A stretch of DNA of 64,000 nt. Origin: Streptomonospora nanhaiensis (GTDB lineage: Bacteria; Actinomycetota; Actinomycetes; Streptosporangiales; Streptosporangiaceae). The DNA lies in assembly GCF_026642255.1 (NCBI RefSeq), contig NZ_CP113264.1:4340001-4404000 (forward strand), written 5' to 3'. The notes beneath the pieces are model-generated. The model was not told the origin of the DNA, searched no databases, and saw nothing but the letters and a program-made list of their open reading frames with translations. This document shows positions 1 to 64,000 of the stretch, in pieces. The number at the start of each line of letters is the position of its first letter. Positions within the stretch are counted from its first letter, which is position 1. The position numbers and the translations under genes were made by a program.

Positions 1-471
1 GAGCAGCGCTCGCCCGGAACGATCACGGGCCCCTACAACGAGGACGGCCTGCCCGCCGCGGCACTGGCCATCCTGGAGGCGCTGCCGCTGACGGGGGCGC
101 TGGGCGTGCTGATGGTGCTCGTGGCGCTGATCTTCCTGGCCTCCACGCTCGACTCGATGTCCTACGCCATCTCGGTCTCCAGCATGCACGCGGGCGAGCC
201 CTCGGGCCTGGTCCGCGCGTTCTGGTGCGTGGGCATGGGCCTGGCCGCGGTCGCGCTGCTCCTGGTGGGGGACGGCGGCATCCAGGCCCTGCAGTCCTTC
301 ATCGTGGTGACCGCGGTCCCCGTGGGCCTGGTCATGCTGCCGACGCTGTGGACCACGCACCCGCTGCTGCGCGAGATGGCGGTCGAGCAGGGCATCGTCG
401 CCCCGAGCCGCCCCCCGGGCGAGGACGGGGACGGCGCCGTCCGGGAGCGCGACGAGGAGCCGGTGGCCTGA
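1..471 (+). CDS. BCCT-family transporter, C-terminal part (5' end outside window)
   Basis: The frame is open from base 1 and encodes the last 156 residues of a membrane transporter. Hydrophobic stretches at about residues 25-47 and 75-95, and the segment LASTLDSMSYAIS, resemble the region near the last helices of betaine/carnitine/choline transporters, where a conserved TxxDS motif sits before the final helix. Members import quaternary amines such as glycine betaine, driven by sodium or protons, usually for osmoprotection or as a carbon source. The tail (residues 130-156) is hydrophilic and acidic, as expected for a cytoplasmic C-terminus. A GC-rich hairpin follows the stop. The substrate cannot be judged because the helix-4 and helix-8 binding residues are outside the window. 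Confidence 0.8.
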   Translation, partial: EQRSPGTITGPYNEDGLPAAALAILEALPLTGALGVLMVLVALIFLASTLDSMSYAISVSSMHAGEPSGLVRAFWCVGMGLAAVALLLVGDGGIQALQSFIVVTAVPVGLVMLPTLWTTHPLLREMAVEQGIVAPSRPPGEDGDGAVRERDEEPVA

Positions 472-485
472 CCGGTCCCGGGTCC

Positions 486-512
486 GCGGGGAAGGGGGCG
501 CCCCTCCCCCGC
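486..512 (+). terminator. Hairpin after the BCCT gene
   Basis: GCGGGG at 486-491 pairs with CCCCGC at 507-512. After one A/C mismatch, AGGGG pairs with CCCCT around a 3-nt loop. There is no T-tract, as is usual in actinomycetes. It lies 15 bp after the stop. Confidence 0.55.
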
Positions 513-679
513 GGGCCCCACACGCCGCCCGTGGCCCGTCCGATGGGCGGGGCACGGGCGGCGGGGACACCGCGACCGCACCGCGGCACGCCCCCGGAGC
601 GGGCGGGTACTCCGATACGGCGTCCGCCGCCCTTCGCACGCCCGCCCCCGCGGGCCCGTCCGTCGGAGGTCCGGCGCCG

Positions 680-1255
680 TCACCGGCGGGGCGGTGCGCC
701 GGACCGGACCAGGGCTCGTGCGAGGTCGGCGGTCTGCGCCAGGACGTCGATCGGGAGCGGCTGCACCGCGAGGGCGCCCTCGTGCAGCACGAGCAGCCGG
801 GTGGCGAGGGCGGCGGGGGCCGGGCCGCCGGCCGCGGCGGCGAGTTCCTCGAACAGGTTCAGCAGCCACAGCTTCTGGTCCGCGGCGATGCGGTGCGCGG
901 GATGCGCGGGGTCGGGGATTTCGGCCAGTGCGTTGATGAACGCGCATCCGCGCGTGTTGGCCCCGCTCCAGGTCCACAGGGCCTCGAAGGGCGCCGTGAC
1001 GGCTTCGAGGGGGTCGTCGCAGGCGTCGACGGCGGCGCGGACGAGGGAGCGCCAGCGCCGGTCGCGTTCTGCGAGGTAGACCGCCACGAGGCGGTCCTTC
1101 GAGCCGAACTGGTTGTACAGGGTCCGCTTGGTCACACCCGAGCGCTCGGCGATCAGGTCCACCCCGACCGCCGTGATCCCGCGGTTGTAGAACAGCTCCT
1201 CGGCCGCCGCCGCGATACGGCGGCCCGCCGGTGACATGGGCTGTGCTTCCTGCAT
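680..1255 (-). CDS. TetR/AcrR-family repressor
   Basis: 191 residues. An N-terminal TetR helix-turn-helix spans about residues 30-56 (GVTKRTLYNQFGSKDRLV), followed by an all-helical ligand domain. The family binds palindromic operators and is released by a small ligand. I chose the ATG at 1255 because GAGAGGG lies just upstream on this strand and the protein then begins shortly before the HTH; an upstream in-frame start at 1324 would run into the operator region. The gene is divergent from the oxidoreductase at 1356. The shared 100-bp region carries a perfect 10-bp inverted repeat, so this protein very likely controls both genes. The ligand is unknown. Confidence 0.88.
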   Translation of the reverse strand: MQEAQPMSPAGRRIAAAAEELFYNRGITAVGVDLIAERSGVTKRTLYNQFGSKDRLVAVYLAERDRRWRSLVRAAVDACDDPLEAVTAPFEALWTWSGANTRGCAFINALAEIPDPAHPAHRIAADQKLWLLNLFEELAAAAGGPAPAALATRLLVLHEGALAVQPLPIDVLAQTADLARALVRSGAPPRR

Positions 1256-1272
1256 CGAGCACCCTCTCTGTT

Positions 1273-1337
1273 CGGTACACCGTGACAGGAGTTTACAGAT
1301 CGGTGTACCGTGGTAGAAGTTCACCGATCGGTATACC
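1273..1337. promoter_or_regulatory. Operator region shared by the TetR gene and the oxidoreductase gene
   Basis: CGGTACACCG (1273-1282) and CGGTGTACCG (1301-1310) form a perfect inverted repeat. A further copy of the right half, GATCGGTATACC, sits at 1326-1337, 28 bp after GATCGGTGTACC. A possible promoter for the rightward gene is TTTACA (1292-1297), 16 bp, TAGAAG (1314-1319), overlapping the right arm, which suits repression by a TetR protein. Confidence 0.6.
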
Positions 1338-1355
1338 TACGAGGGGGTTCAGACG

Positions 1356-2405
1356 ATGGACGTGTCCGAGACCATGCGCGCGGTACGGATCGCGGAGCAC
1401 GGAGGACCGGAGGTCCTCGAGCCGGCGGAGGTGGCCGTGCCCGCCCCGCAGGCGGGAGAGGTGCTGGTCCGGGTCGGCTCGGTGGCGCTGAACAACACCG
1501 ACCTGTGGACCCGGGAGGGCGCCTACGGCCGCCCGGGGGACCCGGAGGCGCTGTCGGGCTGGCGGGGCCCGATCAGCTTCCCGCGTATCCAGGGGGCCGA
1601 CGTGGCCGGCCGGGTCGCGGCGGTGGGCGCCGGCGTGGACGAGGCCCTCGTCGGCCGCCGGGTGGTCGTCGATCCGGCGATCTACGACACCGGGGGGCCG
1701 GACGCGAACCCGGTCGGCCTGATGGGGAGCGAGCGCGACGGGGGCTACGCCGAGTACGTGACCGCGCCGGCGGAGCAGGCCCACGACGTGACGGAGTCCC
1801 CGCTCACGGACGACCAGCTCGCAGCACTGCCGACCGCCTACGGCACGGCCCTGGGCATGATCGAGCGGGGCCGGATGCGGAAGGGGGAGACCGTCCTGGT
1901 GTCGGGTGCCTCCGGCGGCGTCGGTCTCGCGCTGATCCAGATCGCCCGGGCGCGCGGCGCGAGGGTGGTCGCCGTCAGCAGCGGGTCCAAGATCGACGCG
2001 GTGCGCGAGGCGGGCGCGCACGAGGTCGTCGACCGTGCGCGGGACGTCGTCGGGCAGGTCCGCGCCGCCGCCCCGGAGGGCATCGACGTCGCACTCGACG
2101 TGATCGCCGGGGACCTGCTGAACGAGGGGCTTCCGCTCCTGCGCGAGGGCGGCCGGTGGGTCGTCGCCGGGGCGCTCGGCGGGTACGACGCGTCCTTCGA
2201 CGTGCGCCGCCTCTACCTGCACAACGCGCAGCTGATCGGCTCGGCCATGCACACGCCCGCGCACTTCGACCTGCTCATGGACCTGGCCCGCCGGGCCGCG
2301 ATCCGACCCGTGATCGCCGCGGCGTTCCCGCTGGACCAGGCCGCCCGCGCCCAGGAGGAACTCGCCCGCCGGGGGCACGTGGGGAAGATCGTCCTGCACC
2401 CCTGA
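1356..2405 (+). CDS. MDR-family NAD(P)H quinone oxidoreductase-like protein
   Basis: 349 residues, the usual length for medium-chain dehydrogenase/reductase proteins. An N-terminal GroES-like domain (about 1-130) precedes a Rossmann fold with the nucleotide-binding motif GASGGVGLALIQIA near residue 183. The cysteine clusters that bind catalytic and structural zinc in alcohol dehydrogenases are absent, which places it in the zinc-free quinone reductase branch. Such enzymes reduce quinones, enones or related electrophiles with NAD(P)H in the cytosol. GAGGGGG lies 8 bases before the ATG. The divergent TetR gene and the palindrome between them suggest induction by an electrophile or antibiotic-like compound. 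The substrate cannot be read from the sequence. Confidence 0.85.
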   Translation: MDVSETMRAVRIAEHGGPEVLEPAEVAVPAPQAGEVLVRVGSVALNNTDLWTREGAYGRPGDPEALSGWRGPISFPRIQGADVAGRVAAVGAGVDEALVGRRVVVDPAIYDTGGPDANPVGLMGSERDGGYAEYVTAPAEQAHDVTESPLTDDQLAALPTAYGTALGMIERGRMRKGETVLVSGASGGVGLALIQIARARGARVVAVSSGSKIDAVREAGAHEVVDRARDVVGQVRAAAPEGIDVALDVIAGDLLNEGLPLLREGGRWVVAGALGGYDASFDVRRLYLHNAQLIGSAMHTPAHFDLLMDLARRAAIRPVIAAAFPLDQAARAQEELARRGHVGKIVLHP

Positions 2406-2410
2406 CGGGA

Positions 2411-2432
2411 CGCCCGCCCCGGTCGGCGGGCG
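2411..2432 (+). terminator. Hairpin after the quinone oxidoreductase gene
   Basis: CGCCCGCC (2411-2418) pairs with GGCGGGCG (2425-2432) around a 6-nt loop, 6 bp after the stop codon. It is GC-only with no T-tract. Confidence 0.5.
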
Positions 2433-2680
2433 CAGACGGGCGGCGGGCGCCCGACCGGCGACCAGGCCCGGACCGCGTGGGCGCGCAGACCCTCCCCCGC
2501 CGGAGCGGAACGGTTTCTCGCCGTGTGCCTGAAGGGGCGTGTTTGAGCCGTGGTTCTCGTGGCAGGGGATGAGGGACGGCGCGCGACGCCGTCGCCGGGA
2601 GCGGGAGGCCGCCGACGTGCCCTCGCAGGCCTGGGGAGCGCCTCGGGCACGTCGGCCGCCCACTCTCGTGACTTCTGCGT

Positions 2681-2735
2681 CAAATGTCTTATTTATGGCA
2701 GTTTAACACTAAAAGTTACCTCTATACATTTTAGT
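2681..2735 (+). promoter_or_regulatory. AT-rich promoter region upstream of the sigma factor gene
   Basis: This 55-bp stretch is strikingly AT-rich inside a gap (2406-2829) that otherwise holds only a terminator and featureless GC-rich DNA. It contains TTAACA (2703-2708) and TATACA (2723-2728), but the 14-bp spacer is short for the housekeeping sigma factor. I do not see a good GTTT/GGGTA pair of the SigB/SigF type. The exact promoter class is unresolved. Confidence 0.4.
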
Positions 2736-2829
2736 CCTCTTCCTGAGGGAAGGATGGAGACGGCACTCGAATGCCGGTGCTCTGCCGTCGCGGCAGTGAC
2801 ATACAAGGCGAACTTTCAGGGGGACCCTC

Positions 2830-3687
2830 TTGTCCGTCACCGACACCGACGCGCTCCCAGCCCGCCCCTCCTCCGACAACAGACCCCTGATCCCGGCGCC
2901 GCGCCGCCCGGGACCGGGCGAACAGGACCCGGGCGAAGCCCTCCTGCGACAGCTCAAGGCCCTCGACGAGGACGACCCCCGGGCGTGCGCGCTCAGGGAG
3001 CGGGTCGTGTCCCACTACGCGCCGGCCATGAAGCGGATCGCGCACCGCTACGGGGGCCGCGGGGAACCGGTGGAGGACCTGTACCAGACGGCGATGGTGG
3101 GCCTGTGCAAGGCCATCCGCGGCTTCGACCCCGACCGGGGCGTGCCCTTTCTGGGCTACCTGATGCCGACCGCTTCCGGCGAGGTCAAGCGCCACTTCCG
3201 CGACCACACCTGGGCCATGCGGGTGCCGCGGTCGGCCCAGGAGAACCGGATCCGCCTGCACCAGGCCCGGCAGGAGATGACCCAGGCACTGGGGCGCACG
3301 CCCACCGGCGACGAACTCGCGAGCAGGCTGGGGATGACCCGCGAGCAGCTGGACGAGGTCCGCCAGGTCTCCGACCTCTACCGGGCCCTGTCGCTGGACG
3401 CCCCCGACGGCTCCGAGTCCGACGGGGAGGTCACGCCCTCCCTGGAGGAGCACCTGGGCTGCGAGGACCACCTCCTGGACCTGGTGGTGGACCGCGAGGC
3501 CCTCAAACCCGCCCTGGCACGCCTTCCCGAGCGCGAACGCCACATCCTCATGCTGCGCTACTTCCAGGACCACACCCAGACCGAGATCGCCGAACGGCTG
3601 GGCTACTCCCAGATGCACATCTCCCGACTCCTACGGGCGACCCTGGACCAGCTGCGCAAGGACCTGGGCATGGACACGGCCGCCTGA
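2830..3687 (+). CDS. RNA polymerase sigma factor, SigB/SigF/SigG family
   Basis: 285 residues. Region 2 spans about residues 50-140 (core-binding and -10 recognition, with the EDLYQTAMVGLCKAIRGFD segment). Region 3 follows, and region 4 lies at about 235-280 with the HTH TEIAERLGYSQMHISRLL. Length and domain order fit the group 3 sigma-70 factors that direct stress, osmotic or developmental transcription in actinomycetes. These are normally held by an anti-sigma factor, but no RsbW-like kinase or anti-anti-sigma gene lies beside it here. The start is TTG at 2830, supported by AGGGGG 6 bases upstream. The hydrophilic N-terminus (residues 1-45) is variable in the family. Confidence 0.92.
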   Translation: MSVTDTDALPARPSSDNRPLIPAPRRPGPGEQDPGEALLRQLKALDEDDPRACALRERVVSHYAPAMKRIAHRYGGRGEPVEDLYQTAMVGLCKAIRGFDPDRGVPFLGYLMPTASGEVKRHFRDHTWAMRVPRSAQENRIRLHQARQEMTQALGRTPTGDELASRLGMTREQLDEVRQVSDLYRALSLDAPDGSESDGEVTPSLEEHLGCEDHLLDLVVDREALKPALARLPERERHILMLRYFQDHTQTEIAERLGYSQMHISRLLRATLDQLRKDLGMDTAA

Positions 3688-4122
3688 GGACCGCCACGGG
3701 AAGAGGCGGGACCCACGGCGTCCGCGTCTCCCGGCCGGGAGGCACCGCTGCACAGGACACGCCTCCCCCGACGGGAGACACACGCCGGGAAACCCTGGTG
3801 ATCACCTCCGACCCCGTTGGCGTGGAAACGGCGCCGCCACGACGGGAACCGACCCGGCGCAATTCCGGGGCAGCCGTTCGGCTGCCGCCGGGCCCGGCCT
3901 CCGCCCGGCGGCGGCCGTGTCCTCCGCGCCCTCCGGCAACAGACACCACCCGTCATCGACTCCGTCTCCGAGGGGGTTTCCGCACCCGCGCCCGGGGCCC
4001 GTACGCACCGGAGCAGGGCGGGGGCGGGAATCCGCGGTCGCCGCGCACGGCGGTGTGTACCTCCCGGCGGGTCAGGGCAGTGGGGTCCTGGCCGAAGAAA
4101 CCGCGAGACCGAGGAGGCCGTC
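3688..4122. other. Gap without a recognised gene
   Basis: 435 bp between the sigma factor and the 75-residue protein gene. Open frames here have biased compositions and no convincing starts. Apart from the GAGGAGG site at 4111-4117 serving the next gene, I see nothing specific. Confidence 0.4.
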
Positions 4123-4350
4123 ATGGCCGAGCCGGAGAGCCCGCTCAAGGACAAGAACTACAACCTGGTCTGGGCCGTGCACCAGTCGCTGGAGAACGTG
4201 TGGCGCCTGGACGGCTACATCAAGGACGCCGAGCGCCAGGGCGACGAGGAGCTCGCCCGCTGGTTCCGGAGGATCCAGGAGAACAACCAGAAGGCCGGCG
4301 ACCAGGGCAAGAGGTTGCTCGTCGAACGCATCACCAAGGAGAACGACTGA
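4123..4350 (+). CDS. Small conserved helical protein of unknown function
   Basis: 75 residues. The protein is predicted to be a helical hairpin, with a conserved-looking core LKDKNYNLVWAVHQSL followed by a charged segment YIKDAERQGDEELARWFRRI. From memory, similar short proteins beginning LKDKNYN occur in actinomycetes and cyanobacteria and resemble one half of a ferritin-like bundle, but no function is assigned. The ATG has a near-ideal GAGGAGG 5 bases upstream, and the gene is followed by a strong terminator, so it looks like a well-expressed single-gene unit. Proximity to a stress sigma factor hints at a stress role, which is inference only. Confidence 0.75.
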   Translation: MAEPESPLKDKNYNLVWAVHQSLENVWRLDGYIKDAERQGDEELARWFRRIQENNQKAGDQGKRLLVERITKEND

Positions 4351-4379
4351 GCCTTCGCCACGGCCGCACCCGGACACGG

Positions 4380-4413
4380 GAGGGCGCCCCCGGTCCCGGC
4401 CGGGGGCGCCCTC
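4380..4413 (+). terminator. Terminator after the 75-residue protein gene
   Basis: GAGGGCGCCCCCGG (4380-4393) pairs perfectly with CCGGGGGCGCCCTC (4400-4413) around a 6-nt loop, followed by a C/T-rich run. The remainder of the gap up to 4679 shows no gene. Confidence 0.75.
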
Positions 4414-4679
4414 CCCTCTTCCGTGCTCCGGCGCCGGTCGGCGTGGAGCGCCGGGTGGTCGCCGGGTTCCGTGGAGCCGGGCACGTGGCTCGCGGCCCGG
4501 GATGACCGGCCGCCCCTGTCCGGGCCCCACGAGTACCGGCCTGTCGATCGCCGGCCGGGGAGTCGTCGGGGCAGGTGGGACCCCGAACACGACCGCGAAG
4601 CCGCCCACGCCGCGCACTGCCGGGGCGGACCCCGGCCCCTTTTCTTGAACGTACGATCCAGATAGGTTACGGTGGGGCC

Positions 4680-5258
4680 ATGGCAAGAACCCGTGAGTTC
4701 GACACCGAGGCGGCCGTGGGCCGCGCCATGGAGCTGTTCTGGACGCGCGGCTACGAGGCGACCTCGGTACGCGATCTGACCCGGCACCTGGGGGTCGGAC
4801 AGGGATCCCTGTACGCCGCGTTCGGCGACAAGCACGGCCTGTACCGGGCCGCACTGGAGCACTACCGATCCACCCTCGCGGCGGCCGCCCTGCGCAGCCT
4901 GGAGGAGGGGGCGGACGTCCGCTCGGCGGTCCGGGGACTGCTGGCGGAACGGGTGCGCATCGCCGTGGAGCACGACGGCAGGGGCTGCCTGATGGTCAAC
5001 GCCGCCTGCGAGCGCCTGCCCGAGGAGCCGTCCGTCCGGCGCATCGTGCGGGACGTGCAGGACGCGAGCCGGGAGGCGCTGGCCGAGGTGCTGGCGGTCG
5101 CGGCGGAGCGGGGCGAGATCTCGGCGCGGCACGACCCGCACACCCTCGCCGCCTTCCTCATCACCTTCCTCAACGGACTGCTGGTCTCTGCCAAGGTCAC
5201 GCCGGACGCCGGCGCCCTCGAGCCCCTCGTGGAGGTCGCACTGGCCTCCCTCGACTGA
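4680..5258 (+). CDS. TetR/AcrR-family regulator
   Basis: 192 residues. The HTH is at about residues 24-50 (ATSVRDLTRHLGVGQGSLYAAF), and the C-terminal helical domain contains GRGCLMVNAACE, a segment typical of the AcrR subgroup that controls reductases and hydrolases. The ATG at 4680 starts directly before the TetR domain; the ribosome site is weak (GGTGGGG). An AT-rich patch with TTGAACGTACGATCC at 4645-4659 lies 20-35 bp upstream and could hold the promoter and an autoregulatory site, as CGTACG is self-complementary. The gene is followed 101 bp later, on the same strand, by an unknown protein and an alpha/beta hydrolase, the likely targets. Confidence 0.88.
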   Translation: MARTREFDTEAAVGRAMELFWTRGYEATSVRDLTRHLGVGQGSLYAAFGDKHGLYRAALEHYRSTLAAAALRSLEEGADVRSAVRGLLAERVRIAVEHDGRGCLMVNAACERLPEEPSVRRIVRDVQDASREALAEVLAVAAERGEISARHDPHTLAAFLITFLNGLLVSAKVTPDAGALEPLVEVALASLD

Positions 5259-5359
5259 CTGCTTCATGCCTTGAATCTGTATCGGACGATCAAGAAAGAC
5301 GCCGGAGACCGCGAGCACGAGACCGCCGATCCCGCGCCACCGACAACCGAGGAGGACCC

Positions 5360-6658
5360 ATGTCCCCTGCCCCCACCCGGAGCACGCCCCCTCTCGGCGG
5401 CAGCCGCTGGAACACCTTTCCCGCGGACGGCGCCGCCCTGACAGCCCGCGACCTCCTCACCGCCACCGAACCGCTGCTGCAGGGCGTCATCGACGCCGGC
5501 GGTCTCACCGGAGCCGACCGCCCGGTCCTGGAGGCCCAGATCCGTGCGACGCTCGCCCTCGGCACCCGGGAGGCCTCCCTGCCGCTGGCCGTCGGCCCGG
5601 ACAGCGCCTCGGCAGTACGTGAACTGGGCGCCCAGGCCGAGACGATCGGCCGGGAGCTGGCCTCCTGGGCAGCCGCGGCCCTGGAGAGGCTGCTCACCGA
5701 CCCGGTACCGCTGCCCGCAGGACCGCTGGTCGTGCGCAGCCACTGCTACGGCCACCTGCTCACCGCTCCCGCAGCCGACCTCCTGCTCCGCGGCCCGCGC
5801 GGCGGGCCCGTCGCCATGCAGCTCTACAACGAGTGGCTGCACCAGGTCGTCCTGCTCCGTGACGCCCTCCTGCCCTTCACCAACTGGCAGGACGTGCCGC
5901 TCCTGACCACCCCGACCGGGCTGCGGCACACCGAACCGGCCCACGACGCCTTCCTCACCGAACTGCTGGTCCGTCAGATCCGGCATCCCAGCATCGTGGC
6001 CTTCGCCCGCCATGCCGTCACCGGCACCGGCGGCCCCACCGGCTACGGTTTCGAGGCGGGCGGCGGCACCGCCCTGCCCGCCGTCCTCGACCATCCGCCC
6101 CTGACCGCACCCCGGCACCTGCTGACCTGGCGCTCCTCCCCCACCGCCGACGAACCCGTCACGTACGTCGCCGAGGAACAGGACTACTACGCCGCGCCCC
6201 GCACCCCCGTCGAGGACCTGCCGCCCGCAGACCCCGCACCGGGGTCGCTCACCGCACGCACCGTCACCGGGCTGCCCGCCGACGGGACCCGCACCGCCCG
6301 CATCGAGGTCACCGGCGACGGCGCCACCGTCCGCGTCGATCTCGGCCAGGCCCTGCGCAGCCACCGCTACGCCCACCGGCCGGCCCCCGCGGCGGACGAC
6401 GCGCACCCCGGAACCGGGTCCCGCGCAACGACCGTGTGGTCCGCGCTGGGCGCACCGGGGCTGGTGTGGACGCGAGCGGGCGAGACGACCCTGGACGCCG
6501 CCGGGCAGAACGACCTCGTCGTCCTGGCACTGCTCGGCCGGCTCTACCCGGAGAACGTCACCCTGCGGCCGGTCGGCGGCTCCGCTGCCCGGAGAGCCGG
6601 GGCCGGTACCGGCCCGGGCCGCCTGGTGGTCCTCACCGACCCTCCCCGGACCCGCTGA
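5360..6658 (+). CDS. Protein of unknown function upstream of an epoxide hydrolase-like gene
   Basis: 432 residues, not assigned to a family. GAGGAGG precedes the ATG by 6 bases, and codon third positions are strongly G/C, so it is a real gene. There is no signal peptide or membrane segment. The N-terminal half (about 20-230) looks helical, with a histidine/tyrosine-rich stretch PLVVRSHCYGHLLTAP and a later WLHQVVLLRDALLPF. The C-terminal half is rich in Pro, Ala and Thr, with beta-like repeats. It lies between a TetR gene and an alpha/beta hydrolase with a 42-bp gap to the latter, suggesting one transcript. A partner or biosynthetic role with the hydrolase is possible but cannot be shown. Confidence 0.6.
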   Translation: MSPAPTRSTPPLGGSRWNTFPADGAALTARDLLTATEPLLQGVIDAGGLTGADRPVLEAQIRATLALGTREASLPLAVGPDSASAVRELGAQAETIGRELASWAAAALERLLTDPVPLPAGPLVVRSHCYGHLLTAPAADLLLRGPRGGPVAMQLYNEWLHQVVLLRDALLPFTNWQDVPLLTTPTGLRHTEPAHDAFLTELLVRQIRHPSIVAFARHAVTGTGGPTGYGFEAGGGTALPAVLDHPPLTAPRHLLTWRSSPTADEPVTYVAEEQDYYAAPRTPVEDLPPADPAPGSLTARTVTGLPADGTRTARIEVTGDGATVRVDLGQALRSHRYAHRPAPAADDAHPGTGSRATTVWSALGAPGLVWTRAGETTLDAAGQNDLVVLALLGRLYPENVTLRPVGGSAARRAGAGTGPGRLVVLTDPPRTR

Positions 6659-6700
6659 CACCCGCACCGCGCAGTACACACAGAGAAAGGGAAGAACACG

Positions 6701-7579
6701 ATGTTCGACCATGACGGAACACACCTCCGCACCGGCCGTGCCGCCGTCAACGGAACGAGTCTGCACTACCGGACGGCCGGGTCCGGCCCCGCCGTGGTGC
6801 TGCTGCACGGCGTGCCCAAGACGGGCTACCACTGGCGCCACCTCGTCCCGAAACTGACGCCCCACCACACCGTCGTCGTGCCCGACCTGCGCGGTCTCGG
6901 CGACTCCGCCCGCCCGGCGGACGGCTACGACTCCGCGACGATGAGCGACGACATCGCCGGACTGATGGCCCACCTCGGACACGAGACATACGCGGTGGCG
7001 GGAGAGGACTGGGGTGCGGTGATCGGCTACCAGCTCGCCGCGCGCCACCGCGACCGCGTCACCGCTCTCGTGTTCGCCGAGGCCCTGTTCCCCGGATTCG
7101 GCTTCGAGGACCACACCGCGCTCACGCCCGAGAACGTCGCCAGCGGCATGCACCTGTGGCACCTGGGCTTCTACTTCCAGCCCGACGTGCCGGAGATGCT
7201 GATCAGCGGGCACGAGCGCGAGCTGATCACCTACATGATCAAGTCCGAGCGCAGCCACCCCGACACCGCCACCCCCGACGCGGTCGAGGAATACGTGCGC
7301 TGCTACTCCATGCCCGGCGGCATCCGTGCGATGCTCTCGATCTACCGGGCGATGCTCGTCGACGCCGAACAGAACCGGCAGGCCGCACAGAAGAAACTGG
7401 ACATCCCGGTCCTGGCGCTCGGCGGATCCGCGTTCATCGGCGACCGCAACGAATCCCAGATGCGGCTCATGGCCCACGACGTCACCGGACACGTCTTCGA
7501 CGCCGGCCACGATCTGGCGGAGGAGGTACCCGACGACATGGCCGATGTCGTCCTTCCGTTCCTGGGCGCGCACGTGTGA
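6701..7579 (+). CDS. Alpha/beta hydrolase, epoxide hydrolase-like
   Basis: 292 residues. The fold signatures are in order: oxyanion-hole loop HGVPKTGYHW (36-45), PDLRGLGDS (61-69), the nucleophile elbow GEDWGA with Asp103 as nucleophile, and a C-terminal GHDLAEE with His270 as the likely base. An aspartate in place of serine at the elbow is characteristic of epoxide hydrolases and haloalkane dehalogenases, which act through an alkyl-enzyme ester. The cap domain occupies about residues 130-215. AAAGGGAAG precedes the ATG. The gene probably shares a transcript with the unknown gene before it. Whether the substrate is an epoxide or a halide cannot be decided here. Confidence 0.85.
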   Translation: MFDHDGTHLRTGRAAVNGTSLHYRTAGSGPAVVLLHGVPKTGYHWRHLVPKLTPHHTVVVPDLRGLGDSARPADGYDSATMSDDIAGLMAHLGHETYAVAGEDWGAVIGYQLAARHRDRVTALVFAEALFPGFGFEDHTALTPENVASGMHLWHLGFYFQPDVPEMLISGHERELITYMIKSERSHPDTATPDAVEEYVRCYSMPGGIRAMLSIYRAMLVDAEQNRQAAQKKLDIPVLALGGSAFIGDRNESQMRLMAHDVTGHVFDAGHDLAEEVPDDMADVVLPFLGAHV

Positions 7580-7621
7580 CCGCGCCCGACCGACGAGCGG
7601 CCCTGTCGGCTCCGCGGCCCC

Positions 7622-7885
7622 TCACTCCTCCCTCCGGCTCGGTTCGGCGCGGCCACCGCCCCCGGTCCCGGATACGCCGGCCCTCCGGGCGACCACGGGG
7701 ATGAGGAGGGCCGTCGCCATCGCCATCACGCCGATCAGGGCCATGGAGAACGGGATCGCGCTCGGTGCCGGAAGGTCGTCGGCCGCGACGATGAAGCCGG
7801 GGAGCAGGAACAGCAGGAAGATCGCCGCCCCTTCGGACCGCGGTCCTGAACCGGCGGTGTCCCCGGGCGTCCCGGCCCGGGGCAC
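7622..7885 (-). CDS. Small two-helix membrane protein (hypothetical)
   Basis: 87 residues, beginning with GTG at 7885. Two clear hydrophobic helices span about residues 20-36 (AAIFLLFLLPGFIVAA) and 44-68, with a short charged loop between them and an Arg/Glu-rich C-terminus, so the product would sit in the cytoplasmic membrane. The ribosome-binding site is poor and the surrounding gap is otherwise empty, so the start and even the existence of the gene are uncertain. It is convergent with the hydrolase at 6701-7579 and divergent from the DGPF/ECF module. No family is recognised. Confidence 0.4.
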   Translation of the reverse strand: MPRAGTPGDTAGSGPRSEGAAIFLLFLLPGFIVAADDLPAPSAIPFSMALIGVMAMATALLIPVVARRAGVSGTGGGGRAEPSRREE

Positions 7886-7946
7886 CGCGGTCCGTGCCGG
7901 CCCGCGCCGGGCGATGGAGAGGAATCAGAAAAAGTTCGGAAGACCG

Positions 7947-7973
7947 TGTCGAGAACACGTGGCCCGCTCCGTC
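7947..7973 (+). promoter_or_regulatory. Candidate ECF42-type promoter
   Basis: TGTCGA (7947-7952) is followed after 17 bp by CGTC (7970-7973), about 50 bp before the DGPF-protein start. ECF42 sigma factors are known to recognise TGTCGA at -35 and a CGA/TC-type -10, and to control their own DGPF-sigma operons. The match is direct; use by this sigma factor is inferred. Confidence 0.65.
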
Positions 7974-8025
7974 CCCGTGGTGAACGCGACCACAATGGGT
8001 CGCACCAGCACCGAGGAGAAGCACG

Positions 8026-8433
8026 ATGGCCAAGTACCTGCTGCTCAAGCACTACCGTGGCGCCCCGCCCGCCGTCAACGACGTGCCCATGGACCGGTGG
8101 ACGCCCGAGGAGATCTCGGCCCACATGCAGTACATGCAGGACTTCGCGGACCGGCTCGAGGAGAGCGGCGAGTTCGTGGACGGGCAGGCGCTCGCCCCCG
8201 AGGGGACGTTCGTCCGCTACGACGGCGAGGGGCGCCCGCCCGTCACCGACGGCCCGTTCGCCGAGACCAAGGACCTCATCGCCGGCTGGATGGTGATCGA
8301 CGTCGACAGCTACGAGCGCGCCGTCGAACTGGCCGGGGAGCTGTCGGCCGCCCCCGGGGCGGGCGGGGAGCCGATCCACGAGTGGCTCGAGGTGCGCCCG
8401 TTCCTGACCGCCCCGCCCACCATCACGGAGTGA
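8026..8433 (+). CDS. YCII-related (DGPF-domain) protein
   Basis: 135 residues. The protein has the family core VTDGPFAETKDLIAGWM (residues 73-89) with the hallmark DGPF motif, in a ferredoxin-like alpha/beta fold of the YCII type. DGPF proteins are usually encoded directly before ECF42-type sigma factors and are thought to take part in their signalling or to be their targets; no catalytic activity is established. GAGGAG precedes the ATG. The stop is only 4 bp from the sigma-factor start, so the two are co-transcribed, probably from the TGTCGA promoter at 7947. Confidence 0.9.
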   Translation: MAKYLLLKHYRGAPPAVNDVPMDRWTPEEISAHMQYMQDFADRLEESGEFVDGQALAPEGTFVRYDGEGRPPVTDGPFAETKDLIAGWMVIDVDSYERAVELAGELSAAPGAGGEPIHEWLEVRPFLTAPPTITE

Positions 8434-8437
8434 CACT

Positions 8438-9583
8438 GTGGACGAGCTCCTTCTCCGGAGCCTGACGCCGGGCGTGCTCGGGATCCTCGTCCGCCGCGGA
8501 GCCGACTTCGCGGCGGCCGAGGACGCCGTCCAGGACGCGCTGGTCGAGGCGGTCCGCACCTGGCCTTCCGACCCGCCGCGCGACCCCAAGGGGTGGATGG
8601 TCACCGTGGCCTGGCGCAGGTTCCTCGACGCGACCCGGACCGACACCGCCCGCCGGAGGCGCGAGGCCCTCCTCGACGAGGAACCGGCCCCGGGACCCGC
8701 GCCCGCGGTGGACGACACCCTCCAGCTCTACTTCCTGTGCGCCCACCCGTCGCTGACGCAGGCGTCCGCCGTCGCGCTCACGCTGCGCGCCGTCGGCGGG
8801 CTGACCACCCGCCAGATCGCCCGGGCCTACCTGGTGCCGGAGGCGACCATGGCCCAGCGCATCAGCCGGGCCAAGCGCACCGTCTCCGACGTGCGCCTCG
8901 ACCGCCCCGGCGACGTCGCCACGGTCCTGCGCGTCCTCTACCTGGTCTTCAACGAGGGCTACTCCGGAGACGTCGACCTCGCCGCCGAGGCCATCCGCCT
9001 CACACGCCGGCTCGCGGCGGCCGTCGACCACCCGGAGGCGGCGGGACTGCTCGCACTCATGCTGCTCCACCACGCCCGGCGCGCCGCCCGGACCGCGCCC
9101 GACGGCAGCCTGGTGCCGCTCGCCGAGCAGGACCGCGGTTCGTGGGACACCGCCTCGATCGCCGAGGGCGTCCGGATCCTGCAGGCGGCCCTGGCCCGCG
9201 ACCGGCTGGGCGAGTTGCAGGCCCAGGCCGCCATCGCGGCGCTGCACGCCGACGCGCCCACCGCGGAGGAGACCGACTGGGTGCAGATCGTCGAGTGGTA
9301 CGACGAACTCGTACGTCTGACCGACAGCCCGATCGTGCGGCTCAACCGCGCGGTGGCCGTGGGCGAGGCCGACGGTCCGCGCGCCGGCCTGGCGGCGCTC
9401 GCGGACCTGGACGACTCACTGCCCCGCCACGGCGCGGTGGCCGCCTACCTCCACGAGCGAGACGGCGACCCGGCGACAGCGGCACGGCTGTACGCCGAGG
9501 CGGCCCTCAAGGCGCCCAACCTCGCCGAACGCGACCACCTCACCCGCCGGGCCGCCGGGCTCAACGCCCGAGGGGGAGGCTGA
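8438..9583 (+). CDS. ECF RNA polymerase sigma factor, ECF42 type
   Basis: 381 residues, much longer than a classic ECF factor. Sigma region 2 (about 8-75, AAEDAVQDALVEAVRTW) and region 4 (about 105-160, with TTRQIARAYLVPEATMAQRI) are followed by a C-terminal extension of some 200 residues rich in helical pairs. This TPR-like extension is characteristic of the ECF42 group and is needed for activity in studied members. No anti-sigma gene is adjacent, as expected for this group. The start is GTG at 8438, with its ribosome site (CGGAG) inside the end of the upstream DGPF gene. Confidence 0.93.
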   Translation: MDELLLRSLTPGVLGILVRRGADFAAAEDAVQDALVEAVRTWPSDPPRDPKGWMVTVAWRRFLDATRTDTARRRREALLDEEPAPGPAPAVDDTLQLYFLCAHPSLTQASAVALTLRAVGGLTTRQIARAYLVPEATMAQRISRAKRTVSDVRLDRPGDVATVLRVLYLVFNEGYSGDVDLAAEAIRLTRRLAAAVDHPEAAGLLALMLLHHARRAARTAPDGSLVPLAEQDRGSWDTASIAEGVRILQAALARDRLGELQAQAAIAALHADAPTAEETDWVQIVEWYDELVRLTDSPIVRLNRAVAVGEADGPRAGLAALADLDDSLPRHGAVAAYLHERDGDPATAARLYAEAALKAPNLAERDHLTRRAAGLNARGGG

Positions 9584-9630
9584 GGGCGGGCCCGGACCGG
9601 GCGCGACGAGCGGTCTGTAGGGTCGCGGTC

Positions 9631-10191
9631 ATGGCTCCTACGGGAAGCGAGCACACACGCCTGGTGGTGATCCGGGGCAACTCGGGCTCGGGCAAGAGCA
9701 CGATCGCCCGCGGACTGCGCGCGGCGTACGGTCGCGGTTTGGCTCTCATCGAGCAGGACTACGTGCGCCGCACCGTCCTGCGGGAGAAGGACGTCCCCGG
9801 GGGGGCCGCCATCGGGCTCGTCGACCTGATGGCCCGCCACGCCCTGGACGCGGGCTTCCACGTGGTGGTCGAGGGGATCCTGTACGCCGACCGCTACGGG
9901 CCCGCGCTCACCCGCCTGGTCGACGAGCACCGGGGGCTCTCGCGCTGCTACTACCTGGACGTTCCCTTCGCCACCACGCTGCGGCGGCACGAGACCCGGC
10001 CCACGGCTGCCGAGTTCGGCGAGAGCGAGATGCGTGCCTGGTGGCGCCCGCACGACCTGCTGCCCGGCGGGACGGAGGCGGTGATCGGCGAGCACAGCAC
10101 CCTCCGGCAGAGCTTGGACCGGATCCTCGCCGAGAGCGGTCTCGGGAAGGGTCGGCCGGCGGGCGGGGACGGTCCGGTGTCCCGAAGTTGA
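9631..10191 (+). CDS. P-loop kinase-like protein (AAA_33 type)
   Basis: 186 residues. A Walker A motif GNSGSGKST lies at residues 16-24. A mid-protein segment HVVVEGILYADRYGPAL fits the lid and substrate region of small nucleoside- or antibiotic-kinase-like proteins (zeta toxin/AAA_33 group). A Walker B-like hydrophobic strand precedes the Glu of VVEG. It probably phosphorylates a small molecule with ATP, but the substrate is unknown. The start at 9631 follows the ECF gene by 47 bp. The ribosome site is weak (TAGGG), so the gene may be partly coupled to the ECF transcript or have its own promoter. It is convergent with the methyltransferase at 10210. Confidence 0.75.
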   Translation: MAPTGSEHTRLVVIRGNSGSGKSTIARGLRAAYGRGLALIEQDYVRRTVLREKDVPGGAAIGLVDLMARHALDAGFHVVVEGILYADRYGPALTRLVDEHRGLSRCYYLDVPFATTLRRHETRPTAAEFGESEMRAWWRPHDLLPGGTEAVIGEHSTLRQSLDRILAESGLGKGRPAGGDGPVSRS

Positions 10192-10209
10192 CACTCGCTC
10201 CGGCAGGGG

Positions 10210-11484
10210 TCACGGGCCGGGGTCGGCGGGCCAGTCCGGGCCGTGGTTCTCCTCCGCCTGGTCCCACAGGGCCAGCAGGCGGGTGTGGCGGGTGCGGACC
10301 ACCCCGTCGGCGGGTGGAAGGGCCGGGTGGGCCAGGAACCGGGGGCCGGGCCCGCCGCGGTGCCCGCGCTCCCACCGGCGGGCATGGTCGGCCAGAAGGG
10401 TCACCATGTCGGCGGCGCCGGGCCCGTGGCCGCAGGCGACGAACTCGCACCGAGAGGGGTTCTGGGGCATGGCCGGAGACAACAAGTAGGCGAGAGAAGT
10501 GCCGTCCCACATCGCCGGGGTCAGGTCGCGGGTCATGGGCTTGTGGGGGAAGTCGTCGACGGTGCCGGTCAGGGTGGCGAAGTGGGGCAGTCGGGTCGCC
10601 ATCCACATCTGCAGGGTGCTGAAGGGCTCCGTGCCGCCGATGCGGACCCCGGTGAACCGCTCGTGTGCGGGCAGGGCGAACACCCCGGGCAGGTTCTCCG
10701 GCGCGGGCACGGGGTCGGCGTCGGTGGTCAGTCCGACCGTGTCGGTGACCGGCACGGTGGCGGAGGCGGGAGCGCCCAGGCCCTGCATGGGAACGAACCC
10801 CGCGTGGTTGCCGGTCTCGCCCAGGAGCAGTCGGCCGTGGCGGGTGAAGGCGTAGATGCGCTGGAAGCCCCGCACCCCCAGCGGGAGTACGAGCCGTCCG
10901 CCCTCGACGAGCTGGCGGGTCCAGGCCGGGGGCAGGTCGGTGGCGGCGACGGTGACGACGATCCGATCGTAGGGAGCGCCGTCGGAGCAGCCGTGTTCGG
11001 CGTCCCCGACGATCAGCTCCACCCGGTCCGCGTATCCGGTCCGGGTCAGGTGGGTTCGGGCGCGGTCGATGACCGCGGGGTCGATGTCGATGGAGGTCAC
11101 CGCCCCGGTGGGGCCGACCATCTCGGCGATGAGCGCGGCGTTGTAGCCGCCGCTGCCCACCTCCAGGACCCGCATGCCGGGCCGGATGGCGGCGCGCTCC
11201 AGCATCAGGGTCTGCACCCAGGTCGCCGAGACGGAGCTGGTCGCGGCCCCGTCGTCGGTGAAGCGGGTGCGCAGCACCGTCGTCAGGTCGTACACCTCCC
11301 CCAGTGGGAATTCGGGGGCGAACAGGTGGCGTGGCACGGTGCGCACCGCCCGGACCACCGGCTCGGTGCGCAGGGCCTTGACGGCTCGCAGCCGGGTGAT
11401 CAACCGCTCGCGCATCTCGTCGGCGCGGTCGGTGTCCGGGGCAGGGGCGTCCGGGGCCGGGGCGGAGGTGTCGGAAGTCGTCAC
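10210..11484 (-). CDS. FxLD-system protein-isoaspartate-type O-methyltransferase
   Basis: 424 residues. The N-terminal half is a PCMT-like methyltransferase: the substrate segment LFAPEFPLGEVYDLTTVL (about 54-71) is followed by the SAM-binding motif VLEVGSGGYNAALIA (106-120) and SIDIDP. The C-terminal half of about 200 residues is characteristic of the actinomycete methyltransferases named for the FxLD lanthipeptide system. There such enzymes install or repair aspartate/isoaspartate linkages in a precursor peptide. No FxLD precursor, lanthionine synthetase or protease is visible nearby, so this copy looks orphan and might act on a protein or on a distant precursor. The start is GTG at 11484 with no strong ribosome site; a methionine about 23 residues in is an alternative. 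Confidence 0.8.
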   Translation of the reverse strand: MTTSDTSAPAPDAPAPDTDRADEMRERLITRLRAVKALRTEPVVRAVRTVPRHLFAPEFPLGEVYDLTTVLRTRFTDDGAATSSVSATWVQTLMLERAAIRPGMRVLEVGSGGYNAALIAEMVGPTGAVTSIDIDPAVIDRARTHLTRTGYADRVELIVGDAEHGCSDGAPYDRIVVTVAATDLPPAWTRQLVEGGRLVLPLGVRGFQRIYAFTRHGRLLLGETGNHAGFVPMQGLGAPASATVPVTDTVGLTTDADPVPAPENLPGVFALPAHERFTGVRIGGTEPFSTLQMWMATRLPHFATLTGTVDDFPHKPMTRDLTPAMWDGTSLAYLLSPAMPQNPSRCEFVACGHGPGAADMVTLLADHARRWERGHRGGPGPRFLAHPALPPADGVVRTRHTRLLALWDQAEENHGPDWPADPGP

Positions 11485-11645
11485 ACCGGCAGGCTGACCA
11501 GTGGTGATCCCCCGCGCGGGGTTTTGGCGATCTTGGGCGTGCGGCGTCCGGGAACTCGCGTGCGGGTCCGCCCCCTGCCCCCGGCCGGTTCCGGTCGGTG
11601 CCCGCGGGCCGCGTGGCCGGCGCGCGCGGTGGGGACGATGACGTC

Positions 11646-12776
11646 ATGGATTCTTCATCGGAACACCCGGTGTGGTCGCGGAACCTGCACACCGCCCGCA
11701 CCGTCCGCGGGTGGGACCCGCTGCGTCTGGCCCAGGAGACGGCGTACGCGGTCGGCCGGGGAGCCGCCGAGACCCCCCGGAGCCTGGTACGGCGCGTCCG
11801 CGACTGGGAGGCGGGCCGGTACGGGCCCGGTGAGCACTACCTGTTGCCGCTGGCCCGGGTGTTGGACGTGCATCCGGAGGATCTGGCCGTCGGCGCACGG
11901 GCGAAGCGCGTCGAGGCGGACCGTATCCGGGCGACCAGCGCCCACCTGGTGTCCCTGGACGGGACCCCGGACGGAACAGACCTGGTCCCCGCAGCGGTGC
12001 TCGCGGCGCGCACCGCCCGCACCGCTGCCCGGTCCGGCGCCTCACCGGACGTGGTCTCGGCCGCCGCGGAGGCGTTGCAGGTGGCCGGGTGGCTGGCCTT
12101 CGACGCCGATGAACACGGGTTGGCCCGTAGGTTGACCAGCGCTTCGATCGTGACCGCGCGGGCGGGCGGTGACCGTGGCGGCGAGCTGTTCGCCCTGGCC
12201 CAGCTCGCGATGCACGACGCCCACGAACACCGGCCGTCCCAGGCGCACCAGGTGTGCGAGCACGTCCTGGACCAGAAGCTCTCCCCTCGGCTGGCCTGCC
12301 TGTTCGAGCTGCGTCTGGCACGGGCCCACGGGCAGAGCAACACACCGGTCCGTGCCCTGGCCACTCTGCGCCGGGCCCGCTCCCGCTTCCGGGAGGGCGC
12401 CGGCGACCACGACCCGCCCTGGACATGGTGGATCGTCGACAGTGAGCTGACCTGCCACGAGGCCATGATCCACGTCGACGACGGCCGGTGGGACAGGGCG
12501 CAGGAGCTGTTCGCGTCGGCTCGGGAGCACTGTCCGCCCCACCATCCGCGGGGGCCGCTGATCTACGCGGTCCACCAACTGCACGCCCTGGTGCGCCTGA
12601 GGGCATGGGCGGCCGCCCAGGAGGTGCTGACCACAGCGGTGGTCCCCCTGGTGGGACAGGTCCGTTCAGGACGTGTCGACGCCGTGCTGGCCCGCACCGC
12701 GCGCCTGGGCGCAGAAGCCTCGGCGCCCGCACCGTTCCGGGAGCTGATGCGGGTGGCGGTGGCCGCGGCGCGGTAG
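11646..12776 (+). CDS. XRE-like HTH regulator with TPR-like C-terminal domain
   Basis: 376 residues. The N-terminal 85 residues form an HTH of the XRE/Cro type with an insertion (WDPLRLAQETAYAVGRGAAE, then WEAGRYGPGEHYLLPLARVL). The rest is alpha-helical with repeated Ala/Leu/Arg patterns of tetratricopeptide type, ending near 376. This architecture is common in actinomycete pathway regulators. The ATG is at 11646, since the preceding in-frame sequence is compositionally poor. It is divergent from the FxLD-type methyltransferase with a 161-bp intergenic region that contains CCCCGCGCGGGG (11510-11521) followed by TTTT. It may control the methyltransferase. The effector is unknown. Confidence 0.75.
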   Translation: MDSSSEHPVWSRNLHTARTVRGWDPLRLAQETAYAVGRGAAETPRSLVRRVRDWEAGRYGPGEHYLLPLARVLDVHPEDLAVGARAKRVEADRIRATSAHLVSLDGTPDGTDLVPAAVLAARTARTAARSGASPDVVSAAAEALQVAGWLAFDADEHGLARRLTSASIVTARAGGDRGGELFALAQLAMHDAHEHRPSQAHQVCEHVLDQKLSPRLACLFELRLARAHGQSNTPVRALATLRRARSRFREGAGDHDPPWTWWIVDSELTCHEAMIHVDDGRWDRAQELFASAREHCPPHHPRGPLIYAVHQLHALVRLRAWAAAQEVLTTAVVPLVGQVRSGRVDAVLARTARLGAEASAPAPFRELMRVAVAAAR

Positions 12777-12782
12777 AGGTCT

Positions 12783-13826
12783 CTACGGCACGGCCAGGGA
12801 TCGGGCCAAATCGACCCAGTCCCGCAACAGCGTGCGGGCGGCACCGGAGTCCACGGCCGGGGCGACCGCCGCCAGGGCGTCGGCGAACGCCGCGTCCAGA
12901 CCGTGCGCCCACCCCCGGCGGGCGGCCAGGGCGCCGGCGGCGTTGGCCAGGACCACGTCCCGGACCGGTCCCCGCTCCCCCTCCAGGACCCGCCGCACCA
13001 CACCGGCGTTGAAGACGGCGTCCCCTCCCCGCAGGGCATCGGGGCCGCAGCGGGCCAGTCCGTGCCCGGCCGTGTCCAGCCGCATCCGCTCCACCCGACC
13101 GTCGGCGACCGCCCACACCCGTGTGGTCGCCGCGGTGGTGATCTCGTCCACCCCGTCGTCACCGCGCACCACCAGGGCGGTGGCGCCCCGGTCGGCCAGG
13201 ACCCGGGCCAGCACGGGGGCCAGGCGGGTGTCGGAGCAGCCCACCAGGGAGGTGGAGGGGAAGGCCGGGTTGGTGAGCGGGGCCAGGTGGTTGACGGCCG
13301 TGGGCACCCCCAGCCTTCTGCGCACCGGGGCCGCGTGGTGCAGGCCCCGGTGGAAGACGGGGGCGAAGGTGAACCCGATGCCGACCTCGTCGACGCACCG
13401 GGCGACCTGGTCGGGGCCCAGGTCCAGCGGGATGCCCAGCGCTTCGAGCACGTCCGCGGAACCCGCCCGGGAGGAGACCGAACGGCCGCCGTGCTTGACC
13501 ACGCGGACACCGGTCGCGGCGAGCACGATCGCGGCCATGGTGGACACGTTCACGGTGTGGGCCCCGTCGCCGCCGGTGCCGACGATGTCGACGACCGCGG
13601 TGCCGTCCACCGGCAGGGGCACGACACGTTCCATGAGGGCGTCGAGCAGGCCCGCCATCTCGGCGGCAGACTCGCCCTTCGCCCGGAGCGCGACCAGGAA
13701 CCCGGCCAGCTCGACGGGGTCGGCCGCCTCGTCCATGACCCGGCCCATCGCCCACCGGGTGTCGGCCGCGCCCAGGTCCTGTCCGCGCAGCAGCGCGGAC
13801 AACAGCTCCGGCCAGGATCGGCTCAC
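12783..13826 (-). CDS. trpD: Anthranilate phosphoribosyltransferase
   Basis: 347 residues, the normal TrpD length. It transfers phosphoribose from PRPP to anthranilate, the second step of tryptophan synthesis. PRPP/Mg motif GTGGDG is at 83-88, NVST at 93-96, and the anthranilate-site stretch KHGGRSVSSRAGSADVLEAL at 111-130. The canonical KHGN asparagine is Gly here, and SSKCGS reads SSRAGS. The start is GTG at 13826 with GAGGAG 7 bases upstream on this strand; upstream in-frame sequence is low-complexity. No trpE, trpG or trpC is adjacent, so this is a stand-alone copy. It is convergent with the regulator gene, with 6 bp between stops. Confidence 0.9.
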   Translation of the reverse strand: MSRSWPELLSALLRGQDLGAADTRWAMGRVMDEAADPVELAGFLVALRAKGESAAEMAGLLDALMERVVPLPVDGTAVVDIVGTGGDGAHTVNVSTMAAIVLAATGVRVVKHGGRSVSSRAGSADVLEALGIPLDLGPDQVARCVDEVGIGFTFAPVFHRGLHHAAPVRRRLGVPTAVNHLAPLTNPAFPSTSLVGCSDTRLAPVLARVLADRGATALVVRGDDGVDEITTAATTRVWAVADGRVERMRLDTAGHGLARCGPDALRGGDAVFNAGVVRRVLEGERGPVRDVVLANAAGALAARRGWAHGLDAAFADALAAVAPAVDSGAARTLLRDWVDLARSLAVP

Positions 13827-14046
13827 GGAATGCTCCTCGGGGCGTGCCGTTCTTCCCCGAGCGCGGTCACCGTCCAGGACCCGGCCCACCGGCGGTTCGG
13901 GGAAGCCGTCGGGAGCACCGCGTGCGCGTGCCCCGCCGCCGGGAGGCGGCGGCCCGTGACGCCCACGGGCGGAACCTCCCCTGGCCGGGTCCGCGGTGGA
14001 CGCCACCGTCCCCGGGCGCACGAGCCGCTGCGGGCACGCACCCGGC

Positions 14047-14550
14047 TCACGCCACGGGGCTGACGCCGAGGTCGAGCACCCAGCGCTCGGCCGCCACGCG
14101 GGCCAGGTGTGCGACCTGGGGAAGGACCGAAGGCCCCCAGTCGAGCAGCTCCAACGCCTTGTCCAGAGGGAGCAGGTGGCGTTCGTGGATCCGGTTCTTG
14201 GCGGGGTCGGGATCGGGCGCGCGCTCGGCCAGGCGGTGCAGGCGGGCGGCCATTCTCACCTGCGCGAAGGGCGCACCGGGCCCGTGCACGCTCTGGTAGC
14301 CGAGATAGACCGGGTCGGCCAGGGTGACCTGGACCTCTTCCCACACCTCCCGGCGCAGCGTCGCGGCCAGGTCGCCGCCGTCGCGGGGTTCGGGCTTTCC
14401 CCCTGGCAGGTTCCATCTGCCGAGGTCGCGCAGGAGCACCACACGGGCGCGGGCGTCGAGCACCCATCCGTAGACCTGTCGAACGGGCAGGTCAGCAGGC
14501 GGTCGCTCGTCGGAGTGCCAGGTCAGGGACACCTCGTCCGGGCTGTTCAT
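14047..14550 (-). CDS. Nudix hydrolase with a degenerate Nudix box
   Basis: 167 residues. A Nudix fold is indicated by VYGWVLDARARVVLLRDLG, followed by a Nudix-box-like segment at about 50-75 with LPGGKPEP and RREVWEEV. The REUxEE core that binds metal is present. The first conserved Glu and the final Gly (Gln here) of the full signature deviate, so substrate choice or activity may be altered. The family hydrolyses nucleoside diphosphates linked to another moiety. The later residues are rich in Leu and Trp without further motifs. A second Nudix gene lies 101 bp upstream on the same strand, and the two may be co-transcribed. Confidence 0.8.
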   Translation of the reverse strand: MNSPDEVSLTWHSDERPPADLPVRQVYGWVLDARARVVLLRDLGRWNLPGGKPEPRDGGDLAATLRREVWEEVQVTLADPVYLGYQSVHGPGAPFAQVRMAARLHRLAERAPDPDPAKNRIHERHLLPLDKALELLDWGPSVLPQVAHLARVAAERWVLDLGVSPVA

Positions 14551-14651
14551 GGGAGAACTTTAGAGGGCTTCGGCCCGCCGGTCCGGTCGTTTCCGCATAT
14601 TGCCCATGACTCCGACGGCGGGGTGGGGCCGGGAGCGTCCCGGGGGCTCCG

Positions 14652-15212
14652 TCAGTCGATCCGACCCGACGGACCCGCAGCACGTGCGACGCGGGGCCCG
14701 ACGAGACGTTCGGCCAGCGGCAGGGGGTACCAGTCCGCACCGGTGACCTCGGACTCCTGGACGCGCCCGATCTCGGCGCGGGCGGTCGTGAACGCGTAGC
14801 CGAAGTCGAGGTGGCAGTGGTCCGGCTCGTCCTTGTCCGGCCGTGCCGGAACCCGGCCGAACTCGACGTAGGCCGGGACCCGCGAGGAGAGGGACACCGC
14901 GTCGGCGTCGACACCGGTCTCCTCCACCAGTTCACGCACGGCCGCGCCGGCCAGGGCGGTGTCCCCGGGTTCGAGGTGTCCTCCGGGTTGCAGCAGCAGC
15001 CCGTACGCCCGGTGCCGGACGAGCAGGATCCCGGCCTCCCGGTGGACCAGGAGCGCGCCCACGGTCACATGCAGGGGAAAGGTGCGGCGCGAGGCGAAAT
15101 CCCTGCCCCGGCGCAGCAACCGCACCGGTTCGGCGAGCGCCCCGGCCTCGTCGGGGCGCTGCCCGAGGTAGGCGGTCAGCGTGGTCGAGATGAGTTCGTC
15201 GGTGATCGTCAC
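14652..15212 (-). CDS. Nudix hydrolase
   Basis: 186 residues. A full Nudix box lies at about residues 78-101 (GHLEPGD, then AVRELVEETGV), matching GX5EX7REUXEEXGU, so metal-dependent pyrophosphohydrolase activity is expected in the cytosol. The N-terminal 45 residues form a helical lead before the first strand (LHVTVGALLVHREAGILLVRH). The DKDEPDHCHLDFGYAF segment resembles proteins annotated as NUDIX hydrolases of the 8-oxo-dGTP or GDP-mannose type, but the substrate is not identifiable. The ATG is at 15212. The 630-bp gap before the GH43 gene on the other strand carries palindromic sites. Confidence 0.87.
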   Translation of the reverse strand: MTITDELISTTLTAYLGQRPDEAGALAEPVRLLRRGRDFASRRTFPLHVTVGALLVHREAGILLVRHRAYGLLLQPGGHLEPGDTALAGAAVRELVEETGVDADAVSLSSRVPAYVEFGRVPARPDKDEPDHCHLDFGYAFTTARAEIGRVQESEVTGADWYPLPLAERLVGPRVARAAGPSGRID

Positions 15213-15478
15213 CGGTCGGCTCCAGAGAGGACGCGCGGCTCGAAGGGTGTCCGCAGTCTACGAGTCGCACCTGGTCGGTACACACGTTTCGCGGGGAAGG
15301 GCCGGTGCTTCCACGTCCTCGGCCTCCGGGGGACCGCGCGGGTGTCCGGGCCGCTGCCCGTCTCCGGGCGGGAGGGGGTCGGCTCCCACGCGGCACACAC
15401 ACCGCGGACCGGCCGGCCAGGACGGTACGCGAAGGAGGGTTGACGCTGCAGGGGCGCCATCTTACGATGACCGAACAA

Positions 15479-15497
15479 TTACGAAGCGTGTTCGTAA
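15479..15497. promoter_or_regulatory. Palindrome TTACGAA-N5-TTCGTAA
   Basis: A perfect 7-bp inverted repeat with 5-bp spacer lies in an AT-rich patch of the 15213-15842 gap, where no gene is evident. Size and symmetry fit a dimeric repressor site of TetR or MarR type. It is 267 bp from the Nudix gene and 346 bp from the GH43 gene, so the target is unclear. Confidence 0.45.
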
Positions 15498-15656
15498 CAA
15501 CGAACCACATCCACCGACGCCCCCACCGAACCGCCGCCCTCTGCCCGGTGAACCACGGGACCGGGACGGCCGAGTCGGATCGGGATGTGCGGTGTCCGGC
15601 GATCCCCCAGCCCCCCACTGACGGACCCCCATGCACGACGCTTTCGCCGCCCGCAT

Positions 15657-15685
15657 TGTTAGCGCTCACATTGTGAACGCTCACA
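15657..15685 (+). promoter_or_regulatory. Two tandem LacI-type operators upstream of the arabinanase gene
   Basis: TGTTAGCGCTCACA (15657-15670) and TGTGAACGCTCACA (15672-15685) are each one or two mismatches from TGTGAGCGCTCACA. They carry the central AGCGCT-like core known for LacI-family sugar repressors (for example CebR-type sites). They sit 158-186 bp before the GH43 start, 15 bp apart. No LacI gene is in the window, so the repressor would be encoded elsewhere. Confidence 0.6.
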
Positions 15686-15842
15686 TCCTCGGCTCCCCCG
15701 GGCTCCACCCCTGCGCCCGGGCAACCGCCCCCCACCGCGACCTGCGGCGGGCACGGCTCCGCCGCGGCGCGGGCGGGCGACCGCGTCGGTCCCCTCCACC
15801 CATGTCGGCCAGGACAGGCACCGACACCGAGGAGTCTCCCCC

Positions 15843-16859
15843 ATGAAGGAAAACCCGCTCACCCCTTCCCCCTTCCTCTCCCGCCGCAGAATGCTGGGCG
15901 CCGCCCTGGCCACGGGAGCGCTGGCAGCGGTCCCGGGCATCGCCGACGCGGCCCTCCCCCGACACGCCGCGGCCGCCGACTACCCCGGCCCCGGCCTCGT
16001 GACCGGCGACGTCAGGGTGCACGACCCGTCCTTCGTCAAGCGGCCCGGCGGCGGCTACCTGGTCGCCCACACCGCCCACGGCGTGGGCCTGAAGACCTCG
16101 ACCGACCGGACCGCCTTCAGCAACGCCGGCGTGGTCTTCCCCTCGGGCGCACCGTGGACCACCCCCTACACGGGCGGCGACCGCAACCTGTGGGCCCCGC
16201 ACCTGTCCTACGCCGACGGGCGCTACCACCTCTACTACTCCGCCTCGACCTTCGGCTCCAACCGGTCGGCGATCTTCCTGGCGACCAGCACCAGCGGAAA
16301 CTCCGGAACCTGGAACAACGAGGGCCTGGTCGTGGAGTCGTTCACCTCCGACGACTTCAACGCCATCGACCCCCACCTGCAGGTGGACGCCCAGGGGCGC
16401 TGGTGGTTGGCGTTCGGCTCGTTCTGGTCGGGGCTCAAGATGGTGCGCATCGACCCGGCGACCGGCAAGCGCCACGACGGCACCCTGTACTCGATCGCCG
16501 GACGCGGCGGGGACGCCATCGAGGCCCCGACCATCTTCTACCGCGGCGGCCGGTACTACCTGTTCGTCTCCTTCGACACGTGCTGCCAGGGGGCAGCGAG
16601 CACCTACCGGATCATGGTCGGCCGTTCCAGCAGCATCACCGGCCCCTACGTCGACCGCAACGGCACCGCCATGCTCGCGGGCGGGGGCACGGAGGTCCTG
16701 TCCGGCCACGGCAGCATCCACGGCCCCGGCCACCAGGACGTCTTCGCCGACACCGACAGCGACATCCTGGCCTACCACTACTACGACGACAACGGCACGG
16801 CGCTGCTGGGCCTGAACTGGCTCGGCTGGGACTCCTCCGGATGGCCCTACGTGCACTGA
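15843..16859 (+). CDS. Secreted GH43 arabinan endo-1,5-alpha-L-arabinanase
   Basis: 338 residues. A twin-arginine signal (SRRRMLGAALATGALAA, residues 13-29) ends near ADA or AAA, so the enzyme is exported folded by Tat. The five-bladed propeller carries the GH43 catalytic set: base Asp61 in VHDPSF, pKa-modulating Asp176 in NAIDPHL and acid Glu227 in AIEAPT. The endo-arabinanase features GGDRNLWAPHLSY and FGSFWSGLK are clear, so cleavage of alpha-1,5-arabinan is the expected reaction. There is no carbohydrate-binding module. GAGGAG precedes the ATG. Paired LacI-type sites upstream suggest induction by arabino-oligosaccharides, and a strong hairpin follows the gene, so it is monocistronic. Confidence 0.93.
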   Translation: MKENPLTPSPFLSRRRMLGAALATGALAAVPGIADAALPRHAAAADYPGPGLVTGDVRVHDPSFVKRPGGGYLVAHTAHGVGLKTSTDRTAFSNAGVVFPSGAPWTTPYTGGDRNLWAPHLSYADGRYHLYYSASTFGSNRSAIFLATSTSGNSGTWNNEGLVVESFTSDDFNAIDPHLQVDAQGRWWLAFGSFWSGLKMVRIDPATGKRHDGTLYSIAGRGGDAIEAPTIFYRGGRYYLFVSFDTCCQGAASTYRIMVGRSSSITGPYVDRNGTAMLAGGGTEVLSGHGSIHGPGHQDVFADTDSDILAYHYYDDNGTALLGLNWLGWDSSGWPYVH

Positions 16860-16900
16860 TCCGGTCCTCGCGGGGCCGGCCCCCACGGGCCCCGCACCGG

Positions 16901-16930
16901 GCGGACCCGGCGCACGCGCGCCGGGTCCGC
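16901..16930 (+). terminator. Terminator after the arabinanase gene
   Basis: GCGGACCCGGCGC (16901-16913) pairs perfectly with GCGCCGGGTCCGC (16918-16930) around a 4-nt loop, 42 bp past the stop. A smaller hairpin (GCGGGGCC/GGCCCCGC, 16870-16895) precedes it. Confidence 0.75.
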
Positions 16931-17321
16931 GCGCGCGTGGGGAAGCCGGTGGGACGGGCCCGGTTCGCGGGTTGGCGGCAGCGCCGGGGCAGCCGGGCTG
17001 GGGCGTGATGCCGCGGCGGCCCGGGTGGAGGGAACGTCAAGGAACCGTGGATCCTGCGTCAATGACAGCGGGCGGCGCAAGCGCGATCGTTGAAGAGAGC
17101 CGGACGCCGGGCCCGCAGGGCGCCTGACACACGGACGTCCGCTCGGCGAGCCCCTGGGGGTTCGGGGCGTGGGAGCAGGTCCCCCGCCCCGGCGGCCCGG
17201 GCGCCGACCGGTCCCCCGGGCCGGCGGCCCCGGCCCCTCTCAGGAGCACGTCCCTCCGCACCCGGGCCACGGGTGAAGGCGTTCCCGCCCCACAGGGCGG
17301 CTGAGAAACAGGGGAATCGAC
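16931..17321. other. Gap without a recognised gene
   Basis: 391 bp of GC-rich sequence between the arabinanase terminator and the crystallin-fold protein gene. It must hold the latter's promoter, but no convincing -35/-10 pair or palindrome is seen. AGGGGAA before 17322 is its ribosome site. Confidence 0.35.
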
Positions 17322-17735
17322 ATGCAGCGCACATTCGGTCTGGCGGCGACGCTCGCGGCACTCGGCTTCGCCGGGGCACTGGGCATGGGGGCGCCCGCGA
17401 CGGCCGCCCAGACCAGCGACGTGGGAACCCAGGCGCTCCGCTCCCTCCGTGTCTACGAGCACGACGACTTCGGGGGCCGCTCGGCCCACCTGACCGCGAA
17501 CGACAGCAACTTCAACAACAACAGGTGGAACACGAACACCACCGCGACCATCGACGACAACATCAGCTCCATCAAGAACCAGGGCGACATGTGGGCCTAC
17601 CTGTACCCCTCCCCGAACCACGGCGGTACTCCCTACAGGGCCCAGCCCACCTCACAGGACAAGGACCTGAGCAGCAACTCGAACAACCCGTCCAACTTCG
17701 ATAACAAGGCGAGTTCCGTCAAGTTCCTGAGCTAG
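17322..17735 (+). CDS. Secreted beta/gamma-crystallin-fold protein (peptidase inhibitor I36-like)
   Basis: 137 residues. A Sec signal peptide (residues 1-29, cleavage after ATA/TAA) precedes a single beta/gamma-crystallin-like domain: RVYEHDDFGGRSAHLTAN followed by NISSIKN, the YExxxFGG and [D/N]xxSS signatures of Greek-key motifs. Such small secreted domains in actinomycetes include the Streptomyces metalloproteinase inhibitor SMPI (family I36) and calcium-binding crystallins; both are possible. The C-terminus is rich in Asn and Ser. There is no cysteine in the mature part. The following lipoprotein gene begins 72 bp later on the same strand. Confidence 0.8.
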   Translation: MQRTFGLAATLAALGFAGALGMGAPATAAQTSDVGTQALRSLRVYEHDDFGGRSAHLTANDSNFNNNRWNTNTTATIDDNISSIKNQGDMWAYLYPSPNHGGTPYRAQPTSQDKDLSSNSNNPSNFDNKASSVKFLS

Positions 17736-17807
17736 GAGAACGACGCACCGGGTGCGGTGCCGGTTCCGGCGCCGCACCCCTTCCGTTCGAGAAGGGAAGA
17801 AGCAACC

Positions 17808-18716
17808 GTGCGGACTTCCTTGGTCCTGTGGGCGGGAGCGCTCCTCGCCGTCGTGGGGTGCTCCACCGCCCCCGCGGAACAGACCGCCCCGCGAGTGGGA
17901 GAACAGGTCGCCGACTTGTGGGTTCCCCTGGACGAGTACAGCCTCTCCAGACCCGACCTGCTCACGGTCCAGTACGCGGAGGACCTCCTGGCCGGTGGCT
18001 GCATGCGCGACGCCGGCCTGCCGTGGGAGCCCCTGCCGCCCCCTCCCGAAGAGGACAGCGACCCGCTCAACCGCAAGCGCTACGGGCTGGTCGAGCCCGA
18101 GCTCGCCGAACGCCACGGCTACCATCCGCCGCCTCCCGCCGAGGACCAGCGCACGCGGGACCGGGTGTGGCAGGCCAGGGAGGCCCTGCCCCGCGACCAC
18201 TGGACCACCGCGTACGGAGAGGACGGGGAGGGAGGATGTCTGGCCGAGGCTCGCGAGACGCTCCGCCGGGACGTCCCGGCGGTGGACACCACCCTGCTGA
18301 ACGGCTACATCGGCCAGACCTACGAAGCCTCCCGGGAACACCCCGAGGTGGTGCGGGCCCTCGACGGGTGGAGCACGTGCATGCGAGCGGAGGGGTTCGA
18401 CTACGCGGATCCGCTCGACGCCAACGGCGACCCCGCCTGGGCAGAGACCGAGGAGCCCTCGGACCTCGAGATCACCGCGGCCCGCACGGACGTGCGCTGC
18501 AAGGAGGAGACCGGTCTCGTGGAGGTGTGGTCCGCGGTGGAGGAGGGGATCCAGCGAGAGGTCATCGACTCCCACCCCGAGGACTTCGCCGGGTTCGCAC
18601 AGGCGAAGGAGGCCGAGCTCGACGCCGCCCGCAGCGTGATCGCCCGGCACGGGCCCGCCCCCGCACAGTCGGACACGGAACCGCGGCGCCCCTCGGACGT
18701 CGTTCTCGGCCCGTAG
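17808..18716 (+). CDS. Putative lipoprotein of unknown function
   Basis: 302 residues. The N-terminus VRTSLVLWAGALLAVVGCS ends in a lipobox with Cys18 as the lipidated residue, so the protein is anchored to the outer face of the membrane. The mature part is acidic, proline-rich near residues 75-110 and carries four further cysteines (GGCMRDAG, GGCLAEA, STCMRAEG, VRCKEE), compatible with two disulfides. This Cys pattern recurs in actinomycete hypothetical lipoproteins. The start is GTG at 17808 with AAGGGAAG upstream. It may be co-transcribed with the crystallin-fold protein gene. The function is not known. Confidence 0.7.
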   Translation: MRTSLVLWAGALLAVVGCSTAPAEQTAPRVGEQVADLWVPLDEYSLSRPDLLTVQYAEDLLAGGCMRDAGLPWEPLPPPPEEDSDPLNRKRYGLVEPELAERHGYHPPPPAEDQRTRDRVWQAREALPRDHWTTAYGEDGEGGCLAEARETLRRDVPAVDTTLLNGYIGQTYEASREHPEVVRALDGWSTCMRAEGFDYADPLDANGDPAWAETEEPSDLEITAARTDVRCKEETGLVEVWSAVEEGIQREVIDSHPEDFAGFAQAKEAELDAARSVIARHGPAPAQSDTEPRRPSDVVLGP

Positions 18717-18949
18717 CCCCTGACGCCGCACCGGCAATGCCGGAACACGCGTCCCCGGAACAGCGGGAGCCCTTTTCAAGGAACACCGTGCACTTCCCTT
18801 CCCGAAGGTTGCCCGAGGGGCGGCAACGGCCCGGTGTGAAAAGTGATTTCCCCTCACGGCGTTCGGTAGAAGAAATCCTTGACGGCCGCTCGCCGAGCCG
18901 ACGTACCATTCCTCGAAAGCAGAATCCGTGAGACCCAGGACATCTCTCT

Positions 18950-19936
18950 GTGATCGAGAAAGTGTTCCACACACGGGACCTTCCCCCCGCTGACCGGTTC
19001 GGCTACTGGCAGGACTGCATCGGCATGACCCACGCCCCCGTCCGCCTCACCAGCGACCGCACCGACGACTTCCTCGCCTACCAGCACATGATGGAGCTGT
19101 CCGACGTCATGGTGTGGCCGACGGCCTTCCAGCCGGTGACCTTCGAGAGGATCCCGCGGCTCATCCGGGCCTCGGACCCCGAGCGCTACCACCTCAGCCT
19201 CGTGACCACAGGTCGGCTCGAGGTGGAGTCCGAGGGCCGCTCCAGCGACGTCCGCGAGCACGAGATCAACGTGGTCGACACCTCGGTCCCCTTCCGGATC
19301 CGAGCCGCGGCAGGGCTTCCCCGACAGGTGGGCATCGGCCTCGAGATCCCCAAGAGGAGACTGGCGATCCCCGGGCGCAGCGTGGAGCCCCTGGTGGGCG
19401 CCAAGCTCTCCGCCGCCGACGGCTACGGCGCCCTCCTGCGCCGGTTCCTCTCCCAGCTGGCACAGGACAGCGCCTCCTACCGGCCCTCGGACGGCAACCA
19501 CCTCTCCACCGTCGTGTGCGACCTCGTCTCGGGCCTGTTCGCCCACGCGTTGGAGGCGGAGGATCGGCTCCCTCCCGAGAGCCGGGCGAGAACCCTGCGC
19601 ATGAGCGCCAGGAACTTCATCAGGAGCAGGCTGGGAGAACCGTCCCTGACACCCCGCACCGTGGCCCGTGCCCACCACATCTCCACCAGCTACCTGCACC
19701 GGCTCTTCAGCGACGAGGGCGCCAGCGTCGGCGCGTGGATCCGCGGACAGCGCCTGGCGAACGCCCGTGCCGACCTGGAGAACCCGGACCTGGACCCGGT
19801 GCCGATCCACCGCATCGCCGAGAAGTGGGGGTTCTCCAGCGCGTCCGTCTTCAGCCGGGCCTACCGTGAGAGCTACGGAGTCTCTCCCCGTGACACCCGT
19901 GGCGAACGCCGGACGGCACGGCCACCGGCCCGCTGA
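18950..19936 (+). CDS. AraC-family regulator (copy 1 of a convergent pair)
   Basis: 328 residues. The N-terminal AraC-binding-like domain (about 1-210, with FGYWQDCIG and RYHLSLVTTGRLEVE) is followed by a C-terminal double HTH (about 215-315: LTPRTVARAHHISTSYLHRL and IHRIAEKWGFSSASVFSRAY). This is the Streptomyces-type AraC subfamily whose N-terminal domain senses an unknown ligand or partner. The start is GTG at 18950, with AGGA 12 bases upstream. The upstream 233 bp contain no other gene. It shares architecture and many segments (HHISTSYLHRLF, LFAHxLEAED, PESR) with the convergent gene at 19873, with which its 3' end overlaps by 64 bp. Confidence 0.88.
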   Translation: MIEKVFHTRDLPPADRFGYWQDCIGMTHAPVRLTSDRTDDFLAYQHMMELSDVMVWPTAFQPVTFERIPRLIRASDPERYHLSLVTTGRLEVESEGRSSDVREHEINVVDTSVPFRIRAAAGLPRQVGIGLEIPKRRLAIPGRSVEPLVGAKLSAADGYGALLRRFLSQLAQDSASYRPSDGNHLSTVVCDLVSGLFAHALEAEDRLPPESRARTLRMSARNFIRSRLGEPSLTPRTVARAHHISTSYLHRLFSDEGASVGAWIRGQRLANARADLENPDLDPVPIHRIAEKWGFSSASVFSRAYRESYGVSPRDTRGERRTARPPAR

Positions 19937-21060
19937 ACCCTTCCGGGGCCCTCCCGCTGTTCCCGGACCGGGTGGTCCACCACGTGCAGCCGCACGGCCG
20001 GGACCGTGCCCGACCGCTGCGTCCCCGCCGGGCCGTGGGGCGGAGGCACCGTGCCGGGACGCCCGCCCTCCGTCGCGTGCCCGCCGTGCCGACCGGACCG
20101 CGCCTGCGACCGGTAGTCCCGCGGGGGGATCCCGTAGGCGGCTCGGAAGGTCCGGCTGAACGCGGCGGCGTGGTCGAATCCCCAGCGCGCCGCGATGCTG
20201 TGGATCGGGACCGCCGCCAGGGCGGGGTCGGCCAGGTCCCGGCAGGCGCGTTCCAGGCGCTGCTCCCGGATCCAGGCGGCGACGGTGGTGTCGCCCTCCT
20301 GGAAGAGGCGGTGCAGGTAGCTGGTGGAGATGTGGTGCGCGGCGGCGATCGCCGCCGGTGTCAGCCGCGGGTCGTGGAGGTGCTCCAGGACGAAGGCCCG
20401 GATGCGCAGCAGCAGGCTCCGGCCGCGGCTCTCCGGGACCAGGGTGTCCTCCGCCTCCAGGGTGTGCGCGAACAGGGCCGACACGAGGTCGCCCAGGATC
20501 AGCGCCAGTCGGGGATCGTCGCCCGGGGAGTAGGTTCCGGGGTTCTCGGTCAGCTGGTGGACGAAGCCGGTGAGCAGGGCTCCGAACCCCTCCCGTCCCG
20601 AGAGCCGGAGACCGGTGATCCGGTCGGCCCTGCTCCGGGGCAGGGTCAGCAGGTGCTTGGGGATGTCGACGCCCGCGCTCACGACGAGTCCCTTGTCGCC
20701 CGGCGCCTGGATGTCGTACGGCGTGGAGGAGTCGTTCACGTGGATCTCATCGGGGCCGTACGCGGCCCTGCGCCGGTCCCAGTCCCGTTCCATCGTGCCG
20801 CTCCGCACCAGGCAGATGTTGTACGCCTCGGGGTCGGAGAGCCGGATCAACCGTGCCGTCCTGCGCGCGGTCAGGGCCCGGAACCCCATCTTCCACACGC
20901 GTGCGCCCTCCAGGTGCAGGTCCCGCTGGTGGACCCGGAAGTCAGCGATCCGGTCGCTCGTGGCATCCATGGGCGTCGGGGCCGTGGCCATGATCCGGCG
21001 CCACACCTCGAAGCGGTCCGCGGCGGGCAGTTCGTCGGTGTTGAACTCCGACTCGATCAC
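19873..21060 (-). CDS. AraC-family regulator (copy 2, convergent paralogue)
   Basis: 395 residues. The domains are the same as in the convergent gene: an N-terminal sensing domain (DRFEVWRRIMATAPTPMD onward) and a double HTH (LTPAAIAAAHHISTSYLHRL; IHSIAARWGFDHAAAFSRTF), ending about residue 325. A further tail of about 70 residues is basic, low in complexity and partly antisense to the other gene, so it is probably an accidental extension. The start is GTG at 21060, because GAAGGAC lies just upstream on this strand. The two paralogues point toward each other and overlap at their 3' ends. The regulated genes are not obvious. Confidence 0.85.
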   Translation of the reverse strand: MIESEFNTDELPAADRFEVWRRIMATAPTPMDATSDRIADFRVHQRDLHLEGARVWKMGFRALTARRTARLIRLSDPEAYNICLVRSGTMERDWDRRRAAYGPDEIHVNDSSTPYDIQAPGDKGLVVSAGVDIPKHLLTLPRSRADRITGLRLSGREGFGALLTGFVHQLTENPGTYSPGDDPRLALILGDLVSALFAHTLEAEDTLVPESRGRSLLLRIRAFVLEHLHDPRLTPAAIAAAHHISTSYLHRLFQEGDTTVAAWIREQRLERACRDLADPALAAVPIHSIAARWGFDHAAAFSRTFRAAYGIPPRDYRSQARSGRHGGHATEGGRPGTVPPPHGPAGTQRSGTVPAVRLHVVDHPVREQREGPGRVQRAGGRAVRRSPRVSRGETP

Positions 21061-21538
21061 CGTGTCCGTCCTTCGCTCGGCTCCGCCACCGGCCCCGTCA
21101 GCCGGTGGCTCCACGTACCACCAGGGTCACCGACGGTGCTTTCAGCGGGCCTTCACCGCACGTCGCCCCGGGGCCGCCCTTCGGACGCGAACGCCCGGGA
21201 CGGTCGGCGGACCGGTCGACGCGGAGGCTGCTCAGGGCGCGGGCCGTCCGGCAGCGGAGGATTCCGCGGCTCCGTGGCCGACCGTCCCGGCACCGGGGAA
21301 CCTGGAATGCCCGGAATGACCGGGTCCGGTCATCGCCGGGGACCCACGGCGCCCGGCGGGCTACTGTCCTTCGAGGACACGCGCGAGGAGGTATCACTCG
21401 GGCCGCCACTTCGAGCCGGACGGCGAGGGCGGGCGGCCCCGTCCCGAAGCGGCGGCAGGCCTCCGGAAGCCCGGCCCCACGGCCACAGGCCCGTGTCCGC
21501 CCGTCCGTACCCCGCCGTTCCGACAGCGAAGGTGAACC
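21061..21538. other. Divergent promoter gap without a recognised gene
   Basis: 478 bp between the AraC gene (leftward) and the HAD gene (rightward). I see no clear operator. The open frames across it have the arginine/proline-rich composition of noncoding high-GC DNA. Confidence 0.35.
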
Positions 21539-22246
21539 GTGACCTCCTCCCCTCCCCCTCCCGGCCCCTACCGGGGGCTCCTCCTGGACTTCGTCGGCGT
21601 GCTCACCGCGAACGTGCGCGCGTCCGTGCAGGGCTGGTGCGTGGCCCAGGGGCTGCATCCCCGTGCGTGGGGGACGACGCTGACCCATCACCCCGAGGGC
21701 CGTCGGCTCTACCTGGACCTGGAGGCCGGCCGGCTCTCCCAGAGCGAGTGGAACCGGCGCACCGCGGCGCTGCTGGGCGTCGCCGATCACGAGGACCTCA
21801 TGGGACGGGCCTGGGCCGGGGTCGGTTCCGACGCCGCCATGATCGCCCTGGCCCGCACCGCCCGCCGCGCGGGGCTGAAGGTCGCCCTGCTGTCCAACAG
21901 CTTCGGTCTGGACCCGTACGACCCCTACGAGACGCTCGGGGTGAACGGGCTGTTCGACGTGACGGTGCTGTCGGAGGTCGAGGGGATCGCCAAGCCCGAC
22001 CCCGAGATCTACCGGCGCACGTTGGAGCGCCTGGGCCTGGACGGCGGCGCGTGCGTGTTCGTGGACGACAACCCCGACAACCTGCCTCCGGCCCGGGAGC
22101 TGGGCATCACGACGGTCCACGCCGACGGCGGGCCGGACCTCGCCGCCAGGGTCGCCGCCCTGCTGGACCTCCCCCTCCAGGAAGCGGACGGGGTGGGCCG
22201 GGAGGGGGCGACGGAGGTCTCCACGCGGAGCCCGGGAGCGGTCTGA
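21539..22246 (+). CDS. HAD-superfamily (IA) hydrolase-like protein
   Basis: 235 residues. The HAD motifs are in order: motif I LLLDFVGVLT (14-23), cap domain (25-85), motif II SNS in ALLSNSFG, motif III Lys in GIAKPDPEIY and motif IV VFVDDNPDNL. Motif I is normally DxDGxxx; here the second Asp, the usual general acid, is Val (DFVGVLT). Many actinomycete HAD-IA proteins have DYGGVL or DFGGVL instead, so loss of this Asp is shared by a subgroup of uncertain activity. It may be a phosphatase with altered chemistry or a non-hydrolytic protein. The start is GTG at 21539, with AAGG 6 bases upstream. Confidence 0.85.
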   Translation: MTSSPPPPGPYRGLLLDFVGVLTANVRASVQGWCVAQGLHPRAWGTTLTHHPEGRRLYLDLEAGRLSQSEWNRRTAALLGVADHEDLMGRAWAGVGSDAAMIALARTARRAGLKVALLSNSFGLDPYDPYETLGVNGLFDVTVLSEVEGIAKPDPEIYRRTLERLGLDGGACVFVDDNPDNLPPARELGITTVHADGGPDLAARVAALLDLPLQEADGVGREGATEVSTRSPGAV

Positions 22247-22542
22247 GGCACTGCTCACCGGTTTCACCGACGCGCGCAGGGCCTCGTGACCTCACGGTGC
22301 CGGAGCGGGGCGGACGAGGGGAACCGCGACGGCGGGCCCCAGGTCGGCCTCTTACCGACACCCTCGGCCCCGGTTCGGCGACCTCCGGGACCGTTCCGGA
22401 GAGGAGGGCGCCTCGCCCTCCGCCGGATCCGTCCCGGAACAGTCGACCGAGGATCAAGAAAGCGGCGACTCGGGGCCAACGACAGTTCCGGGGAGGCTTG
22501 CCATGCTCGAAGGGACCTGTTGGCCTCTCCTGGGAGACACAC

Positions 22543-22668
22543 ATGATCCGCCGACTGATCGCCACCGCAGCCCTCGCCGCAGCCACCGCCCTCGTGCTCG
22601 GAGCCCCCGCGCACGCCGACGACCACCACGCCAGCGGTGTCGTGGCGGGCGACCACTTCGCCAGCTGA
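22543..22668 (+). CDS. 41-residue exported peptide
   Basis: The short frame encodes a textbook Sec signal: MIRRLIATAALAAATALVL, then GAPAHA with an AxA cleavage site near residue 26. A very short mature part of about 15 residues, rich in His, Asp and Gly, follows (DDHHASGVVAGDHFAS). TGGGAG precedes the ATG by 6 bases, and a strong hairpin follows within 25 bp, so it looks like a true single-gene unit despite its size. No family is recognised. Plausible roles are a metal-binding or signalling peptide, both speculative. It lies 296 bp after the HAD gene. Confidence 0.6.
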   Translation: MIRRLIATAALAAATALVLGAPAHADDHHASGVVAGDHFAS

Positions 22669-22692
22669 CCCGGCCCTCCGCCAGCAGTGACA

Positions 22693-22739
22693 CCCCTCGC
22701 ACGCGTGCCACGCCGCACAGGCGTCACGCGTGCGAGGGG
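22693..22739. terminator. Bidirectional terminator between the exported peptide and the HIT gene
   Basis: CCCCTCGCACGCGTG (22693-22707) pairs perfectly with CACGCGTGCGAGGGG (22725-22739), a 15-bp stem with a 17-nt loop. It is placed between two convergent genes. Confidence 0.8.
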
Positions 22740-22759
22740 CCCGGTCCTCCCGAAGCCGC

Positions 22760-23215
22760 TCAGGAGGCGGACGGAGCCTGCGGTGCCGCGTCCAGCCGGT
22801 CCCGCAGCCGCCGCTGGAGCGCCTCGAGCCGGCTGTCGTCCGCCCGGACGGCGGCGTGGAGTTCGAGGGTCTCGCCCTCGTATCGGGGAATGACGTGGAA
22901 GTGCAGATGGAACACGGTCTGCCCGGCGGCGGCCTCGTTGAACTGGATGATCTGGATGCCGTCGGGTTCGAGCTCGTCGGCGATCGCCCGCGCGACCCGC
23001 TGCACCTTCTGGATGAGCGTGGCGAGTTGTGCAGGCGTGGCGTCCAGGAGGGTCCGGGGCTGCCCGGTCTTCGGAATCACGAGGGCGTGACCGTAGGACT
23101 GGGGGAACACGTCGAGGAACGCGAGGACCTCGTCGTCCTCATGGATCGTGAAGGCGGGCGCCTCGCCGCGGATGATCTTCGCGAAGACGTTCTGGGGATC
23201 GTACGGGTCGGTCAT
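22760..23215 (-). CDS. HIT-family (histidine triad) nucleotide hydrolase/transferase
   Basis: 151 residues. A HIT domain begins FAKIIRGEAPAFTIHEDDEVLAFLD and carries the triad HLHFHV at residues 103-108, with His as the nucleophile for nucleotidyl transfer. Preceding segments SYGHALVIPKTGQPRTL and IQIIQFNEAAAGQTVFH are typical of the HinT branch, which hydrolyses AMP-linked amines or adenylates in the cytosol. A basic/Gln-rich helical tail of about 30 residues is an extension over minimal HinT. The ATG is at 23215. The gene is 124 bp from the GlxA gene upstream on the same strand and is probably transcribed separately. Confidence 0.92.
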   Translation of the reverse strand: MTDPYDPQNVFAKIIRGEAPAFTIHEDDEVLAFLDVFPQSYGHALVIPKTGQPRTLLDATPAQLATLIQKVQRVARAIADELEPDGIQIIQFNEAAAGQTVFHLHFHVIPRYEGETLELHAAVRADDSRLEALQRRLRDRLDAAPQAPSAS

Positions 23216-23339
23216 CGTGCGTCAGGCTCTCCGTCGCGTCCTTCTGAGGCAGCCTCGATCGGCTCTGGTCCGGTCGCCACGATAGCGGTGGGGCGAACGG
23301 ACACCGGGGTCACGGCCCCGCGTTCCCGGCCGGGCCGGG

Positions 23340-24293
23340 TCAGTCGCCGTGCCGGGTGCTGTAGTCGCGGCGGTACTCCGAGGGTGTCATCCCGAAGGAG
23401 GTCCGGAAGTGCTTCCGGAACGTGGCCGCGTTGTGCAGTCCGCACCGGGCGGCGGCCTGTTCGATCGGCAGGTCGGTGGTCTCCAGAAGCCGGCGGGCCT
23501 CGTTGAGGCGTTGTTCCCGGAGCCAGGCGGCCGGGGTCGTGCCGTTGGTGGCGGTGAAGGCGCGGATGAAGGTGCGCCTGCTCATACGTGCGACGCCGGC
23601 GAGGGTGTCGACGTCGATCGGTTCGGCGAGGTGTTCGAGCGCCCATTCGAGGACCCGGGAGATCGGTTCGGCAGTGGTCCGCGAAGGGCGGGGGCCGTCG
23701 ATGTACTGCGCCTGGCCACCGCCGCGGTGGGGGGCCACGACGAGTTCCTTGGCGACCTGGCCTGCGGTGTGCGATCCGAGTCGGGTGCGGACCAGGTGGA
23801 GGCAGGCGTCCAGGCCAGCGGCGGTGCCGGCGGAGGTGAGGACGTCACCGTGGTCGATGTACAGCACGCTCTTGTCCAGGGCGACACCCGGGTGCCGCGT
23901 GCGAAAGGTCTCGAACGCCTTCCAGTGCGTGACCGCAGCCCGCCCGTCCAGCAAACCGGCGTCCGCCACGGCGATGGCCCCCAGGCAGAGGCCGACCACG
24001 GTCGCCCCCCGCTCGTGCGCGCGGCGGAGCGCGCCGATCAGGGCCGGGCTCGGCCTTCGGAAGTCCGTGTGCCAGGAGGGGATCACCACCGCGTCGGCGT
24101 CCTCGAGGGCGGTGAGGTCCGCGAGCCCGCCGAGCTGGTACCCCTCCGCCGTGCGTACACGCCCCCTCGCCTCGGAGAACAACACCGACGACCAGTCGGC
24201 GAACCCCTGCCGGGCGACTTCGTCGAAGACGAGGGTCGGCGTGGACAGGTGGAACATCGTGACGTCGTCGAACGCATAGACAGCGATCCGCAT
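23340..24293 (-). CDS. GlxA-family regulator (DJ-1/PfpI domain plus AraC HTH)
   Basis: 317 residues. The N-terminal DJ-1/PfpI-like domain spans about 1-185 (AVYAFDDVTMFHLSTP; VGLCLGAIAVADAGLLDGR with the nucleophile-position Cys). The C-terminal AraC double HTH (about 215-310: TLAGVARMSRRTFIRAFTA and IEQAAARCGLHNAATFRKHF) completes the GlxA architecture. These regulators often control genes for amide or nitrogen-compound metabolism. The ATG at 24293 is chosen because GAGGAT lies just upstream and the DJ-1 strand starts at once. It is divergent from an isochorismatase-like hydrolase 155 bp away, the likely target, with a TGGCACG/CGTGCCA repeat between them. Confidence 0.92.
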   Translation of the reverse strand: MRIAVYAFDDVTMFHLSTPTLVFDEVARQGFADWSSVLFSEARGRVRTAEGYQLGGLADLTALEDADAVVIPSWHTDFRRPSPALIGALRRAHERGATVVGLCLGAIAVADAGLLDGRAAVTHWKAFETFRTRHPGVALDKSVLYIDHGDVLTSAGTAAGLDACLHLVRTRLGSHTAGQVAKELVVAPHRGGGQAQYIDGPRPSRTTAEPISRVLEWALEHLAEPIDVDTLAGVARMSRRTFIRAFTATNGTTPAAWLREQRLNEARRLLETTDLPIEQAAARCGLHNAATFRKHFRTSFGMTPSEYRRDYSTRHGD

Positions 24294-24306
24294 GATCCTC
24301 ACACTA

Positions 24307-24341
24307 TGGCACGCATGCATCGAAGGATTGCACTCGTGCCA
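24307..24341. promoter_or_regulatory. Inverted repeat in the GlxA/isochorismatase divergent promoter
   Basis: TGGCACG (24307-24313) and CGTGCCA (24335-24341) are perfect complements separated by 21 bp, giving a 28-bp centre spacing. They lie just upstream of the GlxA start in a patch of lower GC. This suits a dimeric AraC-type regulator. Confidence 0.45.
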
Positions 24342-24448
24342 CTGGTGGCCGTTCGCCGTTCTCGCCAGGCTTGTCCCAGCGGCGCTGCACGCGGGCGAGG
24401 ATGCCCGCGGTGGCCAGGAGCGCCGCCACCCGACCCGAGGAGGAACCC

Positions 24449-25072
24449 ATGGCACAGTCGCGTGCACTGGTGGTTGTCGACGTCCAGCAGGAGTACTTCA
24501 CCGGCCTGCTGCCGATTCAGTACCCGCCGCGTGACGAGTCCGTGCTGAAGGTCGCGAACGCGATCGACGCCGCCGCCGGAGCCGGGATCCCGGTGGTCGT
24601 GGTCCAGCACTCGGCCGGGGACCGGTCCCCCGTGTTCAACCCGACGCTGCCGACCTACGAGCTCCACCCCGCCGTCGAGGAGCGCCGCAGCGACGCGTGG
24701 AAGCCCCTGGTCAAGCAGCACGGTTCGGTGTTCGCCGGTACCGACCTGGAGGACTGGCTGCGCGGCCGGGGCATCGACACCGTCACGCTGGTGGGATACA
24801 TGACGAACAACTGCATCCTCGCCTCCTCCGTGGAGGCGGAGGCCCGCGGGCTCCGGGCGGAGGTGCTCTCCGACGCGACCGGCGCCGTCGACATCGCCAA
24901 CGCGGCCGGTTCGGTTCGCGCGAAGACCGTGCACGAGACCCTGATGGCGATGCTCAACTCGAACTTCGCCGCCGTGGCGACGACCGACGAGTGGGTCCGG
25001 GCCGTGGCCTCCGGAGCCGGGCTGCCCAAGAGCAACCTCGTCGAGTCGGCCGCCGCCGGCCGGGACCGGTGA
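24449..25072 (+). CDS. Isochorismatase-like cysteine hydrolase
   Basis: 207 residues. The cysteine hydrolase fold has the expected triad: Asp11 in VVVDVQQEYF, Lys89 in LVKQHGSVF and Cys122 in YMTNNCILASS. Relatives include nicotinamidases, ureidoacrylate and N-carbamoylsarcosine hydrolases, and isochorismatases. The lack of a clear metal-site DxHxxxH argues against nicotinamidase, leaving an amidase on a small substrate most likely. GAGGAGG lies 5-6 bases before the ATG at 24449. It is divergent from a GlxA-type regulator, a pairing often seen for this enzyme class. Confidence 0.9.
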   Translation: MAQSRALVVVDVQQEYFTGLLPIQYPPRDESVLKVANAIDAAAGAGIPVVVVQHSAGDRSPVFNPTLPTYELHPAVEERRSDAWKPLVKQHGSVFAGTDLEDWLRGRGIDTVTLVGYMTNNCILASSVEAEARGLRAEVLSDATGAVDIANAAGSVRAKTVHETLMAMLNSNFAAVATTDEWVRAVASGAGLPKSNLVESAAAGRDR

Positions 25073-25136
25073 CACCTGCCGGTGGCCCGTCCGTGGCGGG
25101 GAGCCTGCCGAAGCGCCCCGGCGGGCGCGGCGGCCC

Positions 25137-25180
25137 CCACCGGTTCCGTCACCCGGCGGGCGGGTGGACGGAACCGGTGG
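25137..25180. terminator. Bidirectional terminator between the isochorismatase and carboxylesterase genes
   Basis: CCACCGGTTCCGTC (25137-25150) pairs with GACGGAACCGGTGG (25167-25180). ACCCG/CGGGT extends the stem inward with one bulge. It is ideally placed between two convergent genes. Confidence 0.8.
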
Positions 25181-25189
25181 GACGGGGCG

Positions 25190-26686
25190 TCACGCGGTCG
25201 TCCAGGCCTCCAGCTCCCGACCGCGGGGGTCCTCCACGCGGGACCACTCGGCGTCGATGCGCATGGTGACCCGGTTCCCGTCGTCGTACGGGTCCCATCC
25301 GGGGTCGCCGGTCCCGGCGAACCGGACCCAGGCCCCGTGCATGCGCGCGGCGAGACGGGCGGGCGGCTCCTCGGGGCCGAGCAGGGCGGCCGGACCCCGC
25401 AGCCGGGAGAGGTGGGCCAGGTCGAAGACGAAGGGCAGCTCCACCCCGTGGGCGGCGCCGAGCTGTCCGTCCAGGGCGCGTGAGCGCCAGGCGAACTCGT
25501 AGCCGTAGGTGGCGACCCGCGGCAGGGCGGTGTGGGCGTCGGCCAGGGCCCGGGTGCCCGCACCGAACAGCGCGTCGCCCATGACCGCGGAGCGCAGCTC
25601 GCCGAAGGACGCCCGGGGGCGCGACGTGCGGTAGGCCGCGACGAGACGGGCGGGATCCGGGTGAGAGCGCGCCGCGGCGCCGTCGACGTCCTCGGCGGTC
25701 GAGGCGGAGTACCGGTCCACGGGGACCAGGTAGAGGTTGCCCTCCTCGGTGTTGGTCCCGATGAGCAGGTCGGCGTCGGCGCCGGGGCCGGCGGCGAGGG
25801 AGACGGCGGGCTGGGTGTCGAGGACCAGGCTGAAGGGGCTGAGCCCGATCAGCGGGTCGCGGTGCGTCCCGGCCCGCAGGTCGATGCCCGAGAGCCGGGA
25901 GGACGTCTCGACCAGGCGGTCGTCGGAGAGGCCGGCGAAGGCGTCTGCGTGGGGCTCGACCCCCAGGTCCCGTGCCGCCGCCTCGGTGACGCGGGCGGCC
26001 TGCTCGGGCGTGAACGCGCCCAGGCCGCTGCCGCTCTGGACGATCGCCCGGCGCAGGAGGCCCACGGCCTCGGGGGAGGCGAGGACGCCGCCGACGACGG
26101 TCGCCCCGGCCGACTGGCCGAAGAGGGTGACGTTGCGCGGGTCGCCGCCGAAGGCGGCGATGTTCTCGCGGACCCAGCGCAGCGCGGCGACGACGTCGAG
26201 CAGGCCGCGGTTGGCGGGCGCCCCGGGCAGGTCCAGGAACCCGGCGATGCCGAGCCGGTAGTTGAGGGTGACGAGGACGACGCCGTCGCGGGCGAAGGCC
26301 GAGCCGTCGTAGAGCGCGGACCGCGTCGAGCCGGCGACGAACCCGCCGCCGTGGACGAACACCATGACGGGCAGGCCGTCGCCGCCTCCGGCGGGCGCCC
26401 AGACGTTGACGGTGAGGTAGTCCTCCCCTCGGCTCCAGCCGGTTCCGAAGTAGGGGGACATGTCCAAGCTGCCGAGCCTGCGCTCGGCCTGGGGCGCGTT
26501 GGGGCCCGGCGCGGTGGCGTCCCGGACGCCGTCCCAGGGCTCGTGCGGCCGGGGCGGGGCGAAGCGGCCGGCGCCGCGGGGCGGCGCCGCGTAGGGGATG
26601 TTCAGGTAGGCGTCGGTGTCGCCCCGGCGCAGGCCGCGGACCGCACCCCGGGCAGTGGTGACGACGGGTCCGGTGTGGTGGTTCAT
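25190..26686 (-). CDS. Type B carboxylesterase/lipase
   Basis: 498 residues. The full carboxylesterase-B fold is visible: oxyanion loop HGGGF (112-116), nucleophile Ser192 in FGQSAGA, acid Glu in GTNTEEGN (about 314) and base His413 in AAHGVELPFVF. There is no signal peptide, so the enzyme is cytosolic. Substrates are esters of modest size; p-nitrobenzyl esterase-like enzymes are relatives. AAAGG precedes the ATG. The gene starts 21 bp after the stop of the metallo-beta-lactamase-fold gene on the same strand, so the two form an operon of ester- or lactone-hydrolysing enzymes, divergent from a large LuxR regulator. Confidence 0.93.
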   Translation of the reverse strand: MNHHTGPVVTTARGAVRGLRRGDTDAYLNIPYAAPPRGAGRFAPPRPHEPWDGVRDATAPGPNAPQAERRLGSLDMSPYFGTGWSRGEDYLTVNVWAPAGGGDGLPVMVFVHGGGFVAGSTRSALYDGSAFARDGVVLVTLNYRLGIAGFLDLPGAPANRGLLDVVAALRWVRENIAAFGGDPRNVTLFGQSAGATVVGGVLASPEAVGLLRRAIVQSGSGLGAFTPEQAARVTEAAARDLGVEPHADAFAGLSDDRLVETSSRLSGIDLRAGTHRDPLIGLSPFSLVLDTQPAVSLAAGPGADADLLIGTNTEEGNLYLVPVDRYSASTAEDVDGAAARSHPDPARLVAAYRTSRPRASFGELRSAVMGDALFGAGTRALADAHTALPRVATYGYEFAWRSRALDGQLGAAHGVELPFVFDLAHLSRLRGPAALLGPEEPPARLAARMHGAWVRFAGTGDPGWDPYDDGNRVTMRIDAEWSRVEDPRGRELEAWTTA

Positions 26687-26707
26687 GGTGATGCCTTTCC
26701 GCGGGCC

Positions 26708-27622
26708 TCAGCCCTGCTCGGTGTACGGGGCGAAGGGGGCCCAGCCCTTGACGGCGAACTTGTCCCCCGCGCGCGACACCTCGGCGGCGCCGTGGCCGCC
26801 CAGGTGCGCGGGGATGACGAGCGCGTTGTTGTCGGCCGCCCAGCCCAGGACCTTGCGGCGGGTGGCGCGGGCGCCCGCGGGGTCCTCGCAGAAGCAGCTG
26901 TTGGAGTCGGGTTCGAGGATCTGCACCGGGCTGTGCAGCATGTCGCCGACGAACACCGCGCGGTCCGTTCCGGAGGTGAGGGTCAGCACGGAGGAGCCGG
27001 GGGTGTGCCCGGGAGCCGCGTCCAGGCGCAGGCCGGCGTCGATCCGGTGGCTGTTCTCCCACAGCAGTGTCAGACCGGCCCGGTGGACCGGGGCCACGCT
27101 GTCCTCGAAGACGTTCTGGTTGCCCCGGCCGAGGTTCGGCTCGTGCCCGTTCTCGGGGTTCCAGAAGTCGAAGTCGTCCTTGGGCATGAGATAGGTGGCG
27201 TTGGGAAACGTGGGTACCCAGTTCCGCCCGTCCAGGTAGGTGTTCCAGCCGACATGGTCGACGTGCAGGTGCGTGTTGATCACGATGTCCACGTCCTCGG
27301 GCTCGACGCCGGCGCGCGCGAGATTGGCGAGGAAGTCTGTTTCGAGGCGGCTCCAGACCGGCGAGTACGGGCGCTCCTTGTGGTTGCCCACACCGGTGTC
27401 GACGAGGATGGTCCTGCCCTCGCTGCGCAGCAGCCAGGTCTGGATCGCGGAATTCACGGTATTGGTCCCGGAATCCAGGAAATGCGGGTCCAGCCAGGAG
27501 GCGCCGTCGTTCCAGGCCTCCTTCGGGGTCTCCGGGAAGAAGGCGTCGGTCGTCATGTCGACGGTTCCGTAGTATTCCCGGACCCGGTCGATGGTGACGT
27601 TTCCGAGCGTGATCTGTTCCAT
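26708..27622 (-). CDS. Metallo-beta-lactamase-fold hydrolase
   Basis: 304 residues. The metal site motif HLHVDH is at 118-123 (His118, His120, Asp122, His123), followed by GHTPGS and VGDMLHS with the third His and the bridging Asp, and PAHLGGHG near the C-terminus. The order matches lactonase- or glyoxalase-like MBL hydrolases; long-chain acyl-homoserine lactonases and related esterases share it. There is no signal peptide. GAGGACG precedes the ATG at 27622. It is first gene of a two-gene operon with the carboxylesterase. The two hydrolases may act in sequence on one ester or lactone; this is inference. Confidence 0.9.
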   Translation of the reverse strand: MEQITLGNVTIDRVREYYGTVDMTTDAFFPETPKEAWNDGASWLDPHFLDSGTNTVNSAIQTWLLRSEGRTILVDTGVGNHKERPYSPVWSRLETDFLANLARAGVEPEDVDIVINTHLHVDHVGWNTYLDGRNWVPTFPNATYLMPKDDFDFWNPENGHEPNLGRGNQNVFEDSVAPVHRAGLTLLWENSHRIDAGLRLDAAPGHTPGSSVLTLTSGTDRAVFVGDMLHSPVQILEPDSNSCFCEDPAGARATRRKVLGWAADNNALVIPAHLGGHGAAEVSRAGDKFAVKGWAPFAPYTEQG

Positions 27623-27690
27623 GGGGCGTCCTCGTGTTTTCGGCGGGTTCTGGGGAACCGTACGGGCGGCCCGGGCGGGCCCGGTATCCG

Positions 27691-27698
27691 TCACGTGA
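27691..27698. promoter_or_regulatory. TCACGTGA palindrome in the MBL/LuxR divergent region
   Basis: An 8-bp perfect palindrome lies midway in the 186-bp region between the hydrolase operon and the LAL regulator. It is short, so it is only a candidate regulator site. Confidence 0.25.
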
Positions 27699-27808
27699 CT
27701 GCACCTGCGCGCAGGGCCCTTCCGGGCTCGGGGCCGGGCGGCTTGTAGCCTGCCGGGGCCGGGGCAGGACGGCACCGGGTCGAAGAGCCATGTTTGCGGG
27801 GGGCTTCC

Positions 27809-30628
27809 GTGGGTGAGCACACAGGCGGCGTCGGCACGGCCGCGGGGCCGGAGCCGGAGGCCGGGGGGCCGTTCGTCGGCCGGGAAGCGGAGTGGGCGCG
27901 TCTCCTGCGTGCGGTGGAGCCGGAATCGGCGGACCCGGTGGTGGTGCTGCTGGGGGACGCGGGCACGGGGAAGAGCGCGCTCCTGGACCGCGCGGCGCGC
28001 CGGGCCGGGGCCGACGGCGCGCGCGTGCTGCGCGCCGCGGGGAGCGAGTCGGAGTCCGGGCTGGCGTTCTCCTCCCTGCACCAGCTGCTGCGGCCGTTGC
28101 ACGAGGAGGTGGACGAACTGCCGGACGGGCAGCGCGCCGCCCTGCGGGAGGCCTTCGGCGCGGGGCGCGCCGTCGCTCGCGAGGGAGCGCCCGACCCCCT
28201 CCTGCTCGGGATCGCCGTCCTGGGCCTGCTGTCGGCCGTGGGCGAGCGGCAGCCCGTGCTCGTGGCACTGGACGACGCGCAGTGGTTCGACCGCGCCTCC
28301 CTGGACGCCCTGGCCTTCGCCGCCAGGCGGCTGGCGGGGGAACCGGTCACCGTGCTGGTCGCGGCCCGCGAGGGCCACCGCCTCCCGGGGTTCGACCGCC
28401 ACGTGCCCACACTCACCCTGGGCCCGCTCGACGGCGCCGCGGCCGGCCGGCTCCTGGACCTGCAGCCGGCGGCTCCCACCGGACGCACCAGGGCGCGGAT
28501 CACCGAGCAGGCCGCCGGCAACCCGCTGGCGCTGGTGGAACTGGCAAGGGCGGCCGCCTCCCGCGACACGGCCGCGGGGCTGCCCGACGCGGGCCCGCTC
28601 CCGCTCACCGGGCACCTGGAGCGGGTCTTCGCCGCACGCCTGGACGGCCTTCCCGCGGCGACGGGGCGGGCTCTGCTGCTCCTGGCCGCCATGGACAGCG
28701 CCGACTCCGACGTCGCCGCCGCGGCCGGGCTGCCCGGCGCCGGGGACGCCGTCTGGCCGCCCGCGGAGGAGGCCGGGCTGGTCCGGCGGACCGGCCCGGT
28801 CCCCCGGTTCGGCCACCCGCTCGTGCGGTCCGCCGTGTACCACGCCGCACCCCCGGAGGCACGGCGCGAGGCCCACCTCGCGCTCGCCGGACTGCTGCGG
28901 GACGAACCGGACCGGCGCGCCTGGCACCTGGCCGCCGCCTGCACGCGCCCGGACGCGGCCGTGTCCGCGGAGCTGGAGCGCACCGCCGACCGGGCCCGCC
29001 GGCGCGGCGGCCACGCGGCGGCGGCCGAGGCCCTCCAGCGCGCCGCGGAGCTGGCGCCGCGGCGCGAGGACGGCGCCCGGCTGCTGGTCGGGGCCGCTTC
29101 GGCGGCCGTGTTCACCGGGGACCTCGCCCGGGTCGAGGAACTGGCGGCCGCGGCACGCGCGCGCACGGACGACGCGTCGCTGCTGGCGTCCGTCGCCGTA
29201 CAGGCCGGACGGCTGGCGGTCCTGACCGGGCGCCACACCGCGGTCTTCTCCCGGCTGGCCGACGCCGCCGGGGGCTTGACGGCCTCCCGGCCCGCCGCCG
29301 CCCTGGACCTTCTCGCCGAGGCCGCCGTGGTGCGCTTCTACTCCGGGGAGGACGCCCAGCACGACCGCGTCCACGACCTCCTGGGGCGCCTTCCCGAGGG
29401 GGCCTCGGACGCCTTCCTGCGCGCCTGGGTGAGGACCGTGTCGGACCCCTTCGCCGCCAGGGACGAGGTCCTCCCCCTGCTCCCGCGGCTGGCCGCCGAG
29501 GCGCGGGACCGGCCGGAGCGGCTCACCGCCGTCGGGATCATGGCATGGCTCCTGGACGAGACCCCGCGGGCCGTCCGCGTCTTCGACGAGGCGTTCGACC
29601 GCTGGCAGGTGCGGGGAACGCTGCCGGAGGGGCTGGGCGGCGCCGTCGCCTGGGCCTATGTGGACCGGGGAAGGTGGGACCAGGCCCGGGAGGCCTGCGC
29701 CCGCACCACGGCGGTCGGCCGGTTGGCCGTCCTCGACCACGCCGTGGCCTGCGCGGCAGCCGTGGACGCCGTCGTGCTGGCCCACCGGGGTGACGCTGTC
29801 GCGGCCCGCGCCCGGGCCGAGGAGGCGCTCGCCCTGGTGGACCCGCTGGAAAGCCGCTCGATCGGCGTCTACGCCCGCCGTGCGCTCGGGGCCGCGGCTG
29901 CCGTCGAAGGCGCGTACGGCACTGCCTACGACCACCTCCGCGCGGTCTTCACCGCGGACGGCGGGCCCGTGCACTACCACGCCTCCCACCCGGCCCTCGC
30001 CGACCTGGCCGCGGCCGCCGTGCGCAGCGGTCACCGCGAGGAGGCCGCCGCGATCGTCGAGCGTTGCGCACACCTGCTCGCCAAGGGCACCTCACCCCGC
30101 CTGCGCGCGCTGGTCGACCGGGCCCGGGGCCTGCTGGCGGACCCCGGGGACGCCGAACCGCACCTGCGGGCCGCCCTGGCGGACCCGGTCCTGGAGCACT
30201 GGCCCTTCGAGCGGGCGCAGGCCCTGCTCGACCTCGCCGAACGGCTGCGGCGCCGACGGCGCATCGCGGAGGCCCGGGCGCCGCTCGCCGAGGCCCTGGA
30301 GGTCTTCCGCCGTCTGGGCGCACGGCCGTGGATCGAGCGAGCCCGGGCCGAGGCGCGCGCCGCGGGCCTCGACGTCGTGGACTCCGCCCCGGACGCGCTC
30401 GCCGAACTCAGCCCGCAACAGCAGCAGATCGTCAGGCTCGCCTCCCGGGGGCTGACCAACCGCGAGATCGGCGAGAAGCTCTTCCTCTCCCCGCGCACGG
30501 TGGGCTCGCACCTGTACCGCAGCTTCCCCAAGCTGGGAGTCACCGCCCGGTCCCAGCTGCGCGACCTCGTCGGGGGCGCGCCCGCGGCGGTCGGACACCG
30601 GGACCGCCGGAGCCCCGCCACCGGGTAG
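27809..30628 (+). CDS. LAL-type LuxR-family regulator (large ATP-binding)
   Basis: 939 residues. An N-terminal AAA-type ATPase has Walker A GDAGTGKSA at 49-57 and a Walker B-like strand PVLVALDDAQWFD near 155. A long TPR-like helical middle follows, then a C-terminal LuxR HTH (about 870-925: LSPQQQQIVRLASRGLTN, REIGEKLFLSPRTVGSHL). LAL proteins activate nearby pathways on binding an inducer and ATP. The start is GTG at 27809 with GGGGGG 5 bases upstream; TTG at 27794 is an alternative. The divergent two-hydrolase operon is the most likely target. Confidence 0.9.
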   Translation: MGEHTGGVGTAAGPEPEAGGPFVGREAEWARLLRAVEPESADPVVVLLGDAGTGKSALLDRAARRAGADGARVLRAAGSESESGLAFSSLHQLLRPLHEEVDELPDGQRAALREAFGAGRAVAREGAPDPLLLGIAVLGLLSAVGERQPVLVALDDAQWFDRASLDALAFAARRLAGEPVTVLVAAREGHRLPGFDRHVPTLTLGPLDGAAAGRLLDLQPAAPTGRTRARITEQAAGNPLALVELARAAASRDTAAGLPDAGPLPLTGHLERVFAARLDGLPAATGRALLLLAAMDSADSDVAAAAGLPGAGDAVWPPAEEAGLVRRTGPVPRFGHPLVRSAVYHAAPPEARREAHLALAGLLRDEPDRRAWHLAAACTRPDAAVSAELERTADRARRRGGHAAAAEALQRAAELAPRREDGARLLVGAASAAVFTGDLARVEELAAAARARTDDASLLASVAVQAGRLAVLTGRHTAVFSRLADAAGGLTASRPAAALDLLAEAAVVRFYSGEDAQHDRVHDLLGRLPEGASDAFLRAWVRTVSDPFAARDEVLPLLPRLAAEARDRPERLTAVGIMAWLLDETPRAVRVFDEAFDRWQVRGTLPEGLGGAVAWAYVDRGRWDQAREACARTTAVGRLAVLDHAVACAAAVDAVVLAHRGDAVAARARAEEALALVDPLESRSIGVYARRALGAAAAVEGAYGTAYDHLRAVFTADGGPVHYHASHPALADLAAAAVRSGHREEAAAIVERCAHLLAKGTSPRLRALVDRARGLLADPGDAEPHLRAALADPVLEHWPFERAQALLDLAERLRRRRRIAEARAPLAEALEVFRRLGARPWIERARAEARAAGLDVVDSAPDALAELSPQQQQIVRLASRGLTNREIGEKLFLSPRTVGSHLYRSFPKLGVTARSQLRDLVGGAPAAVGHRDRRSPATG

Positions 30629-30660
30629 CGGCGGGATGTGGCGGCGCGGGGAACCGTGTT

Positions 30661-30697
30661 CGGCCGGGGCCGCCGGTGGTCGGTCCGGCCCCGGCCG
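30661..30697. terminator. Bidirectional terminator between the LAL gene and the STM4015-family gene
   Basis: CGGCCGGGGCCG (30661-30672) pairs perfectly with CGGCCCCGGCCG (30686-30697) around 13 nt, between convergent stops. Confidence 0.75.
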
Positions 30698-30709
30698 TGG
30701 GCGTTCCGG

Positions 30710-31720
30710 CTACTCGGACGCCGCGGTGTAGTAGTAGGGCTCCTCGTCCTCGTCGTACTCCTCGTCATCGTCGTCCCTGCCGGCGTCCAGGTCGAGCTCG
30801 ACCCCGGATCCGGCGAACGCGGCCCTCACCCGCTCCACCGTCTCCTCGCCCAGGAAGTGGTGGTGCAGGTCGAGCCGGCGCAGACCGGAGAAGGCCCCGG
30901 CCCGGTCGACGAGCTCCTGTGCGCCCTTGTCCGTGAGGATGCCCAGGGACAGGTCGAGGACCTCCAGGCCCGCGAGAACGGGGGCCTCGGCGAGCACCGG
31001 GACCCACTCGGCCCACTTCTCGGCGTTGCGCACCCCCAGGTACCGCAGCCGGGGGAACGCCTCTCCCGAGAGCACCGGCGCCAGGTCCTGCGGGGAGGTG
31101 CTGCCGCCGTAGTCCTCCATCCCCAGCCACAGCTCCAGGTGCTCCAGCGCGGGCAGCCCCGAGGACGCCACCTCGCGTACGACCCGGCCGGGCAGACCAC
31201 CGCTCTGCAGGGTGAGGGAACGCAGCGAGGCGTGCGAGGGCACGTGCAGTCCGAGCCGGCCCTCCATGCCGTCGGCGCCCTTCACGGTCAGCGCCTCCAA
31301 CCGGGGGAAGGCGGCCACGAGCGGCGCCAGGTCGGGCTGGGAGATCCAGGAGAGCTCGCACTCGTCGAAGGTGATGTCGCCGAAGAAGACCGAGCGCAGG
31401 TTCGGCAGCGCGTCGGCGTGCTCGACCAGCAGGTCCGCGGCCTGGTACATGCCTCCCTCATTGGCATAGGACCATTCGCCGATGACCAGTGCCGTCAGCT
31501 GCTCGGCGTCCACCTCGGACAGGAACCGGGCGAGGTAGTCGGCGCACTCGTCCTCGGGGGGTGTCCGCAGGCCCGCGCTGGTCCGCAGCCGCCAGGCTGT
31601 GGCGGCGGGGTCGTGCGGGTCGCCGCCCTGCTCCCGGATGCGGGCGAGCCGCTCCTCCCACGTGCCGCTGGCGGGGAACTCGACCACGGGCAGGCCCGCG
31701 AACTCGGTGAGGTCGGACAT
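30710..31720 (-). CDS. STM4015-family leucine-rich protein, copy 1
   Basis: 336 residues. Leucine-rich repeat-like segments run from about residue 105 to 300 (LRSVFFGDITFDECELSWI; LRSLTLQSGGLPG; LEHLELWLGMEDYGG; LEVLDLSLGILTDKGAQEL; LRRLDLHHHFL), ending in an acidic tail with YYYTAASE. The architecture and the ECELSWI signature match the STM4015 family, named from a Salmonella cluster that also has STM4012-4014 (radical SAM and others); none of those partners is present here. The role is unknown, perhaps a protein-interaction scaffold. The ATG is at 31720. A second copy in opposite orientation lies 2 kb away. Confidence 0.82.
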   Translation of the reverse strand: MSDLTEFAGLPVVEFPASGTWEERLARIREQGGDPHDPAATAWRLRTSAGLRTPPEDECADYLARFLSEVDAEQLTALVIGEWSYANEGGMYQAADLLVEHADALPNLRSVFFGDITFDECELSWISQPDLAPLVAAFPRLEALTVKGADGMEGRLGLHVPSHASLRSLTLQSGGLPGRVVREVASSGLPALEHLELWLGMEDYGGSTSPQDLAPVLSGEAFPRLRYLGVRNAEKWAEWVPVLAEAPVLAGLEVLDLSLGILTDKGAQELVDRAGAFSGLRRLDLHHHFLGEETVERVRAAFAGSGVELDLDAGRDDDDEEYDEDEEPYYYTAASE

Positions 31721-31846
31721 GGGGGTTCTCTTCTCAGGCTTCAGGGGGCGAAATGTCCCCCATGCCTAGCAGTTCCGAGGGACAGACAGGAGATCGGGAG
31801 CCTTCCGGTGCGGGACTGGCCGAAGGCGCACCTCTCCCCGCCACGG

Positions 31847-32431
31847 TCACAGCGCGTGTCCCCCGGCGACCTGCAGGACCTGCCCGGTGACCCATCGGGC
31901 TTGGTGGGAGGCCAGGTAGACCACGGCGTCGGCGATGTCGTCCGGCTCTCCGACCCTGCCCATCGGCACGGCCTCCCCCGCCCGGGCGACGAGCTCCTCG
32001 TCCATCCAGCCGGTCTGGACGGGCCCCGGGGCGACGGCGTTCACCCGGTAGTGGCGCTCCAGGGACGCGTGGGTCAGGGTGTCGACGGTGTCCGGCGTCT
32101 CGCAGTGGGCGGCGTTGTTGACCAGGACGTTGATCGGTCCGGCCCGGTCCGCGACCTCGCGCACGAGCCGGACGGGCCCGTCCGGCTCGGACAGGTCGGC
32201 GCCGACGGCGAAGGAGCCGTTGCCGAGTTCCTCCGCGAGCTCGTCCGCGGTCCCCGCGGCGGGGGTGACGTGGGCCCACCCGGCCCCGGCCGGCGCCGGA
32301 GGGTCGCGGTCGAGGTGGTGGACCGCCACGCGCGCCCCCTGGGCGGCGAACGCGCGGCTGATCGCCGCGCCGATGTTCCCGGATCCGCCGGTGACCAGGA
32401 CGGTCTGTCCGGCGAGGCGGGTGTCGATCAT
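31847..32431 (-). pseudogene. SDR oxidoreductase with internal deletion of the catalytic region
   Basis: The frame is intact but only 194 residues long, against about 250 for classical short-chain dehydrogenases. It has the cofactor loop TGGSGNIG and NVLVNNAA, then runs LERHYRVN directly into AVAPGPVQTGWMDEEL. In intact relatives these two segments are separated by about 55 residues containing the catalytic Ser and the YxxxK dyad, all missing here. The junction codes for VNA, where both flanks of the deletion normally read VN, so recombination across a short GTGAACG-like match near 32037-32043 would explain it in frame. The product cannot be a functional reductase. The ATG at 32431 is chosen because upstream sequence is low-complexity. 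Confidence 0.8.
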
Positions 32432-32623
32432 CGTTGCCCCTTCGGTGGTTCGTCGGTCGGCCCGGTGCGGAGGCCGGCGTGCCCACACCCCACGCCCCGG
32501 CCGCGGCCCGACCCGCTGCGGGGGCCGGTACGCCCAGGGTTGCCCCGCCCGCCCGCAGCCGCAACCCGTTTGTCCGGGCACCGCACCCCCGCGGACCCGG
32601 CCTCCGGGGACTCCGCGGCCGCC

Positions 32624-33550
32624 TCAGCCCGGGGAGCGGGGGCGCAGCAGGTCGGGTTCGATGTAGATGATCTTCGCGATGGGCACGGCCTCGCGGATCC
32701 TGCGCTCGGCCTCGTCGATCGCGCGGGTGACACGCCGGGCGTCGTCCTCGGCGTCCACGGCGACCTTGGCCGCGACCAGCAGTTCCTCGGGCCCCAGGTG
32801 CATCGTGCGCATGTGGATGACGGCGTCGATGTCCGCGCAGTCCAGGATGGCCCGGCGGATGAGGCGGATGTTCTCCTCGCTGGCGGACTCCCCGATGAGC
32901 AGGCTCTTGACCTCCACGGCCAGGAGCACGGCGAACACCACGAGCAGCAGACCGATGGCCCCCGAACCCAGGCCGTCCCAGACGCCGTTGCCGGTGATCA
33001 GGGTCAGACCGACCCCGACCAGGGCGAAGGCCAGGCCGATGAGGGCGCCGGTGTCCTCCAGCAGGATCACCGGCAGCTCGGGGGACTTGGTGCGGCGGAT
33101 GAACCCGAACCACCCCACCCGGGCGCGCGCCGACCTGGACTGGCGCAGCGCGGTGCGCAGAGCCGTCGCCTCCATCACGGCGGCCAGCAGCAGCACCACG
33201 ATGGGCACCCACTGCCAGGAGGTGATCGGGTGGGGGTCGCGGATCTTCTCCCATGCCTCGTACAGGGCGAACAGCCCGCCGAGGGTGAACAGCACGATCG
33301 CCACGAGGAAGGCGTAGACGTAGCGCTCGTGGCCGAAGCCGAAGGGGTGCTCCGGCGTGGCGGTGCGCACCGACCGCCGTCCGCCGATGAGCAGCAGGAT
33401 CTGGTTTCCGGAGTCGGCCACCGAGTGCACCGACTCCGCGAGCATGGCCGAGGACGCCGTCAGGAGATAGGCCACGAACTTGGTCACGGCGATCCCGAGG
33501 TTGGCCGCCAGCGCCATGACCACGGCCTTCGTGCTGTCCTCGGTACTCAC
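32624..33550 (-). CDS. Cation diffusion facilitator (CDF) family transporter
   Basis: 308 residues. Six transmembrane helices are predicted in the first 215 residues. The metal-site region of helix 2, LLTASSAMLAESVHSVADSG (ESVHSxADSG, with His and two acidic residues), and the helix-5 segment LLEDTGALIGLAFAL fit zinc/iron/manganese CDF exporters. A cytoplasmic C-terminal domain follows, including VIHMRTMHLGPEELLVAAK, typical of metal-sensing dimerisation. The protein exports divalent cations by proton antiport. The start is GTG at 33550 with GAGGAGG upstream. It is 192 bp from the broken SDR gene downstream on the same strand. The metal cannot be predicted safely. Confidence 0.9.
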   Translation of the reverse strand: MSTEDSTKAVVMALAANLGIAVTKFVAYLLTASSAMLAESVHSVADSGNQILLLIGGRRSVRTATPEHPFGFGHERYVYAFLVAIVLFTLGGLFALYEAWEKIRDPHPITSWQWVPIVVLLLAAVMEATALRTALRQSRSARARVGWFGFIRRTKSPELPVILLEDTGALIGLAFALVGVGLTLITGNGVWDGLGSGAIGLLLVVFAVLLAVEVKSLLIGESASEENIRLIRRAILDCADIDAVIHMRTMHLGPEELLVAAKVAVDAEDDARRVTRAIDEAERRIREAVPIAKIIYIEPDLLRPRSPG

Positions 33551-33797
33551 CGCGTCGCCTCCTCGTCAGCTGCGGACCGACGGCCGGGCCGCGGCGGTCG
33601 CACCGCCGGCCTCCCGGGGCGCGGTGTCCGGAAGGCCCGCCCCGGACTTTCCCAGGTTCCGTGGCGGGCGGTGCACGTGCAAGCACCCCGCTGCCGTGTC
33701 GGACGGGACCGGGACGGGTCCCGGGCCGCGCGGCGCCGGGATGTCGGAGCGCGCTGGTAGGCAGGACACCTCACCCCTGCCCCCTCCGGGAGTCCCT

Positions 33798-34799
33798 GTG
33801 GTCTTCAACCACCATCTGTCCGAGTTCGCCGGCCTGCCCGTCGTGGAGTACCGCTCCGCCACGGCCTTCGAGGGCGCCTCCTCCGGCCCTCCGCCGGAGC
33901 TGCTCGCGGCCCTGGCGGACCCCGGTTCGGTGGCCTGGCGGCTCGACGACGCCAACGGGCAGGAGAGCGATTCCGACACCTCCCCCCTGGGCTACTACCG
34001 GCGGTTCGCCGAGGCGGTCGACCAGGACCGGGTCGCCGCGATCGTGATCGGGGACGTCTGCAACGCCTTCGTCTCGGAAGGCAACTCCGCCCTCGCGGAG
34101 TCCCTCGTGGAGGTCGCACCCCGCCTGAGCGGACTGCGCTCCCTCTTCTACGGAGACGTCACCTTCGACGAGTGCGAGCTCTCCTGGATCCGGCACGAGG
34201 ACATGTCCTTCCTGCTGAGGGCCTTTCCGCAGCTGACGGAGTTCGCGGTGCGCGGCACCGAGGCCCTGTACCTCCATGTCCCCCGGCACGAATCCCTGCG
34301 CCGGCTCACCCTCCAGGGCGGAGGCCTGCCCGGCGAACTGGCCAGAGAGGTGGCCTCCTCCGGCTACCCCGAACTCGAACACCTGGAGCTGTGGCTGGGG
34401 GTGCCCGAGTACGGGGGCGACACCTCCCCGGGCGACCTCGCCCCCGTCCTGGGCGGAGAGGCGTTCCCCCGGCTGCGCTCGCTCGGTCTGTGCAACGCCC
34501 AGGACGTGGACGACTGGATCACCGTCCTGGCCGATGCCCCCCTCACCCGGCGGCTGCACACGCTGGACCTGTCCAGGGGCGCCCTCGCCGACGAGGGCGG
34601 ACGGGCCCTGGCCGAGGCCGCGCCCGCCTTCGCGCACCTGGACCGACTGAACCTGCACCACCACTTCCTGTCCGAGGAAGTGGGTCAACGCATCCGCGAG
34701 GCCCTGCCGGGCGTGGAGATCGACCTGTCCGAGCCGCGAGAGCCCAGGGCCGCCCACAACGGTGACGGAGTCCGCTACTACACGGCGGTCTCGGAGTAG
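33798..34799 (+). CDS. STM4015-family leucine-rich protein, copy 2
   Basis: 333 residues. It is paralogous to the protein at 30710-31720: shared segments include EFAGLPVVE, GDVTFDECELSWI, LRRLTLQGGGLPG, REVASSG, LEHLELWLG and the C-terminal YYTAVSE. It therefore has the same leucine-rich repeat-like fold. The start is GTG at 33798, supported by CGGGAG 5 bases upstream and by alignment with the other copy; an in-frame extension upstream is low-complexity. It lies in inverted orientation to copy 1, with the broken SDR gene and a CDF transporter between them. A GH1 fragment begins 12 bp after its stop. The function is unknown. Confidence 0.82.
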   Translation: MVFNHHLSEFAGLPVVEYRSATAFEGASSGPPPELLAALADPGSVAWRLDDANGQESDSDTSPLGYYRRFAEAVDQDRVAAIVIGDVCNAFVSEGNSALAESLVEVAPRLSGLRSLFYGDVTFDECELSWIRHEDMSFLLRAFPQLTEFAVRGTEALYLHVPRHESLRRLTLQGGGLPGELAREVASSGYPELEHLELWLGVPEYGGDTSPGDLAPVLGGEAFPRLRSLGLCNAQDVDDWITVLADAPLTRRLHTLDLSRGALADEGGRALAEAAPAFAHLDRLNLHHHFLSEEVGQRIREALPGVEIDLSEPREPRAAHNGDGVRYYTAVSE

Positions 34800-34810
34800 T
34801 CCCGGAACGT

Positions 34811-35017
34811 GCCCCGGCCGCCGCCGTCACGGCCGGAGTCGACGTGCGGGGATGTTTCGTCCGGTCCCTGCTCGACAACTTCGAGTGGGCCTACGGGTAC
34901 GACCGCGGGTTCGGCATCGTGTCGGTCGACCACGAGACGCCGGAACGCACGCCCGAGGACGGCTGCCACTGGTACCGGCAGGTGGTGCGGGCACACCGGG
35001 AGCGCCGGACGGGGTGA
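34811..35017 (+). pseudogene. C-terminal fragment of a GH1 beta-glucosidase
   Basis: The frame ending in TGA at 35015-35017 encodes VRGCFVRSLLDNFEWAYGYD, then RGFGIVSVDHET, RTPEDGCHWYRQVV. This is unmistakably the C-terminus of a family-1 beta-glucosidase, whose intact form reads YFVWSLLDNFEW and RTPKDSAHWY. Only about 60 residues remain; the catalytic NEP and TENG motifs are absent and no ATG precedes the fragment. Changes such as Cys-Phe-Val-Arg for Tyr-Phe-Val-Trp at the sugar-binding tryptophan fit loss of selection. It is a decayed relic beside the STM4015-family copy 2. Confidence 0.8.
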
Positions 35018-35095
35018 GGCCACCGGGCGGGACGGGCTCCCAGGAGCGGTCCTGTGAGTCCGTGCCGTCCCGGGCGCCTCCGGGTCGGCGACCGC

Positions 35096-35422
35096 TCAGT
35101 CGGTCCGCGGCCCGCCTCCGGAGGTGCGGAGTTCCTCGTTGATCCGCTGCGCCTCCTCCAGCTGGTCCTCCAGGATGATGATCCTGCAGGCGGCTTCGAT
35201 CGGGGTGCCCTCGTCCACGAGTTCGCGGGCGCGGGAGGCGATCCTGAGCTGGTAGCGGGAGTAGCGGCGGTGTCCGCCCGCCGAGCGCAGGGGCTCGATC
35301 AGCCGGGCCTCGCCCAGAGCGCGCAGGAAGGCCGGCGTGGTGCCGATCATCTCCGCGGCGCGGCCCATGGTGTAGGCGGGGTAGTCGTCATCGTCGAACC
35401 GGTTGGTTCCGGAACTGGTCAA
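35096..35422 (-). CDS. Small MerR-like HTH transcriptional regulator
   Basis: 108 residues. The acidic lead FDDDDYPAYTMGRAAEMIG enters a MerR-type winged HTH (TPAFLRALGEARLIEPLRSAGGHRRYSRYQL), followed by a helix AACRIIILEDQLEEAQRI. From memory, near-identical short proteins are widespread in actinomycetes, where they are annotated only as HTH or MerR family. The length lacks the usual effector domain. The start is TTG at 35422, which gives the conserved N-terminus; the purine-rich GAGGAGAG lies 12 bases upstream. A 14-bp perfect hairpin sits 33 bp upstream in the leader. It is followed downstream by the GH1 fragment on the other strand. Confidence 0.82.
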   Translation of the reverse strand: MTSSGTNRFDDDDYPAYTMGRAAEMIGTTPAFLRALGEARLIEPLRSAGGHRRYSRYQLRIASRARELVDEGTPIEAACRIIILEDQLEEAQRINEELRTSGGGPRTD

Positions 35423-35454
35423 GCGTTTCTCTTTCTCTCCTCATCGCACGCCGA

Positions 35455-35484
35455 GGACCCCAGCGCCGAACGGCGCTGGGGTCC
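35455..35484. terminator. Strong hairpin in the leader of the small HTH gene
   Basis: GGACCCCAGCGCCG (35455-35468) pairs perfectly with CGGCGCTGGGGTCC (35471-35484) with only AA between them, effectively a 4-nt loop after opening one pair. It lies 33 bp before the HTH start. It could end a transcript coming from the repeat zone or act as an attenuator. Confidence 0.5.
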
Positions 35485-35694
35485 GAGAGTTCAATACCAT
35501 CTACCGGCTGCTGCCGGTCTTCCGCTTCCCGATGTGGAACTGGAACGGGAACGCGGGGATCGCGGTTGTGTGACCGTGGACCACCTTCTTCCGAACCGGG
35601 GCCTGCGGTACCCGAGCGGAACAACCCACACCCGGGCGATCCTCGATGGCATCTACTCCTCTCGATCTCACTGCGTGCACTTCACTCCTGCTGC

Positions 35695-36067
35695 GGCGCC
35701 CCCGTACAAGGGGGCGCCGGTACTGCAACTGCGGTCCTACCGGCCCCCGGTGCCGTCCAACGTCTTCTGCACCGGTCGAGCCCTACCGCGTCCTTCTTCA
35801 CCGCCACGGCGTCCCCCGCGAAGACGGGACGCCGGTCCAACCGGCTGCCGGTGCCCTGATGCACGTGCGCACCGGTCGAGCCGACCTGCTTCGTTACTGC
35901 GCGGTCCCCCACGGGCGGGACACCGCTACTGCCACTGCGGTCCTACCGGCCCCCGGTACTGTCCGACATCTCCGTACCGGTCGAGCCCTACCGCGTCCTT
36001 CCCCACTACCCCGGCGCCTCCCGTGTCGGCGGGACGCCGATCCTGCTCCCCACCGGCGTTTCCGGTG
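35695..36067. repeat. Tandem imperfect hairpin-containing repeats, about 105 bp per unit
   Basis: Four hairpins stand at 35695-35718 (perfect 9-bp stem GGCGCCCCC/GGGGGCGCC), 35808-35833 (GGCGTCCC/GGGACGCC), 35901-35926 and 36012-36039. ACCGGTCGAGCC recurs between them at 35771, 35871 and 35976. A 30-bp block around GCGGTCCTACCGGCCCCCGG appears at 35722-35751 and again at 35928-35957, with one substitution, 206 bp apart. CGAGCCCTACCGCGTCCTTC also recurs (35777 and 35982). A last small stem CACCGG/CCGGTG closes the array at 36051-36067. The 765-bp gap 35423-36187 has no convincing coding frame on either strand, and its AT-richer right end contains CAGGTTTTCT at 36166. Confidence 0.7.
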
Positions 36068-36187
36068 GTCCACCTCGTGGATCCCTGTGGCTACGACAGG
36101 AAATGTATCAGCGGTCCCGGCGCATGTCTACTCTGGCCGATGGAGATTTTGGCTCGCCCTGTGGGCAGGTTTTCTGGAGCCGGCGCC

Positions 36188-36520
36188 TCAGCCCGCCCCC
36201 GCGTAGGCCGGGGCCTCCAAGAACGTCCGCAGCTGCTCGGCCAGCGGTTCGTCGAGGCTGTGCGGCGCGCCCCGGTGACGGGGGTCCCGGAACGCGCGCC
36301 GGAAGGCCTCGGGATCGCCGGTGAGGTCGGCGGTGGCACTCCTGAGGTCCTCCAGCGCCTGGCGGAGCCGTCCTGGCGTGCTCCCCCAGGCGGACTCGTA
36401 GGCCCGGAGCGCGCGGAAGAAGCGGACGCACGCCAGGTGGGTCGACTCTCGGTGGTCGTGGCGCTGGATGTGCTCGGCCATCGCGCGCGTCCTGCGGAGT
36501 GTGGAAGGCATTCGGTTCAC
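36188..36520 (-). CDS. Hypothetical protein downstream of hsp20
   Basis: 110 residues, not assigned to a family. The protein is helical and charged, with ESTHLACVRFFRALRAYESA near residue 25 and LTGDPEAFRRAFRDPRHRG near 68. There is no signal or membrane segment. The start is GTG at 36520 with AGGAAG close upstream; ATG at 36511 is an alternative three codons later. It lies 69 bp after hsp20 on the same strand and probably shares its heat-shock promoter, which suggests a stress-related accessory role. Nothing in the sequence gives a mechanism. Confidence 0.6.
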   Translation of the reverse strand: MNRMPSTLRRTRAMAEHIQRHDHRESTHLACVRFFRALRAYESAWGSTPGRLRQALEDLRSATADLTGDPEAFRRAFRDPRHRGAPHSLDEPLAEQLRTFLEAPAYAGAG

Positions 36521-36589
36521 TGCTTCCTGAGAAGAGGGGAACGGACACTGCTCAGGGGGCGGCCCGGCCGGAGCCGGGCCGCCGGGGGT

Positions 36590-37018
36590 TCAGGCGTCGA
36601 TGCTGCGAGGCCGGCCGTCGCCCCGGCTGACGCTGATCTTGCGCGGCTTGGCCTGCTCGGCCACCGGGATGCGCAGGGTCAGGACACCGTCGGCGTAGTC
36701 GGCCCGGATGGCGTCGGTCTGCAGCGTCTCGCCGAGGAACAGCTGCCGCGAGAAGGTGCCGGAGGGGCGTTCGGCGACCACCACCGCCTCGCGGTCGCGC
36801 ACGGCGTCGGGGCGCTCGGCGGTCACGGTGAGCACGTTGCGCTCGACCTCCAGGTCGATGGAGTCGGCGCGCACCCCCGGCAGGTCGAAGCAGACGACGA
36901 AGTCATCGCCCTCGCGGTAGGCGTCGATCGGCATGGTGGCCGGTCGTGACGCCTCCCCCAGGATCCGCTGCGTGAGGCGGTCGATGTCCCGGAAGGGGTC
37001 GGTACGCATCAGCATCAT
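36590..37018 (-). CDS. Hsp20/alpha-crystallin family small heat-shock protein
   Basis: 142 residues. An N-terminal [15 protein letters not shown] segment leads into an alpha-crystallin domain (about 33-125) with [20 protein letters not shown], the LTVTAERP strand, and the conserved GVLTLRIPV near the C-terminus. Small heat-shock proteins are ATP-independent chaperones that form oligomers and hold unfolded proteins in the cytosol; the resemblance to actinomycete Hsp18 is strong. The ATG at 37018 follows GAGGAGG. Its promoter region is shared with a divergent HspR-like MerR gene and contains nested inverted repeats, so heat-inducible derepression is likely. Confidence 0.93.
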
Positions 37019-37039
37019 GGAAACCTCCTCTGTCCCTAC

Positions 37040-37121
37040 GAGAAAACCTGATGCGAGGTGACGCAAGTTTTATACCTCAGGACACGGGAGATAAACAACC
37101 GTGTCCGATACAGGTTTTCTC
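37040..37121. promoter_or_regulatory. Nested inverted repeats in the hsp20/MerR divergent promoter
   Basis: GAGAAAACCTG (37040-37050) and CAGGTTTTCTC (37111-37121) are perfect 11-bp complements. Inside, GGACACGG (37080-37087) pairs with CCGTGTCC (37099-37106). On the minus strand a promoter TTGTTT-N18-TATAAA for hsp20 overlaps the inner repeat. The arms do not match the classic HspR HAIR motif (CTTGAGT-N7-ACTCAAG). Confidence 0.65.
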
Positions 37122-37178
37122 AAGCCCGGAGGTAGGGTCGGAGGGCGCACCGATGGCTCGGCGAGGAAGGACGTGCTG

Positions 37179-37466
37179 ATGGCAGAACCGCGGCCGGGTA
37201 CCGCACGCGGCCTGTACACGATCTCCGTGGCCGCCCGGATGGCGGGGGTCGCACCACCGAGCCTGCGCTCCTACGAGGAGCGGGGCCTGGTCGCCCCGGC
37301 GCGCACCGAGGGCGGCACGCGCATGTACAGCAACGACGACATCGCCCGGCTGCGACGGGTCGTCGAGCTGGCGGCCCAGGGGGTGAACCTGGCGGGGATC
37401 GGTCGGATCCTGGAGCTGGAGGAGGAGAACACCCGCCTGCGCGACGGCCCTCCCGGGAACGGTTGA
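37179..37466 (+). CDS. HspR-like MerR-family regulator
   Basis: 95 residues. The MerR winged HTH (YTISVAARMAGVAPPSLRSY, EERGLVAPARTEGGTRMYS, NDDIARLRRVVELAAQGVNL) is followed by a short coiled-coil (ILELEEENTRLR). There is no effector domain, as in HspR, the repressor of actinomycete heat-shock operons. Location divergent from hsp20 supports this job. The ATG at 37179 follows GAGGAAGGA; an upstream in-frame GTG at 37101 would begin inside the operator region. The alkyl-sulfatase remnant begins 67 bp after its stop. The operator is probably the nested repeat at 37040-37121. Confidence 0.85.
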   Translation: MAEPRPGTARGLYTISVAARMAGVAPPSLRSYEERGLVAPARTEGGTRMYSNDDIARLRRVVELAAQGVNLAGIGRILELEEENTRLRDGPPGNG

Positions 37467-37532
37467 GGAGGTCTGCCCCCCGGCCCCGCCGCCGCGGCCG
37501 GTCCGCGGCGGCGCCCCCTCCGAGGAGCCCGG

Positions 37533-38196
37533 GTCCGCGACGCGCACCAGTGGGCCCGCTACCTCACCGAGGCCGTCCAGCTCTTCTGCCACCGCGCCGA
37601 CGTCGCCTTCGCCACCCACCACCGGCCGACCTGGGGCGCGGACCGGATCGAGGGGTTCCCGACCGGGCAGCGCGACCTCTACGCCTACCTGCACGACCGG
37701 ACGGTGCGCCTGGTCAACCGGGGCCTCACCCCCCGGGAGATCGCGGAGGAGCTCACGCTTCCTCCCGCCCTGGACCGGCAGTGCGCCAGCCGCGGCTACT
37801 GCGGGTCGCTGAGCCACAACGTCAAGAGCGTCCACCAGCACTGCCTCGGCTGACTCGACGGAAACCCCGCCCACCTGTGGGAGCACCCGCCGATCGAGGA
37901 GTCGAGGCTCTGGGTGGACCTGCTCGGCGGCATCGGCGGGACCCTCGCACGCGGACGCCCTCGCCGGCGAGGGCGACCTGCGCTTCGCCGCCACCCTGCT
38001 CAACCACGCGGTCTTCGCCGAGCCGGACCACGAGGGGGCGCGCCTGGCACCCACCATGACGAGGCAGCAGCTGGTCGGCGTCATCACCCGCCGGGACCTC
38101 CGGGGCATCGGGCACGAGGGGGGCCTCGGGGTGCTCCGCTCGCTGTTCGGCGTCCTGGAGGCGCCGGCCCCCGCCTTCGCCGTGGTGCGGCCCTGA
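37533..38196 (+). pseudogene. Alkyl-sulfatase remnant (MBL-fold, BDS1-like), interrupted
   Basis: In one frame 37533-37850 encodes VRDAHQWARYLTEAVQLFCH, then ATHHRPTWGADRIEGF, LYAYLHDRTVRLVNRGLTP and SLSHNVKSVHQHCLG. This is the middle of a linear alkyl-sulfatase. A TGA at 37851 stands where relatives read GWYDGNP, and the frame resumes (LDGNPAHLWEHPP) until a shift near 37945, after which frame +1 reads LRFAATLLNHAVFAEPDHEG and ends ...AFAVVRP at 38194-38196. The N-terminal metal-binding domain is gone and part of the C-terminal lipid-carrier-like domain is missing. Stop, frameshift and deletions make this a decayed gene. Confidence 0.85.
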
Positions 38197-38283
38197 AAGG
38201 GCGTCGCCCGGAGCCCCGTCCCCGCCCCGGACCGTCGCCGCCCGGGGCGGCACGACCGCGAGCGTACGGGGAGGGGCGCGGGC

Positions 38284-39063
38284 TCAGGTACGGTCCCGTG
38301 CCCCGGAACCGCTCCCGGCCGGTCCGACCGCGTCCACGGGGACTCGGCGGCCGTCCCCCGCCGACGCGGGGGCGGTCCCCGCGGCCCCCTGTCGGCGGGC
38401 CGCGGGCCTCAGCACGCGCTGGACGATGAAGTACTCCGCCACGAGGACGTTCACCAGGAAGGACGCCCACGCGCTCGCGTGGTAGACGTCGTCGAAGGTC
38501 AGGGACGGGAAGTAGTTCGCCTGGAGCGCCAGCCCGAGACCGAGGTAGATCCGCAGGCTCACGGAGGCGAAGGTGAGCGCGTAGTTGCGGATCATCCAGA
38601 CCCGGTGGAGCCGGACCTCCCCACGGCGGATGGTCCGGAAGGCCTGGACGAGCGTGTAGAGCCAGGCCGCCGTCAGGATGAAGAAGGCGACCTGCACCGA
38701 GAACCCGCTGACGGAGAAGGCGGCGGCGAACAGGGCCGCCATCGACCCCAGCACCACGCAGACCATGTAGACCCGGCCGGCGACGCGGTGCGCACGCGGG
38801 TACCGGACGCGGAACCGGGTGAGGAACTGGAACGGCCCGATGAGCAGCGCCAAGGAGCTGGGGATCGCGTGCACGGCGATGGAGAGGTAGTGGGAGGCGA
38901 CCCCGGGGTCGAGCGGGATCCTGTTGCGCTCCACGTCCCCGACAGCGTAGGGCTCCGCCGAATAGAGGGCGACAGCGGCGGCCGACACGGCCAACAGGCC
39001 CCAGAGCGTCCACCACCAGCGGCGGCGGGTCGACTTCGTCAGGTCTTTCACAGGCATCTCCAC
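38284..39063 (-). CDS. DUF2306-type membrane protein
   Basis: 259 residues. About six to seven transmembrane helices span residues 18-220. The segments HAIPSSLALLIGPFQF, HRVAGRVYMVCVV and HRVWMIRNYALTFASVSLR are the histidine- and arginine-bearing helices typical of DUF2306, a family of unknown function sometimes compared with di-haem membrane proteins. The C-terminal 45 residues are a low-complexity cytoplasmic tail. The start could be GTG at 39063 or ATG at 39057; neither has an ideal ribosome site. A large hairpin (39080-39136) lies just upstream. It is convergent with the alkyl-sulfatase remnant and divergent from a MerR gene. Confidence 0.8.
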   Translation of the reverse strand: MEMPVKDLTKSTRRRWWWTLWGLLAVSAAAVALYSAEPYAVGDVERNRIPLDPGVASHYLSIAVHAIPSSLALLIGPFQFLTRFRVRYPRAHRVAGRVYMVCVVLGSMAALFAAAFSVSGFSVQVAFFILTAAWLYTLVQAFRTIRRGEVRLHRVWMIRNYALTFASVSLRIYLGLGLALQANYFPSLTFDDVYHASAWASFLVNVLVAEYFIVQRVLRPAARRQGAAGTAPASAGDGRRVPVDAVGPAGSGSGARDRT

Positions 39064-39079
39064 TGAGGACGGAAGGAAG

Positions 39080-39136
39080 GTGCCCCGGCCGCGTCGGGGG
39101 CGGGATCCGGCGCCGGAACGGCGCCCGCCGGGGCAC
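39080..39136. promoter_or_regulatory. Large stem-loop in the DUF2306 leader
   Basis: GTGCCCCGGC (39080-39089) pairs perfectly with GCCGGGGCAC (39127-39136). The 37 nt inside can pair further (GGCGCC elements). It lies 17 bp upstream of the DUF2306 start within a 309-bp intergenic region that has no gene. Confidence 0.45.
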
Positions 39137-39334
39137 AGGGCGTGTCACAGACACAGTCGCGTCCCCGTGCGGTCGTTCGCGTCGGTGAGAACCACCCAGT
39201 TCCCTCCCGGGCCGTCGGCGGGCGGCCGCGGAGCGGGACCCGCCCCTGAGGCGATCGACCGGACGGGGTGTCCCGTACGCGAAGCCCTCCCCTCCCCTCC
39301 GCCGCCTGCGCGCGGATCCGGGCGCCCCGGGGGC

Positions 39335-39362
39335 TTGCATCTCAAGCTGCTCGAGGTACCAC
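39335..39362 (+). promoter_or_regulatory. MerR-type promoter with operator in the spacer
   Basis: TTGCAT (39335-39340) and TACCAC (39357-39362) flank CTCAAGCTGCTCGAG (39341-39355), a 15-bp near-palindrome with one mismatched pair. MerR-family proteins typically bind between -35 and -10. The MerR gene starts 11 bp downstream, so its mRNA would have almost no leader. Confidence 0.5.
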
Positions 39363-39372
39363 AGTGGCTCCC

Positions 39373-40383
39373 ATGAACGACAACGAGCTGTACCCCATCG
39401 GAGACGCCGCGCGCCGCAGCGGCCTGAGCGTCAGCGCCGTCCGCTTCTACGCCGACGCCGGGATCGTCGAGCCCGCGCACCTGTCCGGGGCGGGCCACCG
39501 CCTGTACGACGTCGACGCCATCGCCCGCCTGGAACTCGTCCGCACCCTGCGTGATCTGGACACCGACCTGGACGAGATCCGCCGCCTGCTCGAAGGCGAC
39601 ACGACCCTGCACAACCTGCTCACCACCCACCTGGAGATCGTCGAGCGCCAGGAGCGCACCCTGCGGGCCAGGAGGGCGGTGCTGCGGACCCTGATCAGGC
39701 AGGGCGGCACGACCGCGCAGGCCGACCTGATGCACAAGCTCGTCTCGATGACCGACGAGGAACGCGAGCAGACCATCGACGACTTCTGGAACGACGTCGG
39801 GGAGGGCCTCGACGTCCCCGACGGCTTCGTCGACCGGCTGCGCGCGATGCGGCCGATCCTGCCGGCCGACCCCACGGCCGCCCAGCTGGAGGCGTGGATC
39901 GAACTCGCCGACCTGGTGCGGGACCCGGCGTTCCGCGACGCGGTCCGCACCTACCTGCACGAGACCTACACCACGGACGAGTGGCAGGCCATGGCGACCG
40001 AGCCGATGCAGGAGTTCATCTACGAGAGCGGGGGACCGCTCGTGGAGGCGGTCCTCGCCGCCTACCGCGCCGGTGAGTCCCCCCGGTCCCCCTGGGCGCA
40101 GGCGGTGGTCACGCGCTTCATGGAGGCGGTCACGGCGGTGTCCGCCGACACAGCGCTCACCCCCGAGATCCGCAACCGGATGGCCGACGCCTACCGGCGG
40201 CTCCCCGACATCGAGCGCCAGATCGCCGAGGAGGACGCCGCCTCCGAGGACCCCGTCTACGACGACACCCACGGCCGGTACCTGTCCCTGGTGACAGTGG
40301 TCAACGGGACCGGGCCCGAGGAGGACACGCTGCCCTACGCCTGGATCGCCGACGCCATGCGCGCCCCGGACGACGGCGCCTGA
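39373..40383 (+). CDS. MerR-family regulator with long helical effector domain
   Basis: 336 residues. The N-terminal MerR HTH (YPIGDAARRSGLSVSAVRFY, ADAGIVEPAHLSGAGHRLYD) is followed by the coiled-coil dimer helix (about 75-115). A C-terminal domain of about 200 residues contains FWNDVGEGLDVPDGFVDRL and WQAMATEPMQEFIYESGGPL, resembling TipA-like effector-binding helices. Such proteins usually activate their own promoter on ligand binding. The ATG at 39373 sits about 11 bp from a candidate -10, and a palindrome lies in the promoter spacer. A perfect 17-bp terminator stem follows the gene. Target genes besides itself are not obvious; the DUF2306 gene is divergent. Confidence 0.87.
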   Translation: MNDNELYPIGDAARRSGLSVSAVRFYADAGIVEPAHLSGAGHRLYDVDAIARLELVRTLRDLDTDLDEIRRLLEGDTTLHNLLTTHLEIVERQERTLRARRAVLRTLIRQGGTTAQADLMHKLVSMTDEEREQTIDDFWNDVGEGLDVPDGFVDRLRAMRPILPADPTAAQLEAWIELADLVRDPAFRDAVRTYLHETYTTDEWQAMATEPMQEFIYESGGPLVEAVLAAYRAGESPRSPWAQAVVTRFMEAVTAVSADTALTPEIRNRMADAYRRLPDIERQIAEEDAASEDPVYDDTHGRYLSLVTVVNGTGPEEDTLPYAWIADAMRAPDDGA

Positions 40384-40416
40384 GGGAACCCCGTGCGCCC
40401 ACCCCGGGACGGGTGA

Positions 40417-40457
40417 CGCGCGGGCGGTGTGCCGGGGGACGGCACACCGCCCGCGCG
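40417..40457 (+). terminator. Terminator after the MerR gene
   Basis: CGCGCGGGCGGTGTGCC (40417-40433) pairs perfectly with GGCACACCGCCCGCGCG (40441-40457): a 17-bp stem with a 7-nt loop, one of the strongest in the window. Confidence 0.85.
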
Positions 40458-40634
40458 GGGCCGCGGACGGCGGCTTCCTCCCCTGTCCCGTCCGCGTCCC
40501 CCGGCGGGCGGCCGGAGCGCAGGACCGGGAACCGCGGGAGCGGAACCGCCCCGGGGCGCCGTTCCGCCCCCGCCCCGACACGCCCCACCCTCTCGCTCGG
40601 TGATTCTCCCGTCACCGATGGCTATCGTCGTGGA

Positions 40635-41138
40635 GTGCTCCAGCCCCGTTCGCCCTCTCAGGAGCCCGGTCGCACCGGCCGGTCCCCGGCGCAGCCCACC
40701 GCCCCCGTCCTGGCCCTGGTGGCGGTCCTCCTGCTCCTGGTCGCCGGCTGCACGGCCCCGACCCCGACCGCCGGCTCCTACCGGGACGCCGCCGAGCAGA
40801 CCGTCACGGACCTCCTCTCGGCCGTCGGGACGGGCGTCCTGCTCGTCGAGATCCACCGGGGCGACAGGGCGTTCTCCCCCTACGCGGAGACCACCGCCGA
40901 GGACGCCGAGGACGCCGCCCGCTCGATCGCCGACACCTTCGGGACGCGCCAACCGCCCACCGCCGGGTCCGACGCCCTGCGGGCGGAGCTCTCCCCCCTC
41001 TGCGACACCGCGGTGAACGCGCTCGCCGACCTGCGCATCGCCCTGAAGAGGGACGACAGCGCCGCGGTCGAGGCCGCCGGGCGGACCCTCCGTGCCGTTT
41101 CGTCCGGACTCTCCGACCTCGAGGAGTCCCTCTCGTGA
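40635..41138 (+). CDS. Small lipoprotein at the head of the Nramp-like operon
   Basis: 167 residues from GTG at 40635. A basic lead, then PVLALVAVLLLLVAGC with lipobox LVAGC (Cys39), indicate a lipoprotein on the outer membrane face. The mature domain of about 125 residues is helical and acidic (AAEQTVTDLLSAVGTGVLLV; DALRAELSPLCDTAVNALAD) with a single cysteine. The family is not recognised. Its stop overlaps the start of the metal-transporter gene by 4 bp (GTGA), so the two are translationally coupled; it may serve as an extracytoplasmic partner of the transporter. The start is uncertain because the ribosome site is weak. Confidence 0.65.
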   Translation: MLQPRSPSQEPGRTGRSPAQPTAPVLALVAVLLLLVAGCTAPTPTAGSYRDAAEQTVTDLLSAVGTGVLLVEIHRGDRAFSPYAETTAEDAEDAARSIADTFGTRQPPTAGSDALRAELSPLCDTAVNALADLRIALKRDDSAAVEAAGRTLRAVSSGLSDLEESLS

Positions 41139-42364
41139 GGTGGCTGGCGGCCTTCACCCTGGGCCTGCTCACCGCCATCGGCGGCTTCCTGGACATCGGC
41201 GACCTGGTCGCCAACTCCGTGGTCGGCTCCCGCTTCGGGATGACCCTGGCCTGGGTCGTCCCCGTCGGCGTGGTCGGGCTGATGGTGTTCACCGAGATGT
41301 CCGCCCGCGTGGTCACCGCCACCGGTCGCGGGACCTTCGACCTGGTGCGCGAACGGCTCGGCGCCAGGGTCGGTCTCGCCAACCTCCTGGCCTCCTACCT
41401 CATCACCCTGCTCACCCTGTCCGCGCAGATGGGGGGTATCGCGCTGGCCCTGGAGCTCGCCAGCGGCATCCACTACCTGCTGTGGGTGCCGGTCGTCGGG
41501 TTCCTCGTCTGGATCGTGCTGTGGCGGCTGCCCTTCGCGTACATGGAGAAGACCTACGGCCTCCTGGGCCTGGCCCTCGTCGTGTTCGGTGTGGCCCTGT
41601 GGAGGATGGGCCCGGACCTGGGGGCGCTCTTCACGGAGGCGGTGTCCTTCTCCCCGCCGCCGAACGAGGGGGCGGCCGTGTGGTGGTACTACGCCATCAC
41701 CCTGTTCGGGGCCGCGATGACCCCCTACACCGTCCTCTTCTTCTCCTCGGGCGGGGTCGAGGAGAAGTGGACCTCCGAGGATCTGGCCACCGCGCGCCTC
41801 AACGTCTTCTTCGGCCTCCCCCTGGGAGGGCTGCTGTCCCTCGCCATCATGGGCTGCGCCGCCGTCCTGCTCATGCCCGCCGGGGTCCAGGTGTCCGACC
41901 TGGGACAGGTCGCGCTCCCCGTCGTCTCGACCCTCGGCAGGCTGGGACTGATCGTGGTGATCCTCGGGTTCTTCGCCGCCACCTTCGGCGCCGCCCTGGA
42001 GTCGGGCCTGGCGGCGGGGTACGGCGTCGCCCAGTACTTCGGCTGGCACTGGGGGAAGACACTGCCGCCGGCGAGCGCCCCCTACTTCCACCTCGTCATC
42101 ATGGTGAGCCTGCTGAGCGGCACCCTCTTCGTCCTCACCGGGGTCGACCCCATCACCGTCACCGAGTACAGCCTGGTCTTCTCGGCCGCGGCCCTGCCCC
42201 TGACCTACCTGCCGATCCTCGTCGTCGCCAACGACCGCGGCTACCTCGGCGACCAGGTCAACTCGCGCTTCACCAACATCCTGGCCTCGGTCTACCTGGT
42301 GCTGCTGTGCGTGGTGTCGGTGGCCGCCATCCCCCTCATGCTCTACACGAAAGCGGGGCAGTGA
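41135..42364 (+). CDS. Nramp-superfamily transporter with non-canonical metal site
   Basis: 409 residues, 11 predicted helices. The overall pattern fits the Nramp/APC fold. The helix-1 metal motif, DPGN in classical Nramp, reads DIGD (residues 20-23). The helix-6 motif, normally MPH, reads AMTPY (about 195-199). Loss of the metal-binding Asn and Met is a feature of the Nramp-related magnesium transporters (NRMT) rather than iron/manganese Nramp, so a hydrated Mg2+ or other hard cation is the better guess. The start is GTG at 41135, overlapping the lipoprotein stop. Two PRC-barrel genes follow with 1-bp and -4-bp spacing. Confidence 0.85.
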   Translation: MRWLAAFTLGLLTAIGGFLDIGDLVANSVVGSRFGMTLAWVVPVGVVGLMVFTEMSARVVTATGRGTFDLVRERLGARVGLANLLASYLITLLTLSAQMGGIALALELASGIHYLLWVPVVGFLVWIVLWRLPFAYMEKTYGLLGLALVVFGVALWRMGPDLGALFTEAVSFSPPPNEGAAVWWYYAITLFGAAMTPYTVLFFSSGGVEEKWTSEDLATARLNVFFGLPLGGLLSLAIMGCAAVLLMPAGVQVSDLGQVALPVVSTLGRLGLIVVILGFFAATFGAALESGLAAGYGVAQYFGWHWGKTLPPASAPYFHLVIMVSLLSGTLFVLTGVDPITVTEYSLVFSAAALPLTYLPILVVANDRGYLGDQVNSRFTNILASVYLVLLCVVSVAAIPLMLYTKAGQ

Positions 42365-42365
42365 G

Positions 42366-42752
42366 ATGTCCGACGAGGCGGACGGAACGATCTTCCGGAT
42401 CGGGTTCACCGTCCTGGACCGCCAGGTGGTCGACCGCGGGGGCGAGAACCTGGGCAAGGTCGACGACGTGGAGTTCACCTGGCGGGAGGGGGAGGCGCCG
42501 GCCATGACGGCCCTGATCATCGACGCGGCCTCCCTCGGCGGACGGATCGCCGGGCGGTTCGGCCGGTTCTGGGAGACGGTCCTGGAACGGATGCGCCCGC
42601 CGGAGGAGGCGCCCACCCGGATCCCCCTCACCGACGTCGAGGAGTTCGCCCCCACCACGGTGCTGTCCACGGACGCCCCGCCGGGGATGCGCCCCCTGGA
42701 GGCGTGGATGGCACGCCACCTCATCGGCCGCATCCCCGGGGGGCGGCGGTGA
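42366..42752 (+). CDS. PRC-barrel-like protein, first of two
   Basis: 128 residues. The beta-rich N-terminal 55 residues (FTVLDRQVVDRGGENLGKVD, DVEFTWREGEAPAMTALIID) match the PRC-barrel pattern of metabolic regulators such as RimM and the photosynthetic reaction-centre H subunit. A helical middle (GRFGRFWETVLERMRPP) and the segment TRIPLTDVEEFAPTTVLST follow. It is cytosolic. The ATG is one base after the transporter stop, so it is coupled. PRC-barrel domains occur fused or linked to MgtE-type magnesium transporters in other prokaryotes, which fits a regulatory role toward the adjacent transporter; that is inference. Confidence 0.75.
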   Translation: MSDEADGTIFRIGFTVLDRQVVDRGGENLGKVDDVEFTWREGEAPAMTALIIDAASLGGRIAGRFGRFWETVLERMRPPEEAPTRIPLTDVEEFAPTTVLSTDAPPGMRPLEAWMARHLIGRIPGGRR

Positions 42753-43078
42753 ACCGGCTGCGCGCGGGCGCGCTCCTGGGGCTGCGGATCGTCGACTGCA
42801 ACGGGAAGGACGCGGGTTCGGTCCAGGACATCGTCGTCCGTCACAGCGGGGGCGCGTACACCGTCCTGGGACTGGTCGCGGGGCGTTCCGCGCTCGCCGG
42901 ACGCTTCGGGTTCGGGGACTCCCTGGAGGCTCCCACCCCCTGGAGGCATCTGCTGGGGTGGTTGCGGCGCCACGAGCGCTACGTCCGGTGGGAGGACGTC
43001 GTGGCCGTGGAGGAGGACAGGGTCGAGATCGCGGTGGAGCGCAGGGCTCTGCCCCGCGGGTGGCGCGGCCGGCCCTGA
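42749..43078 (+). CDS. PRC-barrel-like protein, second of two
   Basis: 109 residues. A second PRC-barrel domain: LGLRIVDCNGKDAGSVQDIV, then GAYTVLGLVAGRSALAGRFG and YVRWEDVVAVEEDRVEI. The last segment is the typical closing strand of the barrel. The start is GTG at 42749, overlapping the preceding stop by 4 bp (GTGA), so all four genes from 40635 form one coupled operon. The two PRC proteins differ in sequence and may form a heteromeric cytoplasmic regulator of the transporter. The MarR gene is convergent 45 bp downstream. Confidence 0.75.
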   Translation: MNRLRAGALLGLRIVDCNGKDAGSVQDIVVRHSGGAYTVLGLVAGRSALAGRFGFGDSLEAPTPWRHLLGWLRRHERYVRWEDVVAVEEDRVEIAVERRALPRGWRGRP

Positions 43079-43123
43079 CCGGCGCCGCGGCACCGCGCTC
43101 CTCCGGAGAGGGGCGGGCCCCTG

Positions 43124-43603
43124 TCAGCTCCGTGCCTCCCCGGAGGCACCGCTCCGCCGGTCGTGGTGCTCCAGCAGCCGGGCCAGCAGCCCGGTCAGCA
43201 CCTGCCGCTCCTCGGGCGCCAGCGGGGCCAGCAGTTCCTCCTGGGTGCGGGCCAGCCGCTCCTCCAGCACCCGCAGCTGCCTCCTGCCCGCGGCGGTCAG
43301 CGAGACGATGTTGCGCCGCCGGTCAGAGGGGTCCAGGGCACGCTCGACCAGTCGGCGGTCGGAGAGCTCGTTGACCGTCGCGACCATGTCGCTGACGTGG
43401 ATGCCGCTGCGGCGTCCCAGTTCGGCCTGGCTGGCCGGGCCGGACTCCTCCAGCGTGGCCAGCAGGCGGTAGTGGTAGCCGCGGGCGCGCACGGACGAGA
43501 ACCCGTCGGCCACCAGGCGGTGCGCGTGGTGGGCGGTCTGGGTGAGCAGCCAGCTGGGCGTGCCCTCCCAGGCCGCGGGCGTCTTCTCCGGTGGGTTCTC
43601 CAT
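43124..43603 (-). CDS. MarR-family regulator
   Basis: 159 residues. The winged HTH spans about residues 40-110 (YHYRLLATLEESGPASQAEL, SGIHVSDMVATVNELSDRRL, DPSDRRRNIVSLTAAG with the wing arginines). Terminal helices provide dimerisation. MarR proteins repress a divergent gene and are released by phenolic or oxidative ligands. The ATG at 43603 begins shortly before the first helix. The divergent epoxide hydrolase gene 111 bp away is the likely target, with the perfect palindrome CCAAACGTTTGG in between. Confidence 0.9.
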   Translation of the reverse strand: MENPPEKTPAAWEGTPSWLLTQTAHHAHRLVADGFSSVRARGYHYRLLATLEESGPASQAELGRRSGIHVSDMVATVNELSDRRLVERALDPSDRRRNIVSLTAAGRRQLRVLEERLARTQEELLAPLAPEERQVLTGLLARLLEHHDRRSGASGEARS

Positions 43604-43623
43604 GCCTGGAGTCTAACGAACCG

Positions 43624-43698
43624 TTGGTGACTCCAATGATTGTGCTACCGTTCGTGACCCAAACGTTTGGTGGCCAAACATTCATGTCGCCAATGAAT
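43624..43698. promoter_or_regulatory. MarR/epoxide hydrolase intergenic operators and promoter
   Basis: CCAAACGTTTGG (43659-43670) is a perfect 12-bp palindrome. ATTCAT/ATGAAT (43680-43685 and 43693-43698) form a second inverted repeat. A promoter TTGGTG-N16-TACCGT (43624-43651) for the hydrolase lies immediately before the palindrome, so bound MarR would block it. Confidence 0.6.
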
Positions 43699-43714
43699 CC
43701 CCGGAGCCAGGACC

Positions 43715-44803
43715 ATGATCAAGCCGTTCCGCATCGACATCCCCCAGGCCGACCTCGACGACCTGGCCGACAGGCTCTCCCGCACCCGCTGGCCCGACGA
43801 GGTCGCCGACGCCGGGTGGGACTACGGCTTCCCGCTGGCACGGCTCCGGGAACTGGCCGAGTACTGGCGTACCGGCTACGACTGGCGCGAGCACGAGGCC
43901 GGGCTCAACGAGCTTCCGCACTTCACCACCGAGATCGAGGACCAGACCGTCCACTTCGTCCACGTCCGTTCCCCGAGACCGGACGCGCTCGCGCTGGTCC
44001 TCACCCACGGCTGGCCCGGCTCGTTCCTGGAGTTCCTCGACGTCGTCGAACCGCTCTCACGCGACTTCCACCTGGTGATCCCCTCCATCCCGGGCTACGG
44101 CTTCTCCGGGCCGACCCGCGAGCGCGGCTGGGACACGGTCCGGATCGCGCGGGCCTGGGCCGAGCTGATGCGCCGCCTGGGGTACGAGCGCTACGGGGCG
44201 CAGGGCGGCGACTTCGGGTCGGGCATCTCCACCGCGCTCGGCGCGGTGGCGCCCGAACAGGTCGTCGGGGTGCACGTCAACTACCTGCCGACCAGGCCGG
44301 ACCCGGACGCCGGCATCGAGCTGTCCGAGGAGGACGAGGCCCGTCTGGACAAGGTCAGGCACCTGATGGCGAACCGCCCGCCGTACCAGGCCCTGCAGGC
44401 CGCGACCCCGCAGACCATCGGCTACGCGCTGACCGACTCGCCGGTCGGCCAGCTGGCCTGGATCGCCGAGCGCTTCGCCCAGTGGACCGACCCCCGCTCG
44501 CCCGTCGACGACGAGCGGATGCTCACCGGCGTCTCGCTGTACTGGCTGACGGCCACCGCGGCCTCCTCGGCGCGGCTGCACCGCGACGCCCGGCGGCGGA
44601 CCGAGCCGTGCCCGGTACCGGTCGGCGTGGCGGTCTTCGCCCACGACATCACGCAGTCGGTGCGACCGCTGGCCGAGCGGCTGTACGACATCAGGCAGTG
44701 GTCGGAGTTCGAGCGCGGCGGCCACTTCGCCGCGATGGAGGTGCCGGACCTGCTCGCCCGGGACGTCCGGGAGTTCTTCCTGGCCCTCCCCGGGAAGGAC
44801 TGA
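43715..44803 (+). CDS. Epoxide hydrolase family protein with EHN domain
   Basis: 362 residues. An N-terminal EHN domain (about 1-110: FRIDIPQADLDDLADRLSRT, then WRTGYDWREHEAGLN) precedes the alpha/beta hydrolase with oxyanion motif HGWPGS (98-103), nucleophile Asp166 in GAQGGDFGSG and base His337 in GGHFAAMEVP. This is the microsomal-type epoxide hydrolase architecture as found in actinomycetes; substrates are usually lipophilic or natural-product epoxides. It lacks the N-terminal membrane anchor of the animal enzyme. CAGGA precedes the ATG. Control by the divergent MarR protein is likely. Confidence 0.92.
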   Translation: MIKPFRIDIPQADLDDLADRLSRTRWPDEVADAGWDYGFPLARLRELAEYWRTGYDWREHEAGLNELPHFTTEIEDQTVHFVHVRSPRPDALALVLTHGWPGSFLEFLDVVEPLSRDFHLVIPSIPGYGFSGPTRERGWDTVRIARAWAELMRRLGYERYGAQGGDFGSGISTALGAVAPEQVVGVHVNYLPTRPDPDAGIELSEEDEARLDKVRHLMANRPPYQALQAATPQTIGYALTDSPVGQLAWIAERFAQWTDPRSPVDDERMLTGVSLYWLTATAASSARLHRDARRRTEPCPVPVGVAVFAHDITQSVRPLAERLYDIRQWSEFERGGHFAAMEVPDLLARDVREFFLALPGKD

Positions 44804-44906
44804 CACCGGCCGCCGCGCCGGGCCCGCGCGCCCTCCGGGGGGCGCCTGTGCGTTTCGCTGTGCCGCGTCCTCCTCCCGCCGCCGCGTCCCGACAGCGGCG
44901 CGGGCC

Positions 44907-45821
44907 CTACCCCTCCTCGTCCAGGGCCGGACCGTGCTCCAGGAGGTGGTGGACGAACGCCGCCGTGCCCTCGGTGAGGGTGGAGAAGTCCGCCGCGACG
45001 AGGACGGCGTGCCGCGGCGCCCACGGTTCGTCCAACTCGTACAGGGACGCGGGAGAGACACCGTGGCGCCGGGCCGCCCCCCGCGGCACCACGGCGTACC
45101 CCACACCGGTGCAGGCCACGGCGCAGACGGCCCCGAGCGAGGGCAGCCGGACCCGGTAGGCGGGCTCCGTCCCCGCCGCGTGCGCCTGCCGGTCGACGAG
45201 GTCCTGCAGAGGGCTCCCCCGCAGGAGGCCGACCACGGGTTCGCGGAGCAGGTCCGCCAGACGGAGCGGCCTCCGGGGCGGGGAGGAGGCCGGGCCGACG
45301 GCGACGAGGTCGTCGTCCCACAGCCGGCGGGTCTGGCAGGCCGCGCCCGCGGGCACCGAGGAGACGACCGCGATGTCGGAGAGCCCGTCGAGGACGTGGG
45401 CGACGGCCGCCTCGCTGCTCAGCTCGACCAGGGTGACCGCGGTGTTGGGCAGGCGGTTGAGCGTGGCGGCGAGGAACTCGGTGAGGGCGTCGGCGGCGGA
45501 GCTGTTGGTCGCCAGCCTGACGCTGTTCTCCAGCCCCCGGGCGCGGGCGGCCATGCCCGCCTCCAGCTCCCGGGCGCCGTCGAGCAGGACCAGGCCCCTC
45601 GCTGCCAGGGCCTCGCCGGCCGGGGTCGGCGTCACCCCCCGGTGGCGGCGGTCGAGCAGCCGCAGCCCGTAGTGCCGTTCGAGCGCGGTGATGCGGACAC
45701 TGGCGGCCGACAGCGATATCCCGCACCGCTGGGCCCCGTCCGTGATGGAACCCGCCTCGATCACCTCCACGAGCAGCGCGAGGTCGCTCAGGTCGGCCAC
45801 CCCCATCGGTCCTGCCTTCAT
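44907..45821 (-). CDS. LysR-family regulator
   Basis: 304 residues. The N-terminal LysR HTH lies at about 12-70 (LALLVEVIEAGSITDGAQRC; LSAASVRITALERHYGLRLL), and a periplasmic-binding-like effector domain follows (90-300, with VGYAVVPRGAARRH). The family activates or represses on binding a small ligand. Two starts are possible, ATG at 45821 or 45806; the second has GCAGGA immediately upstream. No divergent partner gene with obvious enzymatic role is adjacent, since the next gene (45934) encodes a short hypothetical protein, so the target is unclear. Confidence 0.9.
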   Translation of the reverse strand: MKAGPMGVADLSDLALLVEVIEAGSITDGAQRCGISLSAASVRITALERHYGLRLLDRRHRGVTPTPAGEALAARGLVLLDGARELEAGMAARARGLENSVRLATNSSAADALTEFLAATLNRLPNTAVTLVELSSEAAVAHVLDGLSDIAVVSSVPAGAACQTRRLWDDDLVAVGPASSPPRRPLRLADLLREPVVGLLRGSPLQDLVDRQAHAAGTEPAYRVRLPSLGAVCAVACTGVGYAVVPRGAARRHGVSPASLYELDEPWAPRHAVLVAADFSTLTEGTAAFVHHLLEHGPALDEEG

Positions 45822-45933
45822 CTTCTGGGCACCCCTCTTCGTCCGGCCTCAACGCAAGCTCCGGGCCCATGGGCGAGAATCCCCGGGAGCCGCTGCCCCG
45901 GGCGGCTCCGGGCGAGCACGGAGGGAGAGGTCC

Positions 45934-46176
45934 ATGGTGGTCACACGGGACGGCCGGTGGCGGTGGCCGCGGCCGGAGGCGCGCCGTCCGGGCGGGCTAC
46001 GGGCCATGCTAGAGGCGTGGCGGCGGCCGTCGGCCGGGTCCGCGGAAACCGCCTACCGGGAGCAGCTCCACGTGATCGTGTGGCTGTTGGAGGACGGCCG
46101 GCCCGAGGAGGCGTCGAGGGTGGCGTGCGAGGGGCCCTGGATGCCCGGCGGAGGGTGGGGCCGCCCCCGCCGCTGA
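45934..46176 (+). CDS. Short hypothetical protein
   Basis: 80 residues, basic and tryptophan-rich (RDGRWRWPRPEARR; LHVIVWLLEDGRPEEASRVA). There is no signal or membrane segment and no family. The ATG at 45934 has GAGGGAGAGG 7 bases upstream, which supports translation. It is divergent from LysR and convergent with the IclR gene 31 bp downstream. A noncoding origin cannot be excluded. Confidence 0.45.
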   Translation: MVVTRDGRWRWPRPEARRPGGLRAMLEAWRRPSAGSAETAYREQLHVIVWLLEDGRPEEASRVACEGPWMPGGGWGRPRR

Positions 46177-46207
46177 GGGGGCCGGGAGCCGGAGCCGCCC
46201 CGGGCCC

Positions 46208-47014
46208 TCAGCCCCCGGCGGGAACCCGCCCCTGGGCCCCCAGCTGGTGCGAAAGCTCGGCCGCCGCCTCGCGGACGGCCGCGATGACGCCGACCAGGCC
46301 CGTGCCCCGGAAGTGCGTGGCCGGGCCGCCCAGGCTCACCGTGGCCGCCAGGTCCCCGGAGGAGTCGAACACGGGGGCGGCCACGGCGCCCACGTCCTGG
46401 AGGAAGTCCTCGTCGCTGACGGTGTAGCCCTCGGACGCGATCTTCTTCAGCTCACCCCGCAGGACCCCCGCGTCGGTCAGGGTGTGCGGGGTGTACCTGC
46501 GCAGCGGCCGGGACAGCCACCGCTCCCGCAGCGCGGAGGAGTGGGCCAGCATCGTCATCGGCCCCGCCGCCGTGTGGAAGGGCAGCACGCTGCCGACGGT
46601 GATCTGCTTGACGGTCAGCGGCCCGGCCCCCTCGACGAGGTCGATGCAGACCGCCCCGTCCTCGGAGGGCACCATCAGGTAGGCGGTGTGGCCGAAGCGC
46701 GCGGACAGGTCCCGCAGCAGCGGTGCGGCCTCGTCGCGCAGGTTGAGCTCGGCCAGCGCCACGGACCCCACCGCGAACAGCCTCATGTTGACCTTGTAGG
46801 CGCCGTCCGCGCGCTGGCTGACCCAGCCGGCCTGCACCAGCGTGGCCAGGAGGCGGTGCGTGGTGGCCTTGTTCAGGCCGGTCCGCTCCGCCAGCTCACC
46901 GAGCGTGAGCGCGGGCCGTTCGTGGGTGAAGCACTCCAGGAGCCGGCAGGCACGGAGCACCGCGTTGACCGTGCCCTTGGAATCAGCGGCCGATTCACCG
47001 TCGATCATCGCCAC
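46208..47014 (-). CDS. IclR-family regulator of the dicarboxylate cluster
   Basis: 268 residues. An N-terminal IclR winged HTH (about 17-78: LRACRLLECFTHERPALTLG, ELAERTGLNKATTHRLLATL) is followed by the C-terminal effector domain (90-260; GHTAYLMVPSEDGAVCIDLV, TAAGPMTMLA, SEDGYTV-like segment). IclR proteins commonly control catabolism of small organic acids, including glyoxylate and protocatechuate pathways. The start is GTG at 47014, with AGGAGG 10 bases upstream. It lies 105 bp downstream of the acyl-CoA ligase gene on the same strand. Its likely sites are the two GTTCC palindromes in the ligase/lyase divergent promoter. Confidence 0.92.
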   Translation of the reverse strand: MAMIDGESAADSKGTVNAVLRACRLLECFTHERPALTLGELAERTGLNKATTHRLLATLVQAGWVSQRADGAYKVNMRLFAVGSVALAELNLRDEAAPLLRDLSARFGHTAYLMVPSEDGAVCIDLVEGAGPLTVKQITVGSVLPFHTAAGPMTMLAHSSALRERWLSRPLRRYTPHTLTDAGVLRGELKKIASEGYTVSDEDFLQDVGAVAAPVFDSSGDLAATVSLGGPATHFRGTGLVGVIAAVREAAAELSHQLGAQGRVPAGG

Positions 47015-47119
47015 TGAGGAGACCTCCTAGCACGCTCCGTCGTCGATGACAGGGTAACGGCCGGTTCGCGGCGCTCCCGCCACCGTGTGCGGGCCCCGGG
47101 TGCGGGGCCTCCCGCCGGT

Positions 47120-48742
47120 TCAGCGCCCATGGCCGTACTCCGCGCGCATCCGCTTCTTGTCGAACTTGCCCACGCCGGTCTTGGGCACCTCGTCCACCAC
47201 CACGAACCGGTCGGGCAGCTGCCAGCGCGGGATCTGCGCCCCGAGGAAGCTCCGCAGCTCGTCGGGGTCGAGCGGTTCACCGTCCGTGCTCGAGAGGACG
47301 GCGACGGGCCGCTCTCCCCAGACCTCGTCGGGGACCGCGATGACGGCGGTCTCGTTCACCCGCGGGTGGGCGGCCAGCCTGTTCTCCAGGTCGACCGAGG
47401 AGATCCACTCCCCTCCGGACTTGACCATGTCCTTGGCCCGGTCCACCAGGGTCACGTATCCCCGGGCGTCGACCGTCACCATGTCCCCCGTGCGCAGCCA
47501 GCGGCGCCCGTCGGGGGAAGCGGTGAAGGAGGCGCTGTCGTCCTTCTCCGGGGCGTGGTAGTGGTCGACGACGAAGGGGCCGCTGATCTCCAGCTCCCCC
47601 ACCGCGGCGCCGTCGCGGGCGGCCTCGCGCCCCTCCGCCGACGAGCGCACGGCCAGGCCCGGCAGGGGTCGGCCCTGCGTGCGCCGGGCGGCCGAACGCA
47701 CCGCCCCGTCGGGGGTGCACGGTTCCGACGCGACCAGTCCGACCGGCGAGCACTCGGTCATGCCCCAGGCGTGGACGGGCCGGATCCCGAGGCCGGTGAG
47801 CGCGTCGAGCAGGCTCTCCGGGGCGGAGGAGCCGCCGATGACGATCCGGTCCATGGTCGCCAGTGCGTCTCCTGGCGCCCGCCCCTCGTGGAGCGCCCTG
47901 ACCACGGCGGCCCACACGGTGGGGACGCCGGCGGCGAACGTCGCCCGGGAGTCCCGGATGAACCCGGTGAGGCCGAGCGGGTCCAGGTGGCGTCCGGGGA
48001 ACGCCAGCCCGGCCCCCGCCACCAGGCCGGCGTAGGGCAGGTTCCACGCGTTCGCGTGGAACATCGGCACGACCGGCAGCACCACGTCGTGGTGGCCGAT
48101 GGCGAACGCGTCGGTCCCGCACAGCGTGAGCGCGTGCAGGTAGACCGACCGGTGGCTGTAGACGACCGCCTTGGGGCGGCCGGTGGTGCCGGACGTGTAG
48201 CAGATGCCCACGGCCTCGTTCTCGTCGCGCGGGCGCCACCAGCCCCGCCGCTCGGGGACCGGCCGGGTCTCCAGCCGGTGCACGGCCGCGCCGCCCTGGA
48301 CGGCGGGGAGGTCGGGGGCCTCCCCCATGACGAGCACGTGCTCGACCGTGTCGGGAAGGTCGACGGCGGACCAGGACTCCCACAGGGCGCCGTCCACGAG
48401 CACCGCGCGGTCTCCGGCGTGCGCGAGCGTGTAGGCGACCTCGTCGGCGCCGAGGCGGATGTTCACCGTGTGCATGACCATGCCCGCCCCGGGGATCGCG
48501 ATGTAGGCGCGCATGTGGTCCAGCGTGTTCCAGGCGTAGGTGGCGACCCGGTCGCCGGGTCGGAGTCCGAGCCCCTCCAGGTCCTCGGCGAGCCCGCGGG
48601 CCCCGGCGAAGAGCTCGGCGTAGTCCAGTCCGCGGACTCCTCCGGGTTCCCGACCGGTGACCTCGCGGTCGGCGAAGACCGCCTCGGCCCGCTCGAAGAC
48701 GTGGTGCAACCCCAGGGGTTCGGTCTGCATCGCGGAGATCAT
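47120..48742 (-). CDS. AMP-forming acyl-CoA ligase
   Basis: 540 residues. The ANL-superfamily motifs are all present: the ATP loop YTSGTTGRPK (about 190), WGMTECSPVG, the hinge region YVTLVDRAKDMVKSGGEWIS with the GEW-type motif, and the C-terminal catalytic lysine in PKTGVGKFDKKRMR. Sequence style is that of medium/long-chain AlkK-like or DMSP-type ligases. It activates a carboxylic acid to acyl-AMP and then acyl-CoA in the cytosol. GAGGGGAAG precedes the ATG at 48742. It is divergent from the lyase operon, so it probably activates an acid that the lyase releases or the imported acid itself. Confidence 0.93.
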   Translation of the reverse strand: MISAMQTEPLGLHHVFERAEAVFADREVTGREPGGVRGLDYAELFAGARGLAEDLEGLGLRPGDRVATYAWNTLDHMRAYIAIPGAGMVMHTVNIRLGADEVAYTLAHAGDRAVLVDGALWESWSAVDLPDTVEHVLVMGEAPDLPAVQGGAAVHRLETRPVPERRGWWRPRDENEAVGICYTSGTTGRPKAVVYSHRSVYLHALTLCGTDAFAIGHHDVVLPVVPMFHANAWNLPYAGLVAGAGLAFPGRHLDPLGLTGFIRDSRATFAAGVPTVWAAVVRALHEGRAPGDALATMDRIVIGGSSAPESLLDALTGLGIRPVHAWGMTECSPVGLVASEPCTPDGAVRSAARRTQGRPLPGLAVRSSAEGREAARDGAAVGELEISGPFVVDHYHAPEKDDSASFTASPDGRRWLRTGDMVTVDARGYVTLVDRAKDMVKSGGEWISSVDLENRLAAHPRVNETAVIAVPDEVWGERPVAVLSSTDGEPLDPDELRSFLGAQIPRWQLPDRFVVVDEVPKTGVGKFDKKRMRAEYGHGR

Positions 48743-48769
48743 GGAGGCTTCCCCTCTTCGTGGTGGACC

Positions 48770-48781
48770 GGAATGCGTTCC
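48770..48781. promoter_or_regulatory. Candidate IclR operator, ligase side
   Basis: GGAATGCGTTCC is an imperfect palindrome 28 bp upstream of the ligase start. It shares GCGTTCC and its symmetry with the site at 48926. Confidence 0.5.
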
Positions 48782-48889
48782 ATTTTTTACTGATCCGGTC
48801 GGCATCGCGATCGGAGCAGATCGCCGACACAGACCGTTTCAGCACGTAGATCACTTCCGTGTCTGCTGGGTTACAGACCATAGTGACCC

Positions 48890-48937
48890 TTGACACAAGA
48901 TCCTAGCGCTCCCTAGTGTCCTTTTGAAACGCGTTCC
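48890..48937 (+). promoter_or_regulatory. Promoter and candidate IclR operator of the lyase operon
   Basis: TTGACA (48890-48895), 18 bp, TAGTGT (48914-48919) is a good housekeeping-type promoter. GAAACGCGTTCC (48926-48937) covers the expected transcription start and is one mismatch from a perfect palindrome, matching the ligase-side site. A repressor bound here would block initiation. Confidence 0.65.
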
Positions 48938-48957
48938 GCAATACGAAAGGGGTTGGG

Positions 48958-49830
48958 ATGAGTTCCCGACGACTGCGCGAGCTGATGGGCGAGGGGGTCG
49001 TCCACGCGCCCGGCGTGTGGGACGGGCTCACCGCCCGCCTCGCCGAGCAGGCCGGCTTCTCCGCACTGTGCGCCTCGGGCTTCGCGGTCTCCGCGTCCCT
49101 CGGCTACCCCGACGCCGAGCTCTACACCATGTCGGAGAACCTGGAGGCCACCCGCCGCATCCGCGAGTCCAGCGGCCTCCCGCTGATCGCCGACATCGAC
49201 ACCGGGTACGGCAACGCCGTCAACGCCGCCCGGACGGCCCGGCGCTTCCGCGACGCGGGGGTCGCCGCGGTCTTCATGGAGGACCAGGAGTCGCCCAAGC
49301 GCTGCCCCCTCTGCGTCGGAGACCCAGTGCCGTTGGTCCCGCCGGAGGAGGCGGCCATGAAGGTGCGCGCCGTCAAGGACGCCGTCGGCGACGACGTCCT
49401 CGTCATCGCGCGCACCGACGCCCGGGGCGAGGAGGCGCTGCACCGGGCGAAGTCCTACGCCGGGGCCGGGGCCGACATGGTCATGCCGGTCACCAGGACC
49501 TTCTCCACCATCGACGAATGGGCCCGGTGCAGGGAGGCCGCCGGCGTCCCCCTCGTGGCCACGCTCACCGCGTCCGCCTGGACCGAGCGCGAGTTCACCC
49601 CCCGGGTCCTGGAGGAGGTCGGGGTCGCGATCGCGCTCCTGCCCACCCAGGTCCTGATGGCGGCCACCGGGGCCATGCGACAGGCCCTGGGCCGGCTCGC
49701 GGCGGGCGAGCCCCCCGCGGACGTGAGCGCCGACGCCCTGCCGCACCACGAGTTCGTCGACCTGATCGGGTTCGCCGAGGTGGAGGCCGCACAGAAGGCC
49801 TACCTGCCCGCGGCCCGGGGAGGAGCCTGA
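48958..49830 (+). CDS. Isocitrate lyase/PEP mutase-family carbon-carbon lyase
   Basis: 290 residues, the methylisocitrate/dimethylmalate lyase size. Signatures in order: DTGYGN (81-86), metal-binding MEDQ (107-110) and the catalytic loop KRC at 114-116 (Lys-Arg-Cys). Cys116 marks a lyase; PEP mutases lack it. The loop normally reads KRCGH, here KRCPLC, so the substrate may differ from methylisocitrate. The reaction expected is retro-aldol or Claisen cleavage of a 2-hydroxy dicarboxylate to an oxo acid and a short acid. AAAGGGG lies upstream of the ATG. The gene is followed 2 bp later by the aconitase-family subunit, so it heads an operon. Confidence 0.9.
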   Translation: MSSRRLRELMGEGVVHAPGVWDGLTARLAEQAGFSALCASGFAVSASLGYPDAELYTMSENLEATRRIRESSGLPLIADIDTGYGNAVNAARTARRFRDAGVAAVFMEDQESPKRCPLCVGDPVPLVPPEEAAMKVRAVKDAVGDDVLVIARTDARGEEALHRAKSYAGAGADMVMPVTRTFSTIDEWARCREAAGVPLVATLTASAWTEREFTPRVLEEVGVAIALLPTQVLMAATGAMRQALGRLAAGEPPADVSADALPHHEFVDLIGFAEVEAAQKAYLPAARGGA

Positions 49831-49832
49831 CC

Positions 49833-51101
49833 ATGGGCCGCACCATCACCGAGAAGATCCTCGGCCGGACGGCCGAGGGCCCACCGGTCCGCGCCCGCGA
49901 CAACCGCGCCTTCCGCCCCGACCACATGATCGCCTACGACTTCCCCGGGTACACCGACGTGATGTTCCGCCAGATGCACGACGACTTCGGCATCACGGAG
50001 CTGGACGACCCCGAGCGCTACCTGGTCTTCATCGACCACATGCTCACCCGGGGCGACGCCAAGGAGGAGGCGGTCCACCAGGTCACCCGGGACTGGTGCG
50101 ACTTCTACGGGATCACCCTGCACGAGGCCGAGGGGATCGGCCACCAGGTCGCCGCCGAGCTCGGGTACGCGCTCCCCGGCAGGTTCCTCATCCACTTCGA
50201 CGGCCACATCAGCGGACTGGGAGCCTTCGGGGCCCTCGGCTGGGGGGTGCGGCGCGACCTCCTGGAGGCGTGGGTCACCGGACGGATCCACCTGGACGTG
50301 CCGGAGTCGGTGCGGTTCGAGCTCACCGGCAGCTTCCCCGAGGGGGTGGACAACCGCGACCTGATCCACACCATCATCGCCCGGCTCGGCGCCGACGGCT
50401 GCGCCCACCAGGTCATGGAGTTCACCGGGCCCGGAGCGCGCTCCATGAGCATCGACCGCAGACAGGGACTGTGCGGCATGGCGATGTTCACCGGCGCGGT
50501 GTCGGCGATCTTCAACCCGGACGAGCTCTCCCTGGACTACGCCCGAAAGGTGTCCGGCGCCGTCCCCGAACCGCTGTACAGCGATCCCGACGCGGTCTAC
50601 GCCGGCGTGCACGAGATCGACCTCTCGGAGCTGGAACCGCAGGTCGTGCTCCCCGGCTCCGCGCGGGGCGCGAACACGAGGGGGGTCTCGGCCCTGAAGG
50701 GCACCCCCGTCACCAAGGCGTTCATCGGCTCCTGCGCCAGCGGGAGGCTGGAGGACATCCGCGCCGCCGCGCAGGTGCTGCGGGGCCGCAGGGTCTCCGA
50801 CGGCGTGCAGCTCAACGTCGTCCCCACCTCGGCCGCGATCCACCGGCGGGCGGAGGAGGAGGGGCTGCTCGACGTCCTGCGCGACGCGGGGGCGGCCGTG
50901 GCCACGTCCAGCTGCGACTTCTGCTTCGGCTACCAGAAACCGCTGAAGGCCGGGGAGAACTGCGTGTCAACGGGCGTGCTCAACATCTCCGGGCGCATGG
51001 GCGACACGGGCGCCCACATCTACATGGGGTCCGCCTACACCGTCGCCGCCAGCGCCGTGACCGGGGAGATCTCCGACGTACGGGAGGTGACGGGCCCGTG
51101 A
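49833..51101 (+). CDS. Aconitase/LeuC-type hydro-lyase large subunit
   Basis: 422 residues, the length of short 3-isopropylmalate dehydratase-type large subunits. The three [4Fe-4S] ligands are visible: Cys301 in FIGSCASGRLEDI and Cys361/Cys364 in SSCDFCFGY, spaced as in the aconitase superfamily (C-x59-C-x2-C). GSCASGR stands where LeuC has GSCTNSR, a difference typical of specialised dehydratases such as dimethylmalate dehydratase or homoaconitase rather than leucine biosynthesis. It adds or removes water across a C=C bond of a dicarboxylate. GGGGAGGAG precedes the ATG. It is coupled to the small subunit by a 4-bp overlap. Confidence 0.92.
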   Translation: MGRTITEKILGRTAEGPPVRARDNRAFRPDHMIAYDFPGYTDVMFRQMHDDFGITELDDPERYLVFIDHMLTRGDAKEEAVHQVTRDWCDFYGITLHEAEGIGHQVAAELGYALPGRFLIHFDGHISGLGAFGALGWGVRRDLLEAWVTGRIHLDVPESVRFELTGSFPEGVDNRDLIHTIIARLGADGCAHQVMEFTGPGARSMSIDRRQGLCGMAMFTGAVSAIFNPDELSLDYARKVSGAVPEPLYSDPDAVYAGVHEIDLSELEPQVVLPGSARGANTRGVSALKGTPVTKAFIGSCASGRLEDIRAAAQVLRGRRVSDGVQLNVVPTSAAIHRRAEEEGLLDVLRDAGAAVATSSCDFCFGYQKPLKAGENCVSTGVLNISGRMGDTGAHIYMGSAYTVAASAVTGEISDVREVTGP

Positions 51102-51631
51102 GTGCGCTGCCCCCGCCCGACACCATCGAGGGCCGTGTCGCCTGGATCTTCGGGGACGACTTCGACATCGACCTCGTCATCGGCGTGGAGAACATCAAGC
51201 ACTACGACCCCGACGTGCTGCGCAGCGTGTGCATGCGGCACTACGACCCGGCGTTCGCCGACGAGGTGCGCCCCGGCGACGTCGTCGTCGGGGGCCGCAA
51301 CTTCGGCTACGGGCACCCGCACTACCCGCCGATGGTCGCGCTGCGCAACCTGGGGATCGCGGCCGTCGTCGCCGAGTCCTTCTCCCCCGGCTTCTGGCGC
51401 GGGGAGACCTACAACGGCATGCCGCTGCTGACCGTCCCGGGCATCACCCGCGCCGTCCGCCGGTGGGACCGCGTCTCCATCGACTGGCGGCGCCCCGCCG
51501 TCCGCCTCGCCCGCCAGGACGCCGAGCTGACCGGGGAACCGCTCAGCGAGCGCGTGGTCAAGGTCATCGAGGCCGGCGGGAGCCTGAACCTGCTCCTCGC
51601 CGAGCACCGACGGGCACGCGCCACCGGCTGA
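51098..51631 (+). CDS. LeuD-type hydro-lyase small subunit
   Basis: 177 residues. The swivel domain has the family core VVVGGRNFGYGHPHYPPM, corresponding to the GxNFGCGSSREHAP loop of LeuD. Here it is GYGHPHYP, so the conserved CGSSREH substrate loop is replaced, again arguing against isopropylmalate as substrate. IAAVVAESFSPGFWRGETYNGMPL follows as in the family. The start is GTG at 51098, overlapping the large-subunit stop (GTGA), so the two are made in equal amounts. With the large subunit it forms the hydratase of the cluster. Confidence 0.9.
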   Translation: MSALPPPDTIEGRVAWIFGDDFDIDLVIGVENIKHYDPDVLRSVCMRHYDPAFADEVRPGDVVVGGRNFGYGHPHYPPMVALRNLGIAAVVAESFSPGFWRGETYNGMPLLTVPGITRAVRRWDRVSIDWRRPAVRLARQDAELTGEPLSERVVKVIEAGGSLNLLLAEHRRARATG

Positions 51632-51769
51632 CCGGCACTCCCGGTCCGCCTCACCGACGGGCGCGAACACCACGCCGGCGCCCCGCCGCCCCGCACGCAC
51701 GGGGAGGCACCATCCCCCCGAGAGCCCGTGACGGGCGCTCGAGCTCCATCCCCACCAGGAGGTATCGCC

Positions 51770-53104
51770 TTGTCCTCTGCAGAGAGCGCCGGGAGCTCCC
51801 CGGCCGTCGCCGCACCCGGCGCACCCGTGCGCGACCGGCGCACCGCACTGCGGGCCGCGGTCGCCGGCGGGGTGGGAACCCTGATCGAGTACTACGCGTT
51901 CAGCGTCTACGGGTTCCTGGCCGTCGTCATCGCCCCGCTGTTCTTCCCCAGTTCCAACCCCGCCACGTCGATCCTGGCCACCCTGGCCGTGTTCGGGTCC
52001 GGCTACCTGATGCGGCCGCTCGGCGGGATCTTCTTCGGCCGCCTCGGCGACCGGAGCGGGCGCAAGGTGGCACTGGTGTCCACCGTCGTCAGCATGGGCC
52101 TGTGCTGCGCCCTGATGGGCGTACTGCCCACCTACCCGCAGGTCGGCATCACCGCTCCGATCCTGCTGGTGATCGTCCGCATGGCGGAGGGCTTCTCTGC
52201 CGGGGGCGAGATCGGCGGATCGGCCACCTACATCGCGGAGTCCTCGCCGTCCGGGCTGCGCGGCTTCTTCGGGGCCTTCACCCCGACCGGGTCCACCCTG
52301 GGCTTCGCGGTCGCGGCGGCCGTGGCCGGGATCGTCGTCGGGCTCCTCTCCCCCGATCAGATGTCGGCCTGGGGATGGCGCGTCCCGTTCCTGCTGTGTA
52401 TCCCGCTGACCCTCCTGTGCCTGTGGGCGCGGCTCAAGCTGGAGGACACCCCCGACTTCAGGGAGATGGAGGCCCGGTCGGAGGTGACCCGCAGCCCCTT
52501 CGTCGACGTGCTGCGGAGCAACTCGGGATCGGTCCTCAAGGTCATCGGCCTGGCCGTCGCCACCAATGGCACGGGGTACATCGGGCTGACCTACATGAAC
52601 GTCTACCTGATCAACGACCTGGGCTACGACTCCCAGCACGTGTACTGGCTCTCGGCTGCGATCATCGGCCTGGCCTGCCTGTGCATGCCGTTCATGGGCA
52701 TGCTCACCGACCGCTTCGGGCGCCTGACCGTGCTCACCACGGGGTGCGTCGGGTACGTCCTGCTGGCCTACCCCATCCTGCTGGCCATGTCCGAGGCCTC
52801 GGGGCTCCTGGTCGTGGGGCTGGTGTACCTGGTGTTCATGATCCTCAACGCGGCACTGCAGGTCCCCGCGTTCCCCCTGTTCACCGAGCTCTTCCCGCGG
52901 GCGGTCCGCTACACCGGCGTCTCCCTCGGCTTCAACATCGGGACCATCGTCGCCGGCGGGACGGCCCCCTACATCGCGGCCCAACTGGTCGCGTCCACGG
53001 GCAACCCGGTCTCCCCGGCCTACTGGGTGATGGGGGTGGCGGTGGTCGGCCTGCTCACCGCGCTGACCCTGCGCTCCACCCGCTCGGGCGAGCTCCCCGG
53101 CTGA
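51770..53104 (+). CDS. MHS-family (MFS) organic acid/proton symporter
   Basis: 444 residues, 12 predicted transmembrane helices. It has the MFS loop 2-3 motif GRLGDRSGRKVAL and the metabolite:H+ symporter features of the MHS branch (citrate, alpha-ketoglutarate, shikimate and betaine porters): RAAVAGGVGTLIEYYAFSVY in helix 1, MRPLGGIFFG, and MAEGFSAGGEIGGSATYIAE. It most likely imports the dicarboxylate that the cluster degrades. The start is TTG at 51770, fixed by AGGAGG 7 bases upstream (51757-51762). It follows the small-subunit gene by 138 bp on the same strand. A terminator hairpin follows. Confidence 0.9.
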   Translation: MSSAESAGSSPAVAAPGAPVRDRRTALRAAVAGGVGTLIEYYAFSVYGFLAVVIAPLFFPSSNPATSILATLAVFGSGYLMRPLGGIFFGRLGDRSGRKVALVSTVVSMGLCCALMGVLPTYPQVGITAPILLVIVRMAEGFSAGGEIGGSATYIAESSPSGLRGFFGAFTPTGSTLGFAVAAAVAGIVVGLLSPDQMSAWGWRVPFLLCIPLTLLCLWARLKLEDTPDFREMEARSEVTRSPFVDVLRSNSGSVLKVIGLAVATNGTGYIGLTYMNVYLINDLGYDSQHVYWLSAAIIGLACLCMPFMGMLTDRFGRLTVLTTGCVGYVLLAYPILLAMSEASGLLVVGLVYLVFMILNAALQVPAFPLFTELFPRAVRYTGVSLGFNIGTIVAGGTAPYIAAQLVASTGNPVSPAYWVMGVAVVGLLTALTLRSTRSGELPG

Positions 53105-53134
53105 GGCCCTCTCCGGTCCGGCCGGCCGCGCTGT

Positions 53135-53177
53135 GGCGGAGCCCCTGCACGACGAGGCGTCGCGCGGGGGCTCCGCC
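53135..53177. terminator. Terminator between the MHS transporter and the glycosyltransferase gene
   Basis: GGCGGAGCCCC (53135-53145) pairs perfectly with GGGGCTCCGCC (53167-53177) around 21 nt, between convergent genes. Confidence 0.65.
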
Positions 53178-53247
53178 GCTCCCGGGCCGGGCGCGAACGG
53201 GGCCGGACGGCTCGCGGTCCCACCCCTCCGCACGGGCGGGACCGCGC

Positions 53248-54687
53248 TCATGCGCCGGCCGGGTCCTCCGGCGCCGGGACGGCCCCTTCCGTCCCGGAGA
53301 CCAGCTCCTCCCAGAGCCGCCGCCACGGTTCGACGGGGAAGTGGGAGTCCATCCTCGCCCTGTTCCGCCGCATGCCCTCGGCGAACCGGGGCTCGCCGCC
53401 CACCCGGGCGCGCATGAGCCCGAGCATCTCCTCGGCGGTCCTCCTCAGGTCGCCGTCCCGGTGCAGGCGGGCGCACAGGAACGCGTCGCCGTAGATGTCG
53501 GAGAAGGCGTGGAAGTCCCCGACCGCGCTGGGCAGGCCCGCGACGGTGGCGAGCGCGGGCCCCAGCCCCACGCTCTCCACGTCCGGGCGGTTGGGTGTGA
53601 ACAGCACCCCGCCGCCCGTGGCGGCGCTCACGCGCAGGAGGTCGACCTCGTCGAGACGCCAGCGAAGGTCCGTCCCCCGGTGGCTCTGCAGCGGCACCCC
53701 GTCCAGGAACCTCACGTGGTCCAGCACCCCTTCCTGCGAGGCCTCGTCGAGCACCTCCTTGGTGTAGTCCGGATCCTCGCCGAGGTCCCCGAAGACCAGG
53801 AGAAGGGGTTCGGGACGCCCCTGTTCCCGGCTCACCTGCCGCATGCGGGAGAAGAGCCGGACCGAGATCTCCACACCCTTGACCCTGAAGACGCGGACGG
53901 GGACCAGCAGCAGGGGCTGGTCGGGCGCGGCGCCGATCTGCTCCAAGAACTCCGTGTGCCGGTCCTCCAGCCCCTCGGGGGGAGCCTCGGGCAGCACGTT
54001 GGGGACCGTGACCGGCTCCAGCGGGGTGGGGTACCCGCGGGCCTCGGCACGCAGTGCCTCCGAGACCACCGCCCAGCGGTGCGCGGGGTGCCTGCCCGGC
54101 AGCGGGGTGAACTCGTTGGGGGCCGGGGGGTAGACCCGTTCGTCGCCCTCGTGCACGGCGTAGCTGCCGAACAGGTCGTGGTCCCAGAAGAGGACTCCGC
54201 CGGGGCGCCCGCCGCCCCAGCGCTCCTCCGCGGCGCGGTGGAGGGCCAGGGTCACCGGGACCGCGTCGGAGAGGGTCATGTTGACCGCCACCACCCAGTC
54301 CACGTCGTGCTCGTGGAGCCACTCCGAGAAGTAGGCCCGGTAGGGGCCGGCCAGGGCCTCGACGCGCCGGTGCAGGCGTGCCCTCTCCCCTGGGCCGAGG
54401 GCGTCCGCCCGGGCGACCTGTCGCCGCACGTCGAGGAGTTCCCCCGCCAGGTCCGCTCCCGCGCAGGGCCGGGCCCGGCTCACCCGGAGCCAGGGCGGAT
54501 AGCAGTCCGCTCCGGCGCCGTCGGGGAAGAAGGCCGGCTTGTCGGGGCGCCACGAGTAGCCGAGGTCGGCCGGGACGGGCTCGTGCGGGGCCGGTCGCCC
54601 GTGGAAGCGGGTCACGACGTTGCGGAAGACGGTGAGCAGGCCGCTGACGGGGAGTCCGTCTCCGCAGACCAGTGCGATCTTGACCAA
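53248..54687 (-). CDS. Glycosyltransferase-like protein (GT4 type)
   Basis: 479 residues. The N-terminal Rossmann domain begins VKIALVCGDGLPVSGLL. A central GT-B linker includes LLLVPVRVFRVKGVEISVRL, the strand before the donor domain. The C-terminal donor domain has TPNRPDVESVGLGPALATVAG, with the position of the ExxG/E of GT4 enzymes, and DIYGDAFLC. The donor and acceptor sugars are unknown. There is no membrane segment. The start is TTG at 54687, with AAAGGCGGGA upstream; the first methionine lies far inside. It stands alone between convergent MHS and lamin-tail genes. Confidence 0.75.
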   Translation of the reverse strand: MVKIALVCGDGLPVSGLLTVFRNVVTRFHGRPAPHEPVPADLGYSWRPDKPAFFPDGAGADCYPPWLRVSRARPCAGADLAGELLDVRRQVARADALGPGERARLHRRVEALAGPYRAYFSEWLHEHDVDWVVAVNMTLSDAVPVTLALHRAAEERWGGGRPGGVLFWDHDLFGSYAVHEGDERVYPPAPNEFTPLPGRHPAHRWAVVSEALRAEARGYPTPLEPVTVPNVLPEAPPEGLEDRHTEFLEQIGAAPDQPLLLVPVRVFRVKGVEISVRLFSRMRQVSREQGRPEPLLLVFGDLGEDPDYTKEVLDEASQEGVLDHVRFLDGVPLQSHRGTDLRWRLDEVDLLRVSAATGGGVLFTPNRPDVESVGLGPALATVAGLPSAVGDFHAFSDIYGDAFLCARLHRDGDLRRTAEEMLGLMRARVGGEPRFAEGMRRNRARMDSHFPVEPWRRLWEELVSGTEGAVPAPEDPAGA

Positions 54688-54863
54688 CGTCCCGCCTTTC
54701 CCAGGGTGTCCCCCGAGACCTACCACACCGCATGGCCGCCGCGTGGCCGAAACGGTCCGATCGCCGCCGGGGCGGTGTCCGGTACCGACTTCGGTGTCGG
54801 GATTTCCGGGTGACCGGTCGGGGCGGGAGCCGCTCCGGCGCCCGGAGGCCAGCCGCACGGCGG

Positions 54864-54892
54864 CCGGGCCCGCCCGGGAAGGGCGGGCCCGG
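54864..54892 (-). terminator. Terminator after the lamin-tail protein gene
   Basis: CCGGGCCCGCCC (54864-54875) pairs perfectly with GGGCGGGCCCGG (54881-54892), with a 5-nt loop, 32 bp beyond the stop on the minus strand. Confidence 0.75.
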
Positions 54893-54923
54893 TGGCGCAG
54901 ACGCGGCGCCTGCGGACTCCGGG

Positions 54924-55433
54924 TCAGCAGCGGTAGGTGGTGCCGTTGGCGGCCCTGCCCCAGTTGCAGGAGCTGATGGATCCGCTCGAGGAGTTGTTGT
55001 CCGCGCTTCCGGGCCTCTTCAGGCGCAGGTCGGGGCTGCGGCCGGTGGCGTCGTTGGGCAGCACGTGGCGGGCGTAGCCGCGGTAGACCTGGTGGTTGCC
55101 GCTCGCGTCGCGGCGGTTGGTACCGCTGCCGGTGCGCACGTAGGCCACCGCTCCCGCAGGGAGGTTGTAGGAGGGCAGGACCCGGCCGTAGGTGTTGCTG
55201 GTGATGTCGGGGACGTACCCCCTCAGGTTCACCGTCTTGGTGCTGGTGTTCTTGATGACGAAGTACTCGCCGTTCAGGTTGCTCTTGGTGTCCGTGCCCG
55301 CCGAGTTGGCGCGCACATGGGTCACCGTCAGCGCCCCGGTCGAGGAGGCGGCCTGCGCGGGGGCCGACAGCAGGGACAGGGCGGCGACGGCTGCCGCGGC
55401 GACGGCGGTGACGCGCGAGGCGGGTCGTGGCAT
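54924..55433 (-). CDS. Secreted lamin-tail-domain (LTD) protein
   Basis: 169 residues. A Sec signal peptide spans about 1-29, with cleavage after AQA. The mature protein is one intermediate-filament-tail/LTD immunoglobulin-like fold: LTVTHVRANSAGTDTKSNLN, GEYFVIKNTSTKTVNLRGYV and ARHVLPNDATGRSPDLRLKR. The C-terminal SCNWGRAANGTTYRC contains two cysteines, likely a disulfide. LTD domains in actinomycetes are secreted, often as the sole domain, and are thought to bind surfaces or other proteins. The ATG at 55433 is followed by its own strong terminator, so it is monocistronic. Confidence 0.88.
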   Translation of the reverse strand: MPRPASRVTAVAAAAVAALSLLSAPAQAASSTGALTVTHVRANSAGTDTKSNLNGEYFVIKNTSTKTVNLRGYVPDITSNTYGRVLPSYNLPAGAVAYVRTGSGTNRRDASGNHQVYRGYARHVLPNDATGRSPDLRLKRPGSADNNSSSGSISSCNWGRAANGTTYRC

Positions 55434-55637
55434 GGGCGCTCCAGGGGTGAGTGCTTGTCGGAAGCGTCATCCTGGCAGGCCACCGAACCTGGATGAGATG
55501 TTTTCGCAGGCTATGGCCAGGTTTGGCCAGCATGTACACCTACCCGGCCGTACGGCGTCGCGGAGGGGCGTCGCCGCGCGTCGGGCCGCGCCGCCGGTCC
55601 CGTCCGGCGGCGTCCGGGAGGAACGCCGCGGTCCCCT

Positions 55638-56081
55638 TCAGCCCACCCTCTCCACCCGGGTCGCACCGGCGGTGAGAGGGGCGCCGTCCTGGCCCCGGGG
55701 GCGGAGCTCGGCGAGCGGACGCCCCTCGGCGTCGGTGAGGCGCGAACGGGGCTCGCCGTCGGCGAAGGCGTGGCGCTCCCCCCACTGCCTCAGCGCCACC
55801 ACGACGGTGAACAGGTCCCTTCCGGCCCCGGTCAGCTCGTAGACGTGTCGTCCGCCGCTGGGACTGGTGACCAGGACGCCGTGGTCGACGAGCTTGCGGA
55901 GCCGGTCGCTGAGGATGTTGCGGGCGATGCCGAGCCGCCGGCGGAACTCGGTGAAGGACGCCGGGCCCTCCATCGCGTCGCGGACGATGAGCAGGCTCCA
56001 CCGGTCGCCGACGAGGTCGACCGTTCGGGCGACCGGGCACGTGGGATCGGTCCAGCCACGGCCGGTTTCCGCCTCCGCCAT
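55638..56081 (-). CDS. HxlR-family regulator
   Basis: 147 residues. The HxlR winged HTH is clear: CPVARTVDLVGDRWSLLIVR, DAMEGPASFTEFRRRLGIAR, LSDRLRKLVDHGVLV. The Cys in the N-terminal segment (CPV) is the redox- or electrophile-sensing position in several family members. The C-terminal 55 residues are basic and variable. The ATG at 56081 follows AAGGAGGG. It is divergent from an MFS exporter. The direct repeats TGGTTGCANTTTGAAACCA in the shared region are its probable operators. Confidence 0.92.
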   Translation of the reverse strand: MAEAETGRGWTDPTCPVARTVDLVGDRWSLLIVRDAMEGPASFTEFRRRLGIARNILSDRLRKLVDHGVLVTSPSGGRHVYELTGAGRDLFTVVVALRQWGERHAFADGEPRSRLTDAEGRPLAELRPRGQDGAPLTAGATRVERVG

Positions 56082-56097
56082 GGAAGCCCTCCTTTGC

Positions 56098-56153
56098 TGG
56101 TTGCACTTTGAAACCATTATGCCCTAGCCTCCAATGGTTGCATTTTGAAACCA
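56098..56153. promoter_or_regulatory. Two direct operator repeats for HxlR
   Basis: TGGTTGCACTTTGAAACCA (56098-56116) and TGGTTGCATTTTGAAACCA (56135-56153) differ at one base and are 37 bp apart. Each has TGGTT/AACCA arms. They lie in the 85-bp divergent region, one close to each gene start. Confidence 0.75.
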
Positions 56154-56166
56154 AAGAAGTGGGGCG

Positions 56167-57366
56167 GTGACAGGGGTGACGAGTGCTCAGCGCATCGTCC
56201 TGGCGGTGGTGTGCGCCGTGGCGGTGTCCACCGTGTACGCGATCCAACCGGTCCTGGAAGCCGCGGGCGCCGACCTGGGGATGGCGCCCGCGTCACTCGG
56301 GCAGCTGGCCGCCGCAGGCCAGCTCGGCTACTTCGCGGGCCTGATCCTGCTGGTCCCCCTCGGCGACGTGGTGGACCGGCGGCGGCTCCTCACCCGGCTC
56401 CTGGCGCTCGTCGCCGCGGGCGCCGGGACCACGGCCCTCGCCCCCAACGGCGCGGTGGCGACGGCGGGGCTGGCGACCGCCGGCTTCTTCGCGGTCGTGG
56501 TCCAGGTCGCCGTGGCCCATGTCGCCTCCGTCTCCGCGCCCGGCGAGCGGGGACGCAACATCGGCGCGGTCACGTCGGGGGTGGTGGTCGGCATCCTCGG
56601 GGTCCGCGTCCTGGCGGGCGCACTGGGCGACACGGTGGGCTGGCGCGCCGTCTACCTCGTGCTCGCGCTGCTGTGCGCCGTGCTCGCCGCGGCCGTGCAC
56701 GCGGGCCTCCACCCGGATCCCCGCACCTCCCGCGAGCCGTACGCGCGGGCGGTCGGCACGATGGCGCGGCTGGCCGTCACCGACCGCCTGCTCCTCGGCC
56801 GGGGCCTCATCGCCTTCTTCCTCTTCGCGTCCTTCGGCACCCTCTGGAGCGGGCTCGCCCTCCCGCTCGGCGCCGAACCGTGGTCGTTCGGCACCACCGA
56901 GATCGGCCTCTTCGGGCTGGCGGGCCTCGCCGGGGCCCTCGGGGCCTCCCGGGCGGGAAGGTGGGCCGACGGCGGCCGCGCCCAGCCGATCAGCGGGTGG
57001 TCCCTCGTGCTGCTGGTCGCCTCCTGGGCGCTCATCGCCCGGACGGAGCCGACCCTGTGGCCCCTCGTCGCCGGGATCGTCCTGCTGGACTTCGCCGTCC
57101 AGGCCGTCCACGTCGGCAACCAGCACCTGCTGACCTCGGCGCACGCGGACCGCGCCAGTGGCGTCATCGGCGCCTACATGGCCTTCTACTCCCTGGGTTC
57201 CGCCCTGGGAGCCGTCACCTCCGCCTGGGCGTACACCACCTGGGGCTGGTGGGCCTCCTGCCTGTTCGGCGCCTCCTACGCCCTGGCCGGCCTCCTCGCG
57301 TGGGCACACGCGAGGCCCGGCGCGACCGCGCGACCCGGCGGTGCGGCCCGCCGGGCACGGGGATGA
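56167..57366 (+). CDS. MFS exporter, DHA1-like
   Basis: 399 residues, 12 transmembrane helices. The MFS loop motif LGDVVDRRRLLTR (between helices 2 and 3) and the antiporter-type motif GILGVRVLAGALGDTVGWRA in helix 5 indicate a proton-driven drug or metabolite exporter of the DHA1/AraJ type. The start is GTG at 56167 or 56176; neither has a strong ribosome site. It is divergent from HxlR with two operator repeats, so it is probably induced by the compound or electrophile that inactivates HxlR. It is convergent with the TetR gene at 57427. Confidence 0.88.
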   Translation: MTGVTSAQRIVLAVVCAVAVSTVYAIQPVLEAAGADLGMAPASLGQLAAAGQLGYFAGLILLVPLGDVVDRRRLLTRLLALVAAGAGTTALAPNGAVATAGLATAGFFAVVVQVAVAHVASVSAPGERGRNIGAVTSGVVVGILGVRVLAGALGDTVGWRAVYLVLALLCAVLAAAVHAGLHPDPRTSREPYARAVGTMARLAVTDRLLLGRGLIAFFLFASFGTLWSGLALPLGAEPWSFGTTEIGLFGLAGLAGALGASRAGRWADGGRAQPISGWSLVLLVASWALIARTEPTLWPLVAGIVLLDFAVQAVHVGNQHLLTSAHADRASGVIGAYMAFYSLGSALGAVTSAWAYTTWGWWASCLFGASYALAGLLAWAHARPGATARPGGAARRARG

Positions 57367-57391
57367 CGCGGCCGACCGCGCCCGGCCGCGT
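57366..57391. terminator. Bidirectional terminator between the MFS and TetR genes
   Basis: ACGCGGCCG (57366-57374) pairs perfectly with CGGCCGCGT (57383-57391) with an 8-nt loop, starting at the last base of the MFS stop codon. Confidence 0.55.
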
Positions 57392-57426
57392 TCGCGCGAG
57401 CGGCCGCCTGCGGCTCCGGGCCGGGC

Positions 57427-58068
57427 TCAGCCCTCGCGCAGGCGGGCCAGCGCGGGGATCATCCGCTCGCCGATGTCGTCGGGGCCGGGGAACACGCGGG
57501 TGACGGACCGCTGGTGCGCGAGCCCGTGCAGGCCGAGCCACAGCGCGTACGTGTCGGCGCCGGGGTCGGTACTCGTGGAGAGCCCGGCGTCGGCGCACGC
57601 GGCCAGGACCCCGGACAGGATCCGCAGGCTGGAGTCGCCGAGCGCTACGAGGTCCTCCTCGGTGACCGCGGTGTCGGCGAGCGTGGGCATCCACAGGCCG
57701 CCGAACATGGTGCGGTACCGCTCGGGGTGCGTGCGGGCGAAGTCCAGGTAGGCGTGGCACACGGCGTACAGGCGCGCCCGGGGGTCCTCCCCCGCCTGCT
57801 CCAGTGCCGTGCGCAGCGCCGCTTCGAGCTCGTCGAAGGCCCGCCGGACCACGGCCAGCATGATGGAGGGCTGGTCGGAGAAGTGCGGGTAGATGGAGGG
57901 CGCGGCGATCCCGACCCGGCGCGCGATGGAGCGCAGGGTGATGGTGCGCTCGTCGCCGGTCTCGTCGAGCAGGGCGACCGCCGCGTCGACGATGTCCTCG
58001 CGCAGGCGTCCGCCCTGGCCGCGGCGGTTGCGGGTGCGCGGAGCCGAGGTGTCCTTCGTGACCTTCAT
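57427..58068 (-). CDS. TetR-family regulator with WHG-type C-terminal domain
   Basis: 213 residues. The TetR HTH is at about 35-62 (TITLRSIARRVGIAAPSIYP, HFSDQPSIM). The C-terminal domain contains YLDFARTHPERYRTMFGGLW and ALWLGLHGLAHQRS, characteristic of the WHG-domain TetR group. A basic lead of 20 residues precedes the HTH. The ATG is at 58068. It is divergent from an MDR oxidoreductase 104 bp away with inverted repeats between them, so it probably represses that gene and itself. The ligand is unknown. Confidence 0.9.
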   Translation of the reverse strand: MKVTKDTSAPRTRNRRGQGGRLREDIVDAAVALLDETGDERTITLRSIARRVGIAAPSIYPHFSDQPSIMLAVVRRAFDELEAALRTALEQAGEDPRARLYAVCHAYLDFARTHPERYRTMFGGLWMPTLADTAVTEEDLVALGDSSLRILSGVLAACADAGLSTSTDPGADTYALWLGLHGLAHQRSVTRVFPGPDDIGERMIPALARLREG

Positions 58069-58097
58069 GGCGTCACCTTACAGCTGCGAGTTTTTCC

Positions 58098-58133
58098 GGT
58101 GGTGACCTTGCACCACCATGATTACATGCGTAA
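58098..58133. promoter_or_regulatory. TetR/oxidoreductase operator region
   Basis: GGTGGTG (58098-58104) and CACCACC (58111-58117) are perfect complements 6 bp apart. TTAC/GTAA (58122-58133) forms a second short palindrome, and further GTAAGG/CCTTAC copies flank the region. It sits midway between the divergent genes. Confidence 0.5.
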
Positions 58134-58172
58134 GGTTACAGTCGTTACCCAACATGTTCCGGAGGAGCCCGC

Positions 58173-59222
58173 ATGAACCCCGCCAGAGACGCCACCGTCA
58201 CCGCCACCCAGATCCTCCTGCCGGGCAAGGTGGAGCCCGCCGGCCTGCGGGTGCGCACGCAGCAGCTGGCCGCTCCGGGATCCGGCCGGGTCCTGCTCCG
58301 CATGGAGGCGACCGGGGTGTCGTTCGCCGAGCAGCAGATGCGCCGGGGCAAGTACTTCGACCAGCCCCCGTTCCCGTTCGTGCCCGGCTACGACGTCGTC
58401 GGCACCGTCACCGACGTCGGGCCCGGCGTGGACGCCGCACTCCTCGGAGGCAGGTTCGCCGCCGTCACGAAGACCGGCGCCTGGACCAGCCACCTGCACC
58501 TCGACGCCCGCGACCTCGTCCCCGTGCCGCAGGACGCGGACCCCGCGGCCGTCGAGACACTGCTCGTCAACGGCATCACCGCGTGGCAGATGCTGCACCG
58601 CACGGCCGCCGTGCCGCGCGGCGGCACGGTCGTCGTCCTCGGCGCCAACGGCGGGGTCGGCACCACGCTGCTCCAGCTCGCCCGGCACTCCGGGATCACC
58701 GTGATCGGCACCGCCGCGCAGCGCCACCACGAGGCCGTGCGCGAGCTCGGCGCCACCCCCGTCGACTCCCACGACGAGGGCATGTACGACAGGATCCGTT
58801 CCCTGGCGCCCCACGGCGTGGACGCGGTGTTCGACCACGTCGGCGGCGAGGGCGTCGTCCGGTCCTGGCGCCTGCTGCGGCGCGGCGGCACCCTCGTCTC
58901 CTACGGGACCGCCGCGACCAAGGACGTCGAGGGCGGCTCCCGGCTGCCCGTGCTCAAGCTCTTCGGCCGCCTCGGCGTGTGGAACGCGCTGCCCAACGGC
59001 CGCAGCGCCGGCTTCTACAACTTCTGGGCCGGGAGCCGCCGCGCCGACGCCTTCCGCGCCCGGCTGCGCGAGGACCTGGCCCAGGTGCTCGGCCTGCTCA
59101 CCGAAGGCGTCCTGACGCCGCAGGTCGGCGCCCGCATCCCCCTCTCGGACGCCGCGGCGGCGCTGGCCCTCGCCGAGTCCCGCACCGTCATCGGCAAGGT
59201 CGTGCTCGTCCCCGACGCGTAG
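58173..59222 (+). CDS. MDR-family quinone oxidoreductase-like protein
   Basis: 349 residues. The GroES-like N-terminus includes GVSFAEQQMRRGKYFDQPPF, as in quinone reductases that lack catalytic zinc. The Rossmann motif GANGGVGTTLLQLA lies at about 154-167, followed by the NADP-binding segment and GVDAVFDHVGGEGVV. It is expected to reduce an enone or quinone with NAD(P)H. CGGAGGAG precedes the ATG. It is controlled, by inference, by the divergent TetR gene, the second TetR/oxidoreductase divergent pair in this window; the two oxidoreductases are of one family but not close copies. Confidence 0.88.
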   Translation: MNPARDATVTATQILLPGKVEPAGLRVRTQQLAAPGSGRVLLRMEATGVSFAEQQMRRGKYFDQPPFPFVPGYDVVGTVTDVGPGVDAALLGGRFAAVTKTGAWTSHLHLDARDLVPVPQDADPAAVETLLVNGITAWQMLHRTAAVPRGGTVVVLGANGGVGTTLLQLARHSGITVIGTAAQRHHEAVRELGATPVDSHDEGMYDRIRSLAPHGVDAVFDHVGGEGVVRSWRLLRRGGTLVSYGTAATKDVEGGSRLPVLKLFGRLGVWNALPNGRSAGFYNFWAGSRRADAFRARLREDLAQVLGLLTEGVLTPQVGARIPLSDAAAALALAESRTVIGKVVLVPDA

Positions 59223-59559
59223 GGGCCGCGGCCCTCCGCCCGGAAGGGGCCGTCGAGGCAGGGGCGCGGGCACCGGCCGGAGTCCGGGAGGACATGTCGT
59301 CCAGGGGCACGGCAGGGCCTCCCACGTCCCGGGGGCCGCCGCCCACCGCGGACGGACGGTGGGAACCCGTCCCCTCCACAGGAGGACGGGGGACCCGCCG
59401 TGCGACCACGCGGACGAGGGGCGCCGTGCGCGGCGTAGCGGTCCAGCCACCCTGCGACGGACGCCCCGTGCGGGAAGCCCCCGGTGCCGAGCGCCGCCGG
59501 GGCCGCTCCGGCCGCCGAAACCTGTGGCGCCGCCGCCCGCCGTGCGGCAGACTCCCGGC
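59223..59559. other. Gap without a recognised gene
   Basis: 337 bp between the oxidoreductase and the hypothetical gene at 59560. No palindrome, promoter or coding frame stands out. Confidence 0.35.
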
Positions 59560-60198
59560 ATGATCGTCGTGCATCCCGTGGTGGAACTCCACTTCCGCGG
59601 CGGATTCTCGCTGTGGCCCGTCGGCAAACCCACCACCTTCGACTTCCTGCGGCTGCACGGCGGGATGTCCCCCGTCGACATCGGTACGGCGGTGATGCTC
59701 ATCGTCGCCTGCAACGACGTCGAAGGGGTGTTCCCCGGGGAGGATCCTCCGCGCCCTGCGGAACCGCTCGACCGCTTCCTCCACCCCCTGTTCACGACGG
59801 ACAAGCTCTTCGTGGCAGGCGGAATGCGCATCACCGACACCACGACCGGCGCCGCCCTGCTGCCCGGCTGCTGCAGCGACCTCAACGAGTGGCGTGACTG
59901 GCTCGACTACCTCGACGAACGCAGTCTTCGGCTCGACCTCGGCCACGACCCCTTCCCGCTCGTCGAGGTCTCGGGAGGAACCGTGCGCCTGACTCCCGAC
60001 CAGGAACAGCCGGGCAGCCCGGTCATCGAGACCTCCGCCCCCGGGCTCCGCCGGCTGGTGGCCGGCGCCGAGGACGACCTGACCGGTTTCCTGCGGTCGG
60101 CCGGGGTGTGGGCCGAGCAGTACCTCCCCGGGCGTTCTGCGCGACTCACCGCCGCTCTCGGCCGGGCCCTGGACGTGGTTCCGCCTCAGGCGTCGTGA
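59560..60198 (+). CDS. Hypothetical protein of unknown function
   Basis: 212 residues, cytosolic and acidic; no family is recognised. Notable segments are FRGGFSLWPVGKPTTFDFLR near 13-32, a Cys-Cys pair in LLPGCCSDLNEWRDWLDYLD and a beta-like stretch SGGTVRLTPDQEQPGSPVIE. The composition, codon bias and conserved-looking tryptophans argue for a real gene. The ATG at 59560 has no clear ribosome site and may be translated from a short leader. The CDGSH gene follows 145 bp later on the same strand, but there is no evidence that the two are linked. Confidence 0.65.
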   Translation: MIVVHPVVELHFRGGFSLWPVGKPTTFDFLRLHGGMSPVDIGTAVMLIVACNDVEGVFPGEDPPRPAEPLDRFLHPLFTTDKLFVAGGMRITDTTTGAALLPGCCSDLNEWRDWLDYLDERSLRLDLGHDPFPLVEVSGGTVRLTPDQEQPGSPVIETSAPGLRRLVAGAEDDLTGFLRSAGVWAEQYLPGRSARLTAALGRALDVVPPQAS

Positions 60199-60343
60199 CC
60201 CTCCCCGCGCTCCCGCCTGTCGCACGCCGTCCTCCCGTATGTCCGCGACACCGGCCCGCCCGGGACGGCCGCGGCGGCGCGGAGAGGGCCGGGCCCTCCG
60301 GGGCCGCCGTTTTCCGTGCCCCCCGCCGGGGCAGGAGCCCCGT

Positions 60344-60619
60344 ATGGAAGACGACCCGCCGAACGAACGCCCTTCCGCCCCGGAGGTCTCGGTGACCGCC
60401 TGCCCGGACGGACCGCTGCTGCTGCGCGGCCCCTTCCGGCTGCTGGACGCGGAGGGGGACCCCATCCCCAAGGGCCGCCGGACGGTGGCACTGTGCCGCT
60501 GCGGTGCGTCATCCATCCGCCCCTTCTGCGACGGCACGCACAAGGAGATCGGGTTCACCGCCCCCGGCGGGGCGGAGGGAGAGCGTGCCCGCCCGGCTCC
60601 GCCTGAGCAGACGGGGTGA
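60344..60619 (+). CDS. CDGSH iron-sulfur domain protein
   Basis: 91 residues. The [2Fe-2S] motif is CRCGASSIRPFCDGTHKEIG (CxCxxSxxxPFCDGxH), with three Cys and one His ligand as in mitoNEET-type proteins. In bacteria such small proteins transfer clusters or electrons and sense redox or iron state. GGCAGGAG precedes the ATG at 60344. The 3' end overlaps the convergent glycosyltransferase gene by 111 bp. In actinomycetes CDGSH genes are often next to haem-oxygenase-like iron enzymes, and here the diiron enzyme gene lies just beyond the glycosyltransferase. Confidence 0.92.
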   Translation: MEDDPPNERPSAPEVSVTACPDGPLLLRGPFRLLDAEGDPIPKGRRTVALCRCGASSIRPFCDGTHKEIGFTAPGGAEGERARPAPPEQTG

Positions 60620-61558
60620 GTGGGCGGCGGCGGTGAGCCTCGAACCCGCGTAGGGAACGCCTCTCCCCGTCAGCCAGGCGGCGAACGAGGGCCACGCGCA
60701 CACCGCCCGTTCGAGGACCCACAACGGCGCGCCCAGCGAGGCGCGCACCGGGAAGACGTCGCCTCCCCCCGCCCTCCTCCTGCCCGCTTCGGCGAGCAGG
60801 ACGACGGCCCCGGCCCCGGCCGCCACGAGCCCGGGTGAGCGCAGGGCGGCGACACCCGCGAGGGGCAGCAGTGACAGGAAGAGCGCCATGCGCGCGGGCT
60901 GGGCCGTGTCGTCGTACGCCTGGCGCGGCCTCTGCGACCAGAAACGGGACGCCCGGGGCGGCAGGCGGCGGACGTACAGGCCGGTCGCCAGTACCTCGGT
61001 CCCTCCCGCGGCCCGGACCGTGCGCACCAGTTCGAGGTTCTCGAAGAGCGTGTTCCCGTCGTAGCCGCCGATGCCCAGCAGCGCCGACCGCCGCAACCCG
61101 AAGGTCCCCGGATAGTCCTGGCCCACGGACCTGTTCAGCAGGGTGCGCCCGGTGTCCCACACGGCGTGCCAGGGCGCCGGGTCGAAGTAGTTCTGGGGCC
61201 TGACCAGGTGGGCGCCGTCCAGCAGCCGGGAGACGTGCCCCAGCGAGGGCTCGTCGTACCTCACGTCGTCGTCCGCGATCACGACCTTCTCGCGGGTCGC
61301 CGCCGTCACACCGGTGCGGATACCCGCCACCTTGCCGTTCGCGCACACGGCGGCCCGGTCCGGGGGGATGTGGCGTACCCCCGTTCCGCGCCAGAGTTCT
61401 GCGTGCCCGTCGAAGAGGGCCTTCGGAGAACCGTCGACGACGATCACCTCGTGGACCACGCCCGCGAGGAACCGCAGGTAGGCGGTCATGTCCTCCGCCT
61501 CCCCGTCGTCCTCCCACTTCAGCGGGACGACCACGCTGAGTTCGGCCGGGGTACTCAT
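60509..61558 (-). CDS. Glycosyltransferase family 2 membrane protein
   Basis: 349 residues. The GT2 nucleotide-sugar domain is at about 8-190: LSVVVPLKWEDDG, VIVVDGSPKALF and VVIADDDVRYDEP with a DDD metal site, then RRSALLGIGGYDG. Two hydrophobic segments (about 230-272) anchor it in the membrane, as in polysaccharide or glycolipid GTs. The C-terminal tail of about 35 residues (RLLRRSRAGTLSLRPAGG) is antisense to the CDGSH gene and may be a recent extension. The ATG at 61558 overlaps the stop of the diiron-enzyme gene by 4 bp, so the two are translationally coupled. Confidence 0.88.
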   Translation of the reverse strand: MSTPAELSVVVPLKWEDDGEAEDMTAYLRFLAGVVHEVIVVDGSPKALFDGHAELWRGTGVRHIPPDRAAVCANGKVAGIRTGVTAATREKVVIADDDVRYDEPSLGHVSRLLDGAHLVRPQNYFDPAPWHAVWDTGRTLLNRSVGQDYPGTFGLRRSALLGIGGYDGNTLFENLELVRTVRAAGGTEVLATGLYVRRLPPRASRFWSQRPRQAYDDTAQPARMALFLSLLPLAGVAALRSPGLVAAGAGAVVLLAEAGRRRAGGGDVFPVRASLGAPLWVLERAVCAWPSFAAWLTGRGVPYAGSRLTAAAHSPRLLRRSRAGTLSLRPAGGGEPDLLVRAVAEGADG

Positions 61559-62586
61559 GTGGCCGCGGCCGCCCGGGCGTCCGCCGACGACAGCGACGAC
61601 TCCCCCTCCTGCCAGCGGCCCAGGACGTGCTCCGCCCACAGGCGGTCCAGGGTCAGGCAGGCCGCGGCGCCGAACAGCACGTCGGGCACCAGGTCGGGGT
61701 GGTCCGCCGCGAAGGAGCCGCACATGTCGCGGGCGGCGATCTGCTCGTGCGCGGCATCGGCCTCCACGTGCTCGTCGAAGTAGCGGCGCACCTGGACCGC
61801 CACGCCCAGCCGCTGCAGTCCCAGGGAGAGGTCGCGGTTGGGACCGGTCGAGGTCATCTCGAAGGCCGCCAGATGCCCCAGGAGCGCTCCGCGCAGGCGC
61901 CGGTGGAGGCCGAGGAGCGACATCGTGTTGTTCAGGGCCAGTGTCACCGCCGGGACCGACTCCAGGTAGACGCCGTAGGCGGTGTCCAGGCCGAGGCCGC
62001 GCATGGTGTTCCGGAAGAGCTCGGAGTGCATTCTCCCGGCCTCCCCCTGCCCGTACTCGTCGGCCTGGATCTCGATGAGGGCGGCCTTGGCCCTGCCCTG
62101 TACGCGCGGGATCGCCCAGGTGTGGGGGTCGGCCTCGCGCAGGTGGTAAAGGGAGCGGTGCTTGACGAACTCCCGGTACTGCCCGAAGGTGGCGTGCCGC
62201 CGCATGAAGGCCGACAGGGGCGGCCCTCCGGCGGCACGGGTCATCCCCGTGAGCCTGGTCGGCACCTCGCACGGCAGCGTGTCCTCCTGCCCCTGCCACC
62301 CGTGGCCCGGGGTGGCCTCGCGCAGGGCGCGCTCCAGCTCGCCCTCCAGCTCCGCGCGCAGGGCGAGCAGTGCGGGGTTCCACTCCCACGTGCCGTCCAC
62401 CCCCTCCAGATCCGAGTAGTGGAGCTGGTAGCAGGTGAACAGGGACAGTTGCAGGTCCTCGTCCTGGAGCGGGTCGGCGACCGCCGGCACGCCTCGGGGA
62501 AGCGTCGCCTCCCCCTCCAGGGGCGGACGGGTCAGGGAGAGGAGCAGTCGCTCACTCAGCGGGCCTCGGGGCTCGGGGCGGATCAT
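61555..62586 (-). CDS. Haem-oxygenase-like diiron (HDO) family protein
   Basis: 343 residues. The HDO scaffold is supported by the metal-ligand motifs: Glu177 and His187 in DEYGQGEAGRMHSELF, Glu243 in LAAFEMTSTG, and His273/Asp277/His280 in YFDEHVEADAAH. These form the E/H and H/D/H sets of this family, whose members (CADD, SznF, UndA and others) use a labile diiron centre for oxidative decarboxylation, N-oxygenation or C-C cleavage. The substrate here is unknown. The ATG at 62586 has AAAGG upstream. It leads an operon with the GT2 gene and faces the CDGSH gene, a possible electron or iron donor. Confidence 0.9.
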   Translation of the reverse strand: MIRPEPRGPLSERLLLSLTRPPLEGEATLPRGVPAVADPLQDEDLQLSLFTCYQLHYSDLEGVDGTWEWNPALLALRAELEGELERALREATPGHGWQGQEDTLPCEVPTRLTGMTRAAGGPPLSAFMRRHATFGQYREFVKHRSLYHLREADPHTWAIPRVQGRAKAALIEIQADEYGQGEAGRMHSELFRNTMRGLGLDTAYGVYLESVPAVTLALNNTMSLLGLHRRLRGALLGHLAAFEMTSTGPNRDLSLGLQRLGVAVQVRRYFDEHVEADAAHEQIAARDMCGSFAADHPDLVPDVLFGAAACLTLDRLWAEHVLGRWQEGESSLSSADARAAAAT

Positions 62587-62687
62587 GGGCGGCCTTTCAT
62601 GGTTGGGGAGCGCTCTTCGCGGGGTCGGCGTCCGGGACGGCCGGGGCCGGGCCGGGTACGTGCCGTGAGGCGCCGGCCGGCCGCGCG

Positions 62688-62735
62688 GGGGTGTGGACAC
62701 CTGTCCCGCTGACGGCGCGGCGGTGTCCACACCCC
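62688..62735. terminator. Terminator upstream of the diiron enzyme gene
   Basis: GGGGTGTGGACACC (62688-62701) pairs perfectly with GGTGTCCACACCCC (62722-62735): a 14-bp stem with a 20-nt loop, just past the stop of the catalase remnant on the minus strand. Confidence 0.75.
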
Positions 62736-62746
62736 TCTCCGGAGTC

Positions 62747-62812
62747 TCACTCCAGGAGGTCCGGAGCCTCGGGCTCGGCTTCGCACTGGAGGTGCCCGGT
62801 GTGTCGGAACAT
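62747..62812 (-). pseudogene. N-terminal remnant of a manganese catalase
   Basis: A 21-codon frame beginning MFRHTGHLQCEAEPEAPD and ending in LLE-stop matches the start of actinomycete manganese catalases, which begin MFRHTK-LQFEAKPExPD. Nothing of the four-helix bundle follows, and a perfect terminator stands 11 bp beyond the stop, so the body of the gene has been lost. GAAGAGG upstream of the ATG suggests the old ribosome site. The evidence is short, so chance similarity is possible. Confidence 0.5.
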
Positions 62813-63134
62813 GCTCTGACCCGCCTCTTCGTCACCGTTCCGCCCAGGAACGTGCGACCCCACTACCCGGGGTCCGCGGATCGGACACCCCTGCCTGCAC
62901 GGTTGCCGTTCCCGGCCTCCCCGGCAGGCGCGGACGGGTGCTCCCGGGCGAAGGACCCCGCCCGGAATCCGCACCCGTGCCGCCGTGGTCCCGATCCGTC
63001 TCCTCAGGGGGCGGCGGGGCGCCCGGCCGCGCGAGGACACCCCGGTCAGCGCCTCCACCAGGTAGAACTCCACGCGGACGGGAACGGTGGTGGTGTGGAG
63101 AAGGTTTCGAGGAACCGACAACCGAGGAGCACCC
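62813..63134. other. Gap before the alcohol dehydrogenase gene
   Basis: 322 bp with no convincing gene. GAGGAG (63123-63128) is the ribosome site for the gene at 63135. I do not recognise a promoter or operator. Confidence 0.35.
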
Positions 63135-64000
63135 ATGCGAGCCGTCGTCATGCACGGTCCCGGGGACGTCCGGGTCGAGGACGTCGCGGACCCCGCGATC
63201 ATCGAACCGACCGATGCCGTCATCCGCGTCACCGCCACCTGTGTCTGCGGGTCCGACCTGTGGCCCTACCGCGGCATCGAACAGCAGGACGGCCCCGCGC
63301 GGATGGGCCACGAGTACATCGGCGTCGTCGAGCAGGTCGGATCCGGTGTCCGCTACGTCGGGGCGGGCGACCTCGTCGTGGGCTCCTTCGTGGCCTGCGA
63401 CAACACCTGCGAGATCTGCCGGTCCGGCTTCCAGTCCCGCTGCGTCCACCAGGTCATGATGGGCGCGATCGGCACGCAGGCCGAGTACGCCCGCATCCCC
63501 CTCGCCGACGGCACCCTCGTCAAGGTGCCCGGCGAGCCGACCCCCGAGCAGGCCCGCAGCCTCCTGGCCGCCTCCGACGTTCTCGGCACCGGCTGGTTCG
63601 GAGCGGTCGCCGCGGACGCCGGGCTCGGCAAGTCGGTCGCCGTGGTCGGCGACGGCGCGGTCGGGCTGCTCGCGGTCATGGCCGCCGAGCGCCTCGGTTC
63701 GGAGCGGATCATCGCCATGTCCCGCCACCCCGACCGGCAGGCGCTCGCCCGGCGGTTCGGCGCCACCGACATCGTCGAGGAGCGCGGCGCCGAGGGCGTC
63801 GCGAGGATCAGGGAGCTCACCGACGGGTACGGCGCGCACTCCACCGTCGAGGCCGTCGGCACCCAGGAGTCCATGGCGCAGGCCATCGGCGCCACCCGCC
63901 CCGGCGGGCACGTCGGCTACGTGGGCGTCTCGCACGGGGTCGAACTGGACGGCCTGGAGCTCTTCTTCGCCACGGTGAGCCTCCTCGGCGGCCCGGCCCC
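63135..64000 (+). CDS. Zinc-dependent alcohol dehydrogenase (3' end outside window)
   Basis: 288 codons to the window edge, still open. The catalytic zinc site is CVCGSD with Cys38 and GHE at 59-61 (His59, Glu60). The structural zinc lobe has Cys88, Cys92, Cys95 and Cys103 in CDNTCEICRSGFQSRC. The Rossmann motif VVGDGAVGLLAVMAA (about 176-190) binds NAD(P). Actinomycete homologues oxidise or reduce short alcohols, aldehydes or formaldehyde-type substrates in the cytosol. GAGGAG precedes the ATG by 6 bases. Only about the last 55-60 residues appear to be missing. Confidence 0.92.
   Translation, partial: MRAVVMHGPGDVRVEDVADPAIIEPTDAVIRVTATCVCGSDLWPYRGIEQQDGPARMGHEYIGVVEQVGSGVRYVGAGDLVVGSFVACDNTCEICRSGFQSRCVHQVMMGAIGTQAEYARIPLADGTLVKVPGEPTPEQARSLLAASDVLGTGWFGAVAADAGLGKSVAVVGDGAVGLLAVMAAERLGSERIIAMSRHPDRQALARRFGATDIVEERGAEGVARIRELTDGYGAHSTVEAVGTQESMAQAIGATRPGGHVGYVGVSHGVELDGLELFFATVSLLGGPA

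Follow-up and report, generated by a model that had tools for sequence, protein, structure and literature searches.

Gene content of the locus

The window, a stretch of 64,000 nucleotides from Streptomonospora nanhaiensis, carries between positions 46208 and 53104 the six genes that the initial annotation had reported together, and the Pfam and NCBIfam profiles concur with their names (Table 1). They do not form one operon but two units of divergent transcription direction, with the IclR regulator and the CoA ligase on the minus strand and the lyase, the large and small hydratase subunits and the MHS symporter on the plus strand. The motifs GSCASGR, GYGHPHYP and KRCPLC and the lyase Cys116, on which the initial annotation had built its argument, are all found in the sequences. 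The GTG start of the small subunit overlaps the stop of the large subunit. The top NCBIfam match of the ligase is the PRK06187 subfamily (475.6 bits vs a cut-off of 476), followed by 3-(methylthio)propionyl-CoA ligase (446 bits vs 822). Annotated records name the small subunit 3-isopropylmalate dehydratase, a name that is probably wrong.

Table 1. Genes and candidate regulatory elements of the cluster (positions are those of the window)
Feature	Positions	Strand	Remarks
IclR-family regulator	46208..47014	-	268 aa; nearest NCBIfam equivalog BhcR, 133 bits vs cut-off 350
AMP-forming acyl-CoA ligase	47120..48742	-	540 aa; alternative open start at 48805
Partial (two half-site) palindrome copy, GGAATGCGTTCC	48770..48781		27 bases from ligase ATG
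Composite palindrome TGAAA-CGCG-TTCCG-CAATA-CGAAA, candidate IclR operator	48925..48948	+	ends 9 bases before lyase ATG
ICL/PEP-mutase superfamily lyase	48958..49830	+	290 aa; loop KRCPLC with Cys116
Aconitase/IPMI-type hydratase, large subunit	49833..51101	+	422 aa; Cys301, Cys361, Cys364; Gly124, Leu383
Hydratase, small subunit	51098..51631	+	177 aa; His73-Pro74-His75-Tyr76; Lys34; Glu103
MHS-type MFS metabolite:H+ symporter	51770..53104	+	444 aa; TTG start preceded by AGGAGG; longer frame from GTG 51728 also open

Conservation of the neighbourhood

The neighbourhood was compared in a sample of 87 loci, 80 of which are genome loci found by two patterns, one being the GYGHPHYP loop itself; 205 further relatives were left outside these counts. 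The lyase and the two hydratase subunits co-occur in 84 of the 87 loci, from Actinomycetota, Pseudomonadota and Bacillota, which is far beyond chance, and these three genes are the conserved core. The soil strain Azospirillum lipoferum 4B is among the carriers of the trio. The subunit genes are adjacent in 86 loci and the lyase directly adjoins the pair in 79, while the lyase and large-subunit distances are correlated across the 84 loci (r = 0.977). Of the three loci that lack the trio, L018 and L033 are truncated by contig ends, and in the Polaromonas locus L011 the small subunit is present, the large-subunit gene is split over two frames and no lyase match was found within 17 kb.

An IclR protein of the same cluster as that of the window is present in 61 of the 87 loci and a same-cluster MHS symporter in 58, and both accompany the trio in 54 of its 84 loci. 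A CoA ligase from any of three clusters occurs in 39 loci; the other 48 have no ligase of these clusters, so a gene elsewhere in the genome may supply the activation step, or the pathway may not include it at all. The complete six-gene form, ligase ortholog included, is uncommon (7/87, the window counted among them). The combination of import, hydration, cleavage and activation genes that the initial annotation had described is conserved as a set, but with the ligase ortholog in those seven loci, and what had been presented as exactly this set of six narrows to a core of three. Nor does the description of a self-contained pathway extend to other lineages, which rely on different transporters and bring in further enzymes of hydrolytic or redox type. 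These extra partners comprise an MBL-fold hydrolase (best scores with lactonases), a GlcD-like FAD enzyme, a two-domain alpha/beta hydrolase, a cyclase-family hydrolase, caprolactamase-like subunits and an FAH protein with its top score for 2,4-didehydro-3-deoxy-L-rhamnonate hydrolase, names that come from the scan of one representative each and from NCBIfam scores under the curated cut-offs. The module is patchy in its distribution and has probably spread horizontally.

These additional enzymes would suit a different chemistry, in which the hydratase would serve solely as a dehydratase, its substrate a hydroxy- or sugar-type monocarboxylic acid set free in an earlier step from a lactone, lactam or ester, and the lyase would cleave the dehydrated product as a retro-aldolase. 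A single substrate carboxylate would then suffice, consistent with the arginines lost from the hydratase (see below). However, such partners are lineage-specific and absent from the window's own form of the cluster, and the CoA ligases and branched-chain-type ABC transporters point to a less polar acid; we regard this chemistry as improbable.

A candidate operator between the divergent units

The composite palindrome upstream of the lyase is matched at 12 or more of 15 positions in 48 of 58 divergent intergenic regions. It lies upstream of the lyase in 53 of 84 loci, vs 16 of 935 regions upstream of other genes in the same loci. The genome holds one exact match and the reversed-pattern control none; with one mismatch there are five genome matches vs two for the control, and we therefore claim no further targets and no wider regulon. 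A scan for sigma-70-type promoters found none. Independent regulation of the cluster genes, which would have counted against the pathway proposed in the initial annotation, is made less likely by the shared operator-like element.

Phylogenetic placement

The lyase forms a clade separate from E. coli PrpB, and the large subunit one separate from E. coli LeuC, in keeping with the earlier claim that they are distinct from the methylcitrate and leucine enzymes. Both trees show a single family clade with a common Pseudomonadota and Bacillota branch; support for the lyase clade is moderate (86/73), and the tree program flags long reference branches. The proteins could in principle be duplicated leucine or methylcitrate enzymes without a new function, to which the isopropylmalate name of the small subunit on the records would lend itself. 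However, the genome has separate PrpB-like and LeuC-like copies, which cluster with the E. coli enzymes, the catalytic positions differ, and the scores stay far below the equivalog cut-offs: 188.6 vs 354.4 for PrpB, 255.8 vs 610.65 for LEU2 and 80 vs 245.85 for leud, and likewise for HacAB. The sole LeuCD-type profile passed is the broad subfamily TIGR02087 (112.4 vs 108.95). Housekeeping roles in leucine and methylcitrate metabolism were rejected on the equivalog scores and the tree placement, and we consider mere duplication very improbable indeed.

Retained and replaced residues of the hydratase

The cluster ligands are kept, with Cys301, Cys361 and Cys364 (mAcn 358, 421 and 424) in all 86 rows that have a residue there, one row being gapped. 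The equivalents of aconitase His101, His147, Asp165 and His167 are likewise retained, as His69 (86/86 rows with a residue) and His104, Asp123 and His125 (87/87 each); the roles of these cysteines and of these four residues in aconitase are as given in PMC8184944.

The serine base of aconitase, Ser642, is replaced by small-subunit His73 in 87/87 rows, and His75 stands at the Arg644 position in as many, where LeuD has Ser and Arg, respectively. With Pro74 at the Ser643 position, a His-Pro-His-Tyr loop thus takes the place of Ser-Ser-Arg-Glu. The invariance of this loop in the 80 genome loci is partly due to selection, because the loop was one of the two search patterns, but it is also found in 8/8 plasmid relatives retrieved through the large subunit and hence independently of the loop. 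In the large subunit, Gly124 occupies the Ser166 position (87/87) and Leu383 the Arg447 position (86/86 rows with a residue); the LeuC residues there are Ser and Arg, respectively. From the alignments, the general base of the hydratase is probably His73 or a neighbour rather than a serine.

Retained and replaced residues of the lyase

The acids of the Mg2+ site (Asp52, Asp79, Asp81 and Glu108) are invariant in all 84 lyases, as are Arg152, the counterpart of PrpB Arg158, and Cys116, which aligns with the catalytic Cys of E. coli PrpB. The loop around this cysteine reads KxCP instead of KxCGH, with Pro117 in 82 of the 84, and the positions of PrpB Gly124-His125 differ. Lys or Arg occupies the PrpB Glu188 position in every lyase (84/84). 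The PrpB Asn210 position is alignment-dependent, with Thr or Ser in 83 of 84 and yet Gln or Val in the three Pseudomonadota and Bacillota rows of another alignment. PrpB Tyr43 and Arg241 are also lost, but several reference lyases with a normal loop are without one or both, so these losses are not special to the family.

SGF and GNAVN stretches common to the lyase and phosphonopyruvate hydrolase prompted us to consider a phosphonate role. Phosphonopyruvate hydrolase and PEP mutase have a gating loop without a catalytic Cys, and the role was rejected since Cys116 is invariant (84/84) and the curated cut-offs are missed (122.1 vs 374.4 bits for phosphonopyruvate hydrolase and 112.3 vs 319.55 for PEP mutase).

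Proposed pathway and its significance

We think it rather probable that the cluster is a catabolic module for one organic acid, which would be imported, hydrated or dehydrated, split into two acids, the first being pyruvate or glyoxylate, and activated with CoA. The acid would enter through the MHS symporter; the two-subunit [4Fe-4S] hydro-lyase, judging by the reaction class of its family, would add, remove or shift water to yield a 2-hydroxy acid; and the Mg2+/Cys lyase would cleave the C2-C3 bond, giving pyruvate or glyoxylate and the second acid. The ligase would convert an acid, most likely this second lyase product, to its CoA thioester, and the IclR regulator may govern both divergent units by binding the palindrome before the lyase gene.

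Because dicarboxylate-recognition residues are lost in both enzymes, the sequences suggest a substrate other than a plain alkyl-malate or alkyl-maleate, with a second group that is neutral or bound in some other manner. Lys34 and the His-Pro-His-Tyr loop could, however, bind a second carboxylate in a new manner, so the substrate could still be a dicarboxylate. Maleimides derived from chlorophyll or haem were weighed as a possible origin of alkyl-maleates, which stays a guess, since a dicarboxylate is not favoured by the residues and a search of open-access PubMed Central brought up no bacterial pathway for such maleimides. More specifically, and with tentative confidence somewhat short of even, we propose that the hydratase belongs to a further aconitase-superfamily branch, one where a His-Pro-His-Tyr loop has taken over from the serine base. 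Nearly always encoded next to it is a lyase that would have undergone a parallel rebuilding of its leaving-acid side, the two serving an undescribed route for a carboxylic acid, perhaps one derived from a lactone, lactam or imide. No published description of the module was found in the open-access PubMed Central literature.

Textbooks present the aconitase family as an example of a single catalytic machine put to use on many substrates, and the Fe-S cluster and the serine base are seen as the heart of that machine. A widespread sub-family with the cluster but without the serine would alter this picture, and the replaced serine, in an enzyme from a gene cluster of three phyla, points to a breakdown route that is not yet described. 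The partner lyase provides a ready coupled assay through the release of pyruvate or glyoxylate, and the conserved operator-like element offers a regulator for an inducer search, which makes the catabolic substrate directly testable.

Comparison with known systems

The nearest known design is that of dimethylmaleate hydratase (DmdAB) and 2,3-dimethylmalate lyase (Dml) in the nicotinate fermentation of Eubacterium barkeri, the analogy drawn in the initial annotation. In both cases the genes of a two-subunit LeuCD-like hydratase lie beside that of an ICL-superfamily lyase, and hydration followed by C-C cleavage is expected. Pairs of a lyase and a LeuCD-type hydratase with the normal residues also exist in Ancylobacter (L012) and Halomarina (L123), and the pairing is a recurrent design. 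In an ordinary route of this type, an alkyl- or dialkyl-maleate would become an alkylmalate, whose cleavage would release pyruvate (or glyoxylate) together with a short acid, for instance propionate; the two carboxylates of the substrate would be preserved. The enzyme pair and the reaction classes are identical in kind, and the loss of the loop His in the change from KxCGH to KxCP would suit a leaving acid with a hydrophobic side chain. However, the SSR, DSH and RN motifs kept by both pairs and by E. coli LeuC/LeuD, and the CGH and Glu188 kept by both lyases, are lost in the window family, which makes such an ordinary route rather unlikely. The window family also forms a clade of its own, separate from Ancylobacter L012, which stands in for the DmdAB/Dml design in these trees. 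Since the SSR loop, the DSH Ser, the RN Arg, KRCGH and Glu188 of L012 are all lost here, the dimethylmalate analogy holds for the type of reaction, while an ordinary alkyl-maleate is disfavoured and the rebuilt enzyme pair, with a substrate other than a plain alkyl-malate, is the reading that we prefer.

The lyase model matches 9hhy, 3eoo, 4iqd and 1mum, and the PrpB-type Mg2+ site, Arg152 and Cys116 are kept, but the family deviates from PrpB at the Gly124-His125, Glu188, Asn210, Tyr43 and Arg241 positions. With LeuCD and HacAB the hydratase shares the fold (small-subunit model vs 3vba: E 3.9e-17, TM 0.85), the domain split, the three cluster cysteines and the His101, His147, Asp165 and His167 positions; it differs from them in the base (Ser to His) and at Ser643 (Pro), Arg644 (His), Ser166 (Gly) and Arg447 (Leu). 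Aconitase X (AcnX) is likewise a superfamily member recruited to another kind of substrate. According to PMC8184944, AcnX keeps the serine base (Ser70, likely homologous to Ser642) and alters the cluster ligands. The window family is the opposite case, in which the cluster ligands are kept and the serine base is replaced.

Gene content and occurrence of the module

The initial annotation had placed six genes of a possible alkyl-maleate pathway in this part of the window, and all six were borne out at its positions. Pfam and NCBIfam agree with their names at the family level and at nothing narrower: none of the six proteins reaches an equivalog cut-off among the NCBIfam families shown, and the only cut-off passed is that of the broad LeuD/DmdB subfamily TIGR02087 (112.4 bits against 108.95). 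The host genome measures 7.27 Mb. Adjoining the module are an epoxide hydrolase-like protein and a LysR-type-like regulator, both judged by eye.

Positions of the module and of other loci mentioned in the text
Feature	Locus	Position	Strand	Remark
Epoxide hydrolase-like protein and LysR-type-like regulator	window	43715-45821	plus; minus	362 aa; 304 aa
IclR regulator	window	46208-47014	minus	
AMP-forming ligase	window	47120-48742	minus	
TGAAA-N4-TTCCG-N5-CGAAA	window	48925-48948		divergent intergenic region
ICL/PEP-mutase lyase	window	48958-49830	plus	
Aconitase-type large subunit	window	49833-51101	plus	
Aconitase-type small subunit	window	51098-51631	plus	four-base overlap with large-subunit gene
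MHS symporter	window	51770-53104	plus	
Caprolactamase-like proteins	L084	7328-11421		gammaproteobacterial family locus
Ligase relative	L086	599-2194		Neobacillus niacini
Divergent aconitase-type pair	L120	6691-8513		Roseomonas plasmid
Divergent aconitase-type pair	L121	6530-8528		Roseomonas plasmid
LeuCD-like pair and lyase	L123	5712-8386		haloarchaeal Halomarina plasmid
Lyase, leuC, leuD	L126	4989-7919		Azospirillum brasilense plasmid

When 72,556 plasmid records were searched at the protein level for relatives of the large subunit, 574 matched, and among the best 20 of these, eight at 49.6-70% identity are followed by a drop to 38%. All eight relatives above the gap have GYGHPHYP in the adjoining small subunit; the best match below it, Ancylobacter L012, which stands in for the DmdAB/Dml design of Eubacterium barkeri, has a normal Ser-Ser-Arg loop. 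A small-subunit alignment scan of 84,980 species genomes, from which the best 80 of 285 relatives were kept, brought the set to 87 loci when six from plasmids and the window itself are counted, near-duplicates (e.g. L019/L020 and several Nocardia) included. They are mostly from Actinomycetota, with others from Pseudomonadota and Bacillota. The occurrence of the family across genomes is patchy: scores exceed 260 bits in 2 of the 120 genomes searched within the window's taxonomic family and in 2 of the 396 within its phylum, the window's genome being counted in each, the remaining matches fall at 77-130 bits as ordinary LeuD-like proteins should, and three other genomes of the genus gave no match.

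The large and small genes lie side by side in 86/87 loci, with the lyase directly upstream in 67, directly downstream in 12, no more than six genes away in five and not called in three. Polaromonas L011 has a large gene split over two frames and no lyase match in 17 kb; L018 and L033, also without a called lyase, are both at contig ends, and L033 shows a lyase fragment. The six-gene neighbourhood proposed at the outset holds elsewhere in part: lyase, large and small genes occur together in 84/87 loci and are the conserved core, but the full set, with IclR, MHS and a ligase ortholog, is found in only seven (the window, Streptomonospora L013, Prauserella L014, L015, L017, L022 and Amycolatopsis L058). 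The trio with IclR and MHS of the window's clusters is present in 54/87, and a CoA ligase from any of three clusters in 39/87.

Altered catalytic positions

In the hydratase, the three cluster cysteines (86/86 rows with a residue at the position) and the aconitase positions His101 and Arg452 (86/86 each) and His147, Asp165 and His167 (87/87 each) are kept. The SSR loop is replaced by His73-Pro74-His75 in 87/87, a count to be read knowing that one of the two patterns that selected the 80 genome loci is part of this loop and that all 87 carry the pattern; this selection did not bear on the signatures of the large subunit and the lyase, nor on the eight plasmid relatives. Judging from the alignment, the catalytic base of aconitase is lost. 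The Ser166 position is Gly124 (87/87), that of Arg447 is Leu383 (86/86), and the small subunit has gained Lys34, Tyr76 and Glu103 (87/87 each). According to PMC8184944, Ser642 serves as general base in the known activities, and AcnX carries a serine that is likely homologous to it; we saw no exception in its passages on the point. Another strongly divergent aconitase-type pair, on Roseomonas plasmids (L120, L121), has NFGHHNHVEVS as its small-subunit loop and DEGN in place of DSHT in the large subunit, and adjoins a pair of fumarate hydratase type and a flavin reductase. The 16.5 kb shown contain no annotated lyase. This aconitase-type pair may be a second variant without the serine base.

PMC11982470 and PMC7609661 describe the Mg2+ site and loop of PrpB and, for ICL, a cysteine that serves as the acid acting on the leaving carbon. 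In the family the four Mg2+-site acids, Arg152 and Cys116 are kept (84/84 each), the KxCGH loop has become KxCP (Pro in 82/84) and the Glu188 position is Lys/Arg in 84/84. Asn210 is lost, being Thr/Ser in 83/84 in one alignment and Gln or Val in the three Pseudomonadota/Bacillota rows in another, and since the two disagree, the exact matching residue is uncertain. The Tyr43 position is Cys in 67 and that of Arg241 Met in 69; several normal-loop reference lyases also lack one or both residues, so these positions are no family marker. Nine reference lyases were aligned, and in each of the eight with the loop cysteine the loop reads CGH and position 188 is acidic (Glu in seven, Asp in Acidovorax L125). 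We take Glu188, Asn210 and Arg241 of PrpB to act on the side of the leaving acid and its second acid group. On that reading the lyase has preserved the side on which pyruvate or glyoxylate is bound and changed the one for the leaving acid. The alteration of both enzymes at second-acid-group positions suggests one shared, unusual substrate.

Ancestry and predicted folds

In maximum-likelihood trees (22 family rows each, with 7 reference rows for the large subunit and 9 for the lyase), the family is a single clade for the large subunit (support 98/98) and for the lyase (86/73). The host's second lyase clusters with E. coli PrpB, and the host LeuC likewise with its E. coli counterpart. A Pseudomonadota and Bacillota branch is common to both trees (99/96 and 97/94); within the actinomycetes much of the branch order lacks resolution, and the tree program gives a warning about long branches among the references. 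Across 84 loci the distances for the lyase and for the large subunit correlate at 0.977, which is consistent with inheritance as a unit. The predicted folds of the small subunit and lyase are ordinary, since the AlphaFold models (mean pLDDT 88.8 and 88.6) best match, respectively, the IPMI small subunit 3vba and the 2-methylisocitrate lyases 9hhy, 3eoo and 1mum.

A shared upstream element

The form CGGAA-N4-TTCCG-N5-CGGAA scores at least 12/15 in 48/58 divergent regions (exactly 12 in the window), against 0.9% of first-order Markov copies. The element precedes the lyase start in 53/84 loci, against 16/935 other genes in the same loci, and 44/51 forward-orientation elements end 2-17 bases ahead of that start as placed by our gene finder. 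Genome-wide, the pattern YGRAA-N4-TTCCG-N5-CGRAA is matched exactly only once, at the window site, and never when reversed; with one mismatch allowed it has five hits, against two for the reversed control. Since the motif was derived from the loci in which it was counted and relatives are not independent, these counts demonstrate a shared element, a candidate operator, and not binding.

Accessory partners and comparison with known pathways

Partner genes, named from one representative each with most NCBIfam scores far under curated cut-offs, differ between lineages: an MBL-fold hydrolase (top-scoring family, quorum-quenching lactonases) with a GlcD-like FAD enzyme in seven loci (two Azospirillum, one Variovorax, four other Pseudomonadota), a KstD-like flavoprotein (11 loci), Ohr (6) and a cyclase-family hydrolase (3) in Actinomycetota, branched-chain-type ABC genes in some loci of that phylum, a two-domain alpha/beta hydrolase in 10 loci of two phyla, and an FAH protein with another CoA ligase in Neobacillus L085. 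It thus seems that different upstream steps feed the core lineage by lineage, and several of these may open rings. In L084 there are proteins that come closest to the alpha and beta subunits of caprolactamase, at scores well below cut-offs, which hints at a lactam as a possible upstream compound. In L086 a relative of the window's ligase, at 41% identity, lies about 6.5 kb from the hydratase pair and is a possible member of the module.

Around the observed gene set, its conservation, its residues and the shared element, a route can be drawn in which the module, under IclR control, would import an acid, hydrate or dehydrate it through the Fe-S cluster with a non-serine base, cleave the resulting 2-hydroxy acid to pyruvate or glyoxylate and a second acid, and activate an acid with CoA. 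A plain alkyl-maleate, as initially proposed, is a possible but disfavoured substrate, because L012, standing in for that pathway, keeps the usual residues.

We found no description of the module in the open-access literature. Dimethylmalate chemistry provides a known precedent for pairing a LeuCD-like hydratase with an ICL-type lyase, and other forms of this pairing are seen here in L012, L123 and L126. In L126 an ICL-type lyase is directly followed by leuC and leuD, with ABC genes and a gene of the proline racemase family nearby; this is another such pairing, perhaps for a different substrate. In L123 a LeuCD-like pair with normal residues adjoins an ICL-type lyase, an acyl-CoA dehydrogenase and an acetate-CoA ligase family protein. 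The present family shares the pairing, and its altered catalytic positions set it apart as a new variant of the hydratase-lyase design.
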